Under the pieces are notes generated by a model. That model was given only the letters and a program-made list of their open reading frames with translations, was not told where the DNA came from and ran no database searches. From contig JAJCZJ010000123.1 of NCBI GenBank assembly GCA_029262455.1, positions 62,001 through 126,000 of the forward strand: a stretch of DNA of 64,000 nucleotides, in the 5' to 3' direction. The translations under genes were made by a program, and so were the position numbers. Positions 1 through 64,000 of the stretch are shown here, piece by piece (positions within the stretch are counted from its first letter, which is position 1; the number at the start of each line of letters is the position of its first letter). This DNA comes from Deltaproteobacteria bacterium. Lineage in GTDB: Bacteria > Desulfobacterota > Binatia > HRBIN30 > CADEER01.

Positions 1-2
1 GC

Positions 3-3000
3 TTCCACGAGGCCGATTATGGCGAGTCGCCGTTGGCCGGAATGCCCCACATGGAGATCGTGTCTCTCGGCGGGAGTGATGTCGTCGCCTGGAGTACTCG
101 GCGACGCAGGCTGGGCTTTCTCAACCTGGTCTCCGGAGAGATCGCCCGATTCAGCCAAGATCCGCTGCCGAGTGCCGATGTTTCTGTGGTCGTCGCCGAT
201 CCCGTCGAGGGCGGCGTATTGGTCGCGTACAGTCAATGGCAGGGCGATCTTGGAGGACTCGTTCCGGTCGTCGTGCAAACGACGGCGTTTGGCGAGGACC
301 GAGAGATATGGCGCGGCCCATTGGGCTATCAGGCGAGCGCGATGGCCTTGGCTGCCGACGGGGCAGGGGTGTTTGTAGCGATCGAAGGGGCGTGGAGCCG
401 ACGTGCCGCGGTGGTCAAGATCAGCCGTGTGGGCGAAGTTCTATTCGACGTTTCGCTTGCGTCGAAAACGCGCGGCCTCGTGGTCGGTCCGGACGAAACC
501 TGGTTGATCGCATCGCAAGTTGATGAACCGCATTTGGTTGTTCTCGATTCGAGGGATGGGCATTTGTTTGGGAGCGTCCCCAATGCTCCTAGTCTCTCGG
601 CGGTACAACTGGTTGGCAACGGGTCTGGTGCGCTATCCGCCGTCGGCACTCTGGACGCGGTAACACAGGTCCCTGAGCTACCGATCGGCTCCGACGTGCT
701 GCTCTTTGCCGACGGTCTCACCTATCGGGAGGAGAACTCCTACGCGATCGTTCGTAGTTCTGGTGGCAGCCGAGTGTACGATGCGGACGGTGCCGGTGGC
801 GGGATGTCGGCTGTAGGCGACGTCGTTTACCTGGCGACTACGGGCCAGGTGGAGAACCGGCTACGAGCGCTGGACTTGGCGAGCGGAACTCTGGTCGACT
901 CGGCGATTCCGACGAGGCTGGACTACGACGGACTTGCGTTTGCTCCGGATGGTACCGTTCTCTTTGCGACCAAGAGGGACTACCGCGCCGGTCAGGTCTT
1001 GTTGAGCGTCGTCGATATGGTGAGCGCTGAGATTTTGCATAGTGTTGTGATTGATGGGCTTTGGAATCCCTCTTCTCCGACTCTTTCCCAAGACGGACGG
1101 ACTCTGATTCTGCAGTTCGCGCCGATTGTGCTGTTCCACACCAGGGACTCGAGCGTCACTGAGCTCGAGGTGTCGGCCGGCAGCAACGTAGTGCCGACCC
1201 GAAACGGATTTCTCTATTACCGCCACTCCGATCGCGGTCGCGAGATCTGGCGGGTCGAGGCCGCGCCTGGGGCAGAACCCGAGCTGGTCGTTGAGTTTGG
1301 TGAAGACCACACCTATCCCGAGCTGTATGCGAGTGCGGACGGTGGATCGGTGCTCGTCGTCGCCTCGAAACTCTGCGCGGATGAGTGGAAACTCGTGGTC
1401 CTCGATGCCGGTGGCGGTGTTCGGCTTACCTTTGATCCGGGGGCGATCTGGCGCGGCGTTTGGACGAGTCTGGATGGCGCGAGGATCTTCGTGCCCGGCG
1501 AGGGGGAGATTCGCTCCTTCGACGCGTACGGTGGCGTACTACTCGCCCGTATTCCGGTTGAGGGCAATGTCAGGGATTTGGCCGTCGGTTGCGTCGGCGA
1601 TTGTCCTGCTGGTGCGCCAATTGAGATCGCAACGCCTTGGCGTGACCGGGGTACGGTGACTCCCACTCCGCGTCGGACGCCGACGCGGTCCGCGACGGCG
1701 ACTCCCACCGGGGCAGAAACCCCCGAGCCGCCGGTTCAGGATTGGTTCGAGATCGCCGGAGTTGCTGGTCGCCCTGGGGACGTCGTGGAGTTGGCGGTCA
1801 TGTATCGAACCACGGACTACTCGCGCTATTGGGAGGGTGGCCTGGCGCACGAGGTCGTCTTACCTGAAGTGGTCGAAGTCGGCCGGTGGGTGGATGGAGA
1901 GCCCGATTGCTCCGGAGACTACGATGGAGGGGATTCGACGCGAGTAAGCGCTGTCCTCGTGCAGGAGGGCTGTGCGGCTGGTGACTGCGATCGGCTGAGC
2001 GTGGCGGCGGTAACCGACTGGTGGGTGGAGGACGAGTCTCCGATGTACCGTTGTCGAATGCGCATTCGCGCAGATGCGGAACCCGGCGAGTATCCATTGA
2101 CTTCGGTCGGCTTGGCGGTCGACGGGTGGCTGTCGCCGTATGTTCCGGAGGTTGTCTCTGCCAGTCTGACGATCGTGCCGGCGACAGAGGAGATGCCTTA
2201 TCAACCCGGGCTACAGGCGCGGCCGGAGCCGGTTCCGCTGATCGATCGCCCGGTCGTATTTCGCGGTGGTCGGACAGAGGTCGCACCGGGAGAGAGGACC
2301 GGGTTTCCTTTCTATCTGGACGCCAATGGTGTCGCACAGTCCGGTCACTTTGAAGCGTTGATCGAGATCCCGCGTGGCATTTCGCCGGTACGTCTCGACT
2401 CGGGCGAAATTCATTGCGGTCCGGACGCGACGTCTGCGATCGCGATCGACTTCGAGCCGGCGACTGTCGACTGCGCGGAACCAGGTTGTCATGGCCTGCG
2501 GGTATCGATGCAACTAGAGACCCTTGCCGAGCACAGCTGGCGCGATGAGTCGTTGCGCGTCTTGCAGATAGCCGGTCGGCCGTTGTTTGGATGCGATCTC
2601 GATGTCGCTGCTTCTGACGTTCCCGACGGAGAACATGTGCTGCGGATCGTGCGGGCGAGTCTGGACGACGTGCCTCTGGAGACCCAAGACGGGGCCGTCG
2701 ACGTTCTTGTCCCCGCGTTGACACCGGCGCCGGCAGCGACGCCGACCGCGACGCCGACCTTTGCGTTGATCCCGCGCCGCTGTGTCCCGATTGCTCCGGG
2801 GCTGGCGACTGTTTGTGTTTCGGACTTTGAGGCTGATGCAGGTGAAGAAGTTTTAGTCGGCGTCCGCTTTCGCTCGGCCGGCGCAGGCCAGGCCGGCCTG
2901 GAATTCAACATCGATGGTAGCGGACTTCTGACGTTCGCCGACTCCGCAGGGCTCGTGCAAGCGTCGCCCGAGTGCGAGATCAATCCTCAGATTAATCGCG

Positions 3001-3488
3001 AGGCCTCGGCCTTTTCGCACGTGGCTGACGGAGTGGCCAAAGCCCTGGTCCTGTCTTTCAGGGATCTGTCGCCGATTGCCGACGACGTCGAGATCGCCAT
3101 CTGCCGAGTGGTGATTTCCGATTCTCTGGAGCCGGGGTTCTACCAGATTCGCTTGACTGCGGCGGGTGGTTCCGACGGTCAGGGCAACGCGGTCCCGCTG
3201 GGTACTCGATCCGGCCAGCTGCGAATTCGCGGGGTGATTCCAACCGCAACCGCAACCGTAGAGCCTTCGCCTACGCACACCGCCCTGGTCCCGACCGCGA
3301 CCATGACCCCGACCGCGACCCGGACCCCTCCCACGACCGCCGTACGGACTTCGTCGGACAGACGGCAAGAGATCGCGCCGCTCACGCCTGCGTTTTCCGG
3401 ATGTCAGGTTGCGCCGCTCGCGAATCCGTCGCTGGCACTGTTGCTGTTGCCGCTGGCGATTCTCATCGCCGCATGGAGAAGGATCTAG
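3..3488 (+). CDS. Surface-anchored propeller protein with three cohesin-like domains (5' end outside window)
   Basis: The frame is open to the left edge of the window, so the true start and any signal peptide lie upstream. About the first 1,640 bases encode repeated short beta segments like a YVTN/WD-type propeller. A Thr-Pro linker follows (about 1650-1725), then three beta-rich modules at roughly 1740-2180, 2235-2715 and 2800-3235, separated by TP-rich linkers. The third has the cohesin look: a G/E-E-V-L-V-G-V-R-F opening strand, Cys-containing loops, and a late stretch with V-A-K-A-L-V-L-S-F; the first two are weaker matches. The end is S-G-C, about 18 hydrophobic residues, then W-R-R-I, resembling a MYXO-CTERM-type sorting and anchoring signal. 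It is probably an exported, envelope-anchored scaffold or adhesin. The cohesin assignment is by eye. A 265 bp gap separates it from the next gene. Confidence 0.75.
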   Translation, partial: FHEADYGESPLAGMPHMEIVSLGGSDVVAWSTRRRRLGFLNLVSGEIARFSQDPLPSADVSVVVADPVEGGVLVAYSQWQGDLGGLVPVVVQTTAFGEDREIWRGPLGYQASAMALAADGAGVFVAIEGAWSRRAAVVKISRVGEVLFDVSLASKTRGLVVGPDETWLIASQVDEPHLVVLDSRDGHLFGSVPNAPSLSAVQLVGNGSGALSAVGTLDAVTQVPELPIGSDVLLFADGLTYREENSYAIVRSSGGSRVYDADGAGGGMSAVGDVVYLATTGQVENRLRALDLASGTLVDSAIPTRLDYDGLAFAPDGTVLFATKRDYRAGQVLLSVVDMVSAEILHSVVIDGLWNPSSPTLSQDGRTLILQFAPIVLFHTRDSSVTELEVSAGSNVVPTRNGFLYYRHSDRGREIWRVEAAPGAEPELVVEFGEDHTYPELYASADGGSVLVVASKLCADEWKLVVLDAGGGVRLTFDPGAIWRGVWTSLDGARIFVPGEGEIRSFDAYGGVLLARIPVEGNVRDLAVGCVGDCPAGAPIEIATPWRDRGTVTPTPRRTPTRSATATPTGAETPEPPVQDWFEIAGVAGRPGDVVELAVMYRTTDYSRYWEGGLAHEVVLPEVVEVGRWVDGEPDCSGDYDGGDSTRVSAVLVQEGCAAGDCDRLSVAAVTDWWVEDESPMYRCRMRIRADAEPGEYPLTSVGLAVDGWLSPYVPEVVSASLTIVPATEEMPYQPGLQARPEPVPLIDRPVVFRGGRTEVAPGERTGFPFYLDANGVAQSGHFEALIEIPRGISPVRLDSGEIHCGPDATSAIAIDFEPATVDCAEPGCHGLRVSMQLETLAEHSWRDESLRVLQIAGRPLFGCDLDVAASDVPDGEHVLRIVRASLDDVPLETQDGAVDVLVPALTPAPAATPTATPTFALIPRRCVPIAPGLATVCVSDFEADAGEEVLVGVRFRSAGAGQAGLEFNIDGSGLLTFADSAGLVQASPECEINPQINREASAFSHVADGVAKALVLSFRDLSPIADDVEIAICRVVISDSLEPGFYQIRLTAAGGSDGQGNAVPLGTRSGQLRIRGVIPTATATVEPSPTHTALVPTATMTPTATRTPPTTAVRTSSDRRQEIAPLTPAFSGCQVAPLANPSLALLLLPLAILIAAWRRI

Positions 3489-3753
3489 CGATCACATCGT
3501 GATTGCGGATTGCTGTCCAACCGCAATTTGAATGTCACACCGCCGAATTGGGGCGAGTTGTTCCCAACGAGGCGATTGCGATCTCTGACGGTGTGCTCGC
3601 AAGAAGCGGTGGTTTCCGCTACGTGGGCCAGGTTGCGTTGGTTCGTGCCGATACTATTTCCCAAATTGATGCAGTAATTGGCTTTGTGATTGCATCTGTG
3701 TAGTGGGGCAACATCAACGATCTTTGTCTATGTCTTCCTAAGAGGGGGTGGCG
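3489..3753. other. Intergenic region, probable promoter zone for the exported-protein pair
   Basis: This 265-base gap is more AT-rich than its surroundings. A 66-codon open frame at 3503-3703 starts with TTG, has no ribosome binding site and encodes nothing recognisable. A small inverted repeat (ATCAC, 3 bases, GTGAT) lies just after the upstream stop and has no T-run. An AGAGGGGG ribosome binding site at 3741-3748 sits six bases before the ATG at 3754. Confidence 0.4.
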
Positions 3754-4794
3754 ATGGAAGTTAGTGCGCGGCGGTGCTCGCCGTTGTCTTGGTTCGTGGT
3801 GGTTCTGGGTCCGTTGCTTGCTGTGCCAGCGATGGCTGCGTTCAATGACAGCGGTTCGATTCTCGTCTTTCCGCACGTTGAGGCGACGGGCGATTGGGAT
3901 ACGACGATCCAAGTGATCAATACGTCAACGTACCTCTCCTTCGCTGAGTGTCGGTACATCGATGGATCTGATGGTTTGGTTGCTGATCCCTTTGTCATCA
4001 GTCTGCGGGCGCAGCAGCCGACACACTGGATCGCGTCTCGTGGTCGTGCAGTCGACGCGTCTGACCCAATTTGCGAGCTTGTCGTAGGGAACATGCGTTG
4101 CGACGGCGCCGGCCTGGACCCGGGGCGGGTGCCGCCGATCGGTCCCGATTTTCGTGGTTACCTCCACTGCGTTCAGATCGATCGTAGCGGCGCTCCGGTC
4201 TCGGGCAATGCGTTCGCCGGGACGGCGACCTTGCGCGCGAGCGGGGCTAGCGATGTTGCGAAGTACGAAGCGATCCAAATTGGTGGACTGCTCGGGAACA
4301 ATGCTGACTCGACTTTATGCCACGGAGGTGAGCCGAGCGACGACTGTCCGAGTGGCGCCGAGTACGAACCCTGTCCACGGCAGTGGCACATCACTCTTGC
4401 CGCCGATGCGCTCGCTAGTGCACCGGGCTTGGACTTGAGCCATCGAGCGAGCCTGACGTTTCTCCCCTGCGGGCTCGGAGGGGACGGCGAGCCCATTGTG
4501 ATCCAGATTATCGTGATCAACGAGTTCGAGCAGCAGTTTTCGTTTTCGGCGGCGGGCGACACGTGGTTTCACGCGGAATTGAAAGACATCAACCAGATTC
4601 TTCCTGACGCGATCGGTAGCGATCTCGTGTATCTCCAGGCGCGCAGCGGAAACGGTGTGCCCCTTCTGATGCTCGGTCAAATCGATCGCGATGGCGTAGG
4701 CGGAACGGCGCGAAGTTTCTTGAATGCCCACCCGACTGGTGAATCGGCTGCGGTAACGGTACTCGAAGGATCGGCTCGGGGGAGGGCGCGATGA
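3754..4794 (+). CDS. Exported hypothetical protein, paralogous to the downstream gene
   Basis: 346 residues. ATG 3754 is chosen over GTG 3748 because AGAGGGGG (3741-3748) is correctly spaced from it. The N-terminus is a signal peptide (hydrophobic W-F-V-V-V-L-G-P-L-L core, A-M-A cleavage region). The mature start describes a long beta-rich domain beginning with S-G-S-I-L-V-F-P and D-T-T-I-Q-V-I-N-T-S, similar to the start of the next gene's product (V-D-T-L-V-T-L-T-N-T). About ten cysteines suggest disulfides. The stop overlaps the next ATG as ATGA, so the two are probably translated together. I know similar exported proteins from Binatia but no function is established. Confidence 0.8.
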   Translation: MEVSARRCSPLSWFVVVLGPLLAVPAMAAFNDSGSILVFPHVEATGDWDTTIQVINTSTYLSFAECRYIDGSDGLVADPFVISLRAQQPTHWIASRGRAVDASDPICELVVGNMRCDGAGLDPGRVPPIGPDFRGYLHCVQIDRSGAPVSGNAFAGTATLRASGASDVAKYEAIQIGGLLGNNADSTLCHGGEPSDDCPSGAEYEPCPRQWHITLAADALASAPGLDLSHRASLTFLPCGLGGDGEPIVIQIIVINEFEQQFSFSAAGDTWFHAELKDINQILPDAIGSDLVYLQARSGNGVPLLMLGQIDRDGVGGTARSFLNAHPTGESAAVTVLEGSARGRAR

Positions 4795-6743
4795 GACGCT
4801 GGGTTGCCGTGATGCTTTCGGTCTTGGTCCTTTCTGGGAGTCCCTTTTCGGCAGAACGCGTCGATGCGCGAAACTCAGCGAACGCGCCCGCGTCGATGCT
4901 TCGTTATCCGCTCATTCATCTCGACGACTCGGTTGGTGTCGATACGTTGGTGACTTTGACGAACACCGGCTTCGAGCCGGTGCGTGTACGATGCTTCTAC
5001 GAGGACGCGACGCCGCGTTGTGATGGAGAGGGCGTGTGCGTTCCGGATGGGATGGCCTGTGAGGGCACCTGCCAGCAGCACTTCGAAACGATCGAATTCT
5101 TTGTTTCGCTGACGCCGCGCCAACCAACCGGCTGGCAGGTGTCGGCGGGTCGCAGCGAGTTCCCAGTGGGCGATGGCGAAGGACCCGGGGGTAGCTCGAA
5201 TCTCGGAAGCAGGGTGCCGCCGCTCGGACGCGGCCCATTCATCGGCGCCCTGATGTGCTACACGATTGGCCCGGATCAGGACCCGATCGCAGCCGATGTC
5301 TTGATTGGAAGTGCTTTGGTCGAAACTGAGCGAGATGACGCTGCGGCGGACATCGCAGCGTACGATGCATTCGGTTTAGGCTCGACCGAGTCGGGCCCAG
5401 ACGCTGACTTAGGCCTGCTTCTCGGCGGACAGGACGCCGAGCTTGCTGGGTGCCCTGGCGCTACGAGCCTTCCGTTCTTTTTTGATTTCGCAACGCTCGA
5501 GTCGCCGGCCGGAGAGACGAGCGTCACGACCGACTTGGTCATATCGCCGTGCTCGGTCGATCTGCAAGGTGAGGGCACTGGCAGCGCCTCGGTCGTTCAG
5601 TTCTTGATTTACAACGAGTTTGGACAGCGATTTTCTACTAGTCGGACAGTGGACGGGCACTTCTTCCAGCCGCTGCACACGTTCGACACGGCGATTCCTC
5701 AGCGTTCCATTTTCGCTGTGACGACCGCTGGAACACTTACAGGGCACTTGACGGTGCAGCATATCGGCGGCGGCGCGACGACTCTTGCCCTCGAAAGGCA
5801 TGAGTCGATGGAGGGTTCTGTCTCGACCGCGGTGTACGCGCCGTCGATCGGCCGATCTCCGCTAGAGTCGGATCTCGTGGTTCTCCCCGCCGCGGTCTGC
5901 CTTGGCGATTGTAACGGCGATGGGCGCGTTGCTGTAAACGAACTGGTCACCGGCGTTGGTATCGCTCTTCAAACCAAACCGATCGATGTCTGCTCTAGCT
6001 TTGATCGCGATCACAATGGCGCGGTTGCCGTGCCGGAGCTGATTAGTGGAGTGCGCAACGCTCTCGACGGGTGCCCGTCGGTGCCACAGGTGGCCACTGT
6101 CGAAAATGTCGCGGGCACGGTTCTTCCCAACCCTAGCGACGGGCCTGAAATTGCGTACTTTGGCACCGTGACGGCGAATGGATTTGTCCAGGAGTCGATC
6201 GGTGTCGACGAGGTTGGTCGGCCGATTTTTGAGCAACCTTTTGGCCAGGGTTTCTCGATCGTCATCGAAGTTCGTCCCGGGCTCTCGGGTCGGATTGGTA
6301 CTTCGGCGTTCTCGGAGGTTGGTGCTCTTCCGGGCCTGCAGGTGATCCTATCCCGATCGATCGGAGACGGAAGTGTTGCGGTCTGTGATGTTGGCTCGCC
6401 TAGGGAAGCTAGCGGAGGTGTTCCGGCCAAGGTGCCGTTTAGTTTCGACGACACCCAGGACCTACGCGACGCAGTGAACGACCTCGGTTGTCGATTTGAC
6501 AACGGCAATGGCGAACCGATGGCGAGGGGGCGCGGATTCAACTGCACACGCAGCGATACTCCAGGTAGGACCGACGCTGTGTCGAGCGTCGGTTCGGATA
6601 TTCGTCAGTTTTGCCTACCGGTTGCGCGCGGTTGGTCCTTTCCGACCGGTGACACGGTCGTCGCCGCACGTGGGCAAGACGACGGTGGAAATGCCGGAGC
6701 CGCCGACGAGATCGTGGTTCGCGTCGTCGATCGGGGGCGTTGA
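4791..6743 (+). CDS. Exported protein with internal dockerin-like twin EF-hand module
   Basis: 650 residues with an N-terminal signal peptide. Residues about 25-360 form a beta-rich domain homologous to the upstream gene's product. Residues 370-428 (5898-6074) form a Cys-bounded module with two Asp/Asn/Gly calcium-loop repeats: C-x-G-D-C-N-G-D-G followed by E-L-V, then D-R-D-H-N-G followed by P-E-L. This is a type I dockerin-like pattern. The remaining about 215 residues are an unassigned beta-rich domain with several cysteines. The start is coupled to the upstream gene by ATGA. The module could bind a cohesin-like domain such as those in the protein encoded at 3-3488; that pairing is inference. 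Confidence 0.85.
   Translation: MRRWVAVMLSVLVLSGSPFSAERVDARNSANAPASMLRYPLIHLDDSVGVDTLVTLTNTGFEPVRVRCFYEDATPRCDGEGVCVPDGMACEGTCQQHFETIEFFVSLTPRQPTGWQVSAGRSEFPVGDGEGPGGSSNLGSRVPPLGRGPFIGALMCYTIGPDQDPIAADVLIGSALVETERDDAAADIAAYDAFGLGSTESGPDADLGLLLGGQDAELAGCPGATSLPFFFDFATLESPAGETSVTTDLVISPCSVDLQGEGTGSASVVQFLIYNEFGQRFSTSRTVDGHFFQPLHTFDTAIPQRSIFAVTTAGTLTGHLTVQHIGGGATTLALERHESMEGSVSTAVYAPSIGRSPLESDLVVLPAAVCLGDCNGDGRVAVNELVTGVGIALQTKPIDVCSSFDRDHNGAVAVPELISGVRNALDGCPSVPQVATVENVAGTVLPNPSDGPEIAYFGTVTANGFVQESIGVDEVGRPIFEQPFGQGFSIVIEVRPGLSGRIGTSAFSEVGALPGLQVILSRSIGDGSVAVCDVGSPREASGGVPAKVPFSFDDTQDLRDAVNDLGCRFDNGNGEPMARGRGFNCTRSDTPGRTDAVSSVGSDIRQFCLPVARGWSFPTGDTVVAARGQDDGGNAGAADEIVVRVVDRGR
5898..6074 (+). 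other. Dockerin-like module A (protein-coding subregion)
   Basis: Exactly 59 codons from first to last Cys. It carries two calcium-loop segments, each followed by a short helix with E-L. It has the same Cys-to-Cys length as the modules at 27018-27194 and 28453-28629. Confidence 0.65.
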
Positions 6744-6781
6744 GTCTTTTCGAGGCCTCGTGTTTCCGGCGCTACGAATCG

Positions 6782-6814
6782 GCAAGGCATGGTACCTGTG
6801 GTGCCATGCCTTGC
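6782..6814. terminator. Perfect long hairpin downstream of the exported-protein pair
   Basis: A 15-base-pair stem (GCAAGGCATGGTACC, 3-base loop, GGTGCCATGCCTTGC, one G-T pair) begins 38 bases after the stop at 6743. No T-run follows, so it may be an mRNA 3'-end stabilising hairpin or a Rho-assisted terminator rather than a classical intrinsic terminator. Confidence 0.5.
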
Positions 6815-6881
6815 TACCGGCTCGGGCATGGGATAGCTGCCCGGAGTTGTTGCCCAGCCCATTTAGGTGCTGCCTGTCGCC

Positions 6882-8408
6882 GTGACCGAGCCTCCCGAAA
6901 ATCCCCCGAAGAAACGTCAATCTCTGCGCGAACGTCTGATCGAAAGCGCCGAGCTGATGGAGTCGCTCGTCAAAGATCGCGGTGTGCTGGTCGACATTGA
7001 CGATGAAGTCCGCGAGCGTTTCTTGATTGCGGCCGGACGCGTGTCTCGTCCGAGCAAGCGTGCAAGGAAGGCGCTGGCTCGGGCGCGGGTAAAAAGTCAC
7101 CGTACGGAAAAGAAGCAGACGGACCAGGCGTTGTTGGACCAGACCGGAATCCGGCAGTTGCGTGAGAGTCCGATCTTCAAGACGCCGCGCCGCATTGCCG
7201 CGTTCGAGGGTAGGGTCGAGGGTAGGGTCGAGGGTAGGGAGACCCCAGTTGAAGCCAGCCCGCCGATTGGAACCGTCGGTGAGGAACGGATCTGCTACTG
7301 TTGCCGCACCCGCTATACCGAGGTGCACCACTTCTACGACCAGATGTGTATTCCGTGTGGCGACTTTTCCTTTTCCAAGCGGGAGCAGATTGGTGATTTG
7401 ACTGGACGCGTGGCGTTGGTCACCGGCTCGCGCGTCAAGATCGGCTACCAGGCGGCGATGATGTTGCTGCGAGCCGGGTGCCGGGTGATCAGCTTGACGC
7501 GATTCCCGCGTGATGCGGCGCGACGTTACGCAGCCGAGGAGGACTTCCCTGAATGGGGCGGGCGTCTGGAAATTCACGGCGTGGATCTGCGCCATACGCC
7601 GAGCGTCGAAGGGTTGTGTCGCACGCTGTTGAGCACACACGATCGGCTCGATTTCATCATCAACAATGCGTGCCAAACCGTGCGTCGACCGCCAGGATTT
7701 TACGAGCACCTGATGGGGATCGAGCAGGAGTTGGAGCACGAGCTGAGTCCCGACGAAAGAGCGCTGTTGCCGGTGGTGCCGAATGACCAAAACGCCAATG
7801 CGCACCGTTCTTCGGCGCAGCTGTCACAGATTGAGCTGCTGCACGAGGACAAGGAGCGCGGCCAGCACTTGTTTCCGGCTGGTCAGCTCGATGCCGATCT
7901 GCAGCAGGTAGACCTTCGCAAGGTGAATAGTTGGCGTTTGAAACTCGCCGACGTCCCGACCATCGAGCTGCTCGAAGTGCATCTCGTGAACGCGGTGGCG
8001 CCGTTTCTGCTAAACGCGCGCCTGAAGCCGCTGATGCTTGCTGTCCCGACGCGCGACAAGCACATCGTCAACGTCTCGGCGATGGAGGGGCAGTTCTATC
8101 GCATCTTCAAGACCGATCGGCATCCCCATACGAACATGGCCAAGGCCTCGCTCAACATGATGACGCGCACTTCGGCGATCGACTACTACGAAGACGGCAT
8201 CCACATGAATAGCGTCGATACAGGCTGGGTTACCGACGAGGATCCGATCGAGCAGGCTACGATGAAGCGCGAGATGCACAGCTTTCACCCGCCCCTCGAT
8301 ATCGTCGATGGGGCTGCACGGATCGTCGATCCGATCTTTAACGGGATCAACACCGGCCATCATGTCTGGGGCCAGTTTCTGAAAGACTATCGCGAGACTG
8401 ATTGGTGA
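6882..8408 (+). CDS. SDR-family oxidoreductase-like protein with N-terminal extension and zinc-ribbon-like insert
   Basis: 508 residues from GTG 6882; GTG 6867 is an in-frame alternative. Residues 1-130 are basic and helical. Around 138-160 lies a Cys-rich segment (C-Y-C-C and C-I-P-C) resembling a zinc ribbon. A Rossmann fold then starts near residue 175. The SDR nucleotide motif reads T-G-S-R-V-K-I-G, with Lys where Gly is usual. The usual Tyr-x-x-x-Lys is Thr417-N-M-A-Lys421, so the catalytic Tyr is missing. I-I-N-N-A fits the SDR N-N-A-G motif. An insert of about 60 residues lies between N-N-A and the active-site region. The fold is clear but the chemistry is not. The stop overlaps the next gene. 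Confidence 0.8.
   Translation: MTEPPENPPKKRQSLRERLIESAELMESLVKDRGVLVDIDDEVRERFLIAAGRVSRPSKRARKALARARVKSHRTEKKQTDQALLDQTGIRQLRESPIFKTPRRIAAFEGRVEGRVEGRETPVEASPPIGTVGEERICYCCRTRYTEVHHFYDQMCIPCGDFSFSKREQIGDLTGRVALVTGSRVKIGYQAAMMLLRAGCRVISLTRFPRDAARRYAAEEDFPEWGGRLEIHGVDLRHTPSVEGLCRTLLSTHDRLDFIINNACQTVRRPPGFYEHLMGIEQELEHELSPDERALLPVVPNDQNANAHRSSAQLSQIELLHEDKERGQHLFPAGQLDADLQQVDLRKVNSWRLKLADVPTIELLEVHLVNAVAPFLLNARLKPLMLAVPTRDKHIVNVSAMEGQFYRIFKTDRHPHTNMAKASLNMMTRTSAIDYYEDGIHMNSVDTGWVTDEDPIEQATMKREMHSFHPPLDIVDGAARIVDPIFNGINTGHHVWGQFLKDYRETDW
7204..7240 (+). repeat. Three tandem 12-bp repeats inside the SDR-like gene
   Basis: The unit gagggtagggtc is repeated about three times and encodes Gly-Arg-Val-Glu repeats in the linker before the Cys-rich segment. 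It is in frame, so copy-number change would not break the gene. Confidence 0.75.
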
Positions 8409-8413
8409 ACGGC

Positions 8414-9220
8414 ATGGCAACCGTACACTACCTGCTGCGGTTGGCGTGCGCCTGGTGTTTTGTCGGGCATGGTTTCTGGGGGCTCTATCAGAAGCCTGCT
8501 TGGTTGACCTTTTACGACGTGTTCGGAGTGCCGCACGACTGGGCTTTGGTGACGATGCCGATGATTGGGTTCGTCGATATTGCGTGCGGCATCGCTGTTC
8601 TCTTTGTGCCTTGTCGCGGGTTGCTCGTCTGGCTCGTGTTCTGGGCGACTTTCACGGCACTGCTGCGGCCGATGGCCGGCCTTGGGTGGTGGGAGTTTTT
8701 CGAGCGCGGCGGGAACTATGCGCCGCCGTTGGCTCTGCTGGCTTTGTCGTACGATCAGGTCGGATTGGGTTGGTTCAGAGTGATCAGGGCGCGAGCCACT
8801 TCCGTGCGAGTCGCCCCGGTGAAAAACGCAGAATGGGTTCTACGCGTCGGAATCGCATTGTTGCTGATTGGCCACGGTGGGTTTGCGGCGTGGCAACAAA
8901 AGCCTCTGTTGATCGAGCACTGGGCGGCGGTCGGCGTCGATCTGCACGTCAACGAACTGATCGCCATTGGCTGGGGCGAGATTGCTGTGGGCTGCGCGCT
9001 CTTGGTGGTCGAGTCGGTGCCGCTGATGATGGCGATTGCAGTGTGGAAGGTATTGACGGAGTTCCTCTATCCTATCGCCGGCACCTGGGTAGATGTGTTC
9101 GAATGGGTCGAGCGTGGCGGAGGCTACTTCGCGCCGCTGGCGCTGATCGCGCTTTGGCAAACGCAGGGGAGTCCCCGCAGCGGGCCCGCTCCAGCTTGGC
9201 GCGAGCCCGCCGTTTCTTAG
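8414..9220 (+). CDS. DoxX-like integral membrane protein, duplicated four-helix unit
   Basis: 268 residues from ATG 8414; GTG 8405, which overlaps the previous stop, is an alternative start. The protein is highly hydrophobic and is an internal duplication. Both halves begin with a L-R-x-x-x-A/G...G-H-G-x-x-x-x-x-x-K-P motif (residues about 5-25 and 142-165), followed by G-x-x-D/E-I-A-x-G and a F-E-R/W-V-E-R-G-G-x-Y loop. This fits the DoxX/DUF-like quinone- or thiosulfate-associated membrane family; the specific role is unknown. It is probably co-transcribed with the SDR-like gene. Its stop overlaps the convergent gene's stop by four bases. Confidence 0.75.
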
Positions 9221-11100
9221 TCCGATTTGTCTTTGAACAGACCTGGATCGTTGCGCTGACCTGGGAAACTGTATGTGGCTTGCCAACACGTGCCGGCGTC
9301 GTTGACGAGTTGGACGGTCATCGATGGATCGTGGGCCAGGAACATCTCTGAGTTGACCGGGGCGGGGAACGCGAGATTCGCCCCCTTGCCTTTGACGAGA
9401 AGTTTGGCCCGCAGTCCGTCTCCCTCTTTGAGCAAGATCGAGGTGACGCCGTCGCCTGTGCCACTGCGGTTCTTGTAGCGAAAGCCCTTGCTGAGCTGCT
9501 TCCAGCACGGCTTGCCGTCGCAAGTACCGCCGGGTTGTACTGCAGCGGCTTGTTTCAATATCGGCGAGCCCGCGCTGCGGTCGTAGATGCAGAGCGCGTA
9601 CTGCGTCGCGCTCAGGGGATCTCCGAACTCACTGATGTTGATGTTGCCTTTGGTCCAGCGCCAGAGGAGTTTGTCGCGAGTATCCGGCGTGGAGTCGCGC
9701 AATTGAATTTTCGACTTTCCCGCGCCGGCGGGCTCACCGCAACCAGCGCGCGGAGCCGCCGCACAGATGCCGATGCCGGGATCCGTTGGCGTCGGTGTCG
9801 CCGTATCGGGCACCGGTGTTTCAGTGCTCGTCGATGTCGGCGTCTGAGTCGGTGTTTCTGTCGGAGTGGCTGTGTCGGTCGGTGCTTCCGTCGGCGTCGG
9901 TGTCTCGGTGGGTGTGTTGCTGGGTGTCAACGTATGAGTCGGCGTCGAAGACGGCGTGTTGGTTGGTGCAGTTGTGTTGGTCGGAGTCGATGTCGCCGTG
10001 TCGGTCGGTGTGCTGGTGGACGTCGCGGTCGGCGTGTCGGTTGGCGTGCTGGTGGGGGTGTTCGTCGGTAGAGGCGTCGGCGTTGCCACGGCATCGACGA
10101 AGACCTGCAGCAATCCGGCTCCGTAGGCGATGGCCTCGGGGTAGAACAAGCGACCGTAGAGCTGGAGCATGCTCTCATTGGCGGTATTCGGCAGACCGTC
10201 GAAGACGACGGGAACAACCGGGCCGCCGTCTCCGCCGGTATTCTCGACGTAGGCAGAACCTGTGTGGCGGGTTGAGCCACCCGGGCCACCGTTGTCGGTG
10301 CTGAGCAGTTCTGAAGGGATCCACCAATCGTTGAGGCAGAGCAGATCGCAGCCCCAGTCTCCGATTCGGTCGATCTCAAAGTGATCGTCGACGAAAAAGC
10401 CGCCCTCGACGAAGTGCAGCGAGGGGAACATTTGCTTGAACAGGCTGCTTGGCTGGGTGACGCCGCCGTCCTCGTAGAGGACAGCCTGGTACACTGTGCG
10501 GTCGTAGATCAGCTGGCCGATCTCTGTGACGAAGCCCTCGGCGGTCAAAGGGCTGGCAAACTTCGGTGTCACGCTCGAGAAGTCCATCGCAGGGAAATTG
10601 GCTGGTCCCCACTCCTCGAAGTCCTCTTCTAAGGGATGCTCGTCGTCGTGCGTGTGCGCCGGCGAGGTCATGTCCTGGACGAAATGCAACGCGCGCCCGA
10701 GTCTGTGGAACGCTGCGTCGGTGCCGACATAATTGCCACCGAGGTACTCGGAGATTGCTTCGTCGTACTGTTCTTGAGAGTTATCGTTCGCTGGGCCGGA
10801 GCCAAACGCAAAGATCGGAGCGGAGTCGGTTTCGGGGTTGTAGAAATGACCGAGGGAGCGGGTTGCGGGAACGTCTTCCTGATCGCAGCCGTTACCGACC
10901 TCGGTACGAAAGGTGCCGGTGTAGAACGGGTTGGCGAGGACGTCGACCGCCCAATGGCCGAGGCCGCGGTGTACGATATCGCGGTTGTGAGCGTTTGCCG
11001 TAGATCCGACTAGCGCGAGCGCGCTCGCTACCGCTAGGGATTGCCAGGTCCGTGAGCGGCTCCAGGTCCGTGAGCGGCTCCATGTCCGTGAGCGGCTCAT
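9217..11100 (-). CDS. Exported zinc-dependent phospholipase C-like protein with TP-linker and CW-rich C-terminal domain
   Basis: 627 residues. A basic N-region made of three S-R-S-R-T-W repeats precedes a signal-peptide core ([10 protein letters not shown]) and an A-N-A cleavage site. Mature residues begin H-N-R-D-I-V-H. The segment [17 protein letters not shown] matches the metal-binding helix of the zinc phospholipase C / GPLD1-type fold. A Thr-Pro linker spans about residues 340-445. The last about 180 residues hold a Cys/Trp-rich domain (W-R-W-T-K-G, Y-A-L-C-I-Y-D, K-P-C-W-K, C-W-Q-A) that I recognise as recurrent in Binatia exported proteins. Likely extracellular lipid hydrolase or metal-binding protein. 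Translation is coupled to the HEAT-repeat gene by ATGA. Confidence 0.8.
11047..11100 (-). repeat. Three tandem 18-bp repeats at the start of the phospholipase-like gene
   Basis: Three near-identical 18-base units encode S-R-S-R-T-W repeats from the second codon onward; only one base differs between copies. The array lengthens the positively charged region of the signal peptide and could vary in copy number without shifting frame. Confidence 0.8.
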
Positions 11101-12065
11101 GGTCGTGCCTCAATCAGCAGTAGGCGTCGCGCAGCTTTCCTTGCGACAGGGGTTTCGCGTTCTTGCACTTTTCGCAGAATTGCAGCGGACTCGGTGCCGC
11201 CGATATCGGTGAGGCGCTCGACGGCCCATTCCGCTGCGGTACGGCTGCGGCCCTGCGCCAGGACTCCAAGTGCCTGAACGCGATCGGCGGGTGCCTGTTG
11301 CGCCAATCGCCGCTCGGCCGCGGCGATGACAGCGTAGCTTTTCCATGCGCCGAACGGGTCGTCGAGGATCTCTTGCAGCCGTACTCCGGCTACGTCGGCC
11401 GCAAACAAACCGAGTGCGTAAGTTGCGCTCTTCTGAACTGACGGGTTGTCGGAATGGGTCGCTTCCAAGACGAGGTCGATGGCTTGCTCGTCGCCGAGCA
11501 TCGCCAGTGCACCGGCGGCGATGACTCGGATGCCGTGTTCCTGGTGGGCGAGAAAGGAGCGGACGAGGCCGCGATCGCGTCGCAAGCCGATCCGTCCGAT
11601 CGCTGCCAGCGTCGTCATGAGTGCGCCGGTGTCTTCCTCGGAGCGGGCGATCTCACGCAGCCGAGCGACGGAGCGGCGGTCGGCCAAGATGCGTAAGGCC
11701 GTCGCAGCGCGACGTCTCACCTTGAAGTCGGTGTCGGCGCTCGCCGCCAGTAGTGCATCGATACCGTCGTGATCGCGCAATTCCGCGATCATGCTGCAAG
11801 CGAAGAGCTTTTCGTCGCGATCGCCTGTCGTCGCCGTGCTCCGCAGCGACGGCAGCACTTGGCTCCGCCGCGCAGCCATCGTGTCGGCTATCGCCGACCG
11901 CTCTAAGCGCGAAGCGCCGGTCCAGGCTTCTACGAGCCGGCGAGGTGAGGCGCTTCGGTAGTCAATCTGCGCCTGGGAGCGGCTCGGCCCGACCGCGCTA
12001 GCGACCAGCGCGAGGCAGATCGCGACCGCCGGTGCGACCAGAATCTTCGGAATTGAGTAGGGCAA
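11097..12065 (-). CDS. Exported HEAT-repeat protein
   Basis: 322 residues starting at TTG 12065, the first start after an in-frame stop. An N-terminal hydrophobic stretch (about residues 8-26) followed by S-Q-A-Q is a likely signal peptide. The mature protein is a series of about seven HEAT/PBS-lyase-like helical repeats (for example [14 protein letters not shown], and [14 protein letters not shown]). Such solenoids bind partner proteins. The gene comes before and overlaps the phospholipase-like gene by ATGA, so the two products may act together in the envelope. Confidence 0.82.
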
Positions 12066-12230
12066 CGGCGCCTCCAGCTATCGAGTCAGACCTGCGCAAC
12101 GAGTGCTTCTAGTAGTTCCCGTATCGGCCTGGTCGATAAGGGTCAAGGAAGTTTTTACAGGAAGCTTGATACGGTGTCGTTGGCATGGTTTGCGACCGTG
12201 GGATGGCGAGCAGCGCGCGAGCGCGGTCGA

Positions 12231-12236
12231 AAGGAG
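12231..12236 (+). promoter_or_regulatory. Ribosome binding site deciding the VWA gene start
   Basis: AAGGAG six bases before GTG 12243. The upstream GTG at 12174 lacks a comparable site and would bury the signal peptide. Confidence 0.75.
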
Positions 12237-12242
12237 ATCTAC

Positions 12243-14138
12243 GTGGGACGTATTGTTACTCTAGGCTTGTTCTTGTTGGCGTTTTCATTGCCGCTTTTGG
12301 CCGCGGATGTCGCGCTCGTGGCCCCCGGCCGGGCCCCGGCCAATAGCCATTTTGAGATTTCGTGGCAGGGGGAGGTGCGGAAAGGTGACGTCATTACCTT
12401 TGGCACCGAGGCGGCGAAGCCAAAGCCGTACATGAGTCGTGTCTATCCAACCAAGGCCGATAGCGGAACGTTGCGTGCTCCGGAAGTGGCAGGTCTCTAT
12501 ACGATCGTCTATGTGCGAGGTGATGTGGTCCTGGCCTCGGTGGCTTTCGAGGCGACTGCGCTCACTGCGACGCTCGATGCTCCCGACTCCGTCGCCGCCA
12601 ATGCTGAGTTTGAAGTCGAATGGACGGGGCCGGCGAACCAGGGCGACGTGATCACGATAGGGACGGTCACGGGTCGGCCGATTCCGTACAAGAGCCGTGC
12701 TTATACCGCCAAATCGGGACCAACGGTGAAACTGAGAACCCCGGAGAAGCCGGGGGACTACTCGGTGGTCTACAGCAGTGGCCGGATTGTCGTCGCGCAC
12801 ATCCCGCTCCGCGTGACCGGCTTGGAGGCGACGATCGTGGTGCCTGCGGAAGTCAGGGCGGAATCCGACTTCGAAGTGAAGTGGACCGGTCCCGACAACC
12901 CCGGCGATCGGCTTGCGGTTTACGAAGCGGACGGTGGCATCCGCCCCTATACGAGTCGCGCGTACACGAATGGCTCTGGCGGGTTGGTGATGCTGACCGC
13001 GCCGGCCAAGCCGGGACGGCACTCGGTGGCCTACGTCTCTGGCAGTACAACCGTGCACTTCGTCCCGTTCGAAGTCTCGGACCTCGCAGCTGGTTTGGAG
13101 GCGGCGGCAACGGCTTTGCAGAATCAGGGGTTCCCGGTGCGTTGGACCGGGCCGGGAAATCCGCGCGATCGTATACTACTAATGGGAGAAGATCCGAACT
13201 TCGCATTGTCACGAGGCTACATCGCCAATAGCGACGGCGATTCGGTGGCGATGCCGGCGACGGCGCTCGCCGGTTCGTTCGAGCTGCAATATGTGACCGG
13301 CGGAGGCAGGGTCCTGGCGCGTCGGCCGATCGAGATTCTCCCCGCTCCGCAACCACCCGGCACGTTGAAGGTCGAAGCGGTTTCGAAAATTGATTCGCTG
13401 CCGGCGGTCGAGGTCATCCTCGACGCTTCCGGAAGTATGCTGAAAAGGCAGGGCGGCAAGCGGCGAATCGACATCGCCAAGGCTACATTGACCAAGCTTT
13501 TATCGGAGACGATTCCGGCTGGGACGAAATTCGCGATGCGCGTTTTTGGACACAAGGAGGCCGACAGCTGTCGCACCGACCTCGAGATTCCGCTCGCACC
13601 GCTCGATCCTGCGAAAGCAGTGGGCGTGGTTGCGGGGATTGAGGCGAAGAATTTGGCGAAGACTCCGATCGCGGATTCACTGAGCCTGACGACGCGCGAT
13701 CTCGACGGTGCCGGCGAGCGCATTCTCATTCTCGTCACCGACGGTGAGGAGACGTGTGAGGGCGATCCGGCGATTGCTATCGGCCGGCTGCGTCAGCAGG
13801 GCTATGATGTACGGGTCAATATCGTCGGCTATTCGATTGATGAGGAAAGTCTCAAGCAGTCGTTCGCCGAGTGGGCTGATCTCGGCGGTGGCGCCTATTT
13901 CGACGCCGCTGACGAGAGCGAACTGGCGGCGGCATTGTTGGCCTCGGTTCAACCGAAGTTCGTCGTGCGCAACGCCGAAGGCGAGGAAGTGTCGGCGGGG
14001 ACTGCGGGTGATCCGCCACTGACGTTGGGTGTCGGTGCCTACACGGTTGTGTTCGAGGGCAGCGGCGGCGAGAGAGCCGTGCCGGTCAAGGTTCGCTCAG
14101 ACACCGAAACGACGGCGCGGCTGTCGTCGGATCCCTGA
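12243..14138 (+). CDS. Exported VWA-domain protein with four Ig-like repeats
   Basis: 631 residues. GTG 12243 is chosen because AAGGAG at 12231-12236 lies six bases upstream and because it yields a clean signal peptide (hydrophobic core, S-L-P-L-L-A-A). Residues about 22-360 are four repeats of about 85 residues with shared features: F-E-V/I-x-W-x-G-P/E, G-D-x-I/L, K-P/R-P-Y-x-S-R-x-Y, and G-x-Y/H-x-V-x-Y-x-x-G. A von Willebrand A domain follows with an intact metal site (D394-x-S-x-S, T-P-I-A-D-S, and T-D-G-E-E-T-C). A short beta domain ends the protein. Likely a periplasmic or surface metal-dependent binding protein; the ligand is unknown. Confidence 0.88.
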   Translation: MGRIVTLGLFLLAFSLPLLAADVALVAPGRAPANSHFEISWQGEVRKGDVITFGTEAAKPKPYMSRVYPTKADSGTLRAPEVAGLYTIVYVRGDVVLASVAFEATALTATLDAPDSVAANAEFEVEWTGPANQGDVITIGTVTGRPIPYKSRAYTAKSGPTVKLRTPEKPGDYSVVYSSGRIVVAHIPLRVTGLEATIVVPAEVRAESDFEVKWTGPDNPGDRLAVYEADGGIRPYTSRAYTNGSGGLVMLTAPAKPGRHSVAYVSGSTTVHFVPFEVSDLAAGLEAAATALQNQGFPVRWTGPGNPRDRILLMGEDPNFALSRGYIANSDGDSVAMPATALAGSFELQYVTGGGRVLARRPIEILPAPQPPGTLKVEAVSKIDSLPAVEVILDASGSMLKRQGGKRRIDIAKATLTKLLSETIPAGTKFAMRVFGHKEADSCRTDLEIPLAPLDPAKAVGVVAGIEAKNLAKTPIADSLSLTTRDLDGAGERILILVTDGEETCEGDPAIAIGRLRQQGYDVRVNIVGYSIDEESLKQSFAEWADLGGGAYFDAADESELAAALLASVQPKFVVRNAEGEEVSAGTAGDPPLTLGVGAYTVVFEGSGGERAVPVKVRSDTETTARLSSDP

Positions 14139-14289
14139 CGTTGGCGCCACTCGTCGCCGATCAGAGCCAGGTTGTTGGGGCTACCGGCTGATCTGGAAGG
14201 GCAAACGGGATGCCAGTTCGCAAGATTCCCCTGGTGGAGTTGGTCATGCGATGGCTCCAATTTCGTCGGTTCGTACGGCTGATTGTTCT

Positions 14290-14312
14290 GCCGAGTAGAA
14301 CTTCTACTCGGC
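14290..14312. terminator. 11-bp perfect palindrome between convergent VWA and HD genes
   Basis: GCCGAGTAGAA, one base, TTCTACTCGGC. It includes the stop codon of the HD-domain gene (14304-14306) and lies in the convergent gap after the VWA gene. It could act as a bidirectional terminator, although T-runs are absent. Confidence 0.4.
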
Positions 14313-14894
14313 GGAGTTGGGTTGGCTCAAGTAGATCGACTTGCGGACCTTCGCGAAGACCTTTCGCAGAGCTGGCTCGAATGCTTCGAGCGGCAGGGTG
14401 TCGTAGTCCGGGTCGAAACTGTTCTGGTCGTACTTTTCGCAGAACTCGGCGCAGTCTCGCCACCACGGATGCTCTCGGAAGCGATCGCGCATGTCTCGGT
14501 CGAGTCCGAGGTGGTGAAAGAAGTAGTACCCCTGAAAGATTGCGTGCTGCTTGACGATCCACAGGTTCTTCTCGTCGACAAAGGGCTCGAGGATTGTCGC
14601 TGCGAGATCAGCGTGGTTGGCGGTGGCCAATGTGTCGCCAATATCGTGGATGAGCGCGCAGACGACGTACTCGTCGTCGCGCCCGTCGCGCTGGGCGCGC
14701 GTTGCGGTTTGGAGACTGTGCGTCAGTCGGTCGACCGCGTAGCCGCCGGTGTCTCCGGCGAGCAAGGCCAGGTGGGTGAGGACGCGACCGGGGAGGCCGG
14801 AGAAGAAATTCGCAGAGTGGCGAGCGATGATCTGGTAGTCCTCGGGGACCGAATCCCGCATTGCGGTGAAGGTGGTTTGCTCGGAATCTGCCAT
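14304..14894 (-). CDS. HD-domain protein of the inositol-oxygenase/PhnZ-like diiron group
   Basis: 196 residues; ATG 14894 is preceded by a GAGGAG-type site. Metal ligands are visible in order: T-H-S-L-Q, L-I-H-D-I-G-D, N-H-A-D, K-Q-H-A-I-F-Q-G-Y-Y, and later K-Y-D-Q-N-S-F-D-P. The terminal Y-D-Q-N-S-F-D-P plus P-L-E-x-F pattern is what I associate with the HD clade that includes mixed-valence diiron oxygenases rather than nucleotide phosphohydrolases. Substrate unknown. It stands alone, convergent with the VWA gene. Confidence 0.78.
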   Translation of the reverse strand: MADSEQTTFTAMRDSVPEDYQIIARHSANFFSGLPGRVLTHLALLAGDTGGYAVDRLTHSLQTATRAQRDGRDDEYVVCALIHDIGDTLATANHADLAATILEPFVDEKNLWIVKQHAIFQGYYFFHHLGLDRDMRDRFREHPWWRDCAEFCEKYDQNSFDPDYDTLPLEAFEPALRKVFAKVRKSIYLSQPNSAE

Positions 14895-15388
14895 CGCGTT
14901 CTCCTCAGTTGTGGGCCTTGCCGAGGGTATAGGACTGGCGCGTACGGATAAATGGCATCGATCGATCGGGTTGCCTGCTCACTGTCGCTGGGGCGGGCTC
15001 AACACCACCCGTCAGGGTGGTGGCGCCCTCGAAACGCAAAAGGGCGCGCCGTTTTTCAGGCGTTGTCCGGCGTCGGGACGCGGGCTTCCCATCTGGGGAG
15101 AGTGATTCTTGCCTGCATTCTTCGCGAAACTGGGTAATGTCAAGGCCAAAATCCCCACCTGACCCGCCGGCGACGCATGGAGTTGCCGAGGTTTGTGTCT
15201 GCCGGCGCGGTCCAGTACTGTCTTGGAGTCGGCCAGGCAGGGGCAAGTTCACATTGGGCGGCAAGAAGACTATCACAGGCGGGATGATCGCCGTATGAGC
15301 GGGTTGACGAGTGGCAAGGTCGACCGTGGGGAGACCCCCGGTTTGCGCTGCCTTCTGGACCGCACCTACCTTACGAAGGGAAGATTGC
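14895..15388. other. 494-base gene-free stretch with two hairpins
   Basis: Two adjacent inverted repeats lie at 15003-15022 (CACCACCC, 4 bases, GGGTGGTG) and 15023-15056 (see the terminator entry). Open frames here (for example 15138-15298) lack ribosome binding sites and recognisable products. The last about 100 bases presumably hold the promoter of the DsbA-like gene; no clear -35/-10 pair was found. Confidence 0.45.
15023..15056 (+). terminator. Candidate intrinsic terminator in the intergenic stretch
   Basis: GCGCCCT, 11-base loop, AGGGCGC, then CGCCGTTTTT. It reads on the + strand although the nearest gene to the left is on the - strand, so what it would terminate is unclear. Confidence 0.4.
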
Positions 15389-16360
15389 ATGAAGCACACA
15401 GTACTACCTAACGGCCTCCGCTTTCTTGGCGGGTTGGCGCTCGGCGCATCGATCGCCATTCTCAGTTTTGCCGCGCCGACTTTGGCGCAGGATGCCGAAG
15501 GGCCGTGCGCGGAATACGCGCAGAAGCTTTGCGAAAAAGCTGGTCCGGCGAGCTGCCAGTCAATTACGTCCACAACTGATCTGTTGCCCGCGAAGGCGTG
15601 TGAAGCGGGGTTGGCCGATCTAGACTATTCGATCGGGCGAATCGCTGAGTTGAAGAAGCAGTGTGACGAACTGGGTGACAAGCTTTGCGGCGAGCTCGGC
15701 GAAGATACCGAGACTTGCAAGCTGGTGCGGTCCAAGGTGCCGAACATGGCCCCTGAGCAATGCAAAGGCATGATGGCTCAGTACCCGAAGGTTCTGGCCG
15801 ACTTGAAGCGACAAGAAGCGGCTAACAAGCCGCTGAGCGCGGAGGACCAAAAGGCGGTTGCGTCTGGCACAGACGCGGCTTTTGGCCCGGCCAATGCGAA
15901 AGTCACAGTGGTCGAGTTTTCCGACTTCCAGTGCCCGTATTGCACACGTGCTGCCGCGGTCGCCAACCAAATCAAGAAGAAGTACACGGAGGACGTTCGC
16001 TTCGTCTTTCGCCAGTTCCCGCTTTCCTTTCACAAGGAAGCGCATTTGGCGTCACAGGCGGCGCTCGCCGCGGGGGCAGAAGGCAAGTTCTGGGAATACC
16101 ACGACCTGCTGTTCGAGAACCAAAAGCAGTTGGGTCGCGAGTCGCTGGAGAAGTACGCCGCCGACCTCGGTCTGGACATGGCGGCCTTCAAGAAGGCGCT
16201 CGACGATGGCACCTATAAGGCGGCTGTGGACGAAGACATCGCTCTCGGTGGCAAAGTCGCCGTCAGTGGGACTCCGACGATGTTCATCAATGGCAAACGA
16301 GTCAAGAACGCTACGGATTTTGCCTCGGTCTCGTCGGAAATCGATGCTGCGCTGAAGTAG
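15389..16360 (+). CDS. Exported DsbA-family thiol-disulfide oxidoreductase with Cys-rich N-terminal domain
   Basis: 323 residues from ATG 15389, preceded by GAAGGGAAG. A signal peptide (A-I-L-S-F-A-A-P-T-L-A-Q) leads into a domain of about 100 residues with eight regularly spaced cysteines and helices. A DsbA/DsbG-like thioredoxin domain follows from about residue 155, with active site C182-P-Y-C185 inside F-S-D-F-Q-C-P-Y-C and the cis-Pro loop V-S-G-T-P-T-M-F-I-N-G. Such proteins (family of BdbD/NrfA-like DSBA thioredoxins) form or isomerise disulfides in the envelope. This fits a genome exporting many Cys-rich proteins. A strong terminator follows. Confidence 0.9.
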   Translation: MKHTVLPNGLRFLGGLALGASIAILSFAAPTLAQDAEGPCAEYAQKLCEKAGPASCQSITSTTDLLPAKACEAGLADLDYSIGRIAELKKQCDELGDKLCGELGEDTETCKLVRSKVPNMAPEQCKGMMAQYPKVLADLKRQEAANKPLSAEDQKAVASGTDAAFGPANAKVTVVEFSDFQCPYCTRAAAVANQIKKKYTEDVRFVFRQFPLSFHKEAHLASQAALAAGAEGKFWEYHDLLFENQKQLGRESLEKYAADLGLDMAAFKKALDDGTYKAAVDEDIALGGKVAVSGTPTMFINGKRVKNATDFASVSSEIDAALK

Positions 16361-16385
16361 TCGATCCTGCTCTTGCAGTAACGAA

Positions 16386-16421
16386 GGCGGGTGGGACTTT
16401 GGGTCCCACCCGCCTTTTTTT
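16386..16421 (+). terminator. Strong intrinsic terminator after the DsbA-like gene
   Basis: A perfect 12-bp GC-rich stem (GGCGGGTGGGAC, loop TTTGG, GTCCCACCCGCC) is followed directly by seven T residues, 26 bases after the stop at 16360. Confidence 0.92.
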
Positions 16422-16481
16422 GTCGCTCGCGACTGGTGCCTCTTGCGGCAATCAGGGTTTTCCGCCACTTCCGGCGGTGCG

Positions 16482-18434
16482 ATGCGTTTGATTGTCGGTG
16501 CTCTTGCTCTCTTCTGGGCGCTTCCTGGATTGCTTTGGGGTGTGGCCGGAAGTCCAGCGGATCTCGTCGACCACCCCCCAGCCCCCTCGTCGCTAAGGCG
16601 AGGGGACTGGTCTTCTGAAGCCGTGCCGCAGGTTCGTCGTTTGGTCTTCAGGCTGCAGTACATCAGTGGCGACTACGGTTTGGCGGTACGCGGCAGGCAG
16701 ATTCTCGACACCTTCGAGTTCGGCGAAATGGTCCAGATGATCCGTCGGGCGGAGGCCACCTACCGGGAGTTGCCGGCCGCAAAGCCTGGCACGTTGAAGA
16801 AGCTCGGTGCCCTGCGGCGTCTCATTGTGGATCGGGCAGAGTGGTCGGTGGTGCGGGAGCATAGCGATGCCCTACAGGGCGAGATTCTCGAGCAGTATCG
16901 GGTCGACGATACGCCGGTTGCTGTACCGGACCTGTCCGCCGGCGCCGAGACGTATCGCGGCACCTGTGCGAGCTGCCACGGGGAGGACGGCGGCGGAAGC
17001 GAGCCGCCCGGGATGAAACCGGCTCCGACTTCGTTTCGCGACGAGCGCATGAACTCGCTGTCGCCGTATCACATCCTCAATGCGACCCGGTTCGGCATCG
17101 ACGGTACGGCAATGGCCGCGTACGGTGATATCCTTTCTGATTCACAACTCTGGGACCTTGCGTTCTTCGTACTGACGTTGCGGGAGAATTTTCGAGCGGG
17201 AGATTCGACGCGGACGAAGCGGCCGCCGCTTGCTGTGTTGGCCAAACTTTCGAATGTAGAGCTTGCTGAGTACTTGGGCGCCGGAGGTGAAGGCGTGACG
17301 TCAGCCGATGTCGACTTCCACCGTTCCCACCCGGCGGCGGGGAATGGGACCCGCGAGCCTGCGTTGGCACCCGATCAGACAAGGGGAAACGACGCGTTGA
17401 CAGTAGCTCTGCAGCTCGAGGATGCGTTTGTGCAGGTCGCGGAGAAGATTGGGCCGAGTGTTGTCGGCGTAACCACCTTCCTCCCACCTGGAGCGGATGC
17501 GGGCGGGAGCGGCAGCGATCAATCGACGGCGGCGTGGCGGGTTGCCGAGCGTCGCCCCGATTTCACAGAGGGCTTACGCGCTCATCGCAGCGGCTCCGGT
17601 TTCGTCGTATCCGACGACGGCTACATTCTGACGCGACATGAGCTGGTAGAAGGGTTGCCCGCAGCGGGTTCAATCCTGGCGGTCGAACTTTCTGGGGATC
17701 GCTATCTGCAGGCGAGGCTCGTTGGTTCGGAACCTTCGATCGATCTGGCGGTGCTCAAGCTCGAAGATGCGATCAAATTTTCTCCCGTCACGATTGGGTC
17801 TAGCGATGGTGTTCGGGCTGGTCAGTGGGCGATCGCGGTTGGCGATCCGCCGGGGGTAGAGCGGGCGTTCGCGGCGGGAGTGGTATCTGCGTCGCCGATC
17901 CGCGAATGCTACCAAGAGAATCTCTCGGCAACACGGATTCAGACGTCGCTGCAGGCGTCGGCGGGGAGTTTTGGCGGTCCACTTGTGAATATCCGTAGTG
18001 AAGTTGTCGGGATGACGTTGCCGCATGGCGCGGTGGCGGAAGGGCGGTCTGTTGTTGACGCGCTGCCGATCGAGTTGGCAATGACGGTGTTCGAGGCGCT
18101 GCGGGTCGTCGGAACGCAGCGATCACCATGGATCGGCATTGCCGTCCTCGACCTGACGCGGACGACGCGAAGGAAGTTGTCATCGAGCCCACGGACGGGG
18201 GTCTATATCGAGGACGTCTTCGACCCGAGTCCCGCGGCGCTGGCGGGAGTCCAGGTGGGCGATGTGTTGGTACGAATGAACGGCAACCAAATGCTTTCGG
18301 TCGCGGACTTTCAAAAGTGGCTTTACCTGGTGGGCATCGGTCAGCCACTAACGCTCGAACTCGACCGCGGCGGCGATCTGGTCGAAGTCACGGTGACGAT
18401 CGAAGAAAGACCGAGCTCGATCCCGACACGCTGA
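16482..18434 (+). CDS. Exported cytochrome c - HtrA-like - PDZ fusion with degenerate protease site
   Basis: 650 residues from ATG 16482, chosen because it starts a clean signal peptide. Residues about 150-245 are a c-type cytochrome domain with C162-A-S-C-H166 and distal Met candidates. Residues about 310-530 are a trypsin/HtrA fold with G-S-G-F-V-V-S-D-D-G-Y-I-L-T. The triad looks broken. Glu387 occupies the usual His position (His386 is one residue early). Asp421 is present. Phe497 replaces the catalytic Ser in the G-x-S-G-G-P motif, with Ser496 one residue early. A PDZ domain (about 545-645) ends the protein. It is probably a heme-bearing periplasmic sensor or chaperone rather than an active protease; this is inference. 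Confidence 0.87.
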   Translation: MRLIVGALALFWALPGLLWGVAGSPADLVDHPPAPSSLRRGDWSSEAVPQVRRLVFRLQYISGDYGLAVRGRQILDTFEFGEMVQMIRRAEATYRELPAAKPGTLKKLGALRRLIVDRAEWSVVREHSDALQGEILEQYRVDDTPVAVPDLSAGAETYRGTCASCHGEDGGGSEPPGMKPAPTSFRDERMNSLSPYHILNATRFGIDGTAMAAYGDILSDSQLWDLAFFVLTLRENFRAGDSTRTKRPPLAVLAKLSNVELAEYLGAGGEGVTSADVDFHRSHPAAGNGTREPALAPDQTRGNDALTVALQLEDAFVQVAEKIGPSVVGVTTFLPPGADAGGSGSDQSTAAWRVAERRPDFTEGLRAHRSGSGFVVSDDGYILTRHELVEGLPAAGSILAVELSGDRYLQARLVGSEPSIDLAVLKLEDAIKFSPVTIGSSDGVRAGQWAIAVGDPPGVERAFAAGVVSASPIRECYQENLSATRIQTSLQASAGSFGGPLVNIRSEVVGMTLPHGAVAEGRSVVDALPIELAMTVFEALRVVGTQRSPWIGIAVLDLTRTTRRKLSSSPRTGVYIEDVFDPSPAALAGVQVGDVLVRMNGNQMLSVADFQKWLYLVGIGQPLTLELDRGGDLVEVTVTIEERPSSIPTR

Positions 18435-18765
18435 CGTAGCGTCGCATCGCGGTTCGCCGATTCAACCTGTCTCGCGGGTGCCAATGTCTCCGCGAAAGAA
18501 GAGAGAGAAGAGAGACGGGCACAAGAGTAGCGTAAGAAGTGTAGCGAAGCCGAGTCCGAAGAAGCGACTTGCTGCCGTTGCTGCAAGAGGCCGGACTGGG
18601 TGTCGAGGAGCTGCGTCTTGCCCCTACTGTTCCTGTACCGATACGGAGTTGTTCCGTGCGGCCTCTTCCGCGCGCTTGCTCGATGATGTTGGCGTGATCC
18701 TGGTCATCGTGTTCAGTGCAACGACAGGTTTCCCCTTACGGCCCGGTATCTAAGAGGGGAGCTTC
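18435..18765. other. 331-base gene-free stretch
   Basis: It lies between convergent genes. A 91-codon frame (18478-18753, GTG start) encodes a Lys/Arg-rich N-terminus and a C-P-Y-C-S-C motif, but it has no ribosome binding site and no recognisable family. A purine-rich tract (gaaagaagagagagaagagaga) sits at about 18490-18515. I see no clear terminator or RNA gene. Confidence 0.35.
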
Positions 18766-19548
18766 TTACGTCTCAGAACTTCTCGGTCCGGAGCGGTAAC
18801 CGGATAGTGCGCAGGCGATGAGTGTCAGGCCGGCTACCAGAGCGAGCCAGAACGCAATTTCACCGGATCGGTTGTGGAGTGTCCCCAGAGAAGCGCCGCG
18901 CAGGTACTCGAGAGTGAATTTGCTACCGCATCGCAGCAAGAGGAACCACAGGAAGACTTGCCCCTGATATCTGGCGCGCGGTGTGAACCATAGCAGGAAC
19001 AAGAGGATGAGAATGCCGTCGAGTGAGAAGTAGAGTGACAGTGGGTGGACCGGCAGACTCGTTGCCGCGTCTGGGGAGATGAGGCCGTGTGCTTCGTGGG
19101 AGGTGAAGGGTTCGCTGTTCTTCGGGAAAGCGACGCCCCACGGCATCGACGTTGGTGCACCGAAGCAGCAGCCGTTGAGGAAGCAGCCGATCCGGCCGAC
19201 GGAGATGAGGACCGTCAGTCCTGGTGCCATCGCGTCGAGAACGACCAGCGGCGGGAGTCGCAGAGTGAGCGCGAATGGCGGGAAGACGATCAACGTTGCG
19301 ACGAGTGCGCCCGGCAGCCGGAATCCCCCAGAAGTGAGTGCTTGACTGAGTGGAATGCCCATCTCCCAGATGTAGGCCAACCTTGTTCCAGCGACCGCGA
19401 AGGGTAAGACCATCCCGAGAAGGACCAGCGATCGAATTGGCGGAAGTCCGCGTCGGCGTATCGCTTCGACGTTGATGATGACGCCGATCGCAACGGCGAG
19501 GGTCCAGAACAGGTACCAAGAATCGTAGCCGAAAAGCCGAGGCTGCAT
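18766..19548 (-). CDS. Prolipoprotein diacylglyceryl transferase family protein (divergent Lgt-like)
   Basis: 260 residues, seven predicted membrane helices. The Lgt signature is visible as G-R-I-G-C-F-L-N-G-C-C-F-G-A-P-T followed by P-W-G-V-A-F-P, and H-P-L-S-L-Y fits the conserved H-P-x-x-L-Y. The N-x-E of the classical signature is absent, and the H-G-G motif carrying the essential His of E. coli Lgt reads L-P-G-A-L. It may therefore be a paralogue with altered function rather than the housekeeping Lgt. It is downstream of the beta-helix gene on the same strand, 60 bases away. Confidence 0.75.
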   Translation of the reverse strand: MQPRLFGYDSWYLFWTLAVAIGVIINVEAIRRRGLPPIRSLVLLGMVLPFAVAGTRLAYIWEMGIPLSQALTSGGFRLPGALVATLIVFPPFALTLRLPPLVVLDAMAPGLTVLISVGRIGCFLNGCCFGAPTSMPWGVAFPKNSEPFTSHEAHGLISPDAATSLPVHPLSLYFSLDGILILLFLLWFTPRARYQGQVFLWFLLLRCGSKFTLEYLRGASLGTLHNRSGEIAFWLALVAGLTLIACALSGYRSGPRSSET

Positions 19549-19608
19549 AGGGGGAGGATGGCGAGGGGGCGGCCACAGGGTGATCCGCGCCCTCGATCTC
19601 GGTGTGCG

Positions 19609-22600
19609 CTACTGCAAAACCATCTCGGGCGGGTTGACGCCTTCTCTGGACTGGAACTTGGCGCGGTCGTCGGGGCCGACACCTTTGATGGCGATGCTTA
19701 CGTCGCCGTCGACCCTTTGAGCGTTGATGTAGTTGTTCAATGCCGCGTTTGAGAATTCGATCCAACCGATTGTGTTCGGGGCCAAATTGAGGGTGCCGAG
19801 TAGGTTGCCGGATGCCGGCGCGTTATTCCAAGTGATGGCTGTTTCGGCCCAAGTATCGTCCGTCACCTCATAGAACTGGAAGCCCTGGAGATCTTCGCCT
19901 GTGATTGCTTCGCGGAAGAGGCGAAGCGTCGCTCCGGTGGCGTCGGAGGTGAGGCCGGTGACGTCAAATTTGACATAAATCTCTCGCTGGTCACCGCCCG
20001 GACTTTCGACGTGCAGGACAGTCTCGAGTCCGTGATTTTCGTTTGCTTCGCCCGGGTCATCGTTGCTCGTCTTGGTCCACGAATCTTCGGTCGGAACACA
20101 TGTGGCGTTGCGCGCGCAGTTTTCGTCGGGTGGCCAGACTCCGGTCGCTGTCCCGTCATCTCCAAACACGAGGGTCGGTCGATCGAAGCCGTCGCTCTCA
20201 TTGTTTCGCATTCCGTCGAGCTTGACGTGCTTATTGTCGGACCCTACCAAAATCAGCGTGAACAGATCGTTACCGGTTGCGACCTCCTCGGCGACTGCGT
20301 GGGAGAGCTCGACACTCCACCATTCGCCGTCGTCGACGACGGCGGAACCCTCGGGGTCGGTGGCGGATTTTGCGAGCCGTCCGGCGAAGCGTCCACGAGG
20401 CGGCACGACATCCCAATGGAGCCAGGTCGGGTGAAGTGGGGAGCCCGTCGTTACGTCAGAGTCACCGGTTCCCTCTTCCCATCCGTCGTCGCTGGTGTCC
20501 AGGTCGGTTTGCCAATTCTGAAGCACGTAAACCTTGGGGCCCTTGCCGTCTCGTGGTTTGCTGCACTCTTCGCCCATGATCGCGCAGTTCTCATGGTTCC
20601 GTACATGGACGAACAGAGTCGCGGTGGTTACCTCCGCGTCGATCGGCAGGATGTCGAAGGTCAGGTAGGATTCGTACTGATTCACGACTGTGCAGGTTCC
20701 GTTTCCGGTGCACTCGGTATCGTTGTTGCAGTCCTGTGAGTATGGGTTTGAGCCCGAGCAGCTCATGCCATCGTCTGCCGATACTTCCATTCGGTTCTTG
20801 TCACCGTTGCTCTCTTTCGGCTTGTTGCTGCGCGTGAACCCCTCCTTTGTCCCGTTGCAGACACGTTCGGTGGCCCTGCAGCTGGGATTCGCAACTTCAT
20901 CGCATCCGCAATCCGTATCGAGTGGGGGGGTGGCGTCTAGTTGAAACTGTTGCGCGGTAACCGGCGTGAAGGACAGCTTTGGTTCTTTCCCGGTAGTCTC
21001 TTTTGAGTAGTACTCGGTCAAGTAGCCGCTCGCCAAGTGACCTGAGAACGAATACATCACGTGAGAGCTTGATGGTCCAACATAGAGTTGGAAGAGATGT
21101 GTGACGTCGTACGGAGTGTAGATGTCTTGTGCGGCTCCGGGTTCGAGCGTGATGCCGAAGCCCTGGCGAAGTGCGCTGGGGACAGCGTTGGGAAACGCGG
21201 TGTTGAACCAGTCCCACGACATTTCGGGTTCGGTGACCACGTTGGCGGCTGGATCGACCCCGTGGAGAAAACCCGCATGGCTGGAGGTCATGTCGAGCGA
21301 AGACATGACGTTGAGAGTTGCGTCGATGGCTCCGGTCGAGCCATGCGGTACGTCGAATTTGAGCAGAGAGATACGCTCCTGAGGATTGCAGCCGCCCTTC
21401 CTGTGAGCACGCAGCCTGGGTAGCGTTGAAAAGACGTCCCCGCTGAATAACCCTGTCCAGATGTAGCCGTCGGCAACGGGAAGGGCCTCGACGACGGGAG
21501 TGCCTGCTGTCTCGAGGATGATGATTGTGCCGTTTGTGAACTCCACATCGTCGCCACCGAGTTCGGGGTCATTGATGACTAGCGCCGAGCCGTCCACCGA
21601 CACGTCGGTCAGCGTATTGACCGGCCAGGAGGGCACGTTCTGGTAGATCCCGGTCCCGATGTCGGGGTCGGCCAGTGTTCGCACAGCGGCCTGTACCGAG
21701 CGGATCAACGAGACGGACTGCAGTCGGTTGTTCATGGCGCTATCGAAGATTACGCAGTGGTCGCTGCCGGCGAAGCCGCCCGGATTGGGGTCCTCGCCTT
21801 CGAGACCATCGATTTGGCCCCCGAGGACGAGATTGTTTGCCGGGAAAAGGTACTGCCCGGGATTGTTGTCGTCCTCGATCGCTTCCATGACCAGCCGCCG
21901 AACGGCGGTGTTGTCCTTGAGCAAGTTATCGGTGCAATCGCCGCGCAGCGTGATGCCGCGATCTGAAAACGTGTTTCCTTCGATCAGGGCGCCGCTGGCC
22001 TCTTTCATGTGGAGACCCCAGTCGTCGGACCCGCTTGTGACGTTGCCGATTACCTGCGCGCCTTGGTTTCGCAGCAAGTAGATGGCTTCGAGGCCAGGGT
22101 TCTCGACGACGTTGTTGAGGATCAAGGCGCGGTCGGAGCCGCCTCCTATGTGAATTCCCTCGTCGCCGACGTCTTTTACGAGATTGTACTCAACCGTTAC
22201 ATCGTCGGCGTCGACGTCGACACCATAGGATCCCGGAATATTCTCGCCGTTGTCGATCCACCCGCAGCTTTCCGTGATGACTTGTGTGATTCCGTCTCCT
22301 ACGACGGTCTTGTTTGCTTTGACCTCGATACACCGCCGCCAGGTTCCAATCGTAATGTCACCGCCGACAACCCTGATGTTCTTGATCACTGCTTTGGTTG
22401 CGGTGGATTCCACCTTGATTCCGACGGTGTCGTATTCGCGGCCAGGGATCTGGGGATCGTCTGGCCATAAACTTGTCGGGCCGTGGATCGAAAAACCGGC
22501 GCCATCGAGTACGACATTGGCAGCGTTGATGCGCAGTCCGTGCTGATCGATCGGATCGGCGGTGCAATCGAGATCGCCCGGCAATGTGTAGTCTTCAGTG

Positions 22601-22755
22601 ACTGCATCGCCGCAACAACACGGGACTGCACCGCCGCAGTTTTGCGGAGCCGGCCGACTGGCGCACACCGCTGGTTCGGCCGTTGCCGTGTTCGCCCCGA
22701 GGAGCAGGGCGACGGCAAAGTTCAGTGCGAAGGAAACGAACCGTCTATCTGTCAT
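19609..22755 (-). CDS. Exported right-handed beta-helix protein with DNRLRE-type domains
   Basis: 1048 residues; ATG 22755 has AGGAG six bases upstream and starts a signal peptide (A-V-A-L-L-L-G-A-N-T-A-T-A). Residues about 45-330 are parallel beta-helix repeats (N-V-V-L-D-G-A-G, I-K-N-I-R-V-V-G-G, V-V-E-N-P-G-L-E-A-I). Three beta-sandwich domains follow at about 420-575, 610-840 and 870-1048, each with the L-x-F-D-V/I, A-T-L-x-V/L-x and W-x-E/T pattern of DNRLRE (CBM96-like) domains. The last has T-W-A-E-T-A-I-T-W-N-N-A-P. Probably a surface polysaccharide-binding or lyase-like protein; no catalytic residues were identified. Confidence 0.85.
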   Translation of the reverse strand: MTDRRFVSFALNFAVALLLGANTATAEPAVCASRPAPQNCGGAVPCCCGDAVTEDYTLPGDLDCTADPIDQHGLRINAANVVLDGAGFSIHGPTSLWPDDPQIPGREYDTVGIKVESTATKAVIKNIRVVGGDITIGTWRRCIEVKANKTVVGDGITQVITESCGWIDNGENIPGSYGVDVDADDVTVEYNLVKDVGDEGIHIGGGSDRALILNNVVENPGLEAIYLLRNQGAQVIGNVTSGSDDWGLHMKEASGALIEGNTFSDRGITLRGDCTDNLLKDNTAVRRLVMEAIEDDNNPGQYLFPANNLVLGGQIDGLEGEDPNPGGFAGSDHCVIFDSAMNNRLQSVSLIRSVQAAVRTLADPDIGTGIYQNVPSWPVNTLTDVSVDGSALVINDPELGGDDVEFTNGTIIILETAGTPVVEALPVADGYIWTGLFSGDVFSTLPRLRAHRKGGCNPQERISLLKFDVPHGSTGAIDATLNVMSSLDMTSSHAGFLHGVDPAANVVTEPEMSWDWFNTAFPNAVPSALRQGFGITLEPGAAQDIYTPYDVTHLFQLYVGPSSSHVMYSFSGHLASGYLTEYYSKETTGKEPKLSFTPVTAQQFQLDATPPLDTDCGCDEVANPSCRATERVCNGTKEGFTRSNKPKESNGDKNRMEVSADDGMSCSGSNPYSQDCNNDTECTGNGTCTVVNQYESYLTFDILPIDAEVTTATLFVHVRNHENCAIMGEECSKPRDGKGPKVYVLQNWQTDLDTSDDGWEEGTGDSDVTTGSPLHPTWLHWDVVPPRGRFAGRLAKSATDPEGSAVVDDGEWWSVELSHAVAEEVATGNDLFTLILVGSDNKHVKLDGMRNNESDGFDRPTLVFGDDGTATGVWPPDENCARNATCVPTEDSWTKTSNDDPGEANENHGLETVLHVESPGGDQREIYVKFDVTGLTSDATGATLRLFREAITGEDLQGFQFYEVTDDTWAETAITWNNAPASGNLLGTLNLAPNTIGWIEFSNAALNNYINAQRVDGDVSIAIKGVGPDDRAKFQSREGVNPPEMVLQ

Positions 22756-22918
22756 CAGAAACTCCTAATCGCTCCCGCGATCGTAGGTTTGCGCAGCGTG
22801 GGGTGGCGATTGCTGCCGCGTCTGCCCAACAGTCTGTCTTTCAACGGGACTGCTACGCCTGTGTCCCCGGGACCTAGCAATTCGGCAGGTGTTGCGTCAA
22901 CGGAATTTCTTGATCGTG

Positions 22919-22934
22919 GATAAAGAACTTTATC
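22919..22934. promoter_or_regulatory. 16-bp palindrome upstream of the beta-helix gene
   Basis: GATAAAG, two bases, CTTTATC, in an AT-rich patch between the 3' end of xylH and the beta-helix gene, about 165 bases upstream of the latter's start. It has the form of a dimeric repressor or activator site. Which protein binds is unknown. Confidence 0.4.
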
Positions 22935-22975
22935 GTTGGTCGAAATCGGTCACTTGACAAATTCTTGCGGTGACA

Positions 22976-24106
22976 TCAGCGTCGGGACAGGCGGACGTCG
23001 ACCCATACGGCTAGAGCGAGGACTGTACCTCTTGCGATGAATTTCGTCTCGGGAGTGAAGGCGAGAAGGGTCATGCCGTTGAGCAGTGTCGCCATGATCA
23101 AGGCGCCGAATAGAACCCCGATCACGTCGCCGCGACCGCCCTTTAGGCTGGTGCCGCCGATGACGCATGCGGCAATGGCGTCGAGCTCCATGAGCTGCCC
23201 GGTTGTCGTCGTCGATGCGCCGGCGAATGCTGTCTGCAGGAAACCGGAGATCGACACCAGAGTCCCCATGATCGCGAAGGCCGCGATGACTGCGGTCTCT
23301 GCCGGTACTCCCGAGATGATCGCTGCTTCTTCGTTACCGCCGATCGCGTAGAGGTGACGGCCGAGCCGCGTGTGTTGGGTGATGACGTGGATGACGAACG
23401 CAGTCGAGGCGAGTATCAGAGCGGATAGCGGAACTCCGCGATATTGGTTCATTGTCAGCACAGCCAGCAGGATGACCTGGGCGGAAACGAACCAACGCAG
23501 GAACAGCTGTTCGTCGTCGGTCTGAATGCCTTGGCGCTTTCTCTGGCGCGAAGTGCTGGCGGCGCCTGCGGCTAGTGCTACGACGAGCAGCGCGGCCAAG
23601 ATTAGACTGACGCGCGGGGAAACGTAGAACGTGGTCAGCAGAGAGTAGAGGTTGGACTGGCCACCTTGGACCACCGGGACGGTGCTGTTCTCGATGACGA
23701 GCCAGTGTGCCCCTTTGAAGATCAGGAGTCCCCCAAGGGTGATGATGAAGGCGGGCATGCGTTCGCGCACAATGACGAAGCCCATCGCCGAATAGAGGAC
23801 GATACTGAACAGCGCCGTTGACGACAGGGCCGCGGGGGCCGGCCAGCTGTAGTGCAGCGTCAAAACCGCGGCGATGGCGCCGGTCAGGCCGACGCCGCTG
23901 CCGACGCTCAGGTCGATGTGCCCGGGCACGATGATGAGCAGCATCCCGAGGGCGAGGATCGCCGTCGATGCGGTTTCGATTGCCAGCTGTGACAGGTTGC
24001 GCGGGCTGATGAATGCCGCGTCGTAGAGGGCGAAGTAGGAGACGATGGAGACCAATGCGATCAACATCGAGAGGCTGCGAAAACTTACGCTTTCCGGTCG
24101 CGTCAT
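22976..24106 (-). CDS. xylH: Sugar ABC transporter permease, XylH-type
   Basis: 376 residues with about ten membrane helices. Family motifs of BPD_transp_2 permeases are clear: G-M-L-L-I-I-V-P-G-H-I-D-L-S-V-G-S near residue 60, and A-C-V-I-G-G-T-S-L-K-G-G-R-G near residue 310. A basic cytoplasmic segment at about 185-200 (R-Q-R-K-R-Q-G) is typical of XylH-like permeases. It forms the membrane channel for a pentose or related sugar. The start overlaps the xylG stop by ATGA, so it is last in a xylF-xylG-xylH operon. Xylose as substrate is by family resemblance only. Confidence 0.88.
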   Translation of the reverse strand: MTRPESVSFRSLSMLIALVSIVSYFALYDAAFISPRNLSQLAIETASTAILALGMLLIIVPGHIDLSVGSGVGLTGAIAAVLTLHYSWPAPAALSSTALFSIVLYSAMGFVIVRERMPAFIITLGGLLIFKGAHWLVIENSTVPVVQGGQSNLYSLLTTFYVSPRVSLILAALLVVALAAGAASTSRQRKRQGIQTDDEQLFLRWFVSAQVILLAVLTMNQYRGVPLSALILASTAFVIHVITQHTRLGRHLYAIGGNEEAAIISGVPAETAVIAAFAIMGTLVSISGFLQTAFAGASTTTTGQLMELDAIAACVIGGTSLKGGRGDVIGVLFGALIMATLLNGMTLLAFTPETKFIARGTVLALAVWVDVRLSRR

Positions 24107-25638
24107 GGTTGCGCTTGTTCCTTGTGTGACGTCGACATAGCTGCGGCGAGAAGTGTTGCCGCAGTGGCCTCGTTGTGGGTGAAATGGCCGCCGACCGTAC
24201 CCTCCGAAAGCATCATGATCCGGTCGCTCATGCGCATCAGTTCCGGTAGTTCGCTGGACACCATGACGATGGCGACGCCGGAGTCGGTCAGCTGATTGAT
24301 GAGGTCGTAGATCTCGCGTTTTGCGCCGACATCGATGCCTCGCGTAGGCTCGTCGAGAAGGATCACCTTGGGCTTTGTCATCAGCGCTTTACCGAGCACG
24401 ACCTTTTGTTGATTGCCGCCCGACAGGGTACTCGCGGCGCTGGCCAGGTTCGGGGCTTTGATTTGAAGCGACTTGGCGTAGTCGCCGCAGATGCGCGCTT
24501 CGGAGTGGCGATCGACTCGTCCGGCCCGGGTCAGACCCGGGAGGGATGAGAGCGACAGGTTGAATGTGACACTCTGGTCGAGGATGAGGCCGTAGCGTTT
24601 GCGGTCCTCGCTGACCAATACGAGTCCTTGATCGACGCAACCGCGCGGGGTCAATGCGAGTGGTTGCCCGAGCAGTTGAACGCTGCCGTCGACGCGATGT
24701 CCGAAGAAGCCGACCAGGTGCAGCAGCAGCTCACTTCTTCCCGCGCCCATCAGGCCACCGATCCCGAGCACCTCGCCGGCGCGAACTTCGAAAGAGATGC
24801 CTTTTAGTCGTGGCGGTGCGTTGCGTGACTCCGCGATGGTCAGGGCGTCTACGGCGAGCGCGACGTCACCTGGATCAGGTTTGCGTAGGGGGAAGAGGTC
24901 GGCGATGCGCCGTCCCACCATGTGCTGAATCACCTCGTCGCGGTCTGTGTCGCATGCATCGAGGCGCGCAACGGTCGTGCCGTCCCTCAGGACCGTGATT
25001 CGGTCGGCGATGGCGAACACCTCGTCGAGCTTGTGGGAAATATAGATGCACGCGACACCGCGTTGGTGGAGGTCCCGAATGATATCGAGGAGCACATCGA
25101 TCTCTTGCTCGGTGAGGGCCGCGGTCGGTTCGTCCAGGATGAGGACCTTGGAGTCGCTCTTGAGCGCCTTGGCGATTGCCACCAGTTGTTGCTGACCTAC
25201 CCCGAGATCTCCGACGCGGCGATTCGCCGCGACGGCGATGTCGAAGCGACCGAGCAAAGCGGTAGCGTCGGCGTACATCTTATGATGGTCGACCAGGCCG
25301 AGGCGTGTGGGCTCGTGTCCGAGGAAGATGTTCTCGGCGACCGACATTTCGTCGACCAGAGCCAACTCCTGATGAATGACGGCGATTCCCGCCGCTTCGG
25401 AATCGCGAATCGATTCGAGTCGAACGGTTTCGCCGTCGATCAATACTTCGCCGGTGTAGGTGTCGTGCGCGTAGACGCCCGTCAGGATCTTGATCAAGGT
25501 AGACTTGCCGGCGCCGTTTTCGCCGCACAGTCCGTGCACCTCGCCGCCACGGAGCTCGAAGTCGACGTTGTCGAGTGCAGTCACGCCGCCGAATCTCTTG
25601 ACCAGGCCGCGCGTCTCGAGGACTGAGGGAGTTGTCAT
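24103..25638 (-). CDS. xylG: Sugar ABC transporter ATP-binding protein, XylG-type
   Basis: 511 residues with two fused ABC domains. The first has Walker A G-E-N-G-A-G-K-S-T, signature L-G-V-G-Q-Q-Q and Walker B V-L-I-L-D-E-P-T. The second has a degenerate Walker A (G-A-G-R-S-E) but an intact signature (L-S-G-G-N-Q-Q-K) and Walker B, as usual in the XylG/RbsA/MglA family. It energises import with the XylH channel and XylF binding protein. A 22-base gap follows xylF. Confidence 0.92.
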   Translation of the reverse strand: MTTPSVLETRGLVKRFGGVTALDNVDFELRGGEVHGLCGENGAGKSTLIKILTGVYAHDTYTGEVLIDGETVRLESIRDSEAAGIAVIHQELALVDEMSVAENIFLGHEPTRLGLVDHHKMYADATALLGRFDIAVAANRRVGDLGVGQQQLVAIAKALKSDSKVLILDEPTAALTEQEIDVLLDIIRDLHQRGVACIYISHKLDEVFAIADRITVLRDGTTVARLDACDTDRDEVIQHMVGRRIADLFPLRKPDPGDVALAVDALTIAESRNAPPRLKGISFEVRAGEVLGIGGLMGAGRSELLLHLVGFFGHRVDGSVQLLGQPLALTPRGCVDQGLVLVSEDRKRYGLILDQSVTFNLSLSSLPGLTRAGRVDRHSEARICGDYAKSLQIKAPNLASAASTLSGGNQQKVVLGKALMTKPKVILLDEPTRGIDVGAKREIYDLINQLTDSGVAIVMVSSELPELMRMSDRIMMLSEGTVGGHFTHNEATAATLLAAAMSTSHKEQAQP

Positions 25639-25660
25639 AAAAGGGCAGCGCAGGGTGGAG

Positions 25661-26713
25661 CTACTGGTCTTGGTAGACCGCGTCGCGCGAGTGAAAGCCG
25701 GCTCCGATCACGGTCTCGTCTAGATTCGCGCGGGTGACGGTGGTGACCTCGTCGAAGATCGACGGCACCTCGATCTTGCCGTTGAAGGTTCCGTGTTTCG
25801 CGATGATGGGCCGACCTTTGGCGAGGGTTACGGCGGCTTCCGCAGCGGTCGATGCCAGTTTGGTGATCGGCTTGAACACGGTCATGGACTGCTCGCCCGT
25901 GGCGATGCGCTGGCAGGCGACGAGGTCGGCGTCTTGTCCGGTGACGTAGATCGACCCGGCGAGGCCCTCCTCACGCAGTGCCTGAATTGCACCACCGGCA
26001 GTGCCGTCGTTGGAGGTCAGGACGCCGTCGATGCGGTCGCCGTGCCGCGTGATGGCGGCGTTCATGATTCGTTTGGCGTTCTCCGGCTTCCACTCGTTTG
26101 CCCAGTCTTCGTGAATGACCTCAATCGATCCAGACGCAATCGCTGGGTCCAGGGCTAGGTCCTGGCCAGCTTTTACGATAAATGCGTTGTTGTCGGTCTT
26201 TGATCCGTAGATGCGCACGATTCTGGCAGGGCGGTCGGACGGAGCGAGAACATCGACGAGGTATTGGCCCTGAAGCTGCCCGATGCGCTCGTTGTCGAAG
26301 GTGACATACAGGTCGAGATCGCAGTCGCGGATCAATCGGTCGTAGGCGATGACCGGAATATCGGCCTGGTGAGCCAAGCGGACGGCTTTGGCCATGGCCG
26401 ATCCATCGTGTGGCACGATGACGATCACGTCCACCTGGCTGGTGATCAGCGTCTCGATGTCGGCCATTTGGCGATTGTCGTCACTGTTGGCCGACAAAAC
26501 GGTTACATCGGCGCCCAACTCGCGGGCGCGTGCGACAAATGCGTCTCGATCGCGGGCCCAGCGAGTTTCCTGGAGCGTGTCCATCGAGAAGCCGATGTGG
26601 AGCTTGTCGGCTGCCGGGTCTTTGCGATCGGTACGGCCGTCTTGCCGAAGAACAGCCCCGATCAGGACGCTCAGGAACATCGATGCCACAACCAAGAGAG
26701 ACTTTGTCGTCAT
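25661..26713 (-). CDS. xylF: Periplasmic sugar-binding protein, XylF-type
   Basis: 350 residues with an N-terminal hydrophobic export signal (about residues 5-22). The periplasmic-binding-protein fold is clear: I-G-F-S-M-D-T-L-Q-E-T-R-W near residue 40, V-I-V-I-V-P-H-D-G-S-A, I-P-V-I-A-Y-D-R-L-I, and later T-G-Q-D-A-D. These match D-xylose-binding XylF proteins. First gene of the xylFGH operon, divergent from the FG-GAP gene. The intergenic region carries a repeat element rather than an obvious operator. No Shine-Dalgarno is apparent. Confidence 0.9.
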   Translation of the reverse strand: MTTKSLLVVASMFLSVLIGAVLRQDGRTDRKDPAADKLHIGFSMDTLQETRWARDRDAFVARARELGADVTVLSANSDDNRQMADIETLITSQVDVIVIVPHDGSAMAKAVRLAHQADIPVIAYDRLIRDCDLDLYVTFDNERIGQLQGQYLVDVLAPSDRPARIVRIYGSKTDNNAFIVKAGQDLALDPAIASGSIEVIHEDWANEWKPENAKRIMNAAITRHGDRIDGVLTSNDGTAGGAIQALREEGLAGSIYVTGQDADLVACQRIATGEQSMTVFKPITKLASTAAEAAVTLAKGRPIIAKHGTFNGKIEVPSIFDEVTTVTRANLDETVIGAGFHSRDAVYQDQ

Positions 26714-26780
26714 TGTTGCGCGCCGGTCATCTGCTCTCTGTACTCCAAAAGCGATGCTTGCTTCTAGGCTCCGATTTGTG

Positions 26781-26889
26781 GTGGGTCACTTTGATTGAAC
26801 GGCGGGAGCAGCCGGGTACCGGGAGGGCGCCGCCGAGCCGCGTACAACGCGACTTCCGTTGCACCGCACTCAAAATCAAAGTGACCCAC
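26781..26889. repeat. 109-bp MITE-like element with 16-bp perfect terminal inverted repeats
   Basis: GTGGGTCACTTTGATT at 26781-26796 is matched exactly, inverted, at 26874-26889. The core contains a 34-base block (26808-26841) that recurs almost identically at 42869-42901. No target-site duplication is obvious. It sits between divergent xylF and the FG-GAP gene and may supply or disturb their promoters. Confidence 0.65.
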
Positions 26890-26948
26890 TACCGTACTGT
26901 CGTCGTCTCTGGTGCATGAAGCGCGACTCGCCTAGTCTTCGGTCTAGT

Positions 26949-28283
26949 ATGAGATGGATTTCGCAGATCGTTGTTGGTTTTGGCCTGGTTCTCCAGATGG
27001 CGGACGTTGGATTCGCCTGTCCTGGCGATTGCAATGGGGACGGTCGCGTCGCGGTTTCGGAACTCGTTCTGTCCGTGCGGATCGCTCTGCGTGAGGCATC
27101 GGTCGATCGTTGCCGGCAAGTGGACGCGGACGATTCTGGCACAGTGACGATCGCCGAGCTGGTCGGCGCCGTGCGCGCGGCGCTCGGTGGATGCGGTCCG
27201 AGGTTGGCGTTCGCAGCTCCGGAACTTTATGCGACCGGTGATTCGCCGCGGTCGGTTGCGGTTGCGGATTTCGATGGAGACGGATGGCCGGACATTGCCG
27301 CGGGTAATCACATTTCGCACGATCTGTCTGTGCTGCTGAACGATGGCACTGGGAAGTTTGGCGACGAGTCACGCTTTGCGGTCGGGCGGATACCGTTGGG
27401 GACAGCGGTTGGCGACTTTGACGCCGATGGCTTCGTCGATATCGCGACAGCAAACGGGGGCAGCGATGACGTATCGATCCTGCTCGGGATCGGCGATGGA
27501 ACGTTTGCAACCGAACAACGATTTCCGGCTGGGCAGGACGCTCGGACGATCATTGCAGCCGACGTCGATGGCGGTGGTACGCTCGACCTGATCGTCGCGG
27601 CGCCTTCGAGCGCAGGTGTTGTTCTATTGTTGGGACGTGGCGATGGTGTTTTCGATCGCCTCGTCGTCGGTGGCGGTTTCAATCCGTGGTGGGCCAGTCT
27701 CGGTGACGTGACGGGGGATGGGGTCGATGACCTGGTCACGGCCAACGCGGATTCCAGTGATCTCACGATACTGGCCGGGCTGGCAGGCGGTGGGTTTGTC
27801 GGGCGCAGCCGGATTGCGTTGTCTTCGGCTCCCTTCTCGGTGGCGATTGCCGACCTCGACGGTGATGGCGAGATGGATCTACTGACAGGCAATGGACGCG
27901 ACGCGAGCGTCTCGTTGCTGCGCGGTGGCGGCGGTGGAGCGTTCGCAGAGGCGCAGATCGTGGCCGTTGGCGACGGCCCGTTTCCGGTGCACATCGCCGA
28001 TGTGAACGCCGACTCGATTCTGGATATCGTCACGGCAAACGAGTTCTCAGGTGACCTTTCGGTCCGGTTGGGCGTCGGCGACGGGTCCTTCGAGGGCGAC
28101 TTTCGAGTTTCCTCCGGGCCGTCGCTTTTTGCGGTAGCGATCGTCGATGTTGACCGAAACGGCACTCTGGATCTGGTCACGGCACTGGGTGGTTCGGACC
28201 AGGTGGCTGTTCATTTGAATCAGTCCCGAGATGCAGGCTCGGTGCCGGTTCCTCGGCGACCAGAAAGAATCCGCTTGTACTAA
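26949..28283 (+). CDS. Exported FG-GAP/VCBS beta-propeller protein with N-terminal dockerin-like module
   Basis: 444 residues from ATG 26949, chosen because it starts a signal peptide (I-V-V-G-F-G-L-V-L, ending V-G-F-A-C); ATG 26916 is an in-frame alternative and neither has a strong ribosome binding site. Residues about 24-82 are a 59-residue Cys-bounded twin-EF-hand module (27018-27194). The rest is about seven FG-GAP/VCBS repeats with integrin-type calcium loops (D-F-D-G-D-G-W-P-D, D-V-T-G-D-G-V-D-D, D-L-D-G-D-G-E-M-D), forming a probable seven-bladed propeller. Likely a calcium-stabilised surface binding protein. Confidence 0.88.
   Translation: MRWISQIVVGFGLVLQMADVGFACPGDCNGDGRVAVSELVLSVRIALREASVDRCRQVDADDSGTVTIAELVGAVRAALGGCGPRLAFAAPELYATGDSPRSVAVADFDGDGWPDIAAGNHISHDLSVLLNDGTGKFGDESRFAVGRIPLGTAVGDFDADGFVDIATANGGSDDVSILLGIGDGTFATEQRFPAGQDARTIIAADVDGGGTLDLIVAAPSSAGVVLLLGRGDGVFDRLVVGGGFNPWWASLGDVTGDGVDDLVTANADSSDLTILAGLAGGGFVGRSRIALSSAPFSVAIADLDGDGEMDLLTGNGRDASVSLLRGGGGGAFAEAQIVAVGDGPFPVHIADVNADSILDIVTANEFSGDLSVRLGVGDGSFEGDFRVSSGPSLFAVAIVDVDRNGTLDLVTALGGSDQVAVHLNQSRDAGSVPVPRRPERIRLY
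27018..27194 (+). other. Dockerin-like module B (protein-coding subregion)
   Basis: 59 codons Cys to Cys, with loops G-D-C-N-G-D-G-R-V and D-A-D-D-S-G-T-V, each followed by a helix with E-L-V. It sits directly after the signal peptide. Confidence 0.65.
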
Positions 28284-28329
28284 CAAAAATTGTTTGGTAA
28301 TCACGCAATAGATGGAGAAGGGGTCGTAG

Positions 28330-31300
28330 ATGAGATTCCGGGTGTTTGGCCGGTCGTGTCTCCTGGTTCAGCTTTGCATGGGTCTTTTCGTGGTGACGCC
28401 ATTCATGTTGACGTCCTTTTTGGCGACTCCTTCTTCGGCAGGCCTGGTGAGCTGTACGGGAGACTGCAATGGCGACAAATCGGTTCGTATTTCCGAGTTA
28501 GTGACGATGGTCAACATCGCGCTCGGTCGGAGTGCATTGTCGGCGTGTGAGAACGGCGACACGAACGGCGACGGGTCGATTCGAATCAACGAACTGGTGC
28601 TCGCCGTCAGCCACGCGCTAGGTGAGTGCGTACCGGACATCCAGCCCCGGCCGTTCAAGAATCGCGTCGATCACCCATTTGATCCCTACCTGGCCTTCTC
28701 GGCGACCTTTGATGGTCCCTCGTGGGTGAAGTTCACGATTCGCGTGAGCGAGCCCGGCGTCGTCTATTTTCAGAACAGCTCGCGGACTCCGTTCCATCAC
28801 GATTTCATTGCCTCGACCTTGCAGCCGTACGTCGGCCTGGACCCCGACGAGATCGACGCCGTGTCACTGCATGCTGATGGTCAGGAGCTCGTTTTGGGGG
28901 CGGTTCTGTATTCGCCGTCGGCGCCCTACGAGATCGGCATCCAGCTGGTTCGCCAGGATGCCTATAGCGCCGAAGAGGTGATTCGATACTTCGACGCAGT
29001 ACGGGCGTCGGTCGTCGCTGAATCGTCCGTACCGTTCTTCTATTTTCCAACATTCGAGCAGCAGCGCGGCGCCGAGGAAAATCGCGAGGCGCTCGAGTCC
29101 GCCGGAGTGCGCATCAGTTCTACGGCGCGGTGGTCGTCCGGTGATGAATGCTACGCCCTGGGGTGGGCACATGGACGAGTCGTCTTCGTCGCCGGGGGCG
29201 ATATCGAAGCTGCCTACGAGACAGGCGCATTGGGGCCCGAGGATATTCTATTGACTGACGGGGTTCCGGCGGAGATTCCGTTCGTCGCGGGCGTCATCTC
29301 GTTGGCGCCGTCGACCCCGAACTCGCATGTGGCGATTCTTGCCGCCGATTGGGAAGTGCCGTTCGTCTTCTTGGCGCTCGAGGACTCGGCAGCTGCCGCG
29401 CAGGCTTTGGTCGGTCGCGAGATCGTCATGCGGGCCACGCCGGTTTCCCCGCGCTTCTTTGTTGGTCACGACTTCAACCCAGAAGAATGCGAAGTACGGT
29501 TGGTTGATGTCGATGGCGCGTTGACATCTGACGTCGAGAACCATTTGCGCGACCTCAAGCGCGCCCCGGATCTGGCCTTGCGGCCGTTCGTTCCGGCGGG
29601 GAGTTACCGCGCCGACGTAGCCACCGCGACCCCCGAAGATATTGTCACGATTGGCGGCAAAGCCGCCAACTATGGATTCTTGATGCGTGAAATTCCAGGC
29701 AATACGCGGCCGGCGATTGCCTTCACTTTTGACCTTTGGAACGATTACCTGGATCAACCAATGCCTGGCGACGTCTCCTTGCGAGAGCGGATCGCCGCGC
29801 TGCTGACGCCGTTTCCAACCTATCCACCGACCGACTTTGCGGCGCTCTTCTCTGCACTCGATGAGATCCGCGATCTGATCGACGACGAGGCCGACTTTAC
29901 CGGCGACCAGAGGCAATCGATTCTGCAGGCTCTCCAACAACAGGGATTTGATCCGCTTCACAGGATCCGCTTCCGCTCCTCGACCAATGTCGAAGACAGC
30001 GACGTATTCACCGGCGCTGGCTTGTACGAAAGCTCGAGCGGCTGTTTAGCCGATGATCTCGATGCTGACGATGTTGGGCCGAGCTTGTGCGAGGCGACTC
30101 GAGACAGCGAGCGTGGTGTATTTCGCTCCTTGCGCAAGGTGTTCAAGAGTTTTTACAACGACAACGCTTTTCTCGAGCGATTGCGGCACCGGGTCGATGA
30201 AGCGACCGTTGGAATGGCAGTCCTTGTGCATCGAAACTTTCCAGATGAGACGGAGCTAGCCAACGGCGTTGCGACGCTACGGACAACATTGGGTCCGAGT
30301 TCGGAGATGACCGTCGTGACTCAGCCTGGCGACGTCTCAGTGACCAATCCGGAGGACGGAGGTCGCCCTGAGGTGGTCGATCTTTTCGTCTCGCCCACCA
30401 ATGTCTTCCCGAATCTCCGGCAGGGGAGCGATCTGCTGCCGCTCGGGGCCACGGTGTTGCAAATGCCGGAGGAATACGTCGAACTCGCCAATCTACTCAG
30501 TGAGGTAGCGGTCGCTTTCGGTGAGTTTCACGGCGAGAGGCAGTTCAACATCGAGTTCGAGTTCAAGAAGATCGTCGACGAAGGGTTGGTCATAAAACAG
30601 GTGCGTCGCATCCCGGGCGTCACGCCTGGCTTCGACTCGACGCCGGTACTGATCAACACTCCGACCGATCTTTGTACGTTCCAAGGGGAGATCTCCGATG
30701 TCTATGCCAACTATCGGCTAAAATCCCGTTGGCAAGTCGACTTCGAAAGTGGTCCGGTCGAAGAAAGCGGCGATTCGATCTACGCCTCGGCCGATCACAC
30801 CTATGTGGTGAACGGCGCGTTGGCCCAACTCAACGGCGCGCCAGCCAGTTGGCGGGATGCCTCACGCGGTTCGTTTGATCCCCAGGCTGGCGGCGTGATC
30901 GGGCTTGCCGACTCTTGGACCGTCGGTGACGGTGAAGCGGCGAGGGTGATGACCCTCAAGACGCGGGTGCCGACCAATGTTGGACCCGCCTTCCTACCGA
31001 TCGTCTTCCCTTCGGATCTGGGCTTCACTCTCGAAGCCCAGCACGCCGTCGCTGTTCCCTATCGAAACTTCGACGATACGATCTTGACTCGGTCGAGCGA
31101 GCAAGTGCAGCTCCTCGAGTGCTCGGATCGTCGACCGCTGACCGGCCGCTACTTGCTCCAGGATCGGATGTTTTCGGATGGACCAATCGAAATTGACGCG
31201 GGCTACTACTGGCCTCCGTTTCCGACGGGCGCGATAGCCGGTTACACCGCGCCGCTCGACCGATGGGTTGCAACGTCGATCTCCGGAGTGGTCGCAGAAC

Positions 31301-31530
31301 CGGTGACGCTCAGCGGATACTTTTCTCAGACATATCGGCCCGAGCATCATAACTTCACCGAGAACTTCATTTTCGACCCCCATCTCGAGGAGGGCGTCGA
31401 TCCGGGTCTGATTGCGGCCTGGGACGCCCGCGGAATCCAGGCGTTGATCAAACCGTCTGGCTTCGACGCACCTCCCTTTCAAGTACTGACGTTGGACGGT
31501 CGGATCGTCGAGGTCGCGGACTTGCCTTAG
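28330..31530 (+). CDS. Exported dockerin-like / glucan-water-dikinase-like protein (phosphohistidine + ATP-grasp)
   Basis: 1066 residues; AGAAGGGG at 28316-28323 precedes ATG 28330. A signal peptide (to about residue 37) leads to a dockerin-like module (residues 42-100). An unassigned domain follows, then a swivelling phosphohistidine domain with T-P-N-S-H333-V-A-I-L, then a PPDK_N-type ATP-grasp. Its Lys444 lies in G-G-K-A-A-N, Arg549 in R-S-S-T-N-V-E-D, G-A-G-L-Y-E-S lies near 563-569, and I-K-Q-V-R near 756. The order phosphohistidine before ATP-grasp and the G-A-G-L-Y-E-S motif resemble glucan/phosphoglucan, water dikinases rather than PEP synthase, which has the opposite order plus a C-terminal barrel. 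About 290 further C-terminal residues are unassigned. An exported ATP-grasp enzyme is unusual. Confidence 0.82.
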   Translation: MRFRVFGRSCLLVQLCMGLFVVTPFMLTSFLATPSSAGLVSCTGDCNGDKSVRISELVTMVNIALGRSALSACENGDTNGDGSIRINELVLAVSHALGECVPDIQPRPFKNRVDHPFDPYLAFSATFDGPSWVKFTIRVSEPGVVYFQNSSRTPFHHDFIASTLQPYVGLDPDEIDAVSLHADGQELVLGAVLYSPSAPYEIGIQLVRQDAYSAEEVIRYFDAVRASVVAESSVPFFYFPTFEQQRGAEENREALESAGVRISSTARWSSGDECYALGWAHGRVVFVAGGDIEAAYETGALGPEDILLTDGVPAEIPFVAGVISLAPSTPNSHVAILAADWEVPFVFLALEDSAAAAQALVGREIVMRATPVSPRFFVGHDFNPEECEVRLVDVDGALTSDVENHLRDLKRAPDLALRPFVPAGSYRADVATATPEDIVTIGGKAANYGFLMREIPGNTRPAIAFTFDLWNDYLDQPMPGDVSLRERIAALLTPFPTYPPTDFAALFSALDEIRDLIDDEADFTGDQRQSILQALQQQGFDPLHRIRFRSSTNVEDSDVFTGAGLYESSSGCLADDLDADDVGPSLCEATRDSERGVFRSLRKVFKSFYNDNAFLERLRHRVDEATVGMAVLVHRNFPDETELANGVATLRTTLGPSSEMTVVTQPGDVSVTNPEDGGRPEVVDLFVSPTNVFPNLRQGSDLLPLGATVLQMPEEYVELANLLSEVAVAFGEFHGERQFNIEFEFKKIVDEGLVIKQVRRIPGVTPGFDSTPVLINTPTDLCTFQGEISDVYANYRLKSRWQVDFESGPVEESGDSIYASADHTYVVNGALAQLNGAPASWRDASRGSFDPQAGGVIGLADSWTVGDGEAARVMTLKTRVPTNVGPAFLPIVFPSDLGFTLEAQHAVAVPYRNFDDTILTRSSEQVQLLECSDRRPLTGRYLLQDRMFSDGPIEIDAGYYWPPFPTGAIAGYTAPLDRWVATSISGVVAEPVTLSGYFSQTYRPEHHNFTENFIFDPHLEEGVDPGLIAAWDARGIQALIKPSGFDAPPFQVLTLDGRIVEVADLP
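28453..28629 (+). other. Dockerin-like module C (protein-coding subregion)
   Basis: 59 codons Cys to Cys, with loops G-D-C-N-G-D-K-S-V and D-T-N-G-D-G-S-I, each followed by a helix with E-L-V. The first loop has Lys in place of the usual Gly, which could weaken one calcium site. Confidence 0.65.
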
Positions 31531-31541
31531 AGGGAGTCGTT

Positions 31542-32669
31542 TTAGGCGGTTTGGAGAAAGTCTTGTTTTGAGACAGGCAGGGCGAGGCGAAATGTCGACC
31601 CTACGCCGAGCTTGCTGTCCACAGAGATGGTGCCGCCGTGAGCTTCGACGACAGATCGGACGATGAATAGTCCGAGCCCGGTTCCGTCGATCGTGCGTGT
31701 TGAGTCCGACCTACTGTACTTGTCGAAGATGGTCGCGCATTCCTCTGGTCGAATGCCGCATCCGGTGTCGGTGATGTTGAGTGTGACTTCGTGGTCGTCC
31801 GCCGCGATTTCAGCGGTGACCTTGCCGCCGTCGCCGGTGAACTTGATGGCATTGCCGATCAGGTTTGCGACGACCCGTTCGAGATAGGCACGATCGACGT
31901 CGGCTGGTCCGACATTGAGCGCAGCGTTGATGAGAAGCTCGACGTTTTTTGTTGCCGCCATTGGACGGTGGCGGCGGATCACCCGTGATACGAGTTCTGT
32001 GACGTGAACCGCCTCGCGTTCGAACACCAGCCGACCATTTTCAATGCGGTCCATTTCGACAAAGTTGCTGACCAGATCGAGCGTGGTGAGTGCGTTGTCC
32101 TTGATGCGTTCGAGAAGGTCGTGCCCGGTTTCGGTCACAGGCGTCTCCTCGCTGAGAATGTCTGCGTAGTTGTAAATGATGTTGAGAGGGTTGCGGATGT
32201 CATGGCTCAGCATCGAGCGGAACAGGCTGCGTTCTCTCATGAGAGATCGCCTCTCCAGGTTGCGCTCGATGACGTAAGAGAGCTCGTTGAGATGCGAGAG
32301 GTCCGGGCGTTTCACGACGTAGTCCCATGCCCCGCTGCGCAGCGCGGCTATCGCTACAGTGAGGTCGTCGTTGCCGGTTACGACGATCAGTGGGACTTGG
32401 TTGTCAGTCCCCACGAGTTTCGTCAGTAGCTCGAACTCCGCGACGTCGGGTAAACCGAGGTCCAACAAGACGATACAATCGTTCTCTTCGGCGACAGCTC
32501 TTAGGCAGTCTGCGCCCGTGCCCTCGAGGCGGCATTCCAGTCCCAGAGCCTTGAGAGCCCGCCGTGTCAGTCGAGCTTGGCCCTCGTCGTCTTCGGCGAC
32601 GATGACTTTCGGGCAATCCTGCAGTGCGATGCGGGAATTGCGAAGCTCGTTCAAGTCGGATGTAGTCAT
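31542..32669 (-). CDS. Hybrid receiver-histidine kinase (REC-HisKA-HATPase)
   Basis: 375 residues, soluble. An N-terminal receiver (about 18-135) has the phospho-acceptor Asp in V-L-L-D-L-G-L-P-D and the conserved Lys in V-V-K-R-P. A dimerisation/phosphotransfer helix carries the His in M-L-S-H-D-I-R-N-P-L-N. The ATPase domain has N-box L-I-G-N-A-I-K-F-T and G-boxes D-T-G-C-G-I and G-T-G-L-G-L-F. Third gene of an operon with a sensor kinase and a lone receiver. The architecture suggests a receiver-regulated second kinase that integrates the relay. It ends 11 bases from the convergent dikinase-like gene. Confidence 0.92.
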   Translation of the reverse strand: MTTSDLNELRNSRIALQDCPKVIVAEDDEGQARLTRRALKALGLECRLEGTGADCLRAVAEENDCIVLLDLGLPDVAEFELLTKLVGTDNQVPLIVVTGNDDLTVAIAALRSGAWDYVVKRPDLSHLNELSYVIERNLERRSLMRERSLFRSMLSHDIRNPLNIIYNYADILSEETPVTETGHDLLERIKDNALTTLDLVSNFVEMDRIENGRLVFEREAVHVTELVSRVIRRHRPMAATKNVELLINAALNVGPADVDRAYLERVVANLIGNAIKFTGDGGKVTAEIAADDHEVTLNITDTGCGIRPEECATIFDKYSRSDSTRTIDGTGLGLFIVRSVVEAHGGTISVDSKLGVGSTFRLALPVSKQDFLQTA

Positions 32670-32699
32670 TGGGGTCTCGGGTGTTTCAGTACGGTTCCT

Positions 32700-33134
32700 C
32701 TAGGCGACTGCCGGAAGCTCGACGATCTCGAGGTATAGGCCAAGGCGAAGTAGTTTTTCTCCGAGCGTGGAGATGTTCACCGGCTTAGATACATAGCCGT
32801 TGGCACCCGACTGATAGCAGCGGTCGATCTCTTCTTGAGAATCGGTCGACGTCAGCATGATGACCGGCGTCTTGCGGAGGTCTTCACGCGACTTAATGCG
32901 ACGGAGGACCTCGAAACCGTCCATACGCGGCATATTGATATCGAGTAGAACCAGACGAGGTGGGGTAATGGGCTCTCCGGCCTCGCCTTGCAGATACTCG
33001 AGAGCCTCGACGCCGTCACGGGCCCGAACGATCGGATTGAGCAAATTGACTTTGCGCAGATTTCGTTCGATCAGCTTAGCGTGTCCATCGTTGTCTTCGA
33101 CCAGAAGGATGCTGATCGATTCATGCGGCTGCAT
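32700..33134 (-). CDS. Single-domain response regulator (Rcp1/CheY-like)
   Basis: 144 residues with only a receiver domain: acidic cluster V-E-D-N-D, phospho-acceptor Asp in L-L-D-I-N-M-P-R-M-D-G, Thr in M-L-T-S-T-D, and Lys in Y-V-S-K-P-V-N. The length and the I-x-L-V-E-D-N-D start match Rcp1-type regulators partnered with phytochrome-like kinases. Its start overlaps the upstream kinase stop by 14 bases, showing tight coupling. It probably carries phosphate between the two kinases flanking it. Confidence 0.93.
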   Translation of the reverse strand: MQPHESISILLVEDNDGHAKLIERNLRKVNLLNPIVRARDGVEALEYLQGEAGEPITPPRLVLLDINMPRMDGFEVLRRIKSREDLRKTPVIMLTSTDSQEEIDRCYQSGANGYVSKPVNISTLGEKLLRLGLYLEIVELPAVA

Positions 33135-34623
33135 CTTCTTGCTCCTCTGAGAAGTTGTCCAGCTCCAGGGTATGGGGCCAGGTGAAGAAAAAGGTGCTGC
33201 CTGATCCGGGCTCTGACTCGACCCAGATACGGCCGTTCTGACGTTCGATGATCTTCTTGATCGTCGTCAGTCCGACACCATCCCCTTCGGTCGCGACGTG
33301 CCCGAGTCGTCCGAACATTCGGAACACTTTCGGGATGTCTTCAGCTCGTATTCCGACTCCGTTGTCGGACACGGAGAACAAATAGTTGTGGGGATGCTCC
33401 TCGCATCGTAGGCGAACCCTGAGGGGTCGCTCCGGGGCGGCGTACTTGACGGCGTTGTCGAGGAGGTTGGCGAATACTTGGTGGACACGAATCGGATCTC
33501 CCTGGATCACGGGGAGCGACTCCTGTTCGACGTTGGCGTCGAGTTCGTCAAGTCGGAACTGCAGCGATGCGATGATTTCGCTGACTAAGTGCGCAAGGTC
33601 GATCTCGGCGACTTGTTGTTGGCGAGTGTCGATCCGCGACAGCTCGAGAACCGTGGAGACGAGAAAGTCGGCCTTGGAGACGCTGCGGAGAATGAAATCC
33701 AAGGATTCCTCGGTCTCTTCTTTGAGGTCGGAAGCACGTACTCCTGTTGCTTCGTCGAGCGGTGCGTTGGAGAGAATGGACTCGAGTTCCGCGACGTTCT
33801 CCTGTAGGGCGCGAGCAAAACCCTCGAGGTTGATCAAAGGCGCGCGCATGTCGTGTGAGACGACGTAGAGGAAGTCCCCGAGCTCGTTGTTCTTGTAGCG
33901 CAGTTGCTCGGCGAGTCGCTCGAGCTCGATTTGGTGTTGCTCAGCCTCGTTCCTCGCAGCTTGTGCTGCGCCGGCAGCGTCCCAGGCTTTCTGCTGTGAG
34001 TCGGCGAGGTGTCTTTTGAAGATCCAAAAAATCGTCATTGGGTAGGGCAGACCAAAGAGGACAGAGGCGAACGTGCCGACTGCCATGAGGTTTTCGGGCA
34101 TCGCGGCCTGGGGAAGAATCGGGAAGGTATGGAGCATCGCGGCGACCAGCGCGGTGGTTACGACGGTTGCAGCAACTGCGAAGACCTGCGGCGCCGGGAT
34201 TACGATTGTCGCGATGCTGAGGGCGACTGTGTAGGCGACGACCGCAGGAAACGCGGCATTGCTGAGCAGGGTCAGGCTGACATTTCCAATCGACACCAGC
34301 GCGGTGACGAGTGTGTACGCAGCGGCGCGAAGATTTCCCCGCTCCCCGTAGCGGTAGGACACGTAGCCGATCAAGACCAATAGACAGGGAGGAATGATGT
34401 CCATCGACCGAACCGTTGATCCGCCGATCGCCGCGACGGTCAATAGCGCTGCCCAAAGGGCTCCGAACGCCATCAGCGGAATTGTGCAGATTCGGATCAG
34501 GGTCAACTGCTGCTTGAGGAGGTCCGCGGTCCAGGTCGGTTCCGGCACGTTGGTCACGCGTGCGCGCAGACCGGTGCGGTCTGAATCTCCGGTCGCGGTG
34601 CTTGTCGGTGCAGATGGATTCAT
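33121..34623 (-). CDS. Membrane sensor histidine kinase
   Basis: 500 residues. Residues about 35-205 contain six hydrophobic segments, a membrane-embedded sensor with little periplasmic sequence. A short coiled coil (about 215-245) leads to the His box V-V-S-H-D-M-R-A-P-L-I-N and an ATPase domain with N-box L-L-D-N-A-V-K-Y, D-N-G-V-G-I and G-D-G-V-G-L-T-T-I. The C-terminus is acidic (E-E-Q-E-D-A-A-A). The signal may be a membrane property or a hydrophobic ligand. First gene of the three-gene relay. Confidence 0.92.
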   Translation of the reverse strand: MNPSAPTSTATGDSDRTGLRARVTNVPEPTWTADLLKQQLTLIRICTIPLMAFGALWAALLTVAAIGGSTVRSMDIIPPCLLVLIGYVSYRYGERGNLRAAAYTLVTALVSIGNVSLTLLSNAAFPAVVAYTVALSIATIVIPAPQVFAVAATVVTTALVAAMLHTFPILPQAAMPENLMAVGTFASVLFGLPYPMTIFWIFKRHLADSQQKAWDAAGAAQAARNEAEQHQIELERLAEQLRYKNNELGDFLYVVSHDMRAPLINLEGFARALQENVAELESILSNAPLDEATGVRASDLKEETEESLDFILRSVSKADFLVSTVLELSRIDTRQQQVAEIDLAHLVSEIIASLQFRLDELDANVEQESLPVIQGDPIRVHQVFANLLDNAVKYAAPERPLRVRLRCEEHPHNYLFSVSDNGVGIRAEDIPKVFRMFGRLGHVATEGDGVGLTTIKKIIERQNGRIWVESEPGSGSTFFFTWPHTLELDNFSEEQEDAAA

Positions 34624-34952
34624 CCGAGCAGTATCACAGCACGCGGCATGCCATCTGTGCGGGTCGTGTCTACGTAGAACGATCAGCTCGCGGGTCAGCT
34701 CGGAGATGATGAAAACGATGCCGTTTTTTGGTTATGGGCCTCGCAGCCCACATATCGTCTTACATAGGCTTCGGCTGCGGGAGATGTCGCGAGTGAGATC
34801 GTCAACGCGACCAACGGTGGTACAGATGGTGGTGGAAACAGTTGTGCGCAGACCTTTTCCCAAGGTGGCTCGTTTTGGGTCATTGCTCACAGCACGGTCA
34901 TGGATTTTATTCTCGGCAACAACGATGCGCGAAGCCGAAAAACCTCTGGCGG
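34624..34952. other. 329-base gene-free stretch upstream of the relay operon
   Basis: It contains the presumed promoter of the kinase operon. A short inverted repeat with T-run (AAAACG, 4 bases, CGTTTTTT at 34712-34729) resembles a weak terminator on the + strand. No convincing small gene was seen on either strand. Confidence 0.35.
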
Positions 34953-35924
34953 CTACCAGGCGTAAGCTTCGGGGGCTCGGCCGCCCGGTCCTGGGAATAG
35001 ACTGTCGAGCTTTGCGATCGTTTCATCGCTGAGCTCGATTTCCACCGAGCGAATCGCTGACTCGAGATGTTCCATGGTGCGAGGCCCGACGATAGGGGCG
35101 GTTACGGCGGGGTTGTGGAGCAACCACGCCAAGGCGACGTCGCCAGGCGGGTGACCGATTTCCTTGCAGTGCGACTCGTAGGCTTCGAGGCTTGGGCGCT
35201 GCTTCTCGACGCGTTCTTGAATGAACTCGCTGGCGCGACGGCCTTCAGCGGCCTTTTCCAAGACACCACCGAGCAACCCGCCGCCGAGAGGACTCCATGG
35301 AAGCACAGCGATTCCTTCGCTCTTGCACATCGGAAGGACCTCCAGCTCAACGGTGCGGCCGTTGAGGTGGTAGATACTCTGTTCGCTCACGATCCCGAGC
35401 AGGTTGCGTTGAGCGGCCGCGGCGTTGGCCTTGACGATGTGCCATGCGGCGAAGTTGGAGCTGCCGACGTAGAGGATCTTACCTTCGCGGATGAGCTGTT
35501 CCATCGCTTGCCAGATTTCTTCCCACGGAGTGCGCCGATCGACGTGGTGCATTTGATAGAGGTCGATGTGGTCGGTTTGCAGTCGGCGCAGGCTATCTTC
35601 GCACGCCTGCCGGATGTGGCGAGCGCTGAGGCGCTGATCGTTGGGACCATCGCCGATGTTGCCGAAGACTTTGGTTGCGAGAACGACCTGTTCGCGCCGC
35701 CGGCCGCCCTTTGCGAACCACTCCCCGAGAATCTTCTCCGTAGCGCCCTTGCCGGCGCTACGGCCGTAGACGTTCGCGGTGTCGAAGAAATACACGCCCG
35801 CGTCGAGGGCGCGGTCCATGATGGCGAACGAATCCTCGGCCGACGTGAGCGGCCCGAAGTTCATCGTGCCGAGACAAATGCGGCTGACTTTCAGACCGGT
35901 GCGTCCAAGTTGCGTCGACTTCAT
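34953..35924 (-). CDS. Aldo/keto reductase
   Basis: 323 residues; GAGGAGG precedes ATG 35924. It is a classic (beta/alpha)8 AKR. The catalytic Asp/Tyr lie in F-F-D-T-A-N-V-Y-G, the Lys in L-A-T-K-V-F-G and the His in Y-Q-M-H-H-V-D, with an NADPH-binding C-terminus (V-G-P-R-T-M-E-H-L). The sequence resembles the AKR subfamily close to YghZ/voltage-gated potassium channel beta subunits. It stands alone, so the substrate is unknown. Confidence 0.93.
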   Translation of the reverse strand: MKSTQLGRTGLKVSRICLGTMNFGPLTSAEDSFAIMDRALDAGVYFFDTANVYGRSAGKGATEKILGEWFAKGGRRREQVVLATKVFGNIGDGPNDQRLSARHIRQACEDSLRRLQTDHIDLYQMHHVDRRTPWEEIWQAMEQLIREGKILYVGSSNFAAWHIVKANAAAAQRNLLGIVSEQSIYHLNGRTVELEVLPMCKSEGIAVLPWSPLGGGLLGGVLEKAAEGRRASEFIQERVEKQRPSLEAYESHCKEIGHPPGDVALAWLLHNPAVTAPIVGPRTMEHLESAIRSVEIELSDETIAKLDSLFPGPGGRAPEAYAW

Positions 35925-36061
35925 GAAACCTCCTCGAGCGGTTGGCGTCCTGTTCCGAACTCATTGGACTGGGGTAAGCTATCAGTGCGTTTTTGATCGC
36001 GCGACCTGTGGCGTTTCCGCGGAGCCTGCAGGTTAAGTGGGGAGGTCTTGGACCTGAGAGT

Positions 36062-37672
36062 TCAAGCGTGTGTCGCCTTAGTCGACGCTCGGAAATCACT
36101 CCATTCAAGACCGAACTTAGCGAGGTACTTGCGCAATCGATCAGCGTCGTTCGCGGTCTTTCTCCGCTGCCGGGATACTGCGAAGAGTTTGCGCCCGGCG
36201 TCGGAGAGGCTACCGCTAGAGGCGCAAATGCGCAGAACGTCGGCGAGTTGAGTTCTGTCGAATCGATCGATGGCGGCCGCGGCCTCTGCGCCGAGTGTCT
36301 CCTCGATGATCGCGTCGTCGGACGAGCCCCCGTCGGACCAAGAGGTAGTCAGGCGGGTGATCTCGTCGTCGACTGTGGCAACGTTGATCCGCCCGCCGGG
36401 TGCCAGAGTCGCCATCCGGGTGATAGCCGCGTTGAAGTCGCGAAAATTGCCTCGCCATGATGAATCTGGTGCGGCGGCAAAATGAAGGAAGCGGCGTCGC
36501 GCTTCCTTGTTCATGGTTACGTGGTGGCCAACGCTCTGGGAGGAGTGCTCGATCTCATATTCGAGGTTTGGCTCGATGTCCTCGCGCCGGCTCGCAAGGC
36601 CCGGGAGTCGAAAAGTCCAGAGGTTGATGCGGGCAAGTAGGTCCTCGCGAAACTGTCCGCTGGCAACGGCGGACTCGAGATCACGGTTGGTTCCAGCGAT
36701 GAGCTGGAAGTCGCTGGAGACCTCACGGTCGGAACCGACAGGCAGGAACTTCTTTACCTCGATGGCGCGCAGGAGCATTGCTTGCTCGTCGAGTCCGAGT
36801 TCGCCGATCTCATCCAAGAAGAGGACGCCGCCTTGGGCCGTGCGCATTAGCCCGGGGCGGTCGCGCGTGGCGCCGGTGAAGGATCCTTTGATGTGGCCGA
36901 ATAGCGTAGACATCGCCGTATCGCCGCGCAGTGTTGCGCAGTTGACCTCCACCAGGGGGCCTTCGACCTGGCGGCGTTGACGCTTGAGGTCGTAGACTCG
37001 CCGCGCGAGTTGCGACTTGCCCGCGCCGGTGGGGCCGGTGAGCAGAAGCGGTGCGCTCGAAACGGTTGCCACCTGCTCGACCCGCTCGATGATCTCGTTG
37101 AAGGCTGGGTTGCGCGTCGCGATCCCGGCTTTCAGGAACGACAGACCCTCCTGCTTCTCCTGGACGAAGCGCGATGCCAGCTGATCGTACCGCGAGAGGT
37201 CGAGGTCGATGATGGTGTAGCTGCCGGGCTGGTTCGAATTGCGCCGCGGCGGTGGAGACGTCTGGAGAAGCCGGCCGGGCAAGTAGCGCGCCTCGGTCAG
37301 CAAGAACAAGCAAATCTGCATCACGTGGGTGCCGGTCGTCACGTGGACCAAATACTCCTCGCTCTCGGGCGAGAAGGGGTAAGCGCGCGCGAAGTCGTGG
37401 AGTGCGCCGTAGACCTCGACGAAGTCCCACGCGTCGCGAACGTCGAGCAAATGCGTCCGGACCTTCGTCTCAGGGGAAATCCCGGCGACGTCCTCCTCGA
37501 TCTCGGCGACGATCGCCTCGTCCCTTGGCAGGTAGAGGAGCTCGCAACGATCGACCACGAGGTCGTCGTGGCGGGTCAGATCGACGGATGGCCGCCAGCG
37601 AGTCCAGCGATCCTTGCCGCCGCGATCGAGGTTCGATCCGACGATACTTAGAACGGTAGTTGCCGCAGGCAT
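36062..37672 (-). CDS. rtcR: RtcR, sigma-54-dependent activator of RNA repair genes
   Basis: 536 residues. Residues 1-180 are the RtcR ligand-binding (CARF-like) domain, with V-H-V-T-T-G-T-H-V-M-Q-I as a landmark. Residues about 185-430 are an AAA+ domain with Walker A G-P-T-G-A-G-K-S, a sigma-54 contact loop reading G-S-F-T-G-A (usual GAFTGA) and Walker B V-L-F-L-D-E-I-G. The C-terminus is a DNA-binding helical region. In E. coli, RtcR activates rtcBA in response to damaged RNA ends or 2',3'-cyclic-phosphate oligonucleotides. It is divergent from slipin-rtcB-rtcA. Confidence 0.95.
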   Translation of the reverse strand: MPAATTVLSIVGSNLDRGGKDRWTRWRPSVDLTRHDDLVVDRCELLYLPRDEAIVAEIEEDVAGISPETKVRTHLLDVRDAWDFVEVYGALHDFARAYPFSPESEEYLVHVTTGTHVMQICLFLLTEARYLPGRLLQTSPPPRRNSNQPGSYTIIDLDLSRYDQLASRFVQEKQEGLSFLKAGIATRNPAFNEIIERVEQVATVSSAPLLLTGPTGAGKSQLARRVYDLKRQRRQVEGPLVEVNCATLRGDTAMSTLFGHIKGSFTGATRDRPGLMRTAQGGVLFLDEIGELGLDEQAMLLRAIEVKKFLPVGSDREVSSDFQLIAGTNRDLESAVASGQFREDLLARINLWTFRLPGLASRREDIEPNLEYEIEHSSQSVGHHVTMNKEARRRFLHFAAAPDSSWRGNFRDFNAAITRMATLAPGGRINVATVDDEITRLTTSWSDGGSSDDAIIEETLGAEAAAAIDRFDRTQLADVLRICASSGSLSDAGRKLFAVSRQRRKTANDADRLRKYLAKFGLEWSDFRASTKATHA

Positions 37673-37766
37673 AGCGAGACTTCTAAAACATTCGCCAAAA
37701 TAATCAAATTCTTTGCAGGTGAAGATTTGTTCGTGGGATCTCCTACGATCGAAGAATCATGCAAAT

Positions 37767-37784
37767 ACCTGAAAATACTCAGGT
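37767..37784. promoter_or_regulatory. Inverted repeat, possible RtcR enhancer site
   Basis: ACCTGA, six bases, TCAGGT, followed by a short T-run. It lies about 35 bases upstream of the candidate -24 element, closer than usual for an enhancer site, so it might instead be a small terminator hairpin. Confidence 0.35.
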
Positions 37785-37815
37785 TTTTGGAGAATCGCAG
37801 TTTGGCCTCGGTTCC

Positions 37816-37831
37816 TGGCATGTCCGTCGCA
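37816..37831 (+). promoter_or_regulatory. Candidate sigma-54 promoter of the slipin-rtcBA operon
   Basis: TGGCATGTCCGTCGCA matches the consensus TGGCACG-N4-TTGCW at 10 of 12 defined positions, with the invariant GG and GC at the correct spacing. It lies downstream of the divergent sigma-54 activator gene rtcR. A second, poorer GG/GC pair is at 38020-38035. Confidence 0.6.
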
Positions 37832-37874
37832 CTGTATCCCAGCGAACGCGTTGCAGTGGAAGACGTGTTGGACG

Positions 37875-38060
37875 GGCCGGGGGCGGTCGTGCGGAGCCGC
37901 CCTCGGCCGGGATTCTGATGAGATGCGAAATCGAAAAGCGAATATCGAATATCGAATGGGGCCGAGCAGCCGTCAGCGCGATCGCGTCAGCGGTTCTGCA
38001 TGTTGGCCCTTTCGACTGGTGGCGCGGCTTCGGCCGCATTCGGGTTCAACTCCCTTTCAC
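37875..38060 (+). ncRNA. Candidate structured, partly tRNA-like leader RNA of the rtc operon
   Basis: The segment contains a 12-bp stem-loop (37875-37886 with 37897-37908, one G-T pair), a five-bp stem capped by UUCG (38024-38037) and directly after it a T-arm-like GGGTTCAACTCCC with only three good pairs. Some enterobacterial rtc loci carry Y RNAs with tRNA-like modules, which motivates the suggestion. No complete tRNA fold was found. Confidence 0.25.
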
Positions 38061-38194
38061 CGAGGGCGCGCGGTACTTGCGGCGACGCAGCTGGTGCTCG
38101 GCTTTGTGGGCGTGTTCGTCCCCGTCGACCCGCCAGCCGGTGCCGCGCGTCCTTGGGACTGAGTATTGCTCGGAATTTTTCAAAGGAGCCGCGA

Positions 38195-38956
38195 ATGAAC
38201 GAGATCGAATTGTATGGAACGTTGGCTCGCCGCGGATCTCGCTGGGCGCTGCCGTACGTGAAGCGTGTGATCATCGATGAATGCCATCAAGGAGTGGTTG
38301 TGCGTCGCGGCGTCGCGGAGGAGCGTCTCGGTGCCGGCGCGTACTGGGTCTTTGGATGGGAAACGAGGGTCGAGGTGTACGACCTGCGGGAGAAGATCAT
38401 CAACGTTCCTGGGCAGGAAGTTTTGAGTCGCGACAACGTGGGGCTCAAGGTCAGTCTTGTTGTGCGGTACTCGATTGCTGATCCGGGTTTGCTGCGGAGC
38501 CGAGCGGCGTTTCCGCTCGAGCAGATCTATTCCTCTGCTCAGATCGCGTTGCGGGCGGCCGTCGGCGGTGTTGAAGTGGCTGCGCTACTCGAACGTCGGT
38601 TGGAGATCGCCGAGCAGCTTCGCGGCGCAGTGTCCTCCGACTTGGGCAAGATCGGAGTTTCGATTGCGACGGTGGACATCCGTGACGTGATGTTTCCGGG
38701 AGAGCTGAAGAAGATCTTCGCCGAGGTCGTGCGTGCCCAGAAAGAGGGCCAGGCTGCGTTGGAGCGGGCCCGTGGTGAGAGTGCTGCCTTGCGCAACCTG
38801 GCGAACGCGGCGCGCATTCTGGAGGCTCACCCGGCGTTGATGAACTTGCGGACGCTACAGACGATTTCGGAGACCGAGGGGCGTGGGCACACATTTGTCC
38901 TCGGATTGCCTGCTGGGTTGATGCACAGTGGGAAAGGCGGTGGTGCGGGCGACTAG
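38195..38956 (+). CDS. Slipin-family SPFH/Band 7 protein in the rtc operon
   Basis: 253 residues from ATG 38195, fixed by AAAGGAG at 38182-38188, six bases away. An SPFH domain fills most of the protein (V-V-V-R-R-G near 34, R-E-K-I-I-N-V-P-G-Q-E near 70, and L-K-V-S-L-V-V-R-Y), followed by a helical Ala/Glu-rich tail (about 185-225). Unlike most slipins it lacks a clear N-terminal membrane helix. It is 24 bases before rtcB and shares the rtcR-controlled region, which suggests a role with RNA repair, perhaps at membranes. Confidence 0.9.
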   Translation: MNEIELYGTLARRGSRWALPYVKRVIIDECHQGVVVRRGVAEERLGAGAYWVFGWETRVEVYDLREKIINVPGQEVLSRDNVGLKVSLVVRYSIADPGLLRSRAAFPLEQIYSSAQIALRAAVGGVEVAALLERRLEIAEQLRGAVSSDLGKIGVSIATVDIRDVMFPGELKKIFAEVVRAQKEGQAALERARGESAALRNLANAARILEAHPALMNLRTLQTISETEGRGHTFVLGLPAGLMHSGKGGGAGD

Positions 38957-38980
38957 CACCATTGAGAATGGGAATCTGGG

Positions 38981-40207
38981 ATGGAAAAGAACTACGAAAC
39001 ACTGGAAGTCGCGGGCGGGTGCCCGGTCAAGGCGTGGGTGCGGGGCGTCGCGATGGAAGACGAGGCAAGGCGGCAGCTCGAGAACGTCGCGCAATTGCCC
39101 TTCGTCCACGGTTGGGTTGCCGCGATGCCGGATGTGCACTGGGGTATCGGCGCGACCGTCGGCAGTGTGATCCCGACCTTTGGGGCAATCGTGCCGGCGG
39201 CGGTCGGGGTCGATATCGGGTGTGGGATGATGGCCGTAAAGACGACGCTGACGGCCAACGAGCTACCGGACAGTCTGCGCGAGCTGCGTTCTTCGATCGA
39301 GAAGGCGGTGCCGCACGGGCGCACGAGTCGGGGTGGGCGCGGCGACCGGGGTGCTTGGGGGAAACTTCCCGAGCACGCGTCGCGGCGGTGGTCCAAGCTT
39401 GCCGCTGCCTATGACGTGATCATCGGCAAGCACAAGAAATTGGATCGCGGCAACTGCGCGAATCACCTGGGTACGCTCGGGACCGGCAATCACTTCATCG
39501 AGGTTTGTCTCGATGAGGCGGATGCGGTGTGGTTCATGCTTCACAGTGGCTCGCGCGGCGTCGGCAATCGGATCGGCAGCTACTTCATCGCGCTGGCGCG
39601 CGATGACATGCGGCGCAATTGGGCGAATCTTCCGGACAAGGACCTGTCGTACTTCACGGAAGGCAGCGAACACTTTGACGATTACGTGGAAGCGGTTGGT
39701 TGGGCGCAGTCTTTTGCGGCGGAGAACCGTGAGACGATGATGGAGGCAGTTGTTCGCTCGGTTCGTTCGACTGCAAAGATTCCGGAGTTTTCCTTGGCGG
39801 AGAAGGCTGTGAACTGCCACCACAACTACGTCGCTCGCGAGCATCACTACGGAAAGGATGTGTTTGTCACCCGCAAGGGTGCGGTTCGGGCTGGGCTCGG
39901 TGATCTCGGCATTATTCCCGGGAGCATGGGTGCGCGTTCCTATATCGTTCGAGGCAAGGGCAACCCGGAGAGTTTCGAGAGTTGCAGTCACGGCGCGGGG
40001 CGCGCCATGTCACGCACCCAGGCGCGCAAGAAGTTTACGGTTGCCGATCACGAAGCGGCGACGGCTGGAGTGGAGTGCCGCAAGGATGCGGCGGTGATCG
40101 ACGAAACTCCGGCGGCGTACAAGCCGATCGAGGCGGTGATGGAGGCGCAGAAGGATCTGGTGGACATCGTCCATACCCTGCGCCAGGTGGTCTGCGTCAA
40201 AGGTTAA
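38981..40207 (+). CDS. rtcB: RNA-splicing ligase RtcB
   Basis: 408 residues, the same length as E. coli RtcB. It joins 2',3'-cyclic-phosphate or 3'-phosphate RNA ends to 5'-OH ends using GTP and Mn2+. Metal and nucleotide residues are visible: M-P-D-V-H, G-V-D-I-G-C-G-M, N-H-L-G-T-L-G-T-G-N-H-F and H-S-G-S-R-G. His337 in S-C-S-H-G-A-G-R is at the number of the guanylylated His of E. coli RtcB. It lies between slipin and rtcA on one strand with gaps of 24 and 29 bases. Confidence 0.97.
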   Translation: MEKNYETLEVAGGCPVKAWVRGVAMEDEARRQLENVAQLPFVHGWVAAMPDVHWGIGATVGSVIPTFGAIVPAAVGVDIGCGMMAVKTTLTANELPDSLRELRSSIEKAVPHGRTSRGGRGDRGAWGKLPEHASRRWSKLAAAYDVIIGKHKKLDRGNCANHLGTLGTGNHFIEVCLDEADAVWFMLHSGSRGVGNRIGSYFIALARDDMRRNWANLPDKDLSYFTEGSEHFDDYVEAVGWAQSFAAENRETMMEAVVRSVRSTAKIPEFSLAEKAVNCHHNYVAREHHYGKDVFVTRKGAVRAGLGDLGIIPGSMGARSYIVRGKGNPESFESCSHGAGRAMSRTQARKKFTVADHEAATAGVECRKDAAVIDETPAAYKPIEAVMEAQKDLVDIVHTLRQVVCVKG

Positions 40208-40236
40208 CAGTTGGTCTGGATGGATGTGAAGTTGTC

Positions 40237-41253
40237 ATGATTTCAATTGACGGTTCTCGCGGCGAGGGCGGTGGGCAAGTTTTGCGCACCGCCCTGGCTG
40301 TGTCTTTGGCGACGGGTCGACCGTTTCGCATCGAGCGGATCCGCGCCGGTCGTTCGAAGCCCGGTCTATTGCGACAGCACCTGACGGCGGTTCAGGCTGC
40401 GGCGACCATCAGTTCCGGCGTTGTCGAAGGAGCAGCGCTGCGGTCAACCGAGCTTACTTTCACGCCCGGTGAGATTTGCCCGGGCAGCTATCGCTTTAGC
40501 ATCGGAACGGCTGGCAGTACCGGGTTGGTGTTGCAAACGGTTCTGCTGCCGCTGCTACTGGCGCCGGGCGCTTCGCGCTTGGTCCTGGAGGGAGGAACCC
40601 ACAACTCGAATTCGCCGCCGTTCGATTTCCTGGCCAAGACCCTTCTCCCCTTGCTGCGGAAAATGGGGGCATCTGTCACTGCGAGTCTCAAGCGTCATGG
40701 CTTCTATCCGGCCGGAGGTGGTCGGATATGCGTGGCGATCGAACCGAGTCGATTGTCGCCGTTGGACCTCAGTGTGCGCGGTGCCGTGCACACGATGCGT
40801 GCCCGCGCCCTGGTCTCCAATCTTGCGCCGAGGATTGGCCAACGGGAACTCAACAGGGTGGCGGCGAAACTGGATCTTGCGAGCGACGCGATGGAGGTCT
40901 GCACCGTGGATGCTCATGGCCCGGGCAATGTCCTGATGATCGAGGTCGAGTCGGACTCGTTGACGGAGGTTTTCTCAGGCTTTGGCGAGGTGCAGGTGCG
41001 AGCCGAAGCGGTGGCGGGCAAGGTTTGCTCGGCCGTGCGGACTTACCTCTCGGCCGATGCCCCGGTCGGTCCTCATCTGGCGGACCAACTGTTGTTGCCG
41101 ATGGCGCTCGGTGCCGGTGGATCTCTGCGCACTCTGGGATTGACGCCCCATACAGAGACCAACATCGATCTGATCCGCGAGCTGCTGCCGGTCGATATTC
41201 GTGTCCAACGGTGCGGGCGGCATGATGTTCGGATTGACGTCTCGCCGATCTGA
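40237..41253 (+). CDS. rtcA: RNA 3'-terminal phosphate cyclase RtcA
   Basis: 338 residues from ATG 40237; upstream in-frame codons overlap rtcB and are not part of the protein. RtcA motifs are clear: G-S-R-G-E-G-G-G-Q-V-L-R-T at residues 5-17, A-G-R-S-K-P-G-L, G-S-T-G-L-V-L-Q-T, G-G-T-H-N, F-Y-P-A-G-G-G and A-D-Q-L-L-L-P-M. His305 in P-H-T-E-T-N corresponds to the adenylylated His309 of the E. coli enzyme. It converts RNA 3'-phosphates to 2',3'-cyclic phosphates, the substrate class for RtcB. Last gene of the operon. Confidence 0.96.
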   Translation: MISIDGSRGEGGGQVLRTALAVSLATGRPFRIERIRAGRSKPGLLRQHLTAVQAAATISSGVVEGAALRSTELTFTPGEICPGSYRFSIGTAGSTGLVLQTVLLPLLLAPGASRLVLEGGTHNSNSPPFDFLAKTLLPLLRKMGASVTASLKRHGFYPAGGGRICVAIEPSRLSPLDLSVRGAVHTMRARALVSNLAPRIGQRELNRVAAKLDLASDAMEVCTVDAHGPGNVLMIEVESDSLTEVFSGFGEVQVRAEAVAGKVCSAVRTYLSADAPVGPHLADQLLLPMALGAGGSLRTLGLTPHTETNIDLIRELLPVDIRVQRCGRHDVRIDVSPI

Positions 41254-41299
41254 GCGGCGCCGCGGTATTGCTGAATCACCGAGGCGCCGATCTCGGCGG

Positions 41300-41905
41300 T
41301 TATCGGCCGGTGCCGATGATGGGGGGCTCTTGGCACCATCCATCGCCGCCGCAGGAGCCGCCGGAAATGTGCTCGCACTCGATCGGGCAAAAGTTCGCGT
41401 CGTAGCACATGTTCTCGCATTGGCAGCAGTCGGGAAAGTTGCACGTGCAGTCGTCGTTGCAGTCAGCCGTCGTGCAAAGGCTGATGTTGCCGTCGCACTG
41501 CTCGCCCGGATCGATCTCGCCATCGCCGCATTGTTCGGGATCGGCCGGTGCACAGAAGAAGCGGCCGCGTTCGACTTTGACGTCGCGGCGCCCGAAGCGG
41601 TCGGAGACGGCGAGCGAGCCGGGCGCGGGATCGTCGGGGCAGGTTGCCCTGTAGCAGAGGAAGTTGTTACTTCCGGCGCCATTGCTGTGGGCCTCAGTAC
41701 AGAGCATCCGGGCCGGAGTCCGGACGGTACAGTCCCTTGCGAGGCCGAACATATCGGTGAGGTCCACAGAGCGCTTTTCGGGGTGGAGCCGATCGACGAT
41801 CGGGTAGCAGCGCATTCCGCTTAGGTCGGTTCGGATCCGCGGCTTGGAGTCGGCGTGAGCTACGCCGAGAAAAGCGAGTAATGTCAGGGGTATAGCTGCC
41901 TTCAT
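41300..41905 (-). CDS. Exported Cys-rich protein
   Basis: 201 residues; GAGGG precedes ATG 41905. A short signal peptide (L-T-L-L-A-F-L-G-V-A-H-A) is followed by a domain with M-R-C-Y, V-D-L-T-D-M-F, R-M-L-C-T and F-L-C-Y-R, a pattern I associate with a domain of about 150 residues common in Binatia exported proteins. The C-terminal half has C-G-D-G-E-I-D-P-G-E-Q-C-D-G, the motif of DUF4215-like Cys-rich repeats, and about sixteen closely spaced cysteines. Function unknown; probably surface-exposed and disulfide-locked. Confidence 0.8.
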   Translation of the reverse strand: MKAAIPLTLLAFLGVAHADSKPRIRTDLSGMRCYPIVDRLHPEKRSVDLTDMFGLARDCTVRTPARMLCTEAHSNGAGSNNFLCYRATCPDDPAPGSLAVSDRFGRRDVKVERGRFFCAPADPEQCGDGEIDPGEQCDGNISLCTTADCNDDCTCNFPDCCQCENMCYDANFCPIECEHISGGSCGGDGWCQEPPIIGTGR

Positions 41906-42103
41906 GGTTCCCTCCGCTATGGGTTGGCTGAAATCGAATACCTGCTGTTGTCACAACCAAGCAGATGGCGTGCCAAATGCTCCGGAGCCGCCGGAGGGTG
42001 CGAACAGAGCTCTCGTGCTAATCGGAGTTGGCTCCCGTCGGGCTCGGAAGTTTGCAGATCGGTGTGGTAGCACTTCGACTGAACCAGCCATGGAAGATGT
42101 GAA

Positions 42104-42859
42104 ATGAGCCAGATGATCGAGGAAATGTTGGCCGGATCGGACGAGGATACGGCGCAACAGATACGGCTTCGTCGCAAGCGGCACGTCGCCTTAGGATACC
42201 GATTGTTCGCAGCCCAGCGCTGGGGCGATCTTGGCGATGGTCACATCAGCGCGCGCGACCCGGAGCGCACGGACTGCTTCTGGATCTTGAGATTTGGCGT
42301 GTCCTATCACGCCGCCAGAATGGACGACCTGGTGTTGATCGGGCCGGATGGTTCCCTGGTCGAGGGCAAGGGGCCGATCAACGACGCGGCGTACTACATT
42401 CATCAGCCGATCTTGGAGGCCCGCCCCGACATCGTCAGCGCGGCTCACGTGCACACGGGGTGGGGAACACCCTTCGCCGCCGAGGTCCGCCCGATCGAAC
42501 CGATCACTCAGGAGTCGTGCATCTTCTTCGACGACCACGTCATCTTCGACGACGAAGAGGTTCAGGTGCAGAGTACAGACGGCGGCAAACGGATTGCCGA
42601 TGCTCTCGGCGACAAAGGAGCGGCGATTCTGCGCAACCATGGTTTGCTGACGGTCGGAGATCGCGTCGATGAAGCGGTCGGTCGCTTCGTCCATATGGAA
42701 CGAGTCGCCGAAGCGCACATGAAAGCCCACAATGCCAAACCGATCTCGGCCGAAGGCGCGCGCTTCGCGCAAGCGGACCTACTGCGCTTCGGCCCCGGTC
42801 GCGTGGCGTTCTGGTCGATGGTCGCACGACACATCGAGAATCCATCGATCGTCGAGTAA
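42104..42859 (+). CDS. Class II aldolase/adducin family protein
   Basis: 251 residues. Zinc-binding residues of the fold are present: G-D-G-H-I-S-A-R-D near the N-terminus, A-A-H-V-H-T-G-W-G in the middle, and L-R-N-H-G-L-L-T-V-G after residue 170. A Glu/Asp-rich loop (F-D-D-E-E-V) lies between. Members are fuculose-phosphate aldolases, ribulose-5-phosphate epimerases or decarboxylases; this one lacks operon partners, so the substrate is unknown. A repeat-rich gap follows. Confidence 0.9.
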   Translation: MSQMIEEMLAGSDEDTAQQIRLRRKRHVALGYRLFAAQRWGDLGDGHISARDPERTDCFWILRFGVSYHAARMDDLVLIGPDGSLVEGKGPINDAAYYIHQPILEARPDIVSAAHVHTGWGTPFAAEVRPIEPITQESCIFFDDHVIFDDEEVQVQSTDGGKRIADALGDKGAAILRNHGLLTVGDRVDEAVGRFVHMERVAEAHMKAHNAKPISAEGARFAQADLLRFGPGRVAFWSMVARHIENPSIVE

Positions 42860-43112
42860 CGACAGGCAGCAGCCGGGTCCGGGAGGGCGCCGCCGAGCCG
42901 CTCTGTCCCGGGAGTGCGAGGCGCCGCCGAGCCGGGTAAAGCGTGAGCTTCGTGCAACATCACTGTGTTGTGCGCGGCGCGCCCGAGCCTGAAGCCAACT
43001 ATTGTCGGAACCTCCGGCCTGTCGCGGCTGCGACACGACTCGACCCCGGAGCGGCTCGGCGCCGCCGCGCCATCCCCAGATTCGCTCCGATTGCGCCGAG
43101 CTCAAAATCACA
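42860..43112. repeat. Intergenic dispersed repeat, second copy with internal inverted GC blocks
   Basis: Positions 42869-42901 match 26808-26841 with one base indel, and the following bases (to about 42960) remain similar. GGCGCCGCCGAGCCG occurs again at about 42920-42935 and inverted at about 43050-43065, so the gap has a hairpin-like organisation. The 16-base terminal repeats of the first copy are not conserved here. Confidence 0.5.
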
Positions 43113-44627
43113 TCAGTTGACGCCGCGCTCTTTGCCTTCCCAGAAGGGTTGACGCAGCTCGCGCTTCAGCACTTTGCCTGGACCCGATTTCGGGAGGGGC
43201 TGGTCTCGGATGTCGATCGCTTTGGGCACTTTGTAGCCAGCGATGTTGTCTCTGCAGTGCGCGATAAGATCGGCTGCGCTCGTAGCGGTTTGCACTGGGC
43301 GCAAGACGACAACTGCGTGAACTACTTCTCCCCACTTCGCGTCGGGTACGCCGAAGGCTGCGGCTTCGAGAACCGCTGGATGCTTGTACAGTGCTTCTTC
43401 GACCTCGGTCGAGTAGACGTTCTCCCCGCCACTGACGATCATGTCCTTGCTGCGGTCGACCAGGAACACGTATCCGTCCTCGTCCATGTAACCGAGATCT
43501 CCGGTCCAATAGCCGGTGTCGCGGAGCACGGCCGCGGTTTGCTCGGGTTTGTTCCAATAGCCTTGCATGACGTTGGGTCCGCGTACGACGACCTGGCCTA
43601 CTTCGCCGCGCTTGGTCTCGGCGCCGCTGTCGGCGCGGATGCGGACATCGACCCCGACGACTGGGCGACCACAGGAACGTCCGCGTTTGTCGTCGGACAG
43701 TTCTTGCTCGTCGTTGAGTACCGTCGCGATCGGCGACAACTCTGTGGAGCCGTAGATTTCGACGAGCTGTGCAGACGGAAATGCCTCGTGTGCGCGCGCG
43801 ATCACTGTCGTCGCGATCGGCGAGCCGCCGTGGGCAACCCAGCACAGGGTTTCGGTCTTTCGCGGATTTGCGAGTTGTTCTTCGGCCATCGCCGCCAGCA
43901 TCGTCGGTACGACGATGGTGGACGTGATCCTCTCAGATTCGATGAGGTCGAGAGCCGCGCCTGGATCGAAGGCCGGCAGCGGGATCTGCGTCGCGGCTGT
44001 CCAGATAGTTGGCAGGATGCTGTTCGATCCGGCGGCGTGGAACATCGGCGCCGCGATCATGAAGCGATCCGACGACGAGTGGCCGACAATCGTCATGAAG
44101 TGCATGGTGTTGGCGATCAGATTGCGGTGCGTCAGCATGACGCCTTTTGAGGCGCCGGTGGTTCCACCAGTGTAGAACAGGCCGGCGAGGTCGGATTCGA
44201 CGACGTCCTCGCCGAGCGTCAGCCGTACGGCCGACGCGAGCAGTGATTCGTAGTTCGGACCGAACGGAATGACGTGCGGTACGATCTTCTCGAAAGGCGC
44301 GGGGTCGCGGTCGGTCAACAGGATCTTGGTGTCTGAGTCGCGCAGGGCGTACTCGAGCTCTGGCTGAGCGTGCCTCGTGTTGAGCGGGACGACGACAAAA
44401 CCGGCGGCGGGTACCCCGACGTAGGCTTCGATGTACTGGTGAGAGTTTGCTGCCAAGATTGCTACCCGATCACCCTTGGCGAGGCCGAAGCGCGCCATCC
44501 CGGTGCCGAGACGCATGCAGCGCTCGGCCAGCTCGGCGTAGGTGAAGGACTTGTTGCCCTGAACGATGGCGGTGTGCGCAGATGCCGTTTGCAGTGCGTG
44601 TCTCAGGGGATCAGCGATGGTGTTCAT
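43113..44627 (-). CDS. AMP-forming acyl-CoA synthetase, in the amine dehydrogenase operon
   Basis: 504 residues. ANL-superfamily motifs: P-loop Y-T-G-G-T-T-G-A-S-K-G near 145-155, E-I-Y-G-S-T-E-L near 295, Y-W-T-G-D-L-G-Y-M-D near 385, and a C-terminal P-K-S-G-P-G-K-V-L-K-R-E-L with the catalytic Lys. The enzyme activates a carboxylate to its CoA thioester using ATP. The start overlaps the cytochrome gene stop by ATGA, placing it at the end of the mau operon. This suggests it activates the acid derived from the amine's aldehyde product; that link is inference. Confidence 0.93.
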   Translation of the reverse strand: MNTIADPLRHALQTASAHTAIVQGNKSFTYAELAERCMRLGTGMARFGLAKGDRVAILAANSHQYIEAYVGVPAAGFVVVPLNTRHAQPELEYALRDSDTKILLTDRDPAPFEKIVPHVIPFGPNYESLLASAVRLTLGEDVVESDLAGLFYTGGTTGASKGVMLTHRNLIANTMHFMTIVGHSSSDRFMIAAPMFHAAGSNSILPTIWTAATQIPLPAFDPGAALDLIESERITSTIVVPTMLAAMAEEQLANPRKTETLCWVAHGGSPIATTVIARAHEAFPSAQLVEIYGSTELSPIATVLNDEQELSDDKRGRSCGRPVVGVDVRIRADSGAETKRGEVGQVVVRGPNVMQGYWNKPEQTAAVLRDTGYWTGDLGYMDEDGYVFLVDRSKDMIVSGGENVYSTEVEEALYKHPAVLEAAAFGVPDAKWGEVVHAVVVLRPVQTATSAADLIAHCRDNIAGYKVPKAIDIRDQPLPKSGPGKVLKRELRQPFWEGKERGVN

Positions 44628-45028
44628 GGTGCCTCCGGTGAAGACGGGTTCGATTCGAAGAGCCGCTGGCGCGCCAGGATCGGCTCACGCAGGGGAAATC
44701 GACGGAGCCGTCGGACCTCTGGCGCCGTGTACGGTGGGTCGACGACGACGGCGCTCTGGTCGGCGATCAGCCAGTTGAGGAGGTCGGCGAGTCGCTGATC
44801 GGAGAGCGGGGCCTGCGCAACGCCTGGAACGCTTGCCAGATACTCTCGACCTCCGGCGCGGTTGTAGACGGTGCCGACCTCATCGAGTGCCGGGACGACG
44901 TCGGAGCCCGCGCCGTCCATCTTGTGGCATCCCGCGCAATGCAGCACGAAGTCGTCTCGCTCGGCTGCCGACGCCGCAGAAATCGTCGCTGGCAGGAGAG
45001 CGATCAAGGCAAGCTTGCGGGGCGTCAC
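44624..45028 (-). CDS. Periplasmic c-type cytochrome, likely electron acceptor of the amine dehydrogenase
   Basis: 134 residues from GTG 45028, overlapping the mauA stop as GTGA. A signal peptide (A-L-I-A-L-L-P-A-T-I-S-A-A-S-A) precedes the single heme site C-A-G-C-H in the mature protein. Met is present near the heme (K-M-D-G), but a distal axial Met is not obvious; His or another ligand may serve. Its place directly after mauA is where mau or aau clusters carry amicyanin, azurin or a cytochrome, so it probably takes electrons from the quinone cofactor. Confidence 0.85.
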   Translation of the reverse strand: MTPRKLALIALLPATISAASAAERDDFVLHCAGCHKMDGAGSDVVPALDEVGTVYNRAGGREYLASVPGVAQAPLSDQRLADLLNWLIADQSAVVVDPPYTAPEVRRLRRFPLREPILARQRLFESNPSSPEAP

Positions 45029-45576
45029 TTTTCAGGCTGCTCTTCGTCAGCGAGTCCGATGATGAGTGCCGTGGAGCAGTGGTAGATCTGACTGGCGGCG
45101 CCGGCGCACCAGTTGATGTCGTTGCTGCGGTACGGGTGGTAGATCGGCCGGTCGCCTTCGTTGCGGTTGCAGAAACACCGTCCACACATCCCGCGCCCAC
45201 AGCAGTCGTTGTACCAAATCGCGTAGTTTTTGCCGTCGGCTGGATTGCGGCAGGTTCCGATCCACGAAACGGGCGACATCTCGGTGCCGGGCGGGCACGC
45301 GGTTTGGCTGCCGCCGCAGCACGAACACAAGAATCCGTCGATCGAGCAATGGCGCCAGTACTCGCACTTCGTTGGATCGCCTTCGGGTCCTGGCACTCCG
45401 GGTTCGGGCCCGGCCGCGTTGCGCGGCGGGGCTGCGGAGCCGCGGGCGACGGGAAGCAGAGGCAGCAGCGCTGCCCCGGCGATGACGGTGCCGATCTGCG
45501 CGAGGACACCGCGACGTCCGAGGCGCCGCGCCAGGTACCGGGCCGAGTGTTCCATCCAATCGTCGAGCCGGATCAT
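45025..45576 (-). CDS. mauA: Amine dehydrogenase small subunit (TTQ-bearing), MauA/AauA-type
   Basis: 183 residues. A long leader with twin arginines (G-R-R-G-V-L) followed by a hydrophobic stretch suggests Tat export, as for known MauA. The mature part has twelve or more cysteines in the MauA pattern (C-E-Y-W-R-H-C, C-S-C-C-G-G-S, N-D-C-C-G-R-G-M-C-G-R-C). Trp105 (S-W-I-G-T-C) and Trp156 (N-D-I-N-W-C) lie 51 residues apart, the same spacing as Trp57 and Trp108, which form tryptophan tryptophylquinone in Paracoccus MADH. Both precursor residues are intact. Sequence alone does not separate methylamine from aromatic amine dehydrogenase. Confidence 0.93.
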   Translation of the reverse strand: MIRLDDWMEHSARYLARRLGRRGVLAQIGTVIAGAALLPLLPVARGSAAPPRNAAGPEPGVPGPEGDPTKCEYWRHCSIDGFLCSCCGGSQTACPPGTEMSPVSWIGTCRNPADGKNYAIWYNDCCGRGMCGRCFCNRNEGDRPIYHPYRSNDINWCAGAASQIYHCSTALIIGLADEEQPEK

Positions 45577-46193
45577 GCGTTGCCTCCCGTTTGAATGTTG
45601 CTCAGTGGCTCTTCGCGTTTGTCGAGAAACTCCTGAATCGAGGCAACTCCCAGACGTTCCGCTTCAAACAAACTCTCGATGTGCTCCCTGGTGTTGACCA
45701 GTCCCATGGCCCGCAGCACGCCCTGGGCATCGACCAAGACCGCGTAGGGCAGTTTTGCCACCTGGTAACTGATGCCCAAAGTGCTGGAGAGAACGTACGG
45801 GACGTCGTCGAGTCCGTGCTGCGAGACGAAGCGACGGTGTTCGGACGGCTCGCCGTCGCTCGCCAGGATGACCTTGATCGCTGGCGATTCTTGGCGGCCG
45901 ATGCGCAACACGGTCGGCAACAGTGATTCGCACACCGGGCATGTCGGTGAGAGGAAAAAGAGGAGGGTGCGGCCGTTGGTGCCGCCGATTTCGATGTCGT
46001 TGCCCTGTAGTGTCGTCAGTGTTTGGTGCGGCGCCGCTTCGCCGACGCGGAGGCCTTGCTGGGTTGCGAGGGCACCGACGGGTGTCACGCGCTCGTGCAA
46101 AATCCCTATCTGTCGGGTCAGGGCGAGGACGACGAAGCACAACACGACGACGGTGACCCAGAGGAGAATGTTGGAAACGACCAGTGCGTCCAT
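45573..46193 (-). CDS. mauD: MauD, thioredoxin-like maturation factor
   Basis: 206 residues from ATG 46193; in-frame sequence upstream overlaps mauE and is not part of the protein. One N-terminal membrane helix (about residues 6-27) anchors a periplasmic thioredoxin-like domain with C-P-V-C in F-L-S-P-T-C-P-V-C-E and the cis-Pro region K-L-P-Y-A-V-L. In methylotrophs MauD is needed to form the six disulfides of MauA. It overlaps mauA (ATGA) and touches mauE (TGATG). Confidence 0.93.
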   Translation of the reverse strand: MDALVVSNILLWVTVVVLCFVVLALTRQIGILHERVTPVGALATQQGLRVGEAAPHQTLTTLQGNDIEIGGTNGRTLLFFLSPTCPVCESLLPTVLRIGRQESPAIKVILASDGEPSEHRRFVSQHGLDDVPYVLSSTLGISYQVAKLPYAVLVDAQGVLRAMGLVNTREHIESLFEAERLGVASIQEFLDKREEPLSNIQTGGNA

Positions 46194-46786
46194 CACCTTG
46201 CCTGGTGTTGGTGTCGCAGCTTCGCGATGCGAGGCCAGGTTTCGAGTAGATGATTCGTCGATGACCAAAGGAGCGCGAGTGCTGCTGTAAAGGCGAGCGC
46301 ATAGCTCGAATCGAGCCAACTCGTTGGCCTCGTTGCAACCGGGGTGAGTAGGAGGATCGAGGCTGCGAGGAGAAGTCCGTTGCGCACGAGCAGCCACTCG
46401 CTCAGTGATTGGCGGTGTCGAGGACCGAGGCAACCGCAATCGATTTCACGTCGCCCGCGCAACAAGTTGATCGCGATCGCCAACGAGTAAATCGCCAACG
46501 TAGCGATCGCGAGAGCAGCGCCGATTGCGCGGCTCGAGTCACCGAGGAGCAAGGTGGCTGCGATGATCAATTCCGCGACGATCATCACCGGCGACAGCCA
46601 GAGCAAACCCTCGGGTAGGATCCTGTAGTTTTGTACCGTCGCCCGAAAACCGGCGATGTCACGCGCCTTGTGGACTGCTGCAGTGACGAATACCCCCGCC
46701 ACGCAAAGCTCGAGCGCGAGTTGGAAGATCGGATCTTGCACGGCGCTTGCAAGCCATACCGATGCATTCATGCCGGACACATTCAT
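46193..46786 (-). CDS. mauE: MauE, membrane component for amine dehydrogenase maturation
   Basis: 197 residues; ATG 46786 overlaps the mauB stop as ATGA, with ATG 46771 as an alternative. It has four to five membrane helices. The loop D-C-G-C-L-G with a Cys pair is characteristic of MauE/DoxX-like proteins and probably passes electrons to MauD across the membrane. The B-E-D-A gene order matches known mau and aau clusters. Confidence 0.9.
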   Translation of the reverse strand: MNVSGMNASVWLASAVQDPIFQLALELCVAGVFVTAAVHKARDIAGFRATVQNYRILPEGLLWLSPVMIVAELIIAATLLLGDSSRAIGAALAIATLAIYSLAIAINLLRGRREIDCGCLGPRHRQSLSEWLLVRNGLLLAASILLLTPVATRPTSWLDSSYALAFTAALALLWSSTNHLLETWPRIAKLRHQHQAR

Positions 46787-48018
46787 GGCACCACCATGAG
46801 TGCACCGCCGAGACCGGTTTCGTCGAGGTAGCGGAGAAACTCTCCGGTCTTTGCATCAAAAACTCCGGCCGCGCCGGTCTCGCGATGGCGCATGAACAGC
46901 AGCGGGTTCGCGTCCCGGGTGACGACCACGCTATGGACGCCGGGGCTCGGGATGACGTAGCGCATTGCGGCGGCCGCGTAACTCGTTGGATCGACTCCAC
47001 CCATGCGGATCAGGAACGCCGCGAGAAGGGCCGGCGGGTCGATCGTCTGAACTCGCTTTTGCGACTTGGTATCGTACACCCACACGGCGCTGCCGGCCTC
47101 CTTGTGAGTCCCTTTCGTCCCCTGGTGCACGGCTGAGAAGAGTCGGGAGGACGGTGCGTGGAGAGCGAGGTGTTGTTGGCCTCCGATGCGCCAGGAGTCA
47201 GCGCGTTCGGCGTCGGAAAACAGGGACCAGCGTTTCTCCAGTCGCGGACGTTCGCCAGAGAAGTCGATCTCGTGGAGGTATCCTTCGAAGGAGGCAAAGG
47301 ACCAGCGCGTGCCGTCGCGAACACCTTTCTCGGTCAGCGGATCTTCGATCACGTCGAAAAACGGCTCGCTGTTGGTGAGGCTCTGTTTGCTTCCCTCGGG
47401 GCTGAGCTCGACCAAGAGAGCCGTCCCGTCGCCGCACAGCATGCCGAAGCGGCGCGGGCCGACCGGGTAGACCAGGGCGCATCCGGCGGTCGTGATTTCC
47501 TCGACGAAGGTCCGCGCCTCGAGGTCGATGACCGAGACGGAGTTGGCGGGCTCCTGATTGAAGACGACGAGAAAGCGCTGCTCGTCCGTGAGGGCGGCCA
47601 GGGCGAGTCCGTGTCCGACGTCGGCCGTGCGCGCGGGGATCTCGACCTCGCCGATTACCTTCAGCGACGTTGAGTCGTAGATCGTGACGAAGTCTTTGCG
47701 GATACCGCGACTGCCTCGCGAGTAGAACGTCTCCAGAACGTAGGTTTCGCCGCGCTGTCGCGAAATCAGTGGATGACGCCCGGTGAGGCTGCCGGAGGCG
47801 TCGATCATACCGAGGACGGTGCCGGAGTCCGCGTCGAACAGCTTCGCATGGCGAAACAAGGGCTCGTTGAGCCAAACCCAGTGGTCTGCGAAGGCATGTG
47901 GCAGGGTCAGCGAGCGGCCGACTTCGTCGGGAGGCACGTCCTCGGCGCTGGCGCCATCGGCATTCCTGGCGTGGGCCGTGCTGAGGAGTAGTGTCAGAGC
48001 GATCGCGAAGCGCAGCAT
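46783..48018 (-). CDS. mauB: Amine dehydrogenase large subunit, MauB/AauB-type
   Basis: 411 residues with a signal peptide (L-R-F-A-I-A-L-T-L-L-L-S-T-A-H-A). The mature protein is a seven-bladed propeller with MauB landmarks: V-W-L-N-E-P near residue 48, R-G-x-R-x-D-F-V-T-I-Y-D near 107, H-G-L-A-L-A and V-H-Q-G-T-K-G-T-H-K near 290. With MauA it forms the alpha2beta2 periplasmic enzyme that oxidises primary amines to aldehydes and ammonia. First gene of the mauBEDA-cytochrome-acyl-CoA synthetase operon. No mauF or mauG is in the window. Confidence 0.93.
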   Translation of the reverse strand: MLRFAIALTLLLSTAHARNADGASAEDVPPDEVGRSLTLPHAFADHWVWLNEPLFRHAKLFDADSGTVLGMIDASGSLTGRHPLISRQRGETYVLETFYSRGSRGIRKDFVTIYDSTSLKVIGEVEIPARTADVGHGLALAALTDEQRFLVVFNQEPANSVSVIDLEARTFVEEITTAGCALVYPVGPRRFGMLCGDGTALLVELSPEGSKQSLTNSEPFFDVIEDPLTEKGVRDGTRWSFASFEGYLHEIDFSGERPRLEKRWSLFSDAERADSWRIGGQQHLALHAPSSRLFSAVHQGTKGTHKEAGSAVWVYDTKSQKRVQTIDPPALLAAFLIRMGGVDPTSYAAAAMRYVIPSPGVHSVVVTRDANPLLFMRHRETGAAGVFDAKTGEFLRYLDETGLGGALMVVP

Positions 48019-48126
48019 CTCGCGTCGTTTCTAACCCGGAAGAGTGCCCTGGGCCAAACGGAGTATGCTTTTGAGGACCGTTCGGTAGTAAGGATTGAAC
48101 TTTGGAGACAGGGCAGGAGGGATCGA

Positions 48127-48903
48127 TTGGGTTGGATACGTAACTGGCGGCGCCGCAAGGTTCGCAGCAGGCCATTTCCGGTGGAGTGGATTGGCATGAT
48201 TCGAGAACACAGCCAATTCCTCGATGAAATCCCAACGCCACTCGTAGCGAAGTTCCAGGGCGACCTGCTGGTTTTCGAGGAAGAGAAGGAATTCTTCGGC
48301 GCTGGTGGATTCGAGGTGACCGAAGAGGTTCGCGTGGTGATCTCGGCGGCCGCGGTCCGTCTGGTGCTGCACCTCGACGTCTCGTACTTCGATCGTGTGT
48401 CCGAAATCGTCGTCTACCCCTCGGCGTATGTGCATCCGGACCACGACGGCGTGATCCTCGGCCAGGTGAGCGATTGGCATGCGGTTGTGCTTGCCTGGGA
48501 CGCGGTGGTCTCGGGTTTGCGGAACGCGCGCGACGGGCACGATACAGCGACCCACGAATTCGCCCATGTACTCGATCGCGGCAGCGGCGCTTTCGACGGC
48601 ACACCGATTCTGCGGGCGCGCGAGGACTATGGTCCGTGGGCGAGAGTGCTCAGCGAACACTTTCTGCGTCTTCGCAACGGTGGGCGACGGCATCGTCGGC
48701 TCTTGCGCGAGTATGCGAAGACGAATGAAGCCGAGTTTTTCGCCGTCGCTACCGAGACGTTCTTCGAAAAGCCGAGAGTGATGCGAAGACGGGCGCCGGA
48801 GCTCTATGGGGAGTTGCAGAAGTTCTACGGTGCGGATCCCGCGTCCGTACGCGACGCACAACTCGAACGCGACGGGCGCGATCGGGACGATCGGAACGAT
48901 TGA
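48127..48903 (+). CDS. MtfA-family zinc peptidase
   Basis: 258 residues from TTG 48127, with GGAGGG five bases upstream. H-E-F-A-H after T-A-T provides the HExxH zinc site, and the downstream N-E-A-E-F-F-A-V-A-T-E-T-F-F provides the third ligand Glu, both as in M90-family MtfA (DgsA anti-repressor). The Y-P-S-A-Y region also fits. Length matches the family (about 250-270). It is divergent from the mau operon with a 108-base gap. Cytosolic; E. coli MtfA acts on the Mlc repressor, but no Mlc homologue is visible here. Confidence 0.88.
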   Translation: MGWIRNWRRRKVRSRPFPVEWIGMIREHSQFLDEIPTPLVAKFQGDLLVFEEEKEFFGAGGFEVTEEVRVVISAAAVRLVLHLDVSYFDRVSEIVVYPSAYVHPDHDGVILGQVSDWHAVVLAWDAVVSGLRNARDGHDTATHEFAHVLDRGSGAFDGTPILRAREDYGPWARVLSEHFLRLRNGGRRHRRLLREYAKTNEAEFFAVATETFFEKPRVMRRRAPELYGELQKFYGADPASVRDAQLERDGRDRDDRND

Positions 48904-48998
48904 CGAAGAGGGCGATCGGGCCAACGAACGTGGCAACGCTGCGCTTCTCGGTGTAGTGGAGGCATGCTACTTCGATTCGATTGCCGAGGAGTTGTGAA

Positions 48999-49556
48999 AT
49001 GACACAGGGACTTCAACTGAGTATGTCCGAGCTCGAATCTGGGCTCGATGAAGTGCGCGGGGCGCCACGTGACGAGGGGACGGTACGGATGATCGTTCGC
49101 CGCCCCAACGTCGACCAGCGCGAGGTGCTCGAGCAAGGCGATCTGGATCTCGAAGTCGGTCTTGTCGGTGATAATTGGAAAGCGCGCGGCTTTCGCAAGA
49201 CCGCGGACGGATCGGCTCACCCCGATATGCAGCTGAACGTCATGAATGCCCGCGCCACTGCGCTGGTGGCACAAGATCCGTCGCGCTGGCCGCTGGCCGG
49301 CGATCAGCTGTACATCGATCTAGATCTGAGCGGTGAGAACCTCCCTGCGGGAACGCGGTTAGCGATTGGTTCGGCAATCATCGAGGTAACACCGGAGCCG
49401 CACACCGGTTGCAGCAAGTTTGTTGCGCGATTTGGTGCTGATGCGATGAAGTTCGTGAACTCTCCGGTCGGCCGCGAACTAAACTTGCGTGGGATTTGTG
49501 CGAAGGTGGTGGCACCGGGTACGGTTCGCGTCGGTGACACTGTGAAAAAGGCTTGA
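48999..49556 (+). CDS. MOSC-domain protein
   Basis: 185 residues from ATG 48999, set by GAGGAG at 48986-48991. The C-terminal two-thirds is a MOSC fold, with G-D-Q-L-Y-I-D-L-D-L-S-G-E-N-L, a conserved Cys in P-H-T-G-C-S-K-F, and R-G-I-C-A-K-V-V-A-P-G-x-V-R-V-G-D. The Cys is the residue usually ligating or carrying sulfur/molybdenum cofactor in MOSC proteins. The partner reductase is not adjacent, so the substrate is unknown. It lies between the MtfA-like and esterase genes on one strand. Confidence 0.85.
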   Translation: MTQGLQLSMSELESGLDEVRGAPRDEGTVRMIVRRPNVDQREVLEQGDLDLEVGLVGDNWKARGFRKTADGSAHPDMQLNVMNARATALVAQDPSRWPLAGDQLYIDLDLSGENLPAGTRLAIGSAIIEVTPEPHTGCSKFVARFGADAMKFVNSPVGRELNLRGICAKVVAPGTVRVGDTVKKA

Positions 49557-49605
49557 GCGTCCGTTGCGGTTGACCTTTGCGGCACGATCAGGGCAGGAAG
49601 TCGGT

Positions 49606-50463
49606 ATGACCAAAAAGATGGCTTTCGCGGTGCTCGTGTGCGCGCTAATCGGATGCGGTGGGGACGATGATGCGAACCTTTGTGTTGCAACGGATGGGGT
49701 GTCTGGAACCCGCTCTCTGACGATCGAGTCCTCGGGTCTGCAGCGGACCCTGCTGATGACAGTACCGGAGTCGGCTCTGACTGGACGCCCAGTTCCGTTG
49801 GTGCTCGTGTATCATGGGGTTTTTGCCGATGGGCCAGCCATCCAGACTCTGACGAGCTTCGACGAGAAAGCCGACGACGAAGGCTTCATCACGGTTGCAG
49901 CGGACGGTGTCGAGCGATCCTGGAATGCCGGGCTTTGCTGTGACCCGGCGATGACGATGGAGATCGACGACGTGTTGTTCGCTCGCGATATCGTGGCCGC
50001 GGTCGAGAACGAGTACTGTATTGATCGGCGCCGCGTCTTTGCGACGGGTTTTTCGAACGGTGCAGCGATGGTGTTTCGCCTGATGTGCGAAGCGAGTGAT
50101 CTGTTTACTGCGTTCGCTCCCGTGGCGGGTTCTGTCGCTCTCTTCCCATGCGAGCCGTCCGAGCCCCGACCGATCGAGATCATCAACAATGTCGACGATC
50201 AGGTTGTGCCTTTGACCTTGGGGGAGGACTTGTCGTTTCCCCAAGCGCTCATCTGGAATGACTGCGGCGAAGAGCTGGTCAACGAGATGCCCGCCGCGAC
50301 GGCGAATTGCCGGGTCGCGCCGCAATGTGCCGCCGGAGTGCGCACGGCGTTTTGTACGATCGATGGCTTGAACCATGTCTGGCCCGGCGGGCCCACGGAC
50401 CCGGATGGCGTCTTTTCCGCGACGGACCACATTTGGGAGTTCTTTGCGGCGGTACCTTTCTAA
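49606..50463 (+). CDS. LpqC/PHB-depolymerase-like esterase lipoprotein
   Basis: 285 residues from ATG 49606. A lipobox-like L-I-G-C near residue 16 suggests a lipoprotein. The alpha/beta-hydrolase fold has V-L-V-Y-H-G-V near 66, nucleophile Ser in G-F-S-N-G-A, Asp in N-N-V-D-D-Q-V, and His in L-N-H-V-W-P-G. This is the family of polyhydroxybutyrate depolymerases and feruloyl esterases (LpqC). Two Cys pairs probably form disulfides. The stop overlaps the convergent SDR stop. Confidence 0.9.
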   Translation: MTKKMAFAVLVCALIGCGGDDDANLCVATDGVSGTRSLTIESSGLQRTLLMTVPESALTGRPVPLVLVYHGVFADGPAIQTLTSFDEKADDEGFITVAADGVERSWNAGLCCDPAMTMEIDDVLFARDIVAAVENEYCIDRRRVFATGFSNGAAMVFRLMCEASDLFTAFAPVAGSVALFPCEPSEPRPIEIINNVDDQVVPLTLGEDLSFPQALIWNDCGEELVNEMPAATANCRVAPQCAAGVRTAFCTIDGLNHVWPGGPTDPDGVFSATDHIWEFFAAVPF

Positions 50464-51353
50464 GGCTTCGCTGCGGGCAATCCTGCAACTATGCGTTCGC
50501 TCTCTTCCCAGAGTCGCAGAGCGTCTTCGTCGTTCTGAGCGAAACTCTTCGGCCACTTTGGCTTATTGTTGTAAAAGTACTGACCGCTGACGCCGTCTAC
50601 CTCGGGTGAAGTGCAGAGATGGATCGCTGTTTCAGCGCCCTTCTCGTTCGATCGAGCGAACGGCCGCAAACCGCGCATCAGCATCTTCGCGAAGACGCCG
50701 TTGTTGACGGCGAGATCGCTACCGACGAAGCCGGGGTGAAACGAGTTTGCCGTGACCCCGGTGCCCTCTAGCCGCCGCGCCAACTCGCGGGTGAAGAGAA
50801 TGTTCGCGAGCTTGGACTTCGCGTAGACCTTCATGACGGCGTAGTTCTGCCGATTTTGTAGATCGTCGAAGTCGAGTCTTCCGCCCGAGTAGGCGTGAGC
50901 GCCGGATGCCGTGCTGACGATCCGCGCCGGCGCGCTCTCGATCATTCGTTCGAGAAGAAGGGTGGTGAGCAGGTAGTAGGCGAGGTGGTTGATCGCGAAC
51001 GTTGCTTCGAAACCGTCAACCGTTTCTTCGCGGTTGAGCATGACGACTCCCGCGTTGTTGAAGAGCACATGCAGGGGACGTCCGCCGGCCAAAAACTCCG
51101 CCGCCAGGTTGCGAATGTCGTCGAGCGACGCGAGGTCGGCGATCATGACCTCGATGTTCGGGTTGCCGGTCTTTTCAGTGATTTCACGTGCTGTCGCCTG
51201 GGCTTTTTCCGGGTTGCGGGCGACCAGGATGACGGTTGGCCCGGTCGCGGCGATTGCTGTTGCTGCGGCTTTTCCGATGCCGCTGGTGGCTCCGGTCACC
51301 ATACAGATCTTGCCGGATAGGTCAGACGTTTGGCTGTCCGCGATTTTGCTCAT
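50460..51353 (-). CDS. Short-chain dehydrogenase, retinol-dehydrogenase-like
   Basis: 297 residues. Intact SDR motifs: T-G-A-T-S-G-I-G for NAD(P), N-N-A-G-V, Ser in S-T-A-S-G, and catalytic Y-A-K-S-K. Arg in V-A-R-N after the second beta strand favours NADP(H). The length and the D-D-L-Q-N-R-Q-N-Y segment match the WWOX/retinol dehydrogenase-like group. It is divergent from the homocysteine methyltransferase-family gene (266-base gap). Substrate unknown. Confidence 0.92.
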   Translation of the reverse strand: MSKIADSQTSDLSGKICMVTGATSGIGKAAATAIAATGPTVILVARNPEKAQATAREITEKTGNPNIEVMIADLASLDDIRNLAAEFLAGGRPLHVLFNNAGVVMLNREETVDGFEATFAINHLAYYLLTTLLLERMIESAPARIVSTASGAHAYSGGRLDFDDLQNRQNYAVMKVYAKSKLANILFTRELARRLEGTGVTANSFHPGFVGSDLAVNNGVFAKMLMRGLRPFARSNEKGAETAIHLCTSPEVDGVSGQYFYNNKPKWPKSFAQNDEDALRLWEESERIVAGLPAAKP

Positions 51354-51619
51354 GATGCCTGCAGATCTGATTTACTAGTGAAAAGTCAAGGGCTTGTGGG
51401 CGGTGTGTTGGAGGATCCGGCTGCTTAGCGAGATTAGCAGAGGCGACATTCCGTGGGACTCCGTCTCCGTGAATTTCCCTATCGACAGGTCGTGAGCCGT
51501 TTTGGCACGCTCGTTGTAACAGTGAATACGAGCAGTCGATTCGGCTGCCGATGCATCTGTTCGTCGTGGCGGCTCGTAGTTAGGGCAAGACACGTTGACG
51601 ACTCACAAGGAGGTGCCCG

Positions 51620-52567
51620 ATGGCACGTTACCGAGAGAACCTACCGCAACTGAGCGACAAACTGTTCCTGACCGACGGCGGAGTCGAGACCACTCTTTAC
51701 TTTCGTGAGAAGCTCGAGTTTCCCGACATGGCGGCGTTTCTTCTGATGCGAGACGAAGGCCAGGCGGCGACTGCGCGTCGTTGTCTGGCGGAGTACGCTG
51801 AGGTGGCGGTCCAGCAACGGGTTGGCCTGATCATCGAGACACTTACATGGCGCGCCAGCGCTGATTGGGGTCTCAAGCTCGGTTACACTCAAGAGGAGTT
51901 GGCGGCGGCAAATCGCGCATGTGTTCAACTCGTGGAGTCAATTCGCGACGAGTACGAAAACGCCGATACCCCGATCGTTATCAGCGGTTGCCTCGGACCA
52001 CGAGGCGACGGATACGATCCGTCGCACCGTATGACCACAGCCGAGGCCGAGCGTTACCATACGCGGCAGATTCAGACCTTGCGCGATAGCGGTGTCGATA
52101 TGATTGCTGCCCTGACCCTCAACTACCTCGAGGAAGCGATCGGGATCGCGCACGCGGCTACGAAGGCCGAGATGCCGTTTGCGCTTTCGTTCACGGTCGA
52201 GACCGATGGGACGTTGCCAACAGGTGAGTCGTTGCTCGATATGATCGAAGCCGTCGACGCGGCGACCAATACGGCGCCCGCCTACTATATGATCAACTGT
52301 GCGCATCCAACGCACTTCGGGCATGTCTTGCAGCCCGGTGACCCCCGTGTTGAGCGAATTCGCGGCCTGCGCGCCAACTCTTCGAAGCGCAGTCATGCAG
52401 AGCTCGACGAAGCGCCAGAGCTCGACGAAGGGAATCCCGTGGAACTTGGCGAGCAGTATCTCGAGCTCAAGCGACGGTTGCCGCAGCTCAATGTCCTTGG
52501 CGGCTGCTGTGGCACCGATCCACGGCATGTTCGAGAGATCGGCAAAGCCTGCGCCGGGGCGTTTTAG
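51620..52567 (+). CDS. Homocysteine S-methyltransferase family protein
   Basis: 315 residues; AAGGAGG-like sequence precedes ATG 51620. TIM-barrel family motifs: L-T-D-G-G-V-E-T near residue 17, T-L-T-W-R-A near 77, Cys in M-I-N-C-A-H-P near 222, and the G-G-C-C-G-T-D zinc motif near 295. These three Cys bind zinc and activate homocysteine or another thiol. It is a short, B12-independent type, so the methyl donor could be S-methylmethionine, betaine or other. Confidence 0.93.
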   Translation: MARYRENLPQLSDKLFLTDGGVETTLYFREKLEFPDMAAFLLMRDEGQAATARRCLAEYAEVAVQQRVGLIIETLTWRASADWGLKLGYTQEELAAANRACVQLVESIRDEYENADTPIVISGCLGPRGDGYDPSHRMTTAEAERYHTRQIQTLRDSGVDMIAALTLNYLEEAIGIAHAATKAEMPFALSFTVETDGTLPTGESLLDMIEAVDAATNTAPAYYMINCAHPTHFGHVLQPGDPRVERIRGLRANSSKRSHAELDEAPELDEGNPVELGEQYLELKRRLPQLNVLGGCCGTDPRHVREIGKACAGAF

Positions 52568-52595
52568 CGGCCCGGCCGCCGGCTGCCACGAGATA

Positions 52596-53843
52596 TCAAA
52601 GTGCGCGGCTCTCCCGAGTTTCTTCGCAGGGGGCCTGCGCCGCTCGTTGTGCCGCCCAATCGAGGAAGATCTCGACCCCGGAGAGAACGTGATCGGAGCG
52701 CAGCGAGGGGAAGATTTCGAAGGCGTGCTGTGCTCCGGCGATCTCGGCGTACGCGACGGGCTGCTTGGAGACGTCTCGCAGCAGCGAGGCAAAGCGTCGA
52801 GCCTCTTCGACCGGAACGAGCGTGTCGTGGGTGCCGTGAATGAGGAGAAAGGGCGGAGCGTCCGGGTGCACCTGGCTCATCGGCGAAGCGGCGTCGTACT
52901 CCGGCCGGGACTCCTCCAGCGAACCCTTGAGGACTTGCTTCTCCAGTACTTTGGCAAGTCCATCGTGCGGCCAGTGTCCGTAGCGATTGGTGAAGTCGTA
53001 GACACCGTAGAACGGCACACAAGCGATCACGCTGGTATCGACGTTTTCGAATCCAGGCTGGTACTCGGGCCGATTGGCAGTCAGGCCGACCAATGCGCAC
53101 AAATGGCCGCCGGCCGAACCACCGGTGGCAACGATGCGGCTCGGGTCGCCGCCGTATTCGGCGATGTGCTCGCGGATCCACGCGATGGCGCGCTTCAGGT
53201 CGATCAAATGATCGGGGAAGGTTGCGTGTGGGCTCAGACGGTAGTCGACCGAAACACAGACCCAACCCTTCTTCGCCATGCGGCGCATCAAGGGTACGCC
53301 TTGCTCGTTCTTCGATCCGACGACCCAGGCGCCGCCGTGTATCTGTAGGAGAACGGGGCAGTTCTGGGGCTTGTCCCACCCTCGATACACGTCGAGTTTG
53401 AGATTGAGCCCGCGCAACCGCGCGTAGGTGATGTTGGTGATGCGTTCGACGTTCTTACGATGCAGCGGAAACGGCAGGAGGACTTCGCGCCAGTCGATGT
53501 CGGCGACTGGTTCGTTTGTGATTTCGCTCAAAGCGCTTTGCATGGAAGTAGCGGCGGATTGTGCGCGGCCGAAACTGTAGGCGAGACCGAGCCACGATAA
53601 GACTGTGATCACTAGGCCTAGGGACCCGCTCCAGTGGTCGAGGGCTCCGAGGCTGACGAAAACCCATGTAGCGATCACCTGCATGACGAGGTGATGGAGC
53701 GCCAGCTCGCCAGTCAACCAGCCCGCTACGAAGCTGATCACCGACAGACGCGGGTGGTGCACGATCGGACGAAAAACATTGTAGGTGAACCAAGCGCCCC
53801 ATACGCTGAGCGAGAGAAATAGCCACGACGCGAGTGTATCCAT
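52596..53843 (-). CDS. Membrane-anchored alpha/beta hydrolase (HSL/BD-FAE-like carboxylesterase)
   Basis: 415 residues. Three or four hydrophobic segments within the first about 95 residues anchor it. The hydrolase domain has H-G-G-A-W oxyanion motif near 170, nucleophile Ser in G-G-S-A-G-G-H near 245, Asp in H-G-T-H-D-T-L-V-P, and His in A-Q-H-A-F. This is the hormone-sensitive-lipase group (esterases and acetyl esterases). The substrate could be a lipid or acylated sugar. Its stop lies 28 bases from the convergent methyltransferase gene. Confidence 0.92.
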   Translation of the reverse strand: MDTLASWLFLSLSVWGAWFTYNVFRPIVHHPRLSVISFVAGWLTGELALHHLVMQVIATWVFVSLGALDHWSGSLGLVITVLSWLGLAYSFGRAQSAATSMQSALSEITNEPVADIDWREVLLPFPLHRKNVERITNITYARLRGLNLKLDVYRGWDKPQNCPVLLQIHGGAWVVGSKNEQGVPLMRRMAKKGWVCVSVDYRLSPHATFPDHLIDLKRAIAWIREHIAEYGGDPSRIVATGGSAGGHLCALVGLTANRPEYQPGFENVDTSVIACVPFYGVYDFTNRYGHWPHDGLAKVLEKQVLKGSLEESRPEYDAASPMSQVHPDAPPFLLIHGTHDTLVPVEEARRFASLLRDVSKQPVAYAEIAGAQHAFEIFPSLRSDHVLSGVEIFLDWAAQRAAQAPCEETRESRAL

Positions 53844-53928
53844 CCCTACTTGTTAGCAACGATCATTCGGCGGCGTCGACTAAGGGCGCGGTTTGACATC
53901 CCCGCCAGAGATTTGCGAGGAGGGACGC

Positions 53929-54021
53929 ATGAGGGGGACAATCTTGACCGGGGCCCAGTGGCTCGACGATAGGCCTCGAAATCAGCGGCAGGGTTCAGTG
54001 ACACTCGATGCCAACACCTGA
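53929..54021 (+). CDS. Possible 30-residue leader peptide overlapping the NTF2-like gene start
   Basis: A 30-codon frame from ATG 53929 with a strong site, GAGGAGGG, five bases upstream of the ATG. Its stop (TGA at 54019-54021) lies inside the start of the NTF2-like gene (ATG 54008), which itself has no good ribosome binding site. Translational coupling from the short frame would explain how the downstream gene starts. No recognisable peptide; codon use is unremarkable. Confidence 0.35.
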   Translation: MRGTILTGAQWLDDRPRNQRQGSVTLDANT

Positions 54022-54394
54022 GGCGATGAAGGACGTCATGCTGCGGTACGTCGAACTCGTTCGTGCGGGCGATGTCGATGGCGTTCTTGCATTGATGTCG
54101 GACGATGTGTCGGTCGAAGACCCTGTCGGCGGACCTGCTGGGACGCATGTGGTTGGCAAGGACGCCGTGGCGACGTTCTTTCGGCAGGGCTTCCCACGCG
54201 CGCAGCCGCGCCCGGTGCTGAGTGGTCCGATCTGCGCAACGGCAGGAGACGAAGCGGCGATGCCGTTTCGACTCACGCTGCGAGTCGGCGAACGCGACCT
54301 CGAGGTCGATGTGATCGACGTGATGACGTTCGACGGGTCGGGGAGGATCTCGAAGCTACGCGCGTTCTGGGATCTAGCTGCTCTGGGCGCCTGA
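54008..54394 (+). CDS. SnoaL/ketosteroid-isomerase-like (NTF2 fold) protein
   Basis: 128 residues. The cone-shaped alpha+beta fold is evident. Residues typical of delta5-3-ketosteroid isomerase are present: Tyr in R-Y-V-E-L-V (about 14), Asp in V-S-V-E-D-P-V-G-G (about 39), and Asp near the C-terminus in A-F-W-D. It is thus a candidate steroid double-bond isomerase. The next gene is an ACAD-like flavoprotein of a group that includes the steroid-ring hydroxylase HsaA, which is consistent. Confidence 0.85.
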   Translation: MPTPEAMKDVMLRYVELVRAGDVDGVLALMSDDVSVEDPVGGPAGTHVVGKDAVATFFRQGFPRAQPRPVLSGPICATAGDEAAMPFRLTLRVGERDLEVDVIDVMTFDGSGRISKLRAFWDLAALGA

Positions 54395-54488
54395 TAGGCT
54401 AGGCTTGACCGATACGTCGTCGTGGCCGTGTGCTATCCGGACGAGTTGCCGTGATCTCTGGCAGCGCCTCTCTATGGAAGGACCCTAG

Positions 54489-55640
54489 ATGCAGAACACC
54501 GAACCGCTTGCCGCGGCCCGTGAGCTCCGTAGCCTGATCGAAAGTGAAGCCGATGCGGTTGACACGGCGTGTACGATGACGCCGGCTGTGGTCGACGCGA
54601 TCGACAAGGCGGGCCTATTTCGCCTGAGTACGCCGCGCGACTTGGGTGGGATGGAGGCCGATGTCGCGACCATCGTGGACGTGTGCGAAGAGCTCGCCTA
54701 CGCCGACGGCTCGGTTGGCTGGGCGTTTGCGCAGAATATCACCGTCGGGGCGTACGCGGCTTACCTTGCGCCCGCGTATGCCGAACCGCTGGCGCAGGCG
54801 CGCGCCGGGGCCGGGATGTTTGCTCCGCTCGGTGCGGCCCACGAACAAGAAGGCGGTTACACGGTCTCTGGTAGCTACAAGTTCGGCAGCGGCTCAGGGC
54901 ATGCCCAGTTCATGGGTGGAGCCGCGTTGATCATGCGCGACGGCGAGGTCGCCGTCATGGAGGACGGTGCGTTGCCGGTGCTCGGGTTTATCGTTCCGGC
55001 AGACCGTGTCGAGCTGAAGCGCGACTGGGACGTCATGGGATTGCGCGGCACCGGTAGCTTTGACTTCGATGTGCCCGAGCAGTTCGTCGAGACGGGGCGG
55101 ACCTTTTCGCTTTTCGATGCGCGTATCGTGAACGGGGGGCCGATCTATGGCCTGGGCCCGGTCCCGCTAGGGACCATAAGCTCCTGCGCCTGGGCGCTGG
55201 GTGTGGCCGAGCGAGCGCTCGAGGAGATTGCCGCAGTTGCCCGGGGTGGTCGCGCCAGGATGGGCCAGACGGCGCTGCGCGACCAGCAGGTGTTTCAGCG
55301 AGATTTTGGTTTGCACAAGATTGGGGTTCAGGCGGCGCGGTCTCTAGCGAAGGATTCCTATGGCCGCGCCGTCGAGACGGTCGCTGCCGGCGCCCCGAAG
55401 GACGTTTGCGAGGACCAGATTCGAGAGACCAAAGCGGCGGCGAACTACATCGTTCGTGTTGCGAAGGAAGCCGTGACGTTTGCGTGGGAAGTCTCGGGGA
55501 GTGTCGGGATTCGCAATCCGAGTCTGTTGCAGCGCTGTTTCCGCGATATGTATGTCGGCGGCGCACACATGGTCTTTGACGATAGGAACTACAACCAGTT
55601 GGCCATGCCCAGCCTCGGGCTCGTCCCCGATCCCTTCTGA
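54489..55640 (+). CDS. Acyl-CoA-dehydrogenase-like flavoprotein (group D monooxygenase-like, HsaA-like)
   Basis: 383 residues, full length for the family. An N-terminal helical domain, a middle beta domain (W/V-S-G-S-Y-K-F-G-S-G near 133, D-W-D-V-M-G-L-R-G-T-G-S near 180) and a C-terminal four-helix bundle (F-R-D-M-Y-V-G-G-A-H-M near 355) fit the ACAD fold. The G-L-R-G-T-G-S and R-D-x-x-x-G-x-x-H motifs are typical of the flavin-dependent hydroxylase subgroup containing HsaA and pHPA hydroxylase, rather than of true acyl-CoA dehydrogenases with a catalytic Glu. It may need a separate flavin reductase, which is not in the window. Confidence 0.87.
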   Translation: MQNTEPLAAARELRSLIESEADAVDTACTMTPAVVDAIDKAGLFRLSTPRDLGGMEADVATIVDVCEELAYADGSVGWAFAQNITVGAYAAYLAPAYAEPLAQARAGAGMFAPLGAAHEQEGGYTVSGSYKFGSGSGHAQFMGGAALIMRDGEVAVMEDGALPVLGFIVPADRVELKRDWDVMGLRGTGSFDFDVPEQFVETGRTFSLFDARIVNGGPIYGLGPVPLGTISSCAWALGVAERALEEIAAVARGGRARMGQTALRDQQVFQRDFGLHKIGVQAARSLAKDSYGRAVETVAAGAPKDVCEDQIRETKAAANYIVRVAKEAVTFAWEVSGSVGIRNPSLLQRCFRDMYVGGAHMVFDDRNYNQLAMPSLGLVPDPF

Positions 55641-55668
55641 GATCCGGCTCGCCAGCCAGTCGGTTGAA

Positions 55669-57012
55669 CTAGGCCGACAGGGCGAACTTGTTTGGTTCCG
55701 AGATCCCTGCTTTGTCGTCATTCAACGCGGCCGTTGTCGGTACTTCGGCTGCGGGCAGTCGCACACGTACGGTTGTCCCTCGTCCGATGTCACTATCTGC
55801 CTCGAGGCTACCGTCCATGGTCTCGAGGAGCTTGGATACGATCGAAAGACCGAGCCCCCAACCAGAGTTTTGGTGGTCGCCACTCCAGAATGGAGAGAAC
55901 GCCGATTTGAGAGCCGCTTCTTCCATCCCGTGGCCGGTGTCGGCCACCTGCACTGTAACGGTGCCCTGCTGTTCGAAGGCCTCCAGGCGGATCTCTCCGC
56001 TGTCTGTGAATTTTGCGGCGTTTGTCAGCAAGTTCGTGAGAATCTGTTTGAGTCGTTCCGGGTCACTTCGAACGACAATCGAGGCGTCGACATTGGCTAC
56101 GAAGACGACCGGACGATCGAGTAGAAATACCGTCATCATATCGGAGAGTCCCTGCACGAGATCGCCGACCCGCACGGATTTGATATCGAGCGAGATCTTC
56201 CCCTGCTCGATGCGTGCCAGGTCGAGGAGATCGTTGACCAGCGTTAGTTGGCCCCTGGCATTGGTGACGATGCGTTGAATCGTGTCGTGCTGAGCGTCGT
56301 TCAAAGGTCCGAACTCTTCGTCGGCCAGGAGTTCGGAATAGCCGAGGACGACGTTGAGCGGCGTGCGCAAGTCGTGCGAAACGCTGGCGAGAAATTCGTC
56401 CTTGGCGTGGGCCATCTTGTCGCGATCGCATCGGTTCTCGAACTCAGTCCAACGCAGGCGTTCGGACACGTGACTACTGACGACTGCGACGACGGCCATC
56501 GAGCCGAGGAATGTGACGGCGTTGATGAACTCGGGTTCCTGGCCTGCTTGTGTAGGCCAGGCCGAGGCGGCGTACATTCCGAGGAGAAGGGCGGAGACGA
56601 CAAATGACCAGATGGCTCGCCATGGAAATAGCACAGCGATCCCCAGCAACACGATGTTGTTGCCGGCGTAGTAGGGGCTCTCGGCTTGGCCGGTGTAGAG
56701 AATGAACAAATCGATCATGCCGCCCATCAGCACGGCCAGGGCAATTCCGGACAGGTGTGGGTAGCGAAGCGGGAATTCCCCCTGGGCGACCCAGCGGAGG
56801 GCGAGTAGAAGCGCGACATAGGACAGGCGCAGTTTCAGCAAGAACGACGCAACTGCTGGTTCGAACAGCTTGTGATCGAGCAGGATGAAAACGAGCAAGA
56901 GGATGGAGGCCACCACCGTGGCGAGTTGGAGTGCGTCGCGGATTTGTTCGGCGCGCTCGCGCTCGTAGAGATCGAGGGAATATTGCTGCTTCAGCTGCAC
57001 AGCGTGAATCAA
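55669..57012 (-). CDS. Membrane sensor histidine kinase (start uncertain)
   Basis: About 447 residues from TTG 57012; GTG 57000 is an alternative and neither has a clear ribosome binding site. The frame stays open upstream into the SDR gene, but that part is out-of-frame shadow. Six hydrophobic segments (to about residue 200) are followed by the His box V-S-H-D-L-R-T-P-L-N, N-box L-L-T-N-A-A-K-F, D-T-G-H-G-M and G-W-G-L-G-L-S. The G-x-G-L-G motif is intact. No partner regulator lies adjacent, so it is an orphan kinase. Confidence 0.85.
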   Translation of the reverse strand: MIHAVQLKQQYSLDLYERERAEQIRDALQLATVVASILLLVFILLDHKLFEPAVASFLLKLRLSYVALLLALRWVAQGEFPLRYPHLSGIALAVLMGGMIDLFILYTGQAESPYYAGNNIVLLGIAVLFPWRAIWSFVVSALLLGMYAASAWPTQAGQEPEFINAVTFLGSMAVVAVVSSHVSERLRWTEFENRCDRDKMAHAKDEFLASVSHDLRTPLNVVLGYSELLADEEFGPLNDAQHDTIQRIVTNARGQLTLVNDLLDLARIEQGKISLDIKSVRVGDLVQGLSDMMTVFLLDRPVVFVANVDASIVVRSDPERLKQILTNLLTNAAKFTDSGEIRLEAFEQQGTVTVQVADTGHGMEEAALKSAFSPFWSGDHQNSGWGLGLSIVSKLLETMDGSLEADSDIGRGTTVRVRLPAAEVPTTAALNDDKAGISEPNKFALSA

Positions 57013-57167
57013 AGCAAGTGTTAAGCCAGCGCCCGATCGTCCGCGTTCCAGACGAGTGATCGGAGCGCCCAGGCCTTTAGCGTCGTCGCAGTGGCGCGCG
57101 TCACGTCCCACGGCGAGCGCTTCGCAATCTATGTCGCCCTGCGTGTCGCAAGTCAGAAGGAAGTGAG

Positions 57168-57932
57168 TCAGCCGTGCATCGTGAGTCCGCCGGATACGCT
57201 GATGGTCTGGCCGGTGATGAAGGCGGCATCGTCGCTCAACAAGAAGGTGATGATGCCTGGGTAGTCTTCCGGCTGACCGAGCCGCCGCATCGGGATTGCC
57301 TTCTCCAGTGCCTTTGCCAGCTTGCCGCTGGGATCGAAGTTGGAGAAGAGCGGCGTATCGCTCGGGCCCGGCGAAACGACGTTGAGGGTGATCCCCTGGC
57401 GAGCGACTTCGCGTGCGACGGACTTCGAGAAGGCGATGATGCCACCTTTGCACGCCGCATAGACCGATTCGCCGGAGGAGCCGACGCGTCCGGCGTCGGA
57501 GGCGATACTGACGATACGGCCGGATCCGCGTTGTGCCATCCCCTCGAGAACTGCCTTGGTGACGTTGAGCGGACCGATCATGTTGATCTCGATCACCTTT
57601 CGCCAAAGCTCTGGATCGCTGTCCAGGAAGTTGCCGGCCAGATCCCACCCGGCGTTGTTCACCAGAGCTTGGATCGGTCCGATCTCGCGATCGATCTCGG
57701 CGACGGCGTGGTCGACGGCGGCGCGATCCGTGATGTCCGTCGCGAAGGCGAGGGCGTTGCCACCGGCATTGCGGATCGTTGCGGCAGTTTGGTCAGCGCC
57801 ATCTCCATCGAGATCGAGAATCCCGACGGGCGCGCCTTCTTCCCCGAGCCTGATCGCGGTGGCGCGGCCGATGCCGCTGGCTGCGCCGGTAATGACTGTC
57901 GTGCGGCCGGCCAGGCCTCGAAATCCGGACAT
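57168..57932 (-). CDS. SDR oxidoreductase, BadH/FabG-like
   Basis: 254 residues with canonical motifs: T-G-A-A-S-G-I-G near 16-23, D-L-D after beta 2 (favouring NAD), V-N-N-A-G-W near 89, S in V-S-I-A-S-D, Y-A-A-C-K (catalytic Tyr/Lys) near 160, and S-P-G-P-S-D-T-P. The sequence resembles 2-hydroxycyclohexanecarboxyl-CoA dehydrogenase BadH and 3-oxoacyl reductases. A short gap separates it from the MDR-type reductase gene upstream, so they may form one operon. Confidence 0.92.
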   Translation of the reverse strand: MSGFRGLAGRTTVITGAASGIGRATAIRLGEEGAPVGILDLDGDGADQTAATIRNAGGNALAFATDITDRAAVDHAVAEIDREIGPIQALVNNAGWDLAGNFLDSDPELWRKVIEINMIGPLNVTKAVLEGMAQRGSGRIVSIASDAGRVGSSGESVYAACKGGIIAFSKSVAREVARQGITLNVVSPGPSDTPLFSNFDPSGKLAKALEKAIPMRRLGQPEDYPGIITFLLSDDAAFITGQTISVSGGLTMHG

Positions 57933-58018
57933 GGGTCTCTCCTGTGGTTATGAGTGGCCGCGTCGGATGCGGAACGGTAGTGCCATGGCGCCGAATGAAT
58001 CTCTGCGCGTCGGGGTTG

Positions 58019-59023
58019 TCAAACCTCCGGCGCGAGGATGACCCACTTGCCGATCGCGGATCTGTTCGCCAACTGCTCCAGGGCCCCGGGTACTTCATCG
58101 AACGAGATTTGCTTGGTGACCACAGAGCGGAGGGAGCCGTGTTGCATTTTCGGCATCAGAGCCGCGTATGCCGCTGCCGCGTGATCGCGGTCGTAAGCGC
58201 CTGCGAAGACGCCGACGACCGAAAAGTTTCGTTGCACGACGGTAGCCGGGTCGATTCGTGGCCACGAACCGCTGGCGAAACCGACGAGTAGGAAGCGTCC
58301 TTCGTTAGCCGTGGCATGACCGACATTTTCGGCGATGGTGCCGCCGACCGGATCGAAGATGACGTCGGCGCCGAGACCCTCGGTTGCTGCCTTGATTGCG
58401 GCCGCGATATCTTCTTGTTGATGGTCGATGACGAGGTCGGCGCCGATCTCGCGGCAATATTGAGCTTTCGCCTCTCCGCCGGCGACGGCAACGACGCGCG
58501 ATCCCAAGGCTCGCCCCAGCTGAATCGCCGCGGATCCGCTACCCCCTGCGGCGCCAAGGACGACGAGAGTTTCTCCCTCGGCGATTGCGGCGCGCTCGTG
58601 CAGTCCGACCCAAGCGGTGTAGAAGGGGATGTGGAAGCCGGCGGCGTCGGCGTCGCTGAGCCAATCGGGCGCCGGAAAGACTGTGTTCTCTGCTGCTAGA
58701 GCTTCTTCCGCGAAGCCACCGCTACCGATGTAGAAGGCGGTCACTCCCATGCGCCGGGTCCCCAACAGGCTGCTGTCGACGCCTTCACCGACAGCCGTCA
58801 CCACTCCGACGATCTCTTGACCGGGAACGAAGGAGCCCGGGGGTGTCAGTGGATAAGTGCCGCGACACATCAAGACATCCGGTAGACCGATGGCGGCGGC
58901 GGCGACTTTGATCCGTAGAAAGCCCGGCCCCGGAGCGGGCAGCGGAATGCGGGTTTTCTTCAGAACCTCGGCGGGCGCGCCCTTGGCGGAGACGACCCAT
59001 GCTTGCATTGATTGTTTGTTCAT
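58019..59023 (-). CDS. Zinc-less MDR / NADPH:quinone reductase-like oxidoreductase
   Basis: 334 residues from ATG 59023, with GGAG five bases upstream; TTG 59044 is an alternative. GroES-like N-terminal domain, then a Rossmann domain with V-V-L-G-A-A-G-G-S-G-S-A near 145. The structural and catalytic zinc Cys of alcohol dehydrogenases are absent. A V-I-D-H-Q-Q-E-D-I pattern follows as in the quinone oxidoreductase/crotonyl-CoA reductase-like group. Cofactor is probably NADPH; substrate unknown. Confidence 0.9.
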   Translation of the reverse strand: MNKQSMQAWVVSAKGAPAEVLKKTRIPLPAPGPGFLRIKVAAAAIGLPDVLMCRGTYPLTPPGSFVPGQEIVGVVTAVGEGVDSSLLGTRRMGVTAFYIGSGGFAEEALAAENTVFPAPDWLSDADAAGFHIPFYTAWVGLHERAAIAEGETLVVLGAAGGSGSAAIQLGRALGSRVVAVAGGEAKAQYCREIGADLVIDHQQEDIAAAIKAATEGLGADVIFDPVGGTIAENVGHATANEGRFLLVGFASGSWPRIDPATVVQRNFSVVGVFAGAYDRDHAAAAYAALMPKMQHGSLRSVVTKQISFDEVPGALEQLANRSAIGKWVILAPEV

Positions 59024-59051
59024 CAGACTCCGACCTCGGATCAACGGGCTG

Positions 59052-60731
59052 CTATGAGTAGTGCTCCTGAAACAGTTGGAGCTGCGCCGGGGCCCCGACC
59101 ATGACCAAACCGTCGTCCGGTTCGAAAGTAGTCTCTGGCGGTGGATTTCCGATCAATCCTTCGCCGCGCTCGATGGCGATGACGTTCAGGCCCGAGTGAG
59201 ATGCGATGGCCGCCTCGCTGAGGGTTGAGCCGATCATGCTGGCCGGTGCGGGAATTCGGTGCAACTCGACGCCTTCGCCGAGCACAACGAGCTCGCGTCG
59301 GTGCAGGGCAGCGAAAACGGAAGACACGCCGAGAGAGGTATGGCTGATGGCAATCTGCGCACCGGCTCGTTGGACGGCGGTCAGGTTGCGCTCGTGGGTG
59401 ACTCGACTGAGGATACGCGTCTCCGGTGCGAGATGGTTGTACTGCAGCGCCAGGTAGATGTTCATCGCATCATCGTTCGTCGTCAGCAGAACACTCGGCG
59501 CGGCGGCGAGTCCCGCGTCGAGAATGACTTGTTGGTTGGTCGCATCGCCTACGAGCCAGCGGTCGGGCCGAACGTCGCCCCAGTCCCCGGGTCGCTCGCG
59601 CAAGTCGATTACGTGTACGGGGACGCCGCGCTGTTGAAGCACGCGGGTGGCGGCGCGCCCAACCACGCCGCCACCGATGATGATTACGGGGTTGTAATTT
59701 ACGTTGTAGATCACCAAAAACTCGTCGAGAGCTCGAATTTGCTTGGCGGTTCCGATGATGACGGGAACACTGTGGCTTCCGAGGATCGATTCCGAGTGAA
59801 CCGGTTTGAAGCGTGCATGTTCGAGAATGCCGACCACATTGATTCCGAATCGATCGCGCAGTTGCAGCTCGCGGATGGTCTTGCCGGCCCAAGGGGTCAT
59901 CTGCACCGGGAGTTCGGCGACGCGCAAGTCGCGAAACCTTCCGATGGTGTGCGTCTGTGCGTGTCCGGCGTTGAGGCGGGTCGCAAGATGCTCGCCGAGC
60001 TGGCGTTTGAGCGGTAGGATGTTGGTCGCTCCGGCGATTCGCAGGATCTCTTCCGATGACTCGCTGGTGCTGACTGCGGCGATGTGTGCGTTCAGTGAGA
60101 TGTCGCGAATTTGGAGGACTGAGGCGGTGTTTTCGGCGTCGGACCCGTCGAGTACGACCAGGGAGGCATGGTCAATCCGCAAGTCGTTGTAGATGCTTGG
60201 CTCGTCGGCGGGCCGGCCGATGACAGGTACCCCCTCCTTCTCGAGCAGTGCCGCCCGAGTGGGGTCTGATTCAATCACGAAGTGTGGAACGCGGTGTAGA
60301 TCGAAGGCTTCGCTGAGTGGTCGCGCCAGATCGCCATGGCCGGTAATGATGACATGCTTTGAGATGTTTGCCGGTACCGCTCGGCTGGCCAGCCAGGGAG
60401 TGTAGAAGAATCGAATGAACGCGAACGGCAAGACGACCAGAAACAAAACGATGCCGGTGAGGAGAACGAACATCGTGTACATGCGGCCGATGGTGGTGGT
60501 GAACACGATGTCGCCGAGGCCGAGAGTACTCATCGTTGAGAGAGTCCAGTAGACGCCGTTCAAAAACGAATAGCTCTTGCCTTCGAGCCACCACATCAGG
60601 GCCTGGAACAAGACGGAGTCGATGACGACCGCGGAGGCGGCGAAGACGAAGTACGCAATGAGGATGCGGGCGTTGCGCCGTCGCACCCTTAGGTCGACCA
60701 GTTGTGCGAGACCAGACACGGATTGTGCCAT
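59052..60731 (-). CDS. Potassium channel with two RCK/TrkA-N modules
   Basis: 559 residues. An N-terminal pair of membrane helices frames a pore loop W-T-L-S-T-M-S-T-L-G-L-G-D-I; the filter is T-L-G-L-G-D where many channels have T-V-G-Y-G-D. Two Rossmann-type RCK units follow (V-I-I-T-G-H-G-D-L-A-R near 135 and V-I-I-I-G-G-G-V-V-G-R near 345), each with a C-terminal TrkA-C-like regulatory domain. It is probably a ligand-gated K+ channel controlled by nucleotides or Ca2+. The gene stands alone. Confidence 0.92.
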   Translation of the reverse strand: MAQSVSGLAQLVDLRVRRRNARILIAYFVFAASAVVIDSVLFQALMWWLEGKSYSFLNGVYWTLSTMSTLGLGDIVFTTTIGRMYTMFVLLTGIVLFLVVLPFAFIRFFYTPWLASRAVPANISKHVIITGHGDLARPLSEAFDLHRVPHFVIESDPTRAALLEKEGVPVIGRPADEPSIYNDLRIDHASLVVLDGSDAENTASVLQIRDISLNAHIAAVSTSESSEEILRIAGATNILPLKRQLGEHLATRLNAGHAQTHTIGRFRDLRVAELPVQMTPWAGKTIRELQLRDRFGINVVGILEHARFKPVHSESILGSHSVPVIIGTAKQIRALDEFLVIYNVNYNPVIIIGGGVVGRAATRVLQQRGVPVHVIDLRERPGDWGDVRPDRWLVGDATNQQVILDAGLAAAPSVLLTTNDDAMNIYLALQYNHLAPETRILSRVTHERNLTAVQRAGAQIAISHTSLGVSSVFAALHRRELVVLGEGVELHRIPAPASMIGSTLSEAAIASHSGLNVIAIERGEGLIGNPPPETTFEPDDGLVMVGAPAQLQLFQEHYS

Positions 60732-60788
60732 ATCAACGCATGGCGCAATCCGCGAGTCTGGCGTTTTCCGATGTTTTGGTTGCGAGGC

Positions 60789-62513
60789 TCAGGCGGAAGG
60801 TGCGACTTGCGGTCCTCGAACCAACTTGCCGGGTAACTCTCCGGTTGGTTCGCCGTCCTCGTAAATCACCTTGCCGGCGCAGATCGTATAACGGTAACCG
60901 TCGACCTTCTGAATGAGGCGACGACCGTTCGCCGGCAGATCGTAGACCATCTCCGGCGGATGAATATGTAAACCGTCGAAGTCGATGACGTTCACGTCAG
61001 CTTTCATCCCGGGGGTAAGCATGCCGCGATCGTGCATGCCGTAGAAGGCGGCGGTGCGTCGTGTCTGCCGTTCGACGATGTCTTCGAGAGCGATCTTTTC
61101 GCCGCGGTCGCGGTCGCGAACCCAGTGGGTCAGCAGGTAGGTCGGGACGCTGGCGTCACAGATCAATCCGCAGTGTGCGCCGCCGTCTGAGAGACTGAAA
61201 ATGGCTTGCGGGTGCAGCATCATTTCCCGAATCGCTTCGAGATCGCCGTTCGCGTAGCCGAGCAGCGGGAAGTAGATGAAGCCCTTGCCGCCGTTTGCCA
61301 TCATGGTGTCGTAGAGGACTTCTTCCGGCGCGCGACCTTCGCGTTCAGCGATCGCGGCAATGCTTTTTTCCGGGCCCGGTTCGTAGTCCGGCGGATCGCC
61401 GAGTGGGAACATCATCTGGAAGCCCTTGACGATCAACATGACCAGCCCCTCGAGCGTTTCCGGTTTTGGCTCGGAGCTCAAAATCGCGGCGCGGACTTCT
61501 GGTTTCGCGAGTTCGACGAAGCGCTCGGCGAACGGTAGCTCGGCCAGCGGGCCGTAGGCCGGGTGCAGCGAAAACGGGTGAACCGTGCTCTCGAATCCAA
61601 GCAGCAGCCCGGCGGGACGTTGCGCGACCTGCGGAGTGAGCTTGCCACCCTCGCCCGCGTCCTTCTCGCAGGCTTGGAGGAGTCGCCGCCACTGATCCGG
61701 ATCGATCGGGTTTTGCAGGCAAGCGAAGGAAACGGGCAATCCTGTTTCTTTGCCGAGGTCGCTCATCCATTGCAGCTCTTCGCCTTCCGGTGCCAGATCG
61801 CTCGCGACTTCGAAAACACCGTGGCCGACTTCGCCGAGGGCGCGGCCGATGCCGAGAACTTCTTCGCGATCGGCGGTGGTCCCGGGCACCAGTTCGCCGT
61901 CGACGGCGCGGTGGAGGATTGTCCGAGAAGTGGAGAATCCGAGAGCGCCAGCCTCGAGGCCTTCTTTGACGAGCTTGGCCATCTCGGCCACTTCGCCTGG
62001 CTCGGCCTTTTCGTTTTTGGCGCCGCGCTCGCCCATGACGTAGGCGCGTATCGCGCCGTGCGGTACCTGTGTCCCGACATCAATGGCACGCGGCATCTTC
62101 TCGATCGCGTCGAGGTACTCCGGGAAAGTCTCCCACTTCCATTCGATGCCCTCGTTGAGAGCCGTCCCCGGAATGTCTTCCACTCCTTCCATCAGCTGGA
62201 TCAGGAACTGTTCTTTGCCCGGTTTGACCGGGGCGAACCCGACCCCGCAGTTTCCCATCACGACTGTCGTGACGCCGTTCCAGCCGGAAGGAGTCAAGTG
62301 CGTGTCCCATGTGACCTGGCCGTCGTAGTGGGTGTGGATGTCCACCCAGCCCGGAGCCACCAGGTGTCCGGTTGCGTCGATTTCGCGCTTGCCGGCATCG
62401 ATGTTCTCGCCGACCGCGACGATTCGGTCGCCGTCGATTGCGACGTCAGCCTTGCGCGCAGGTGCACCGGTACCGTCGACCAGCATTCCGCCTCGAATCA
62501 CGAGATCATGCAT
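60789..62513 (-). CDS. N-acyl-D-amino-acid deacylase family amidohydrolase
   Basis: 574 residues. Family motifs: [10 protein letters not shown] near residue 57 (metal His pair), [27 protein letters not shown] (metal Asp/His) near 445, and a C-terminal beta sandwich with D-V-N-V-I-D-F. These match D-aminoacylases and related N-acyl deacylases of the amidohydrolase superfamily. Cytosolic. Substrate specificity cannot be read from sequence. Confidence 0.92.
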
Positions 62514-62758
62514 GGGGGGACTCCTTCGTTGATGAATTCAGAAGATCGTTTTTGGTGGGTGTTTGCTGGAGGACCCATAGGATTCTCTTGGGCATTGGCC
62601 GACGGGCGGTTCGGCTTCGGCTGAATGAAGTCGCATACACCGCCCAGAATGTTGTAGACCCTATCTTCGAGGTGTTTTCGCTGTCAATCGATCGTCGGTT
62701 GTCTGGCCTGAGATGGTGTCCAGCGGTCGGAATCGCATGTTGTGGAGGAGAATCGGAG

Positions 62759-63667
62759 ATGGGTGGACGGAGTGCAAGTCCCCGTGTGCGGATGTCGGCG
62801 GAGGCTCTGGCGTTTTCAAAAAGGGTGCGATCCGGTCCGTTCAAGCGCTCCCTGGTCGCGCTCATCGGCAGTGAAATTCGCGAGATGGGGCGCGAACCGA
62901 TCCAAAGCATCGTCGACGAGAAGCTCGTGCGAAGTGCGTTGTCTTCCTGGGATCCAGCAGCACTCCGCCCGGAGATCGTTGCGGAGCTGACAGTTTTTGT
63001 CATGGGCGAATCCGAGGCGCGGTTGCGCAAGCAGCGGAAATCGATCGACCAGCTGATCGACCGCGATGTACTCGATGAGGTCGATCGTTTGATCAGTAGT
63101 GATCTAGCGAGTCCGGCGGCGGCCGCAGAGATCGTTACGCAGATGTTGCGTCAGGAGTTCATTGGCAAACTCTTCGCCGAGATCATCCACTCGGCGATCA
63201 TCTCGTTTAACAAGCGCGTCAATCCGTTGTTCGGCGGAATTGCGAGCGCCGTGCTGGAAGATCAGATCCGCGGCTTCATCGCCCTCGGAATGCCGATGTT
63301 GCAGGAGCAGGCGGTGTCGTTTGTCTTGAGTCAGGGGAATCAGAAGGTAGCGGCCGACCTGGTACGCGGGGTGGCGCGTGCGATACGCGCCGAGCCGGTG
63401 GCCAATTTGGTTCTCCGGACGTCGGGTGAACAGCGACGCAACCTCGAAGCAGCGCTTGCCAGAATTCTCGCCAGCGAGTTCGTGCAGAAGGCGACGTCGG
63501 AAACTCTGGTAGGCCTCTTCGATGCCCTATATCCGCGATTGCGCAAGCTTCGCCTCGACGAAGTCTTCGATACCGAACTCTTGGTCGGTGCCTTCGCAGA
63601 GCCGATCGCTGGATTATCGGTGAACGCCCTCGCTCGACCGCGTGCGGCGGCGCTTCTTTCCGAGTAG
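62759..63667 (+). CDS. Helical hypothetical protein
   Basis: 302 residues from ATG 62759, with GGAGGAG at 62744-62750; the ATG at 62792 is an alternative. The frame upstream is open but overlaps the divergent deacylase and is not coding. The protein is mostly predicted alpha helix with many Ala, Leu, Arg and Glu; a hydrophobic stretch lies near residues 160-185 (G-G-I-A-S-A-V-L). I do not recognise a family. It is convergent with the HxlR-type regulator. Confidence 0.75.
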   Translation: MGGRSASPRVRMSAEALAFSKRVRSGPFKRSLVALIGSEIREMGREPIQSIVDEKLVRSALSSWDPAALRPEIVAELTVFVMGESEARLRKQRKSIDQLIDRDVLDEVDRLISSDLASPAAAAEIVTQMLRQEFIGKLFAEIIHSAIISFNKRVNPLFGGIASAVLEDQIRGFIALGMPMLQEQAVSFVLSQGNQKVAADLVRGVARAIRAEPVANLVLRTSGEQRRNLEAALARILASEFVQKATSETLVGLFDALYPRLRKLRLDEVFDTELLVGAFAEPIAGLSVNALARPRAAALLSE

Positions 63668-63672
63668 GCGAT

Positions 63673-64000
63673 TTACAGATGACCTTCTTTCATGGTCGGG
63701 CTGGCCGACTTTTTTCCTCGCTTACGTAAGGCGACCGAGGTCTGTCGGATGTCTAACTTCTTACCGGTGTTGCTGTCGATGACTTCCGGGTGGATGTCGG
63801 CGCCGGTTTCTCGGTCGATGAGTTTGACCGGAGCCCTGCCGTCTTTCCAGAGCCAGTCTTCGCCCCATCGCCACATGGCGGCGAGGACTTGCCAGAAGTC
63901 GAGCCCCTTCTCGGTGAGGCGGTACTCGTAGCGAGCCGGTCGCTCGCTGTATGCAACCTTCTCCATCAGCCCCTCTTTGACCAGTCGGTTGAGTCGGTTG
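63673..64000 (-). CDS. HxlR-type winged-helix regulator, C-terminal part (5' end outside window)
   Basis: Its N-terminal part lies beyond the right edge. In-frame translation of the edge continues upstream of the Met at 63966 with N-R-L-N-R-L-V-K-E-G-L, the usual HxlR recognition region. Visible residues then match the wing: R-Y-E-Y-R-L-T-E-K-G-L-D-F and W-G-E-D-W. The tail is longer than in most HxlR proteins and ends Lys-rich. These proteins repress or activate nearby genes in response to aldehydes or oxidants; targets here are unknown. Confidence 0.85.
   Translation of the reverse strand, partial: NRLNRLVKEGLMEKVAYSERPARYEYRLTEKGLDFWQVLAAMWRWGEDWLWKDGRAPVKLIDRETGADIHPEVIDSNTGKKLDIRQTSVALRKRGKKSASPTMKEGHL

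Follow-up and report, generated by a model that had tools for sequence, protein, structure and literature searches.

The window, a 64,000-nucleotide stretch of bacterial DNA, contains a complete open reading frame, stop codon included, for a 1066-residue exported dikinase-like protein (28330–31530; ORF call and Pfam scan); this gene and all features given with coordinates below lie on the forward strand. The gene starts with ATG, 6 bases downstream of the ribosome-binding-like sequence GGAGAAGGGG (28314–28323), and a promoter scan of positions 26650–31700 yielded no candidate, with 1.3 expected. It is separated by 46 bases from the stop codon of an upstream partner gene (26916–28283) which, according to the Pfam scan, encodes a signal peptide, a dockerin-like pair and FG-GAP repeats, and homologs of which adjoin relatives of the dikinase-like gene in L018 (60%) and L019 (67%). 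A 2-phosphosulpholactate phosphatase-like gene was identified beside the relative L022 only.

Export signal and dockerin-like module

As claimed in the original prediction, the protein opens with a signal peptide, here judged to be of the Sec type by eye, by hydropathy and with a simple script; it covers residues 1–37 (28330–28440), with a proposed cleavage site after SSA. The dockerin-like module claimed alongside it was also recovered, as two paired EF-hand-type loops containing four Cys at residues 41–101 (28450–28632). In the Pfam scan, Dockerin_1 reached 15.1 bits, under its curated cutoff of 22.9, but the stretch matches at least 143 further places in the genome (150 of the 166 candidates were scored), and we therefore consider the module to be real. 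It is a generic cap, found genome-wide in the lineage of the source bacterium, and none was seen in homologs outside this lineage. A profile search of the genome recovered three cohesin domains over the cutoff, each within a protein that combines a dockerin-like pair with an HEIAHG motif, and one below it; these are putative dockerin partners only.

Export signals are present in all 13 family members with a readable N terminus, six of which have a lipobox, consistent with the expectation that close homologs would carry signal peptides; L020, L023, L115, L132 and the second G608 copy were left out of this scoring. The pattern of the export script flagged 7/7 new family members versus 1/8 weakly matching, presumably ordinary PEPS/PPDK proteins of the phylum sample. 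In L115, which is truncated, the script's rule for hydrophobic runs picked up an internal segment as well, and hydropathy alone does not discriminate between N termini (1.74 for L018 versus 1.83 elsewhere). Outside the family, the script did not flag L045, L124 and L105. Homologs devoid of a signal peptide, which would count against the original prediction, were not found in the family proper, but the more distant relative L045 shows none. To our knowledge, PPDK_N enzymes of known function are cytosolic, as would be an ordinary PEP synthase with a miscalled start; we rejected this explanation as hardly credible because all readable homologs carry export signals, six of them with a lipobox, and the missing PEP/pyruvate domain and disulfide-like Cys pattern described below also speak against it.

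Distribution and phylogeny of the family

Homologs were detected in 4 of the 148 genomes of the source class, in at least 8 of 282 genomes of the Myxococcota sample and in at least 3 of 288 of the Verrucomicrobiota sample, the phylum-sample counts being lower bounds with two candidates scored per genome. No relative was found in 139 stretches of viral contigs or in the plasmids searched. In the phylogenetic tree, the family forms a supported clade (98/98) inside a clade of 23 rows (96/94) that unites related proteins, most of them exported; the rows L122, L130, L117, L126, L057 and L064 failed the region cut, and the tree was computed without L018, L019, L022, L023, L031, L063, L115, L119, L124 and L132. 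Genomes G433 and G434 each encode three or more distinct relatives, of the family A, B and C types, with export signals wherever the N terminus is readable.

Swivel and ATP-grasp domains

The predicted structure (mean pLDDT 62.5, pTM 0.39; middling confidence) contains a phosphohistidine swivel domain at residues ~267–395 (29128–29514), followed by a PPDK_N-like ATP-grasp domain at residues ~424–769 (29599–30636). The fold match to the swivel spans residues 243–395 and places residues 206–358 of the model on residues within 584–867 of RPH (5fbu; Z 10.8, rmsd 2.4, 101 aligned). The PEP-utilizers profile is under its cutoff in all family members with scores shown (E 0.18 for the window protein, 5e-4 at best, three of five members at E <= 10), and besides this profile the assignment of the predicted swivel rests on the His motif and the fold matches. 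The predicted phospho-carrier, H333 (29326–29328), starts a helix in the model and is conserved in 12/12 aligned members.

PPDK_N (PF01326) matches residues 440–649 with 36.9 bits (cutoff 27) and was found in 5/5 family members (best E 1e-14). The match is limited to profile positions 3–186 of 328, indicating that the second half of the ATP-grasp domain has diverged; the matches in L017, L021 and the frameshifted L022 end at positions 173, 185 and 171, respectively. The remainder of the domain is present, with the fold alignment extending over residues ~424–769 and E744, Q757 and R759 being invariant. Among the solved structures listed, the closest folds are those of RPH (5hv1; Z 28.0, rmsd 2.7, 292 aligned) and PEP synthase (Z 27.2, rmsd 2.6, 289 aligned), with PPDK at Z 19.4. 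A single-sequence phmmer search against the PDB returned weak matches only, to a reductase and dockerins; the family profile retrieved PEP synthase at E 4e-4.

The residues originally singled out, H333, K444, R549 and the GAGLYES motif (562–568), are all found where they had been placed. By motif, K444 (29659–29661) is the equivalent of Lys22 of RPH and PPDK, and R549 (29974–29976) that of RPH Arg117, followed 19 residues later by S568 in place of RPH Thr136, with the roles of Lys22, Arg117 and Thr136 in the RPH ATP-grasp domain taken from PMC4844700. E744, Q757 and R759 (30559–30606) are the closing catalytic residues of the domain. All seven residues (H333, K444, R549, S568, E744, Q757 and R759) are identical in 12/12 aligned members, all of which also have an acidic residue, Asp or Glu, at position 742. 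The corresponding PPDK residues, Glu323, Gln335 and Arg337, were equated by motif and spacing because the genome's own PPDK is partly misaligned and cut short in the alignment. The 12 aligned members do not include the second G608 copy or L018, L019, L022 and L023; inspected by motif outside the alignment, L018 and L023 proved complete, and L019 and L022 complete as far as readable. Of 960 positions, 112 are identical in all ten near-full-length members (L115 and L129 excluded). The fold match and the conserved catalytic residues exclude the lack of an ATP-grasp site, which would have counted against the original prediction. These residues also bear on the alternative of an ATP-binding pseudo-enzyme or receptor that senses extracellular nucleotide without phosphate transfer: although ATP is low outside cells and the second half of the ATP-grasp domain is divergent, the fixation of its catalytic residues and of the swivel His in 12/12 members argues against such a function, which we consider quite unlikely.

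Conserved cysteines and flanking domains

Within the ATP-grasp domain, an Asp-rich loop, CLADDLDADDVGPSLC, is delimited by Cys572 and Cys587 (30043–30090), both conserved in 12/12 aligned members. The loop is missing from the aligned rows of subfamilies B and D, and the two aligned subfamily C rows have a shorter insertion at this site, without these Cys. Six core Cys are invariant in 5/5 members, the candidate disulfides being 274–387, 572–587 and 782–931. L128 lacks Cys 274, 387, 782 and 931, all four together; L129 has Gly at 274 and retains Cys at 387, which counts against strict pairing. The conserved Cys of the family would fit an oxidizing location.

The N-terminal domain (residues 107–266, 28648–29127; pLDDT mostly 75–90) is also present in two compact relatives that are exported (E 6e-7 and 9e-7); beyond these, no convincing match was seen in subfamily C (E 0.19) or L045 (E 0.059), against a best shuffled match of 1.5, and there was none in subfamily D. 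The C-terminal family-specific domain (residues 770–1066, 30637–31527) has a conserved P.HHN motif. Modeled alone, it gave a pLDDT of 51.9, and no match better than E 0.2 was found in the PDB; in the 148 genomes of the class, it has 4 matches, all within dikinase-like genes.

Relationship to known dikinases

By its predicted ATP-grasp and swivel domains and its catalytic residues, the window protein belongs to the PPDK/PEPS/RPH-type dikinase superfamily. It shares with PEP synthase and PPDK the ATP-grasp fold, the K, R, E, Q, R residues, as judged from motifs, and the Ser-His swivel motif, but has the swivel before the ATP-grasp domain, is exported and has no PEP/pyruvate domain, no PEP-binding-barrel family being detected by Pfam in it or in the members scanned; the NCBIfam PEP synthase model gave 23.2 bits versus a cutoff of 739.75. 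The domain's absence also bears on the possibility that the protein operates in reverse or hydrolytically outside the cell, stripping an extracellular compound of its phosphate or degrading ATP for scavenging. PPDK does work in both directions, depending on the organism (PMC5371819), but neither a PEP/pyruvate-binding domain nor a common phosphatase or nucleotide-uptake partner was found, the latter among the neighbor ORFs scanned, where the phosphatase-like gene mentioned above is confined to L022; this explanation appears very unlikely.

RPH of Listeria monocytogenes, a cytosolic enzyme, is similar in its ATP-grasp fold, in the correspondence of K444 and R549 to Lys22 and Arg117, with Ser568 for Thr136, and in its swivel phospho-His. 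In RPH, however, the ATP-grasp domain comes first and His825 lies late in the protein (PMC4844700), whereas in the family the swivel precedes the ATP-grasp domain; judging from the aligned ranges, RPH also lacks the N-terminal domain, the C-terminal domain and the Cys/Asp loop. Among the phenol dikinases HpeHI, CreHI and PpsAB, HpeI has an ATP-grasp domain similar to that of the window protein (Z 21.7, though at rmsd 6.3), and the HpeHI type uses swivel His chemistry (PMC12167813), but these enzymes consist of two separate subunits and act on phenols. That RPH and, at a lower score, HpeI are the nearest folds among the matches listed would suit a periplasmic detoxifier or scavenger of small molecules resembling RPH or HpeHI/PpsAB, as would the several exported relatives in G433 and G434. 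Against this role, which we regard as rather unlikely, no drug-binding domain was recognized, and the 9 neighbor ORFs scanned have no resistance or catabolic context in common.

The proposed likeness to glucan, water dikinases held for the domain order, but a specific tie found no support. As in GWD1 and PWD/GWD3, the swivel is N-terminal to the ATP-grasp domain (H333 before K444; 243–395, then ~424–769), and GAGLYES presumably resembles the GLY(D/E)S loop of GWD. The window protein differs from GWD1/PWD in being bacterial and exported and in its domains: GWD1_pHisD (PF22973), which gives below-cutoff matches in 5 of 14 control genomes, has no match in the genome at E <= 1, for which reason we set GWD membership aside, and no starch-binding module (CBM45, CBM20) was detected by Pfam in it or in 7 relatives. 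No GWD chain is among the best 50 fold matches listed per search, and a relation to GWD is conceivable. A glucan or glycan, water dikinase that acts outside the cell in the manner of plant GWD/PWD, phosphorylating a cell-surface polysaccharide, would agree with the domain order and with the sugar-type ABC transporter genes upstream of the dikinase-like gene, on the opposite strand. The missing GWD1_pHisD match and carbohydrate-binding modules speak against it, as does L019, upstream of which an acyl-CoA-synthetase-like ORF and no such transporter was seen by reading; we deem it unlikely.

Also related to the family are other PHis-PPDK_N proteins (subfamilies B, C and D), which occur in Myxococcota and Binatia, among others, and for which no named family was found. 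The swivel His and the K, R, E, Q, R set are present in 7/7 aligned, most are flagged as exported, and the N-terminal domain is shared by two of the B proteins, but the family A C-terminal domain was not found in them and they lack the Cys572–Cys587 loop.

Proposed function outside the cytoplasm

On balance, the export signals, domain order, predicted fold and catalytic residues lead us to slightly favor an active dikinase working outside the cytoplasm, at the envelope or extracellularly. Following Sec export, the protein would form disulfides and, probably, bind Ca2+. The ATP-grasp domain would then bind ATP, and the swivel would dock onto it, with H333 accepting a phosphoryl group and AMP and Pi as by-products, before turning to an acceptor held by the N-terminal and/or the family-specific C-terminal domain and phosphorylating it. 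The acceptor might be a protein, a small molecule, or a glycan located in the envelope or beyond it. Exporting an ATP-using dikinase is surprising, given how little ATP there is outside cells; supply there would have to be through leakage, lysis or vesicles.

The top-ranked results from the open-license PMC literature contain no description of exported dikinases or of a Binatota dockerin system. With a likelihood that we place a little short of even, bacteria may carry out swiveling phosphohistidine dikinase chemistry outside the cytoplasm, by means of a sizable and so far undescribed set of exported dikinases. Found in Myxococcota, Binatia and Verrucomicrobiota, some as lipoproteins and others as secreted forms, these would be stabilized by disulfides and perhaps Ca2+. 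Their acceptors would lie in the envelope or outside the cell, and the phosphate would come from ATP, either extracellular or carried by vesicles, or from a different donor. Dikinases have so far been understood as cytosolic, ATP-using enzymes. If the proposal is true, the existence of exported dikinases that are conserved and retain an intact active site would imply that the envelope contains ATP, or some other donor, and that it is put to use there; alternatively, the dikinase fold would perform chemistry that nobody has assayed. In either case, the phylogenetic spread of the family offers many natural variants.

Domain organization and predicted structure

The dikinase-like gene (window positions 28330-31530, + strand) encodes a protein of 1066 residues, in which an N-terminal signal peptide is followed by a dockerin-like pair of EF-hand-type loops (residues 41-101), an N-terminal domain (residues 107-266), a phosphohistidine swivel domain (residues ~267-395) with H333 within TPNSHVAIL, an ATP-grasp domain (residues ~424-769) bearing K444, R549 and GAGLYES, and a C-terminal domain (residues 770-1066). 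Rechecking bore out the positions of these residues and of GAGLYES; the proposed likeness to glucan, water dikinases holds for the domain order and for nothing beyond it. The Pfam PPDK_N domain scored above the cut-off over profile positions 3-186 of 328, and the match was equally short in three relatives (L017, L021 and L022). Such proteins presumably go under the generic NCBI name 'PEP/pyruvate-binding domain-containing protein'.

An AlphaFold model built from 9 aligned sequences was of middling quality (mean pLDDT 62.5, pTM 0.39), with low blocks (pLDDT 43-55) around model residues 521-560, inside the ATP-grasp domain. For the ATP-grasp part, rifampin phosphotransferase (RPH; 5hv1) matched at Z 28.0 (rmsd 2.7 over 292 aligned residues) and PEP synthase at Z 27.2 (rmsd 2.6 over 289). 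Model residues 206-358 matched RPH 5fbu inside the span 584-867 at Z 10.8 (rmsd 2.4 over 101 aligned residues), while the end of a pyruvate kinase matched model residues 234-375 (Z 9.7). In the model, a helix begins at H333.

Distribution and relationships of the family

A single scan of the genome_contigs collection yielded seven family loci: three in MAGs of the window's genus (L017, titled Candidatus Binatia, L018 and L019; 66%, 65% and 70% identity), L020 in a record titled Deltaproteobacteria (40%), L021 in one titled Myxococcota (39%), and two from Verrucomicrobia (L022 and L023; 49% and 41% over the best segment). Both Verrucomicrobia genes appear frameshifted; a 2-phosphosulpholactate phosphatase-like gene (L022:4626-5678) lies directly upstream of the L022 homolog, and a similar-looking ORF occupies its position in L023.

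Genome searches found full-family matches in at least 4 of 148 class genomes, all 4 from the window's genus, with any match at E <= 0.001 in 15; in the wider phylum sample, the match in at least 1 of 297 genomes was the window's own. In the sample of L021's phylum, which also includes the genome of L020, at least 8 of 282 genomes have the family (9 loci above 500 bits, next best 195); for L022's phylum the figure is at least 3 of 288 (above 700 bits, next best locus 154). These counts are lower bounds because few candidates were scored per genome. At E <= 0.001, 136 of the 282 genomes match the family model, some weak matches possibly being ordinary PEP synthases. The C-terminal domain gave 4 matches in the 148 class genomes, every one in a family gene, and was present in 7/7 carrier genomes and absent from 3/3 genomes carrying other relatives; among the genomes searched, it was thus found only in family genes.

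In an ATP-grasp tree of 35 rows, the family (subfamily A, 11 rows) was supported at 98/98 and nested within a 23-row clade (96/94) comprising A, C, L127 and the B-type rows except L045. The split from six ordinary PEP synthase/pyruvate phosphate dikinase (PPDK) rows reached 92/79, under the tool's mark; the tree was midpoint-rooted, with the window genome's own PPDK as a long branch. Two B proteins also carry the N-terminal domain (E 6e-7 and 9e-7, against 1.5 for the best among 800 shuffled sequences). The window's genome encodes a second phosphohistidine plus PPDK_N protein (L105, subfamily D; contig C19, 1440-4385, - strand; 982 aa frame). Differing exported dikinase-like proteins lie side by side in Myxococcota-phylum genomes (L106-L109, L110-L127), and a compact relative of 671 residues (L045:3460-5472), with no evident export signal, has a metalloprotease-like ORF downstream.

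Export signals and the dockerin-like cap

Export signals were found in 13/13 family members with a readable N-terminus, six read by eye (window protein, L017, L018, L019, L021, L022) and seven scored (L110-L114, L128, L129). The export pattern flagged 7/7 of these new members and, among eight weak matches from the phylum sample that are presumably ordinary proteins, one (L058). Being a crude rule, it also flagged an internal stretch of truncated L115, and hydropathy by itself was not decisive for family N-termini. Outside the family, too, export is common: among 15 relatives whose 5' end is closed (L106-L109, L118-L125, L130, L131, L045), 13 were flagged, the exceptions being L124 and L045. 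Subfamily D has two frames closed at the 5' end; the pattern flagged L047 but not L105, which by reading starts with what resembles a signal peptide. We found no description of exported dikinases in the open-licence literature searched.

A lipobox is present in six members (L021 by reading, L110-L114 by pattern), and several Myxococcota-phylum members have one in place of the dockerin-like cap added in the window's genus. The dockerin-like stretch matches at least 143 other places in the window's genome (145 matches, from which the gene's own and that of a dikinase-like paralogue are subtracted; some contain stop codons), with examples at L006-L012, and three cohesin domains scored above the cut-off (L068-L070). 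A family-plus-cap model gave 88, 100 and 111 matches in three relatives, mostly to the cap among the matches listed. So many copies mark the cap as a lineage-wide module rather than a feature of the enzyme family, and the window's genome has what looks like a large cohesin/dockerin-like system, on which the open-licence literature searched yielded no paper. The same cap occurs on the FG-GAP repeat protein encoded upstream (26916-28283), whose homolog adjoins the dikinase-like gene in both testable relatives (L018, 60%; L019, 67%); the L017 contig stops too early to give a view. Elsewhere in the window, RtcR-type regulator and RtcB ligase genes, followed by a cyclase-like ORF identified by reading, form an RNA repair cluster (36062-40207), and a beta-helix protein with a CBM96 module (19609-22755) has a start resembling a signal peptide.

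Conserved residues and a putative phosphoryl route

Six core cysteines are invariant in 5/5 members. Cys572 and Cys587, kept in 12/12 aligned members, flank an Asp-rich loop that may bind Ca2+. Cys274, 387, 782 and 931 are missing together in L128, and the overall pattern suggests disulfides, in keeping with a place outside the cytoplasm; L129, which retains Cys387 and lacks Cys274, counts against strict pairing.

H333, K444, R549, S568, E744, Q757 and R759 are identical in 12/12 aligned members, residue 742 is Asp or Glu in all 12, and the 10 near-full-length members have 112 invariant positions out of 960. We take E744, Q757 and R759 to correspond to PPDK Glu323, Gln335 and Arg337, an equivalence that rests on motif likeness, since the window genome's own PPDK is partly misaligned and shortened in the alignment. 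The K, R, E, Q, R set recurs in seven aligned relatives from subfamilies B, C and D, and a His is read at their swivel motif. The R549-S568 spacing of 19 residues equals that of Arg117-Thr136 in RPH, where Lys22, Arg117 and Thr136 position the ATP phosphates, according to the RPH study (PMC4844700). The conserved parts support a route in which phosphate would pass from ATP to H333 and on to an acceptor. The Km of RPH for ATP is given as 8.4 uM (Table 2 of the same source), so that a dikinase could in principle work at micromolar ATP. The balance tips slightly towards dikinase activity outside the cytoplasm.
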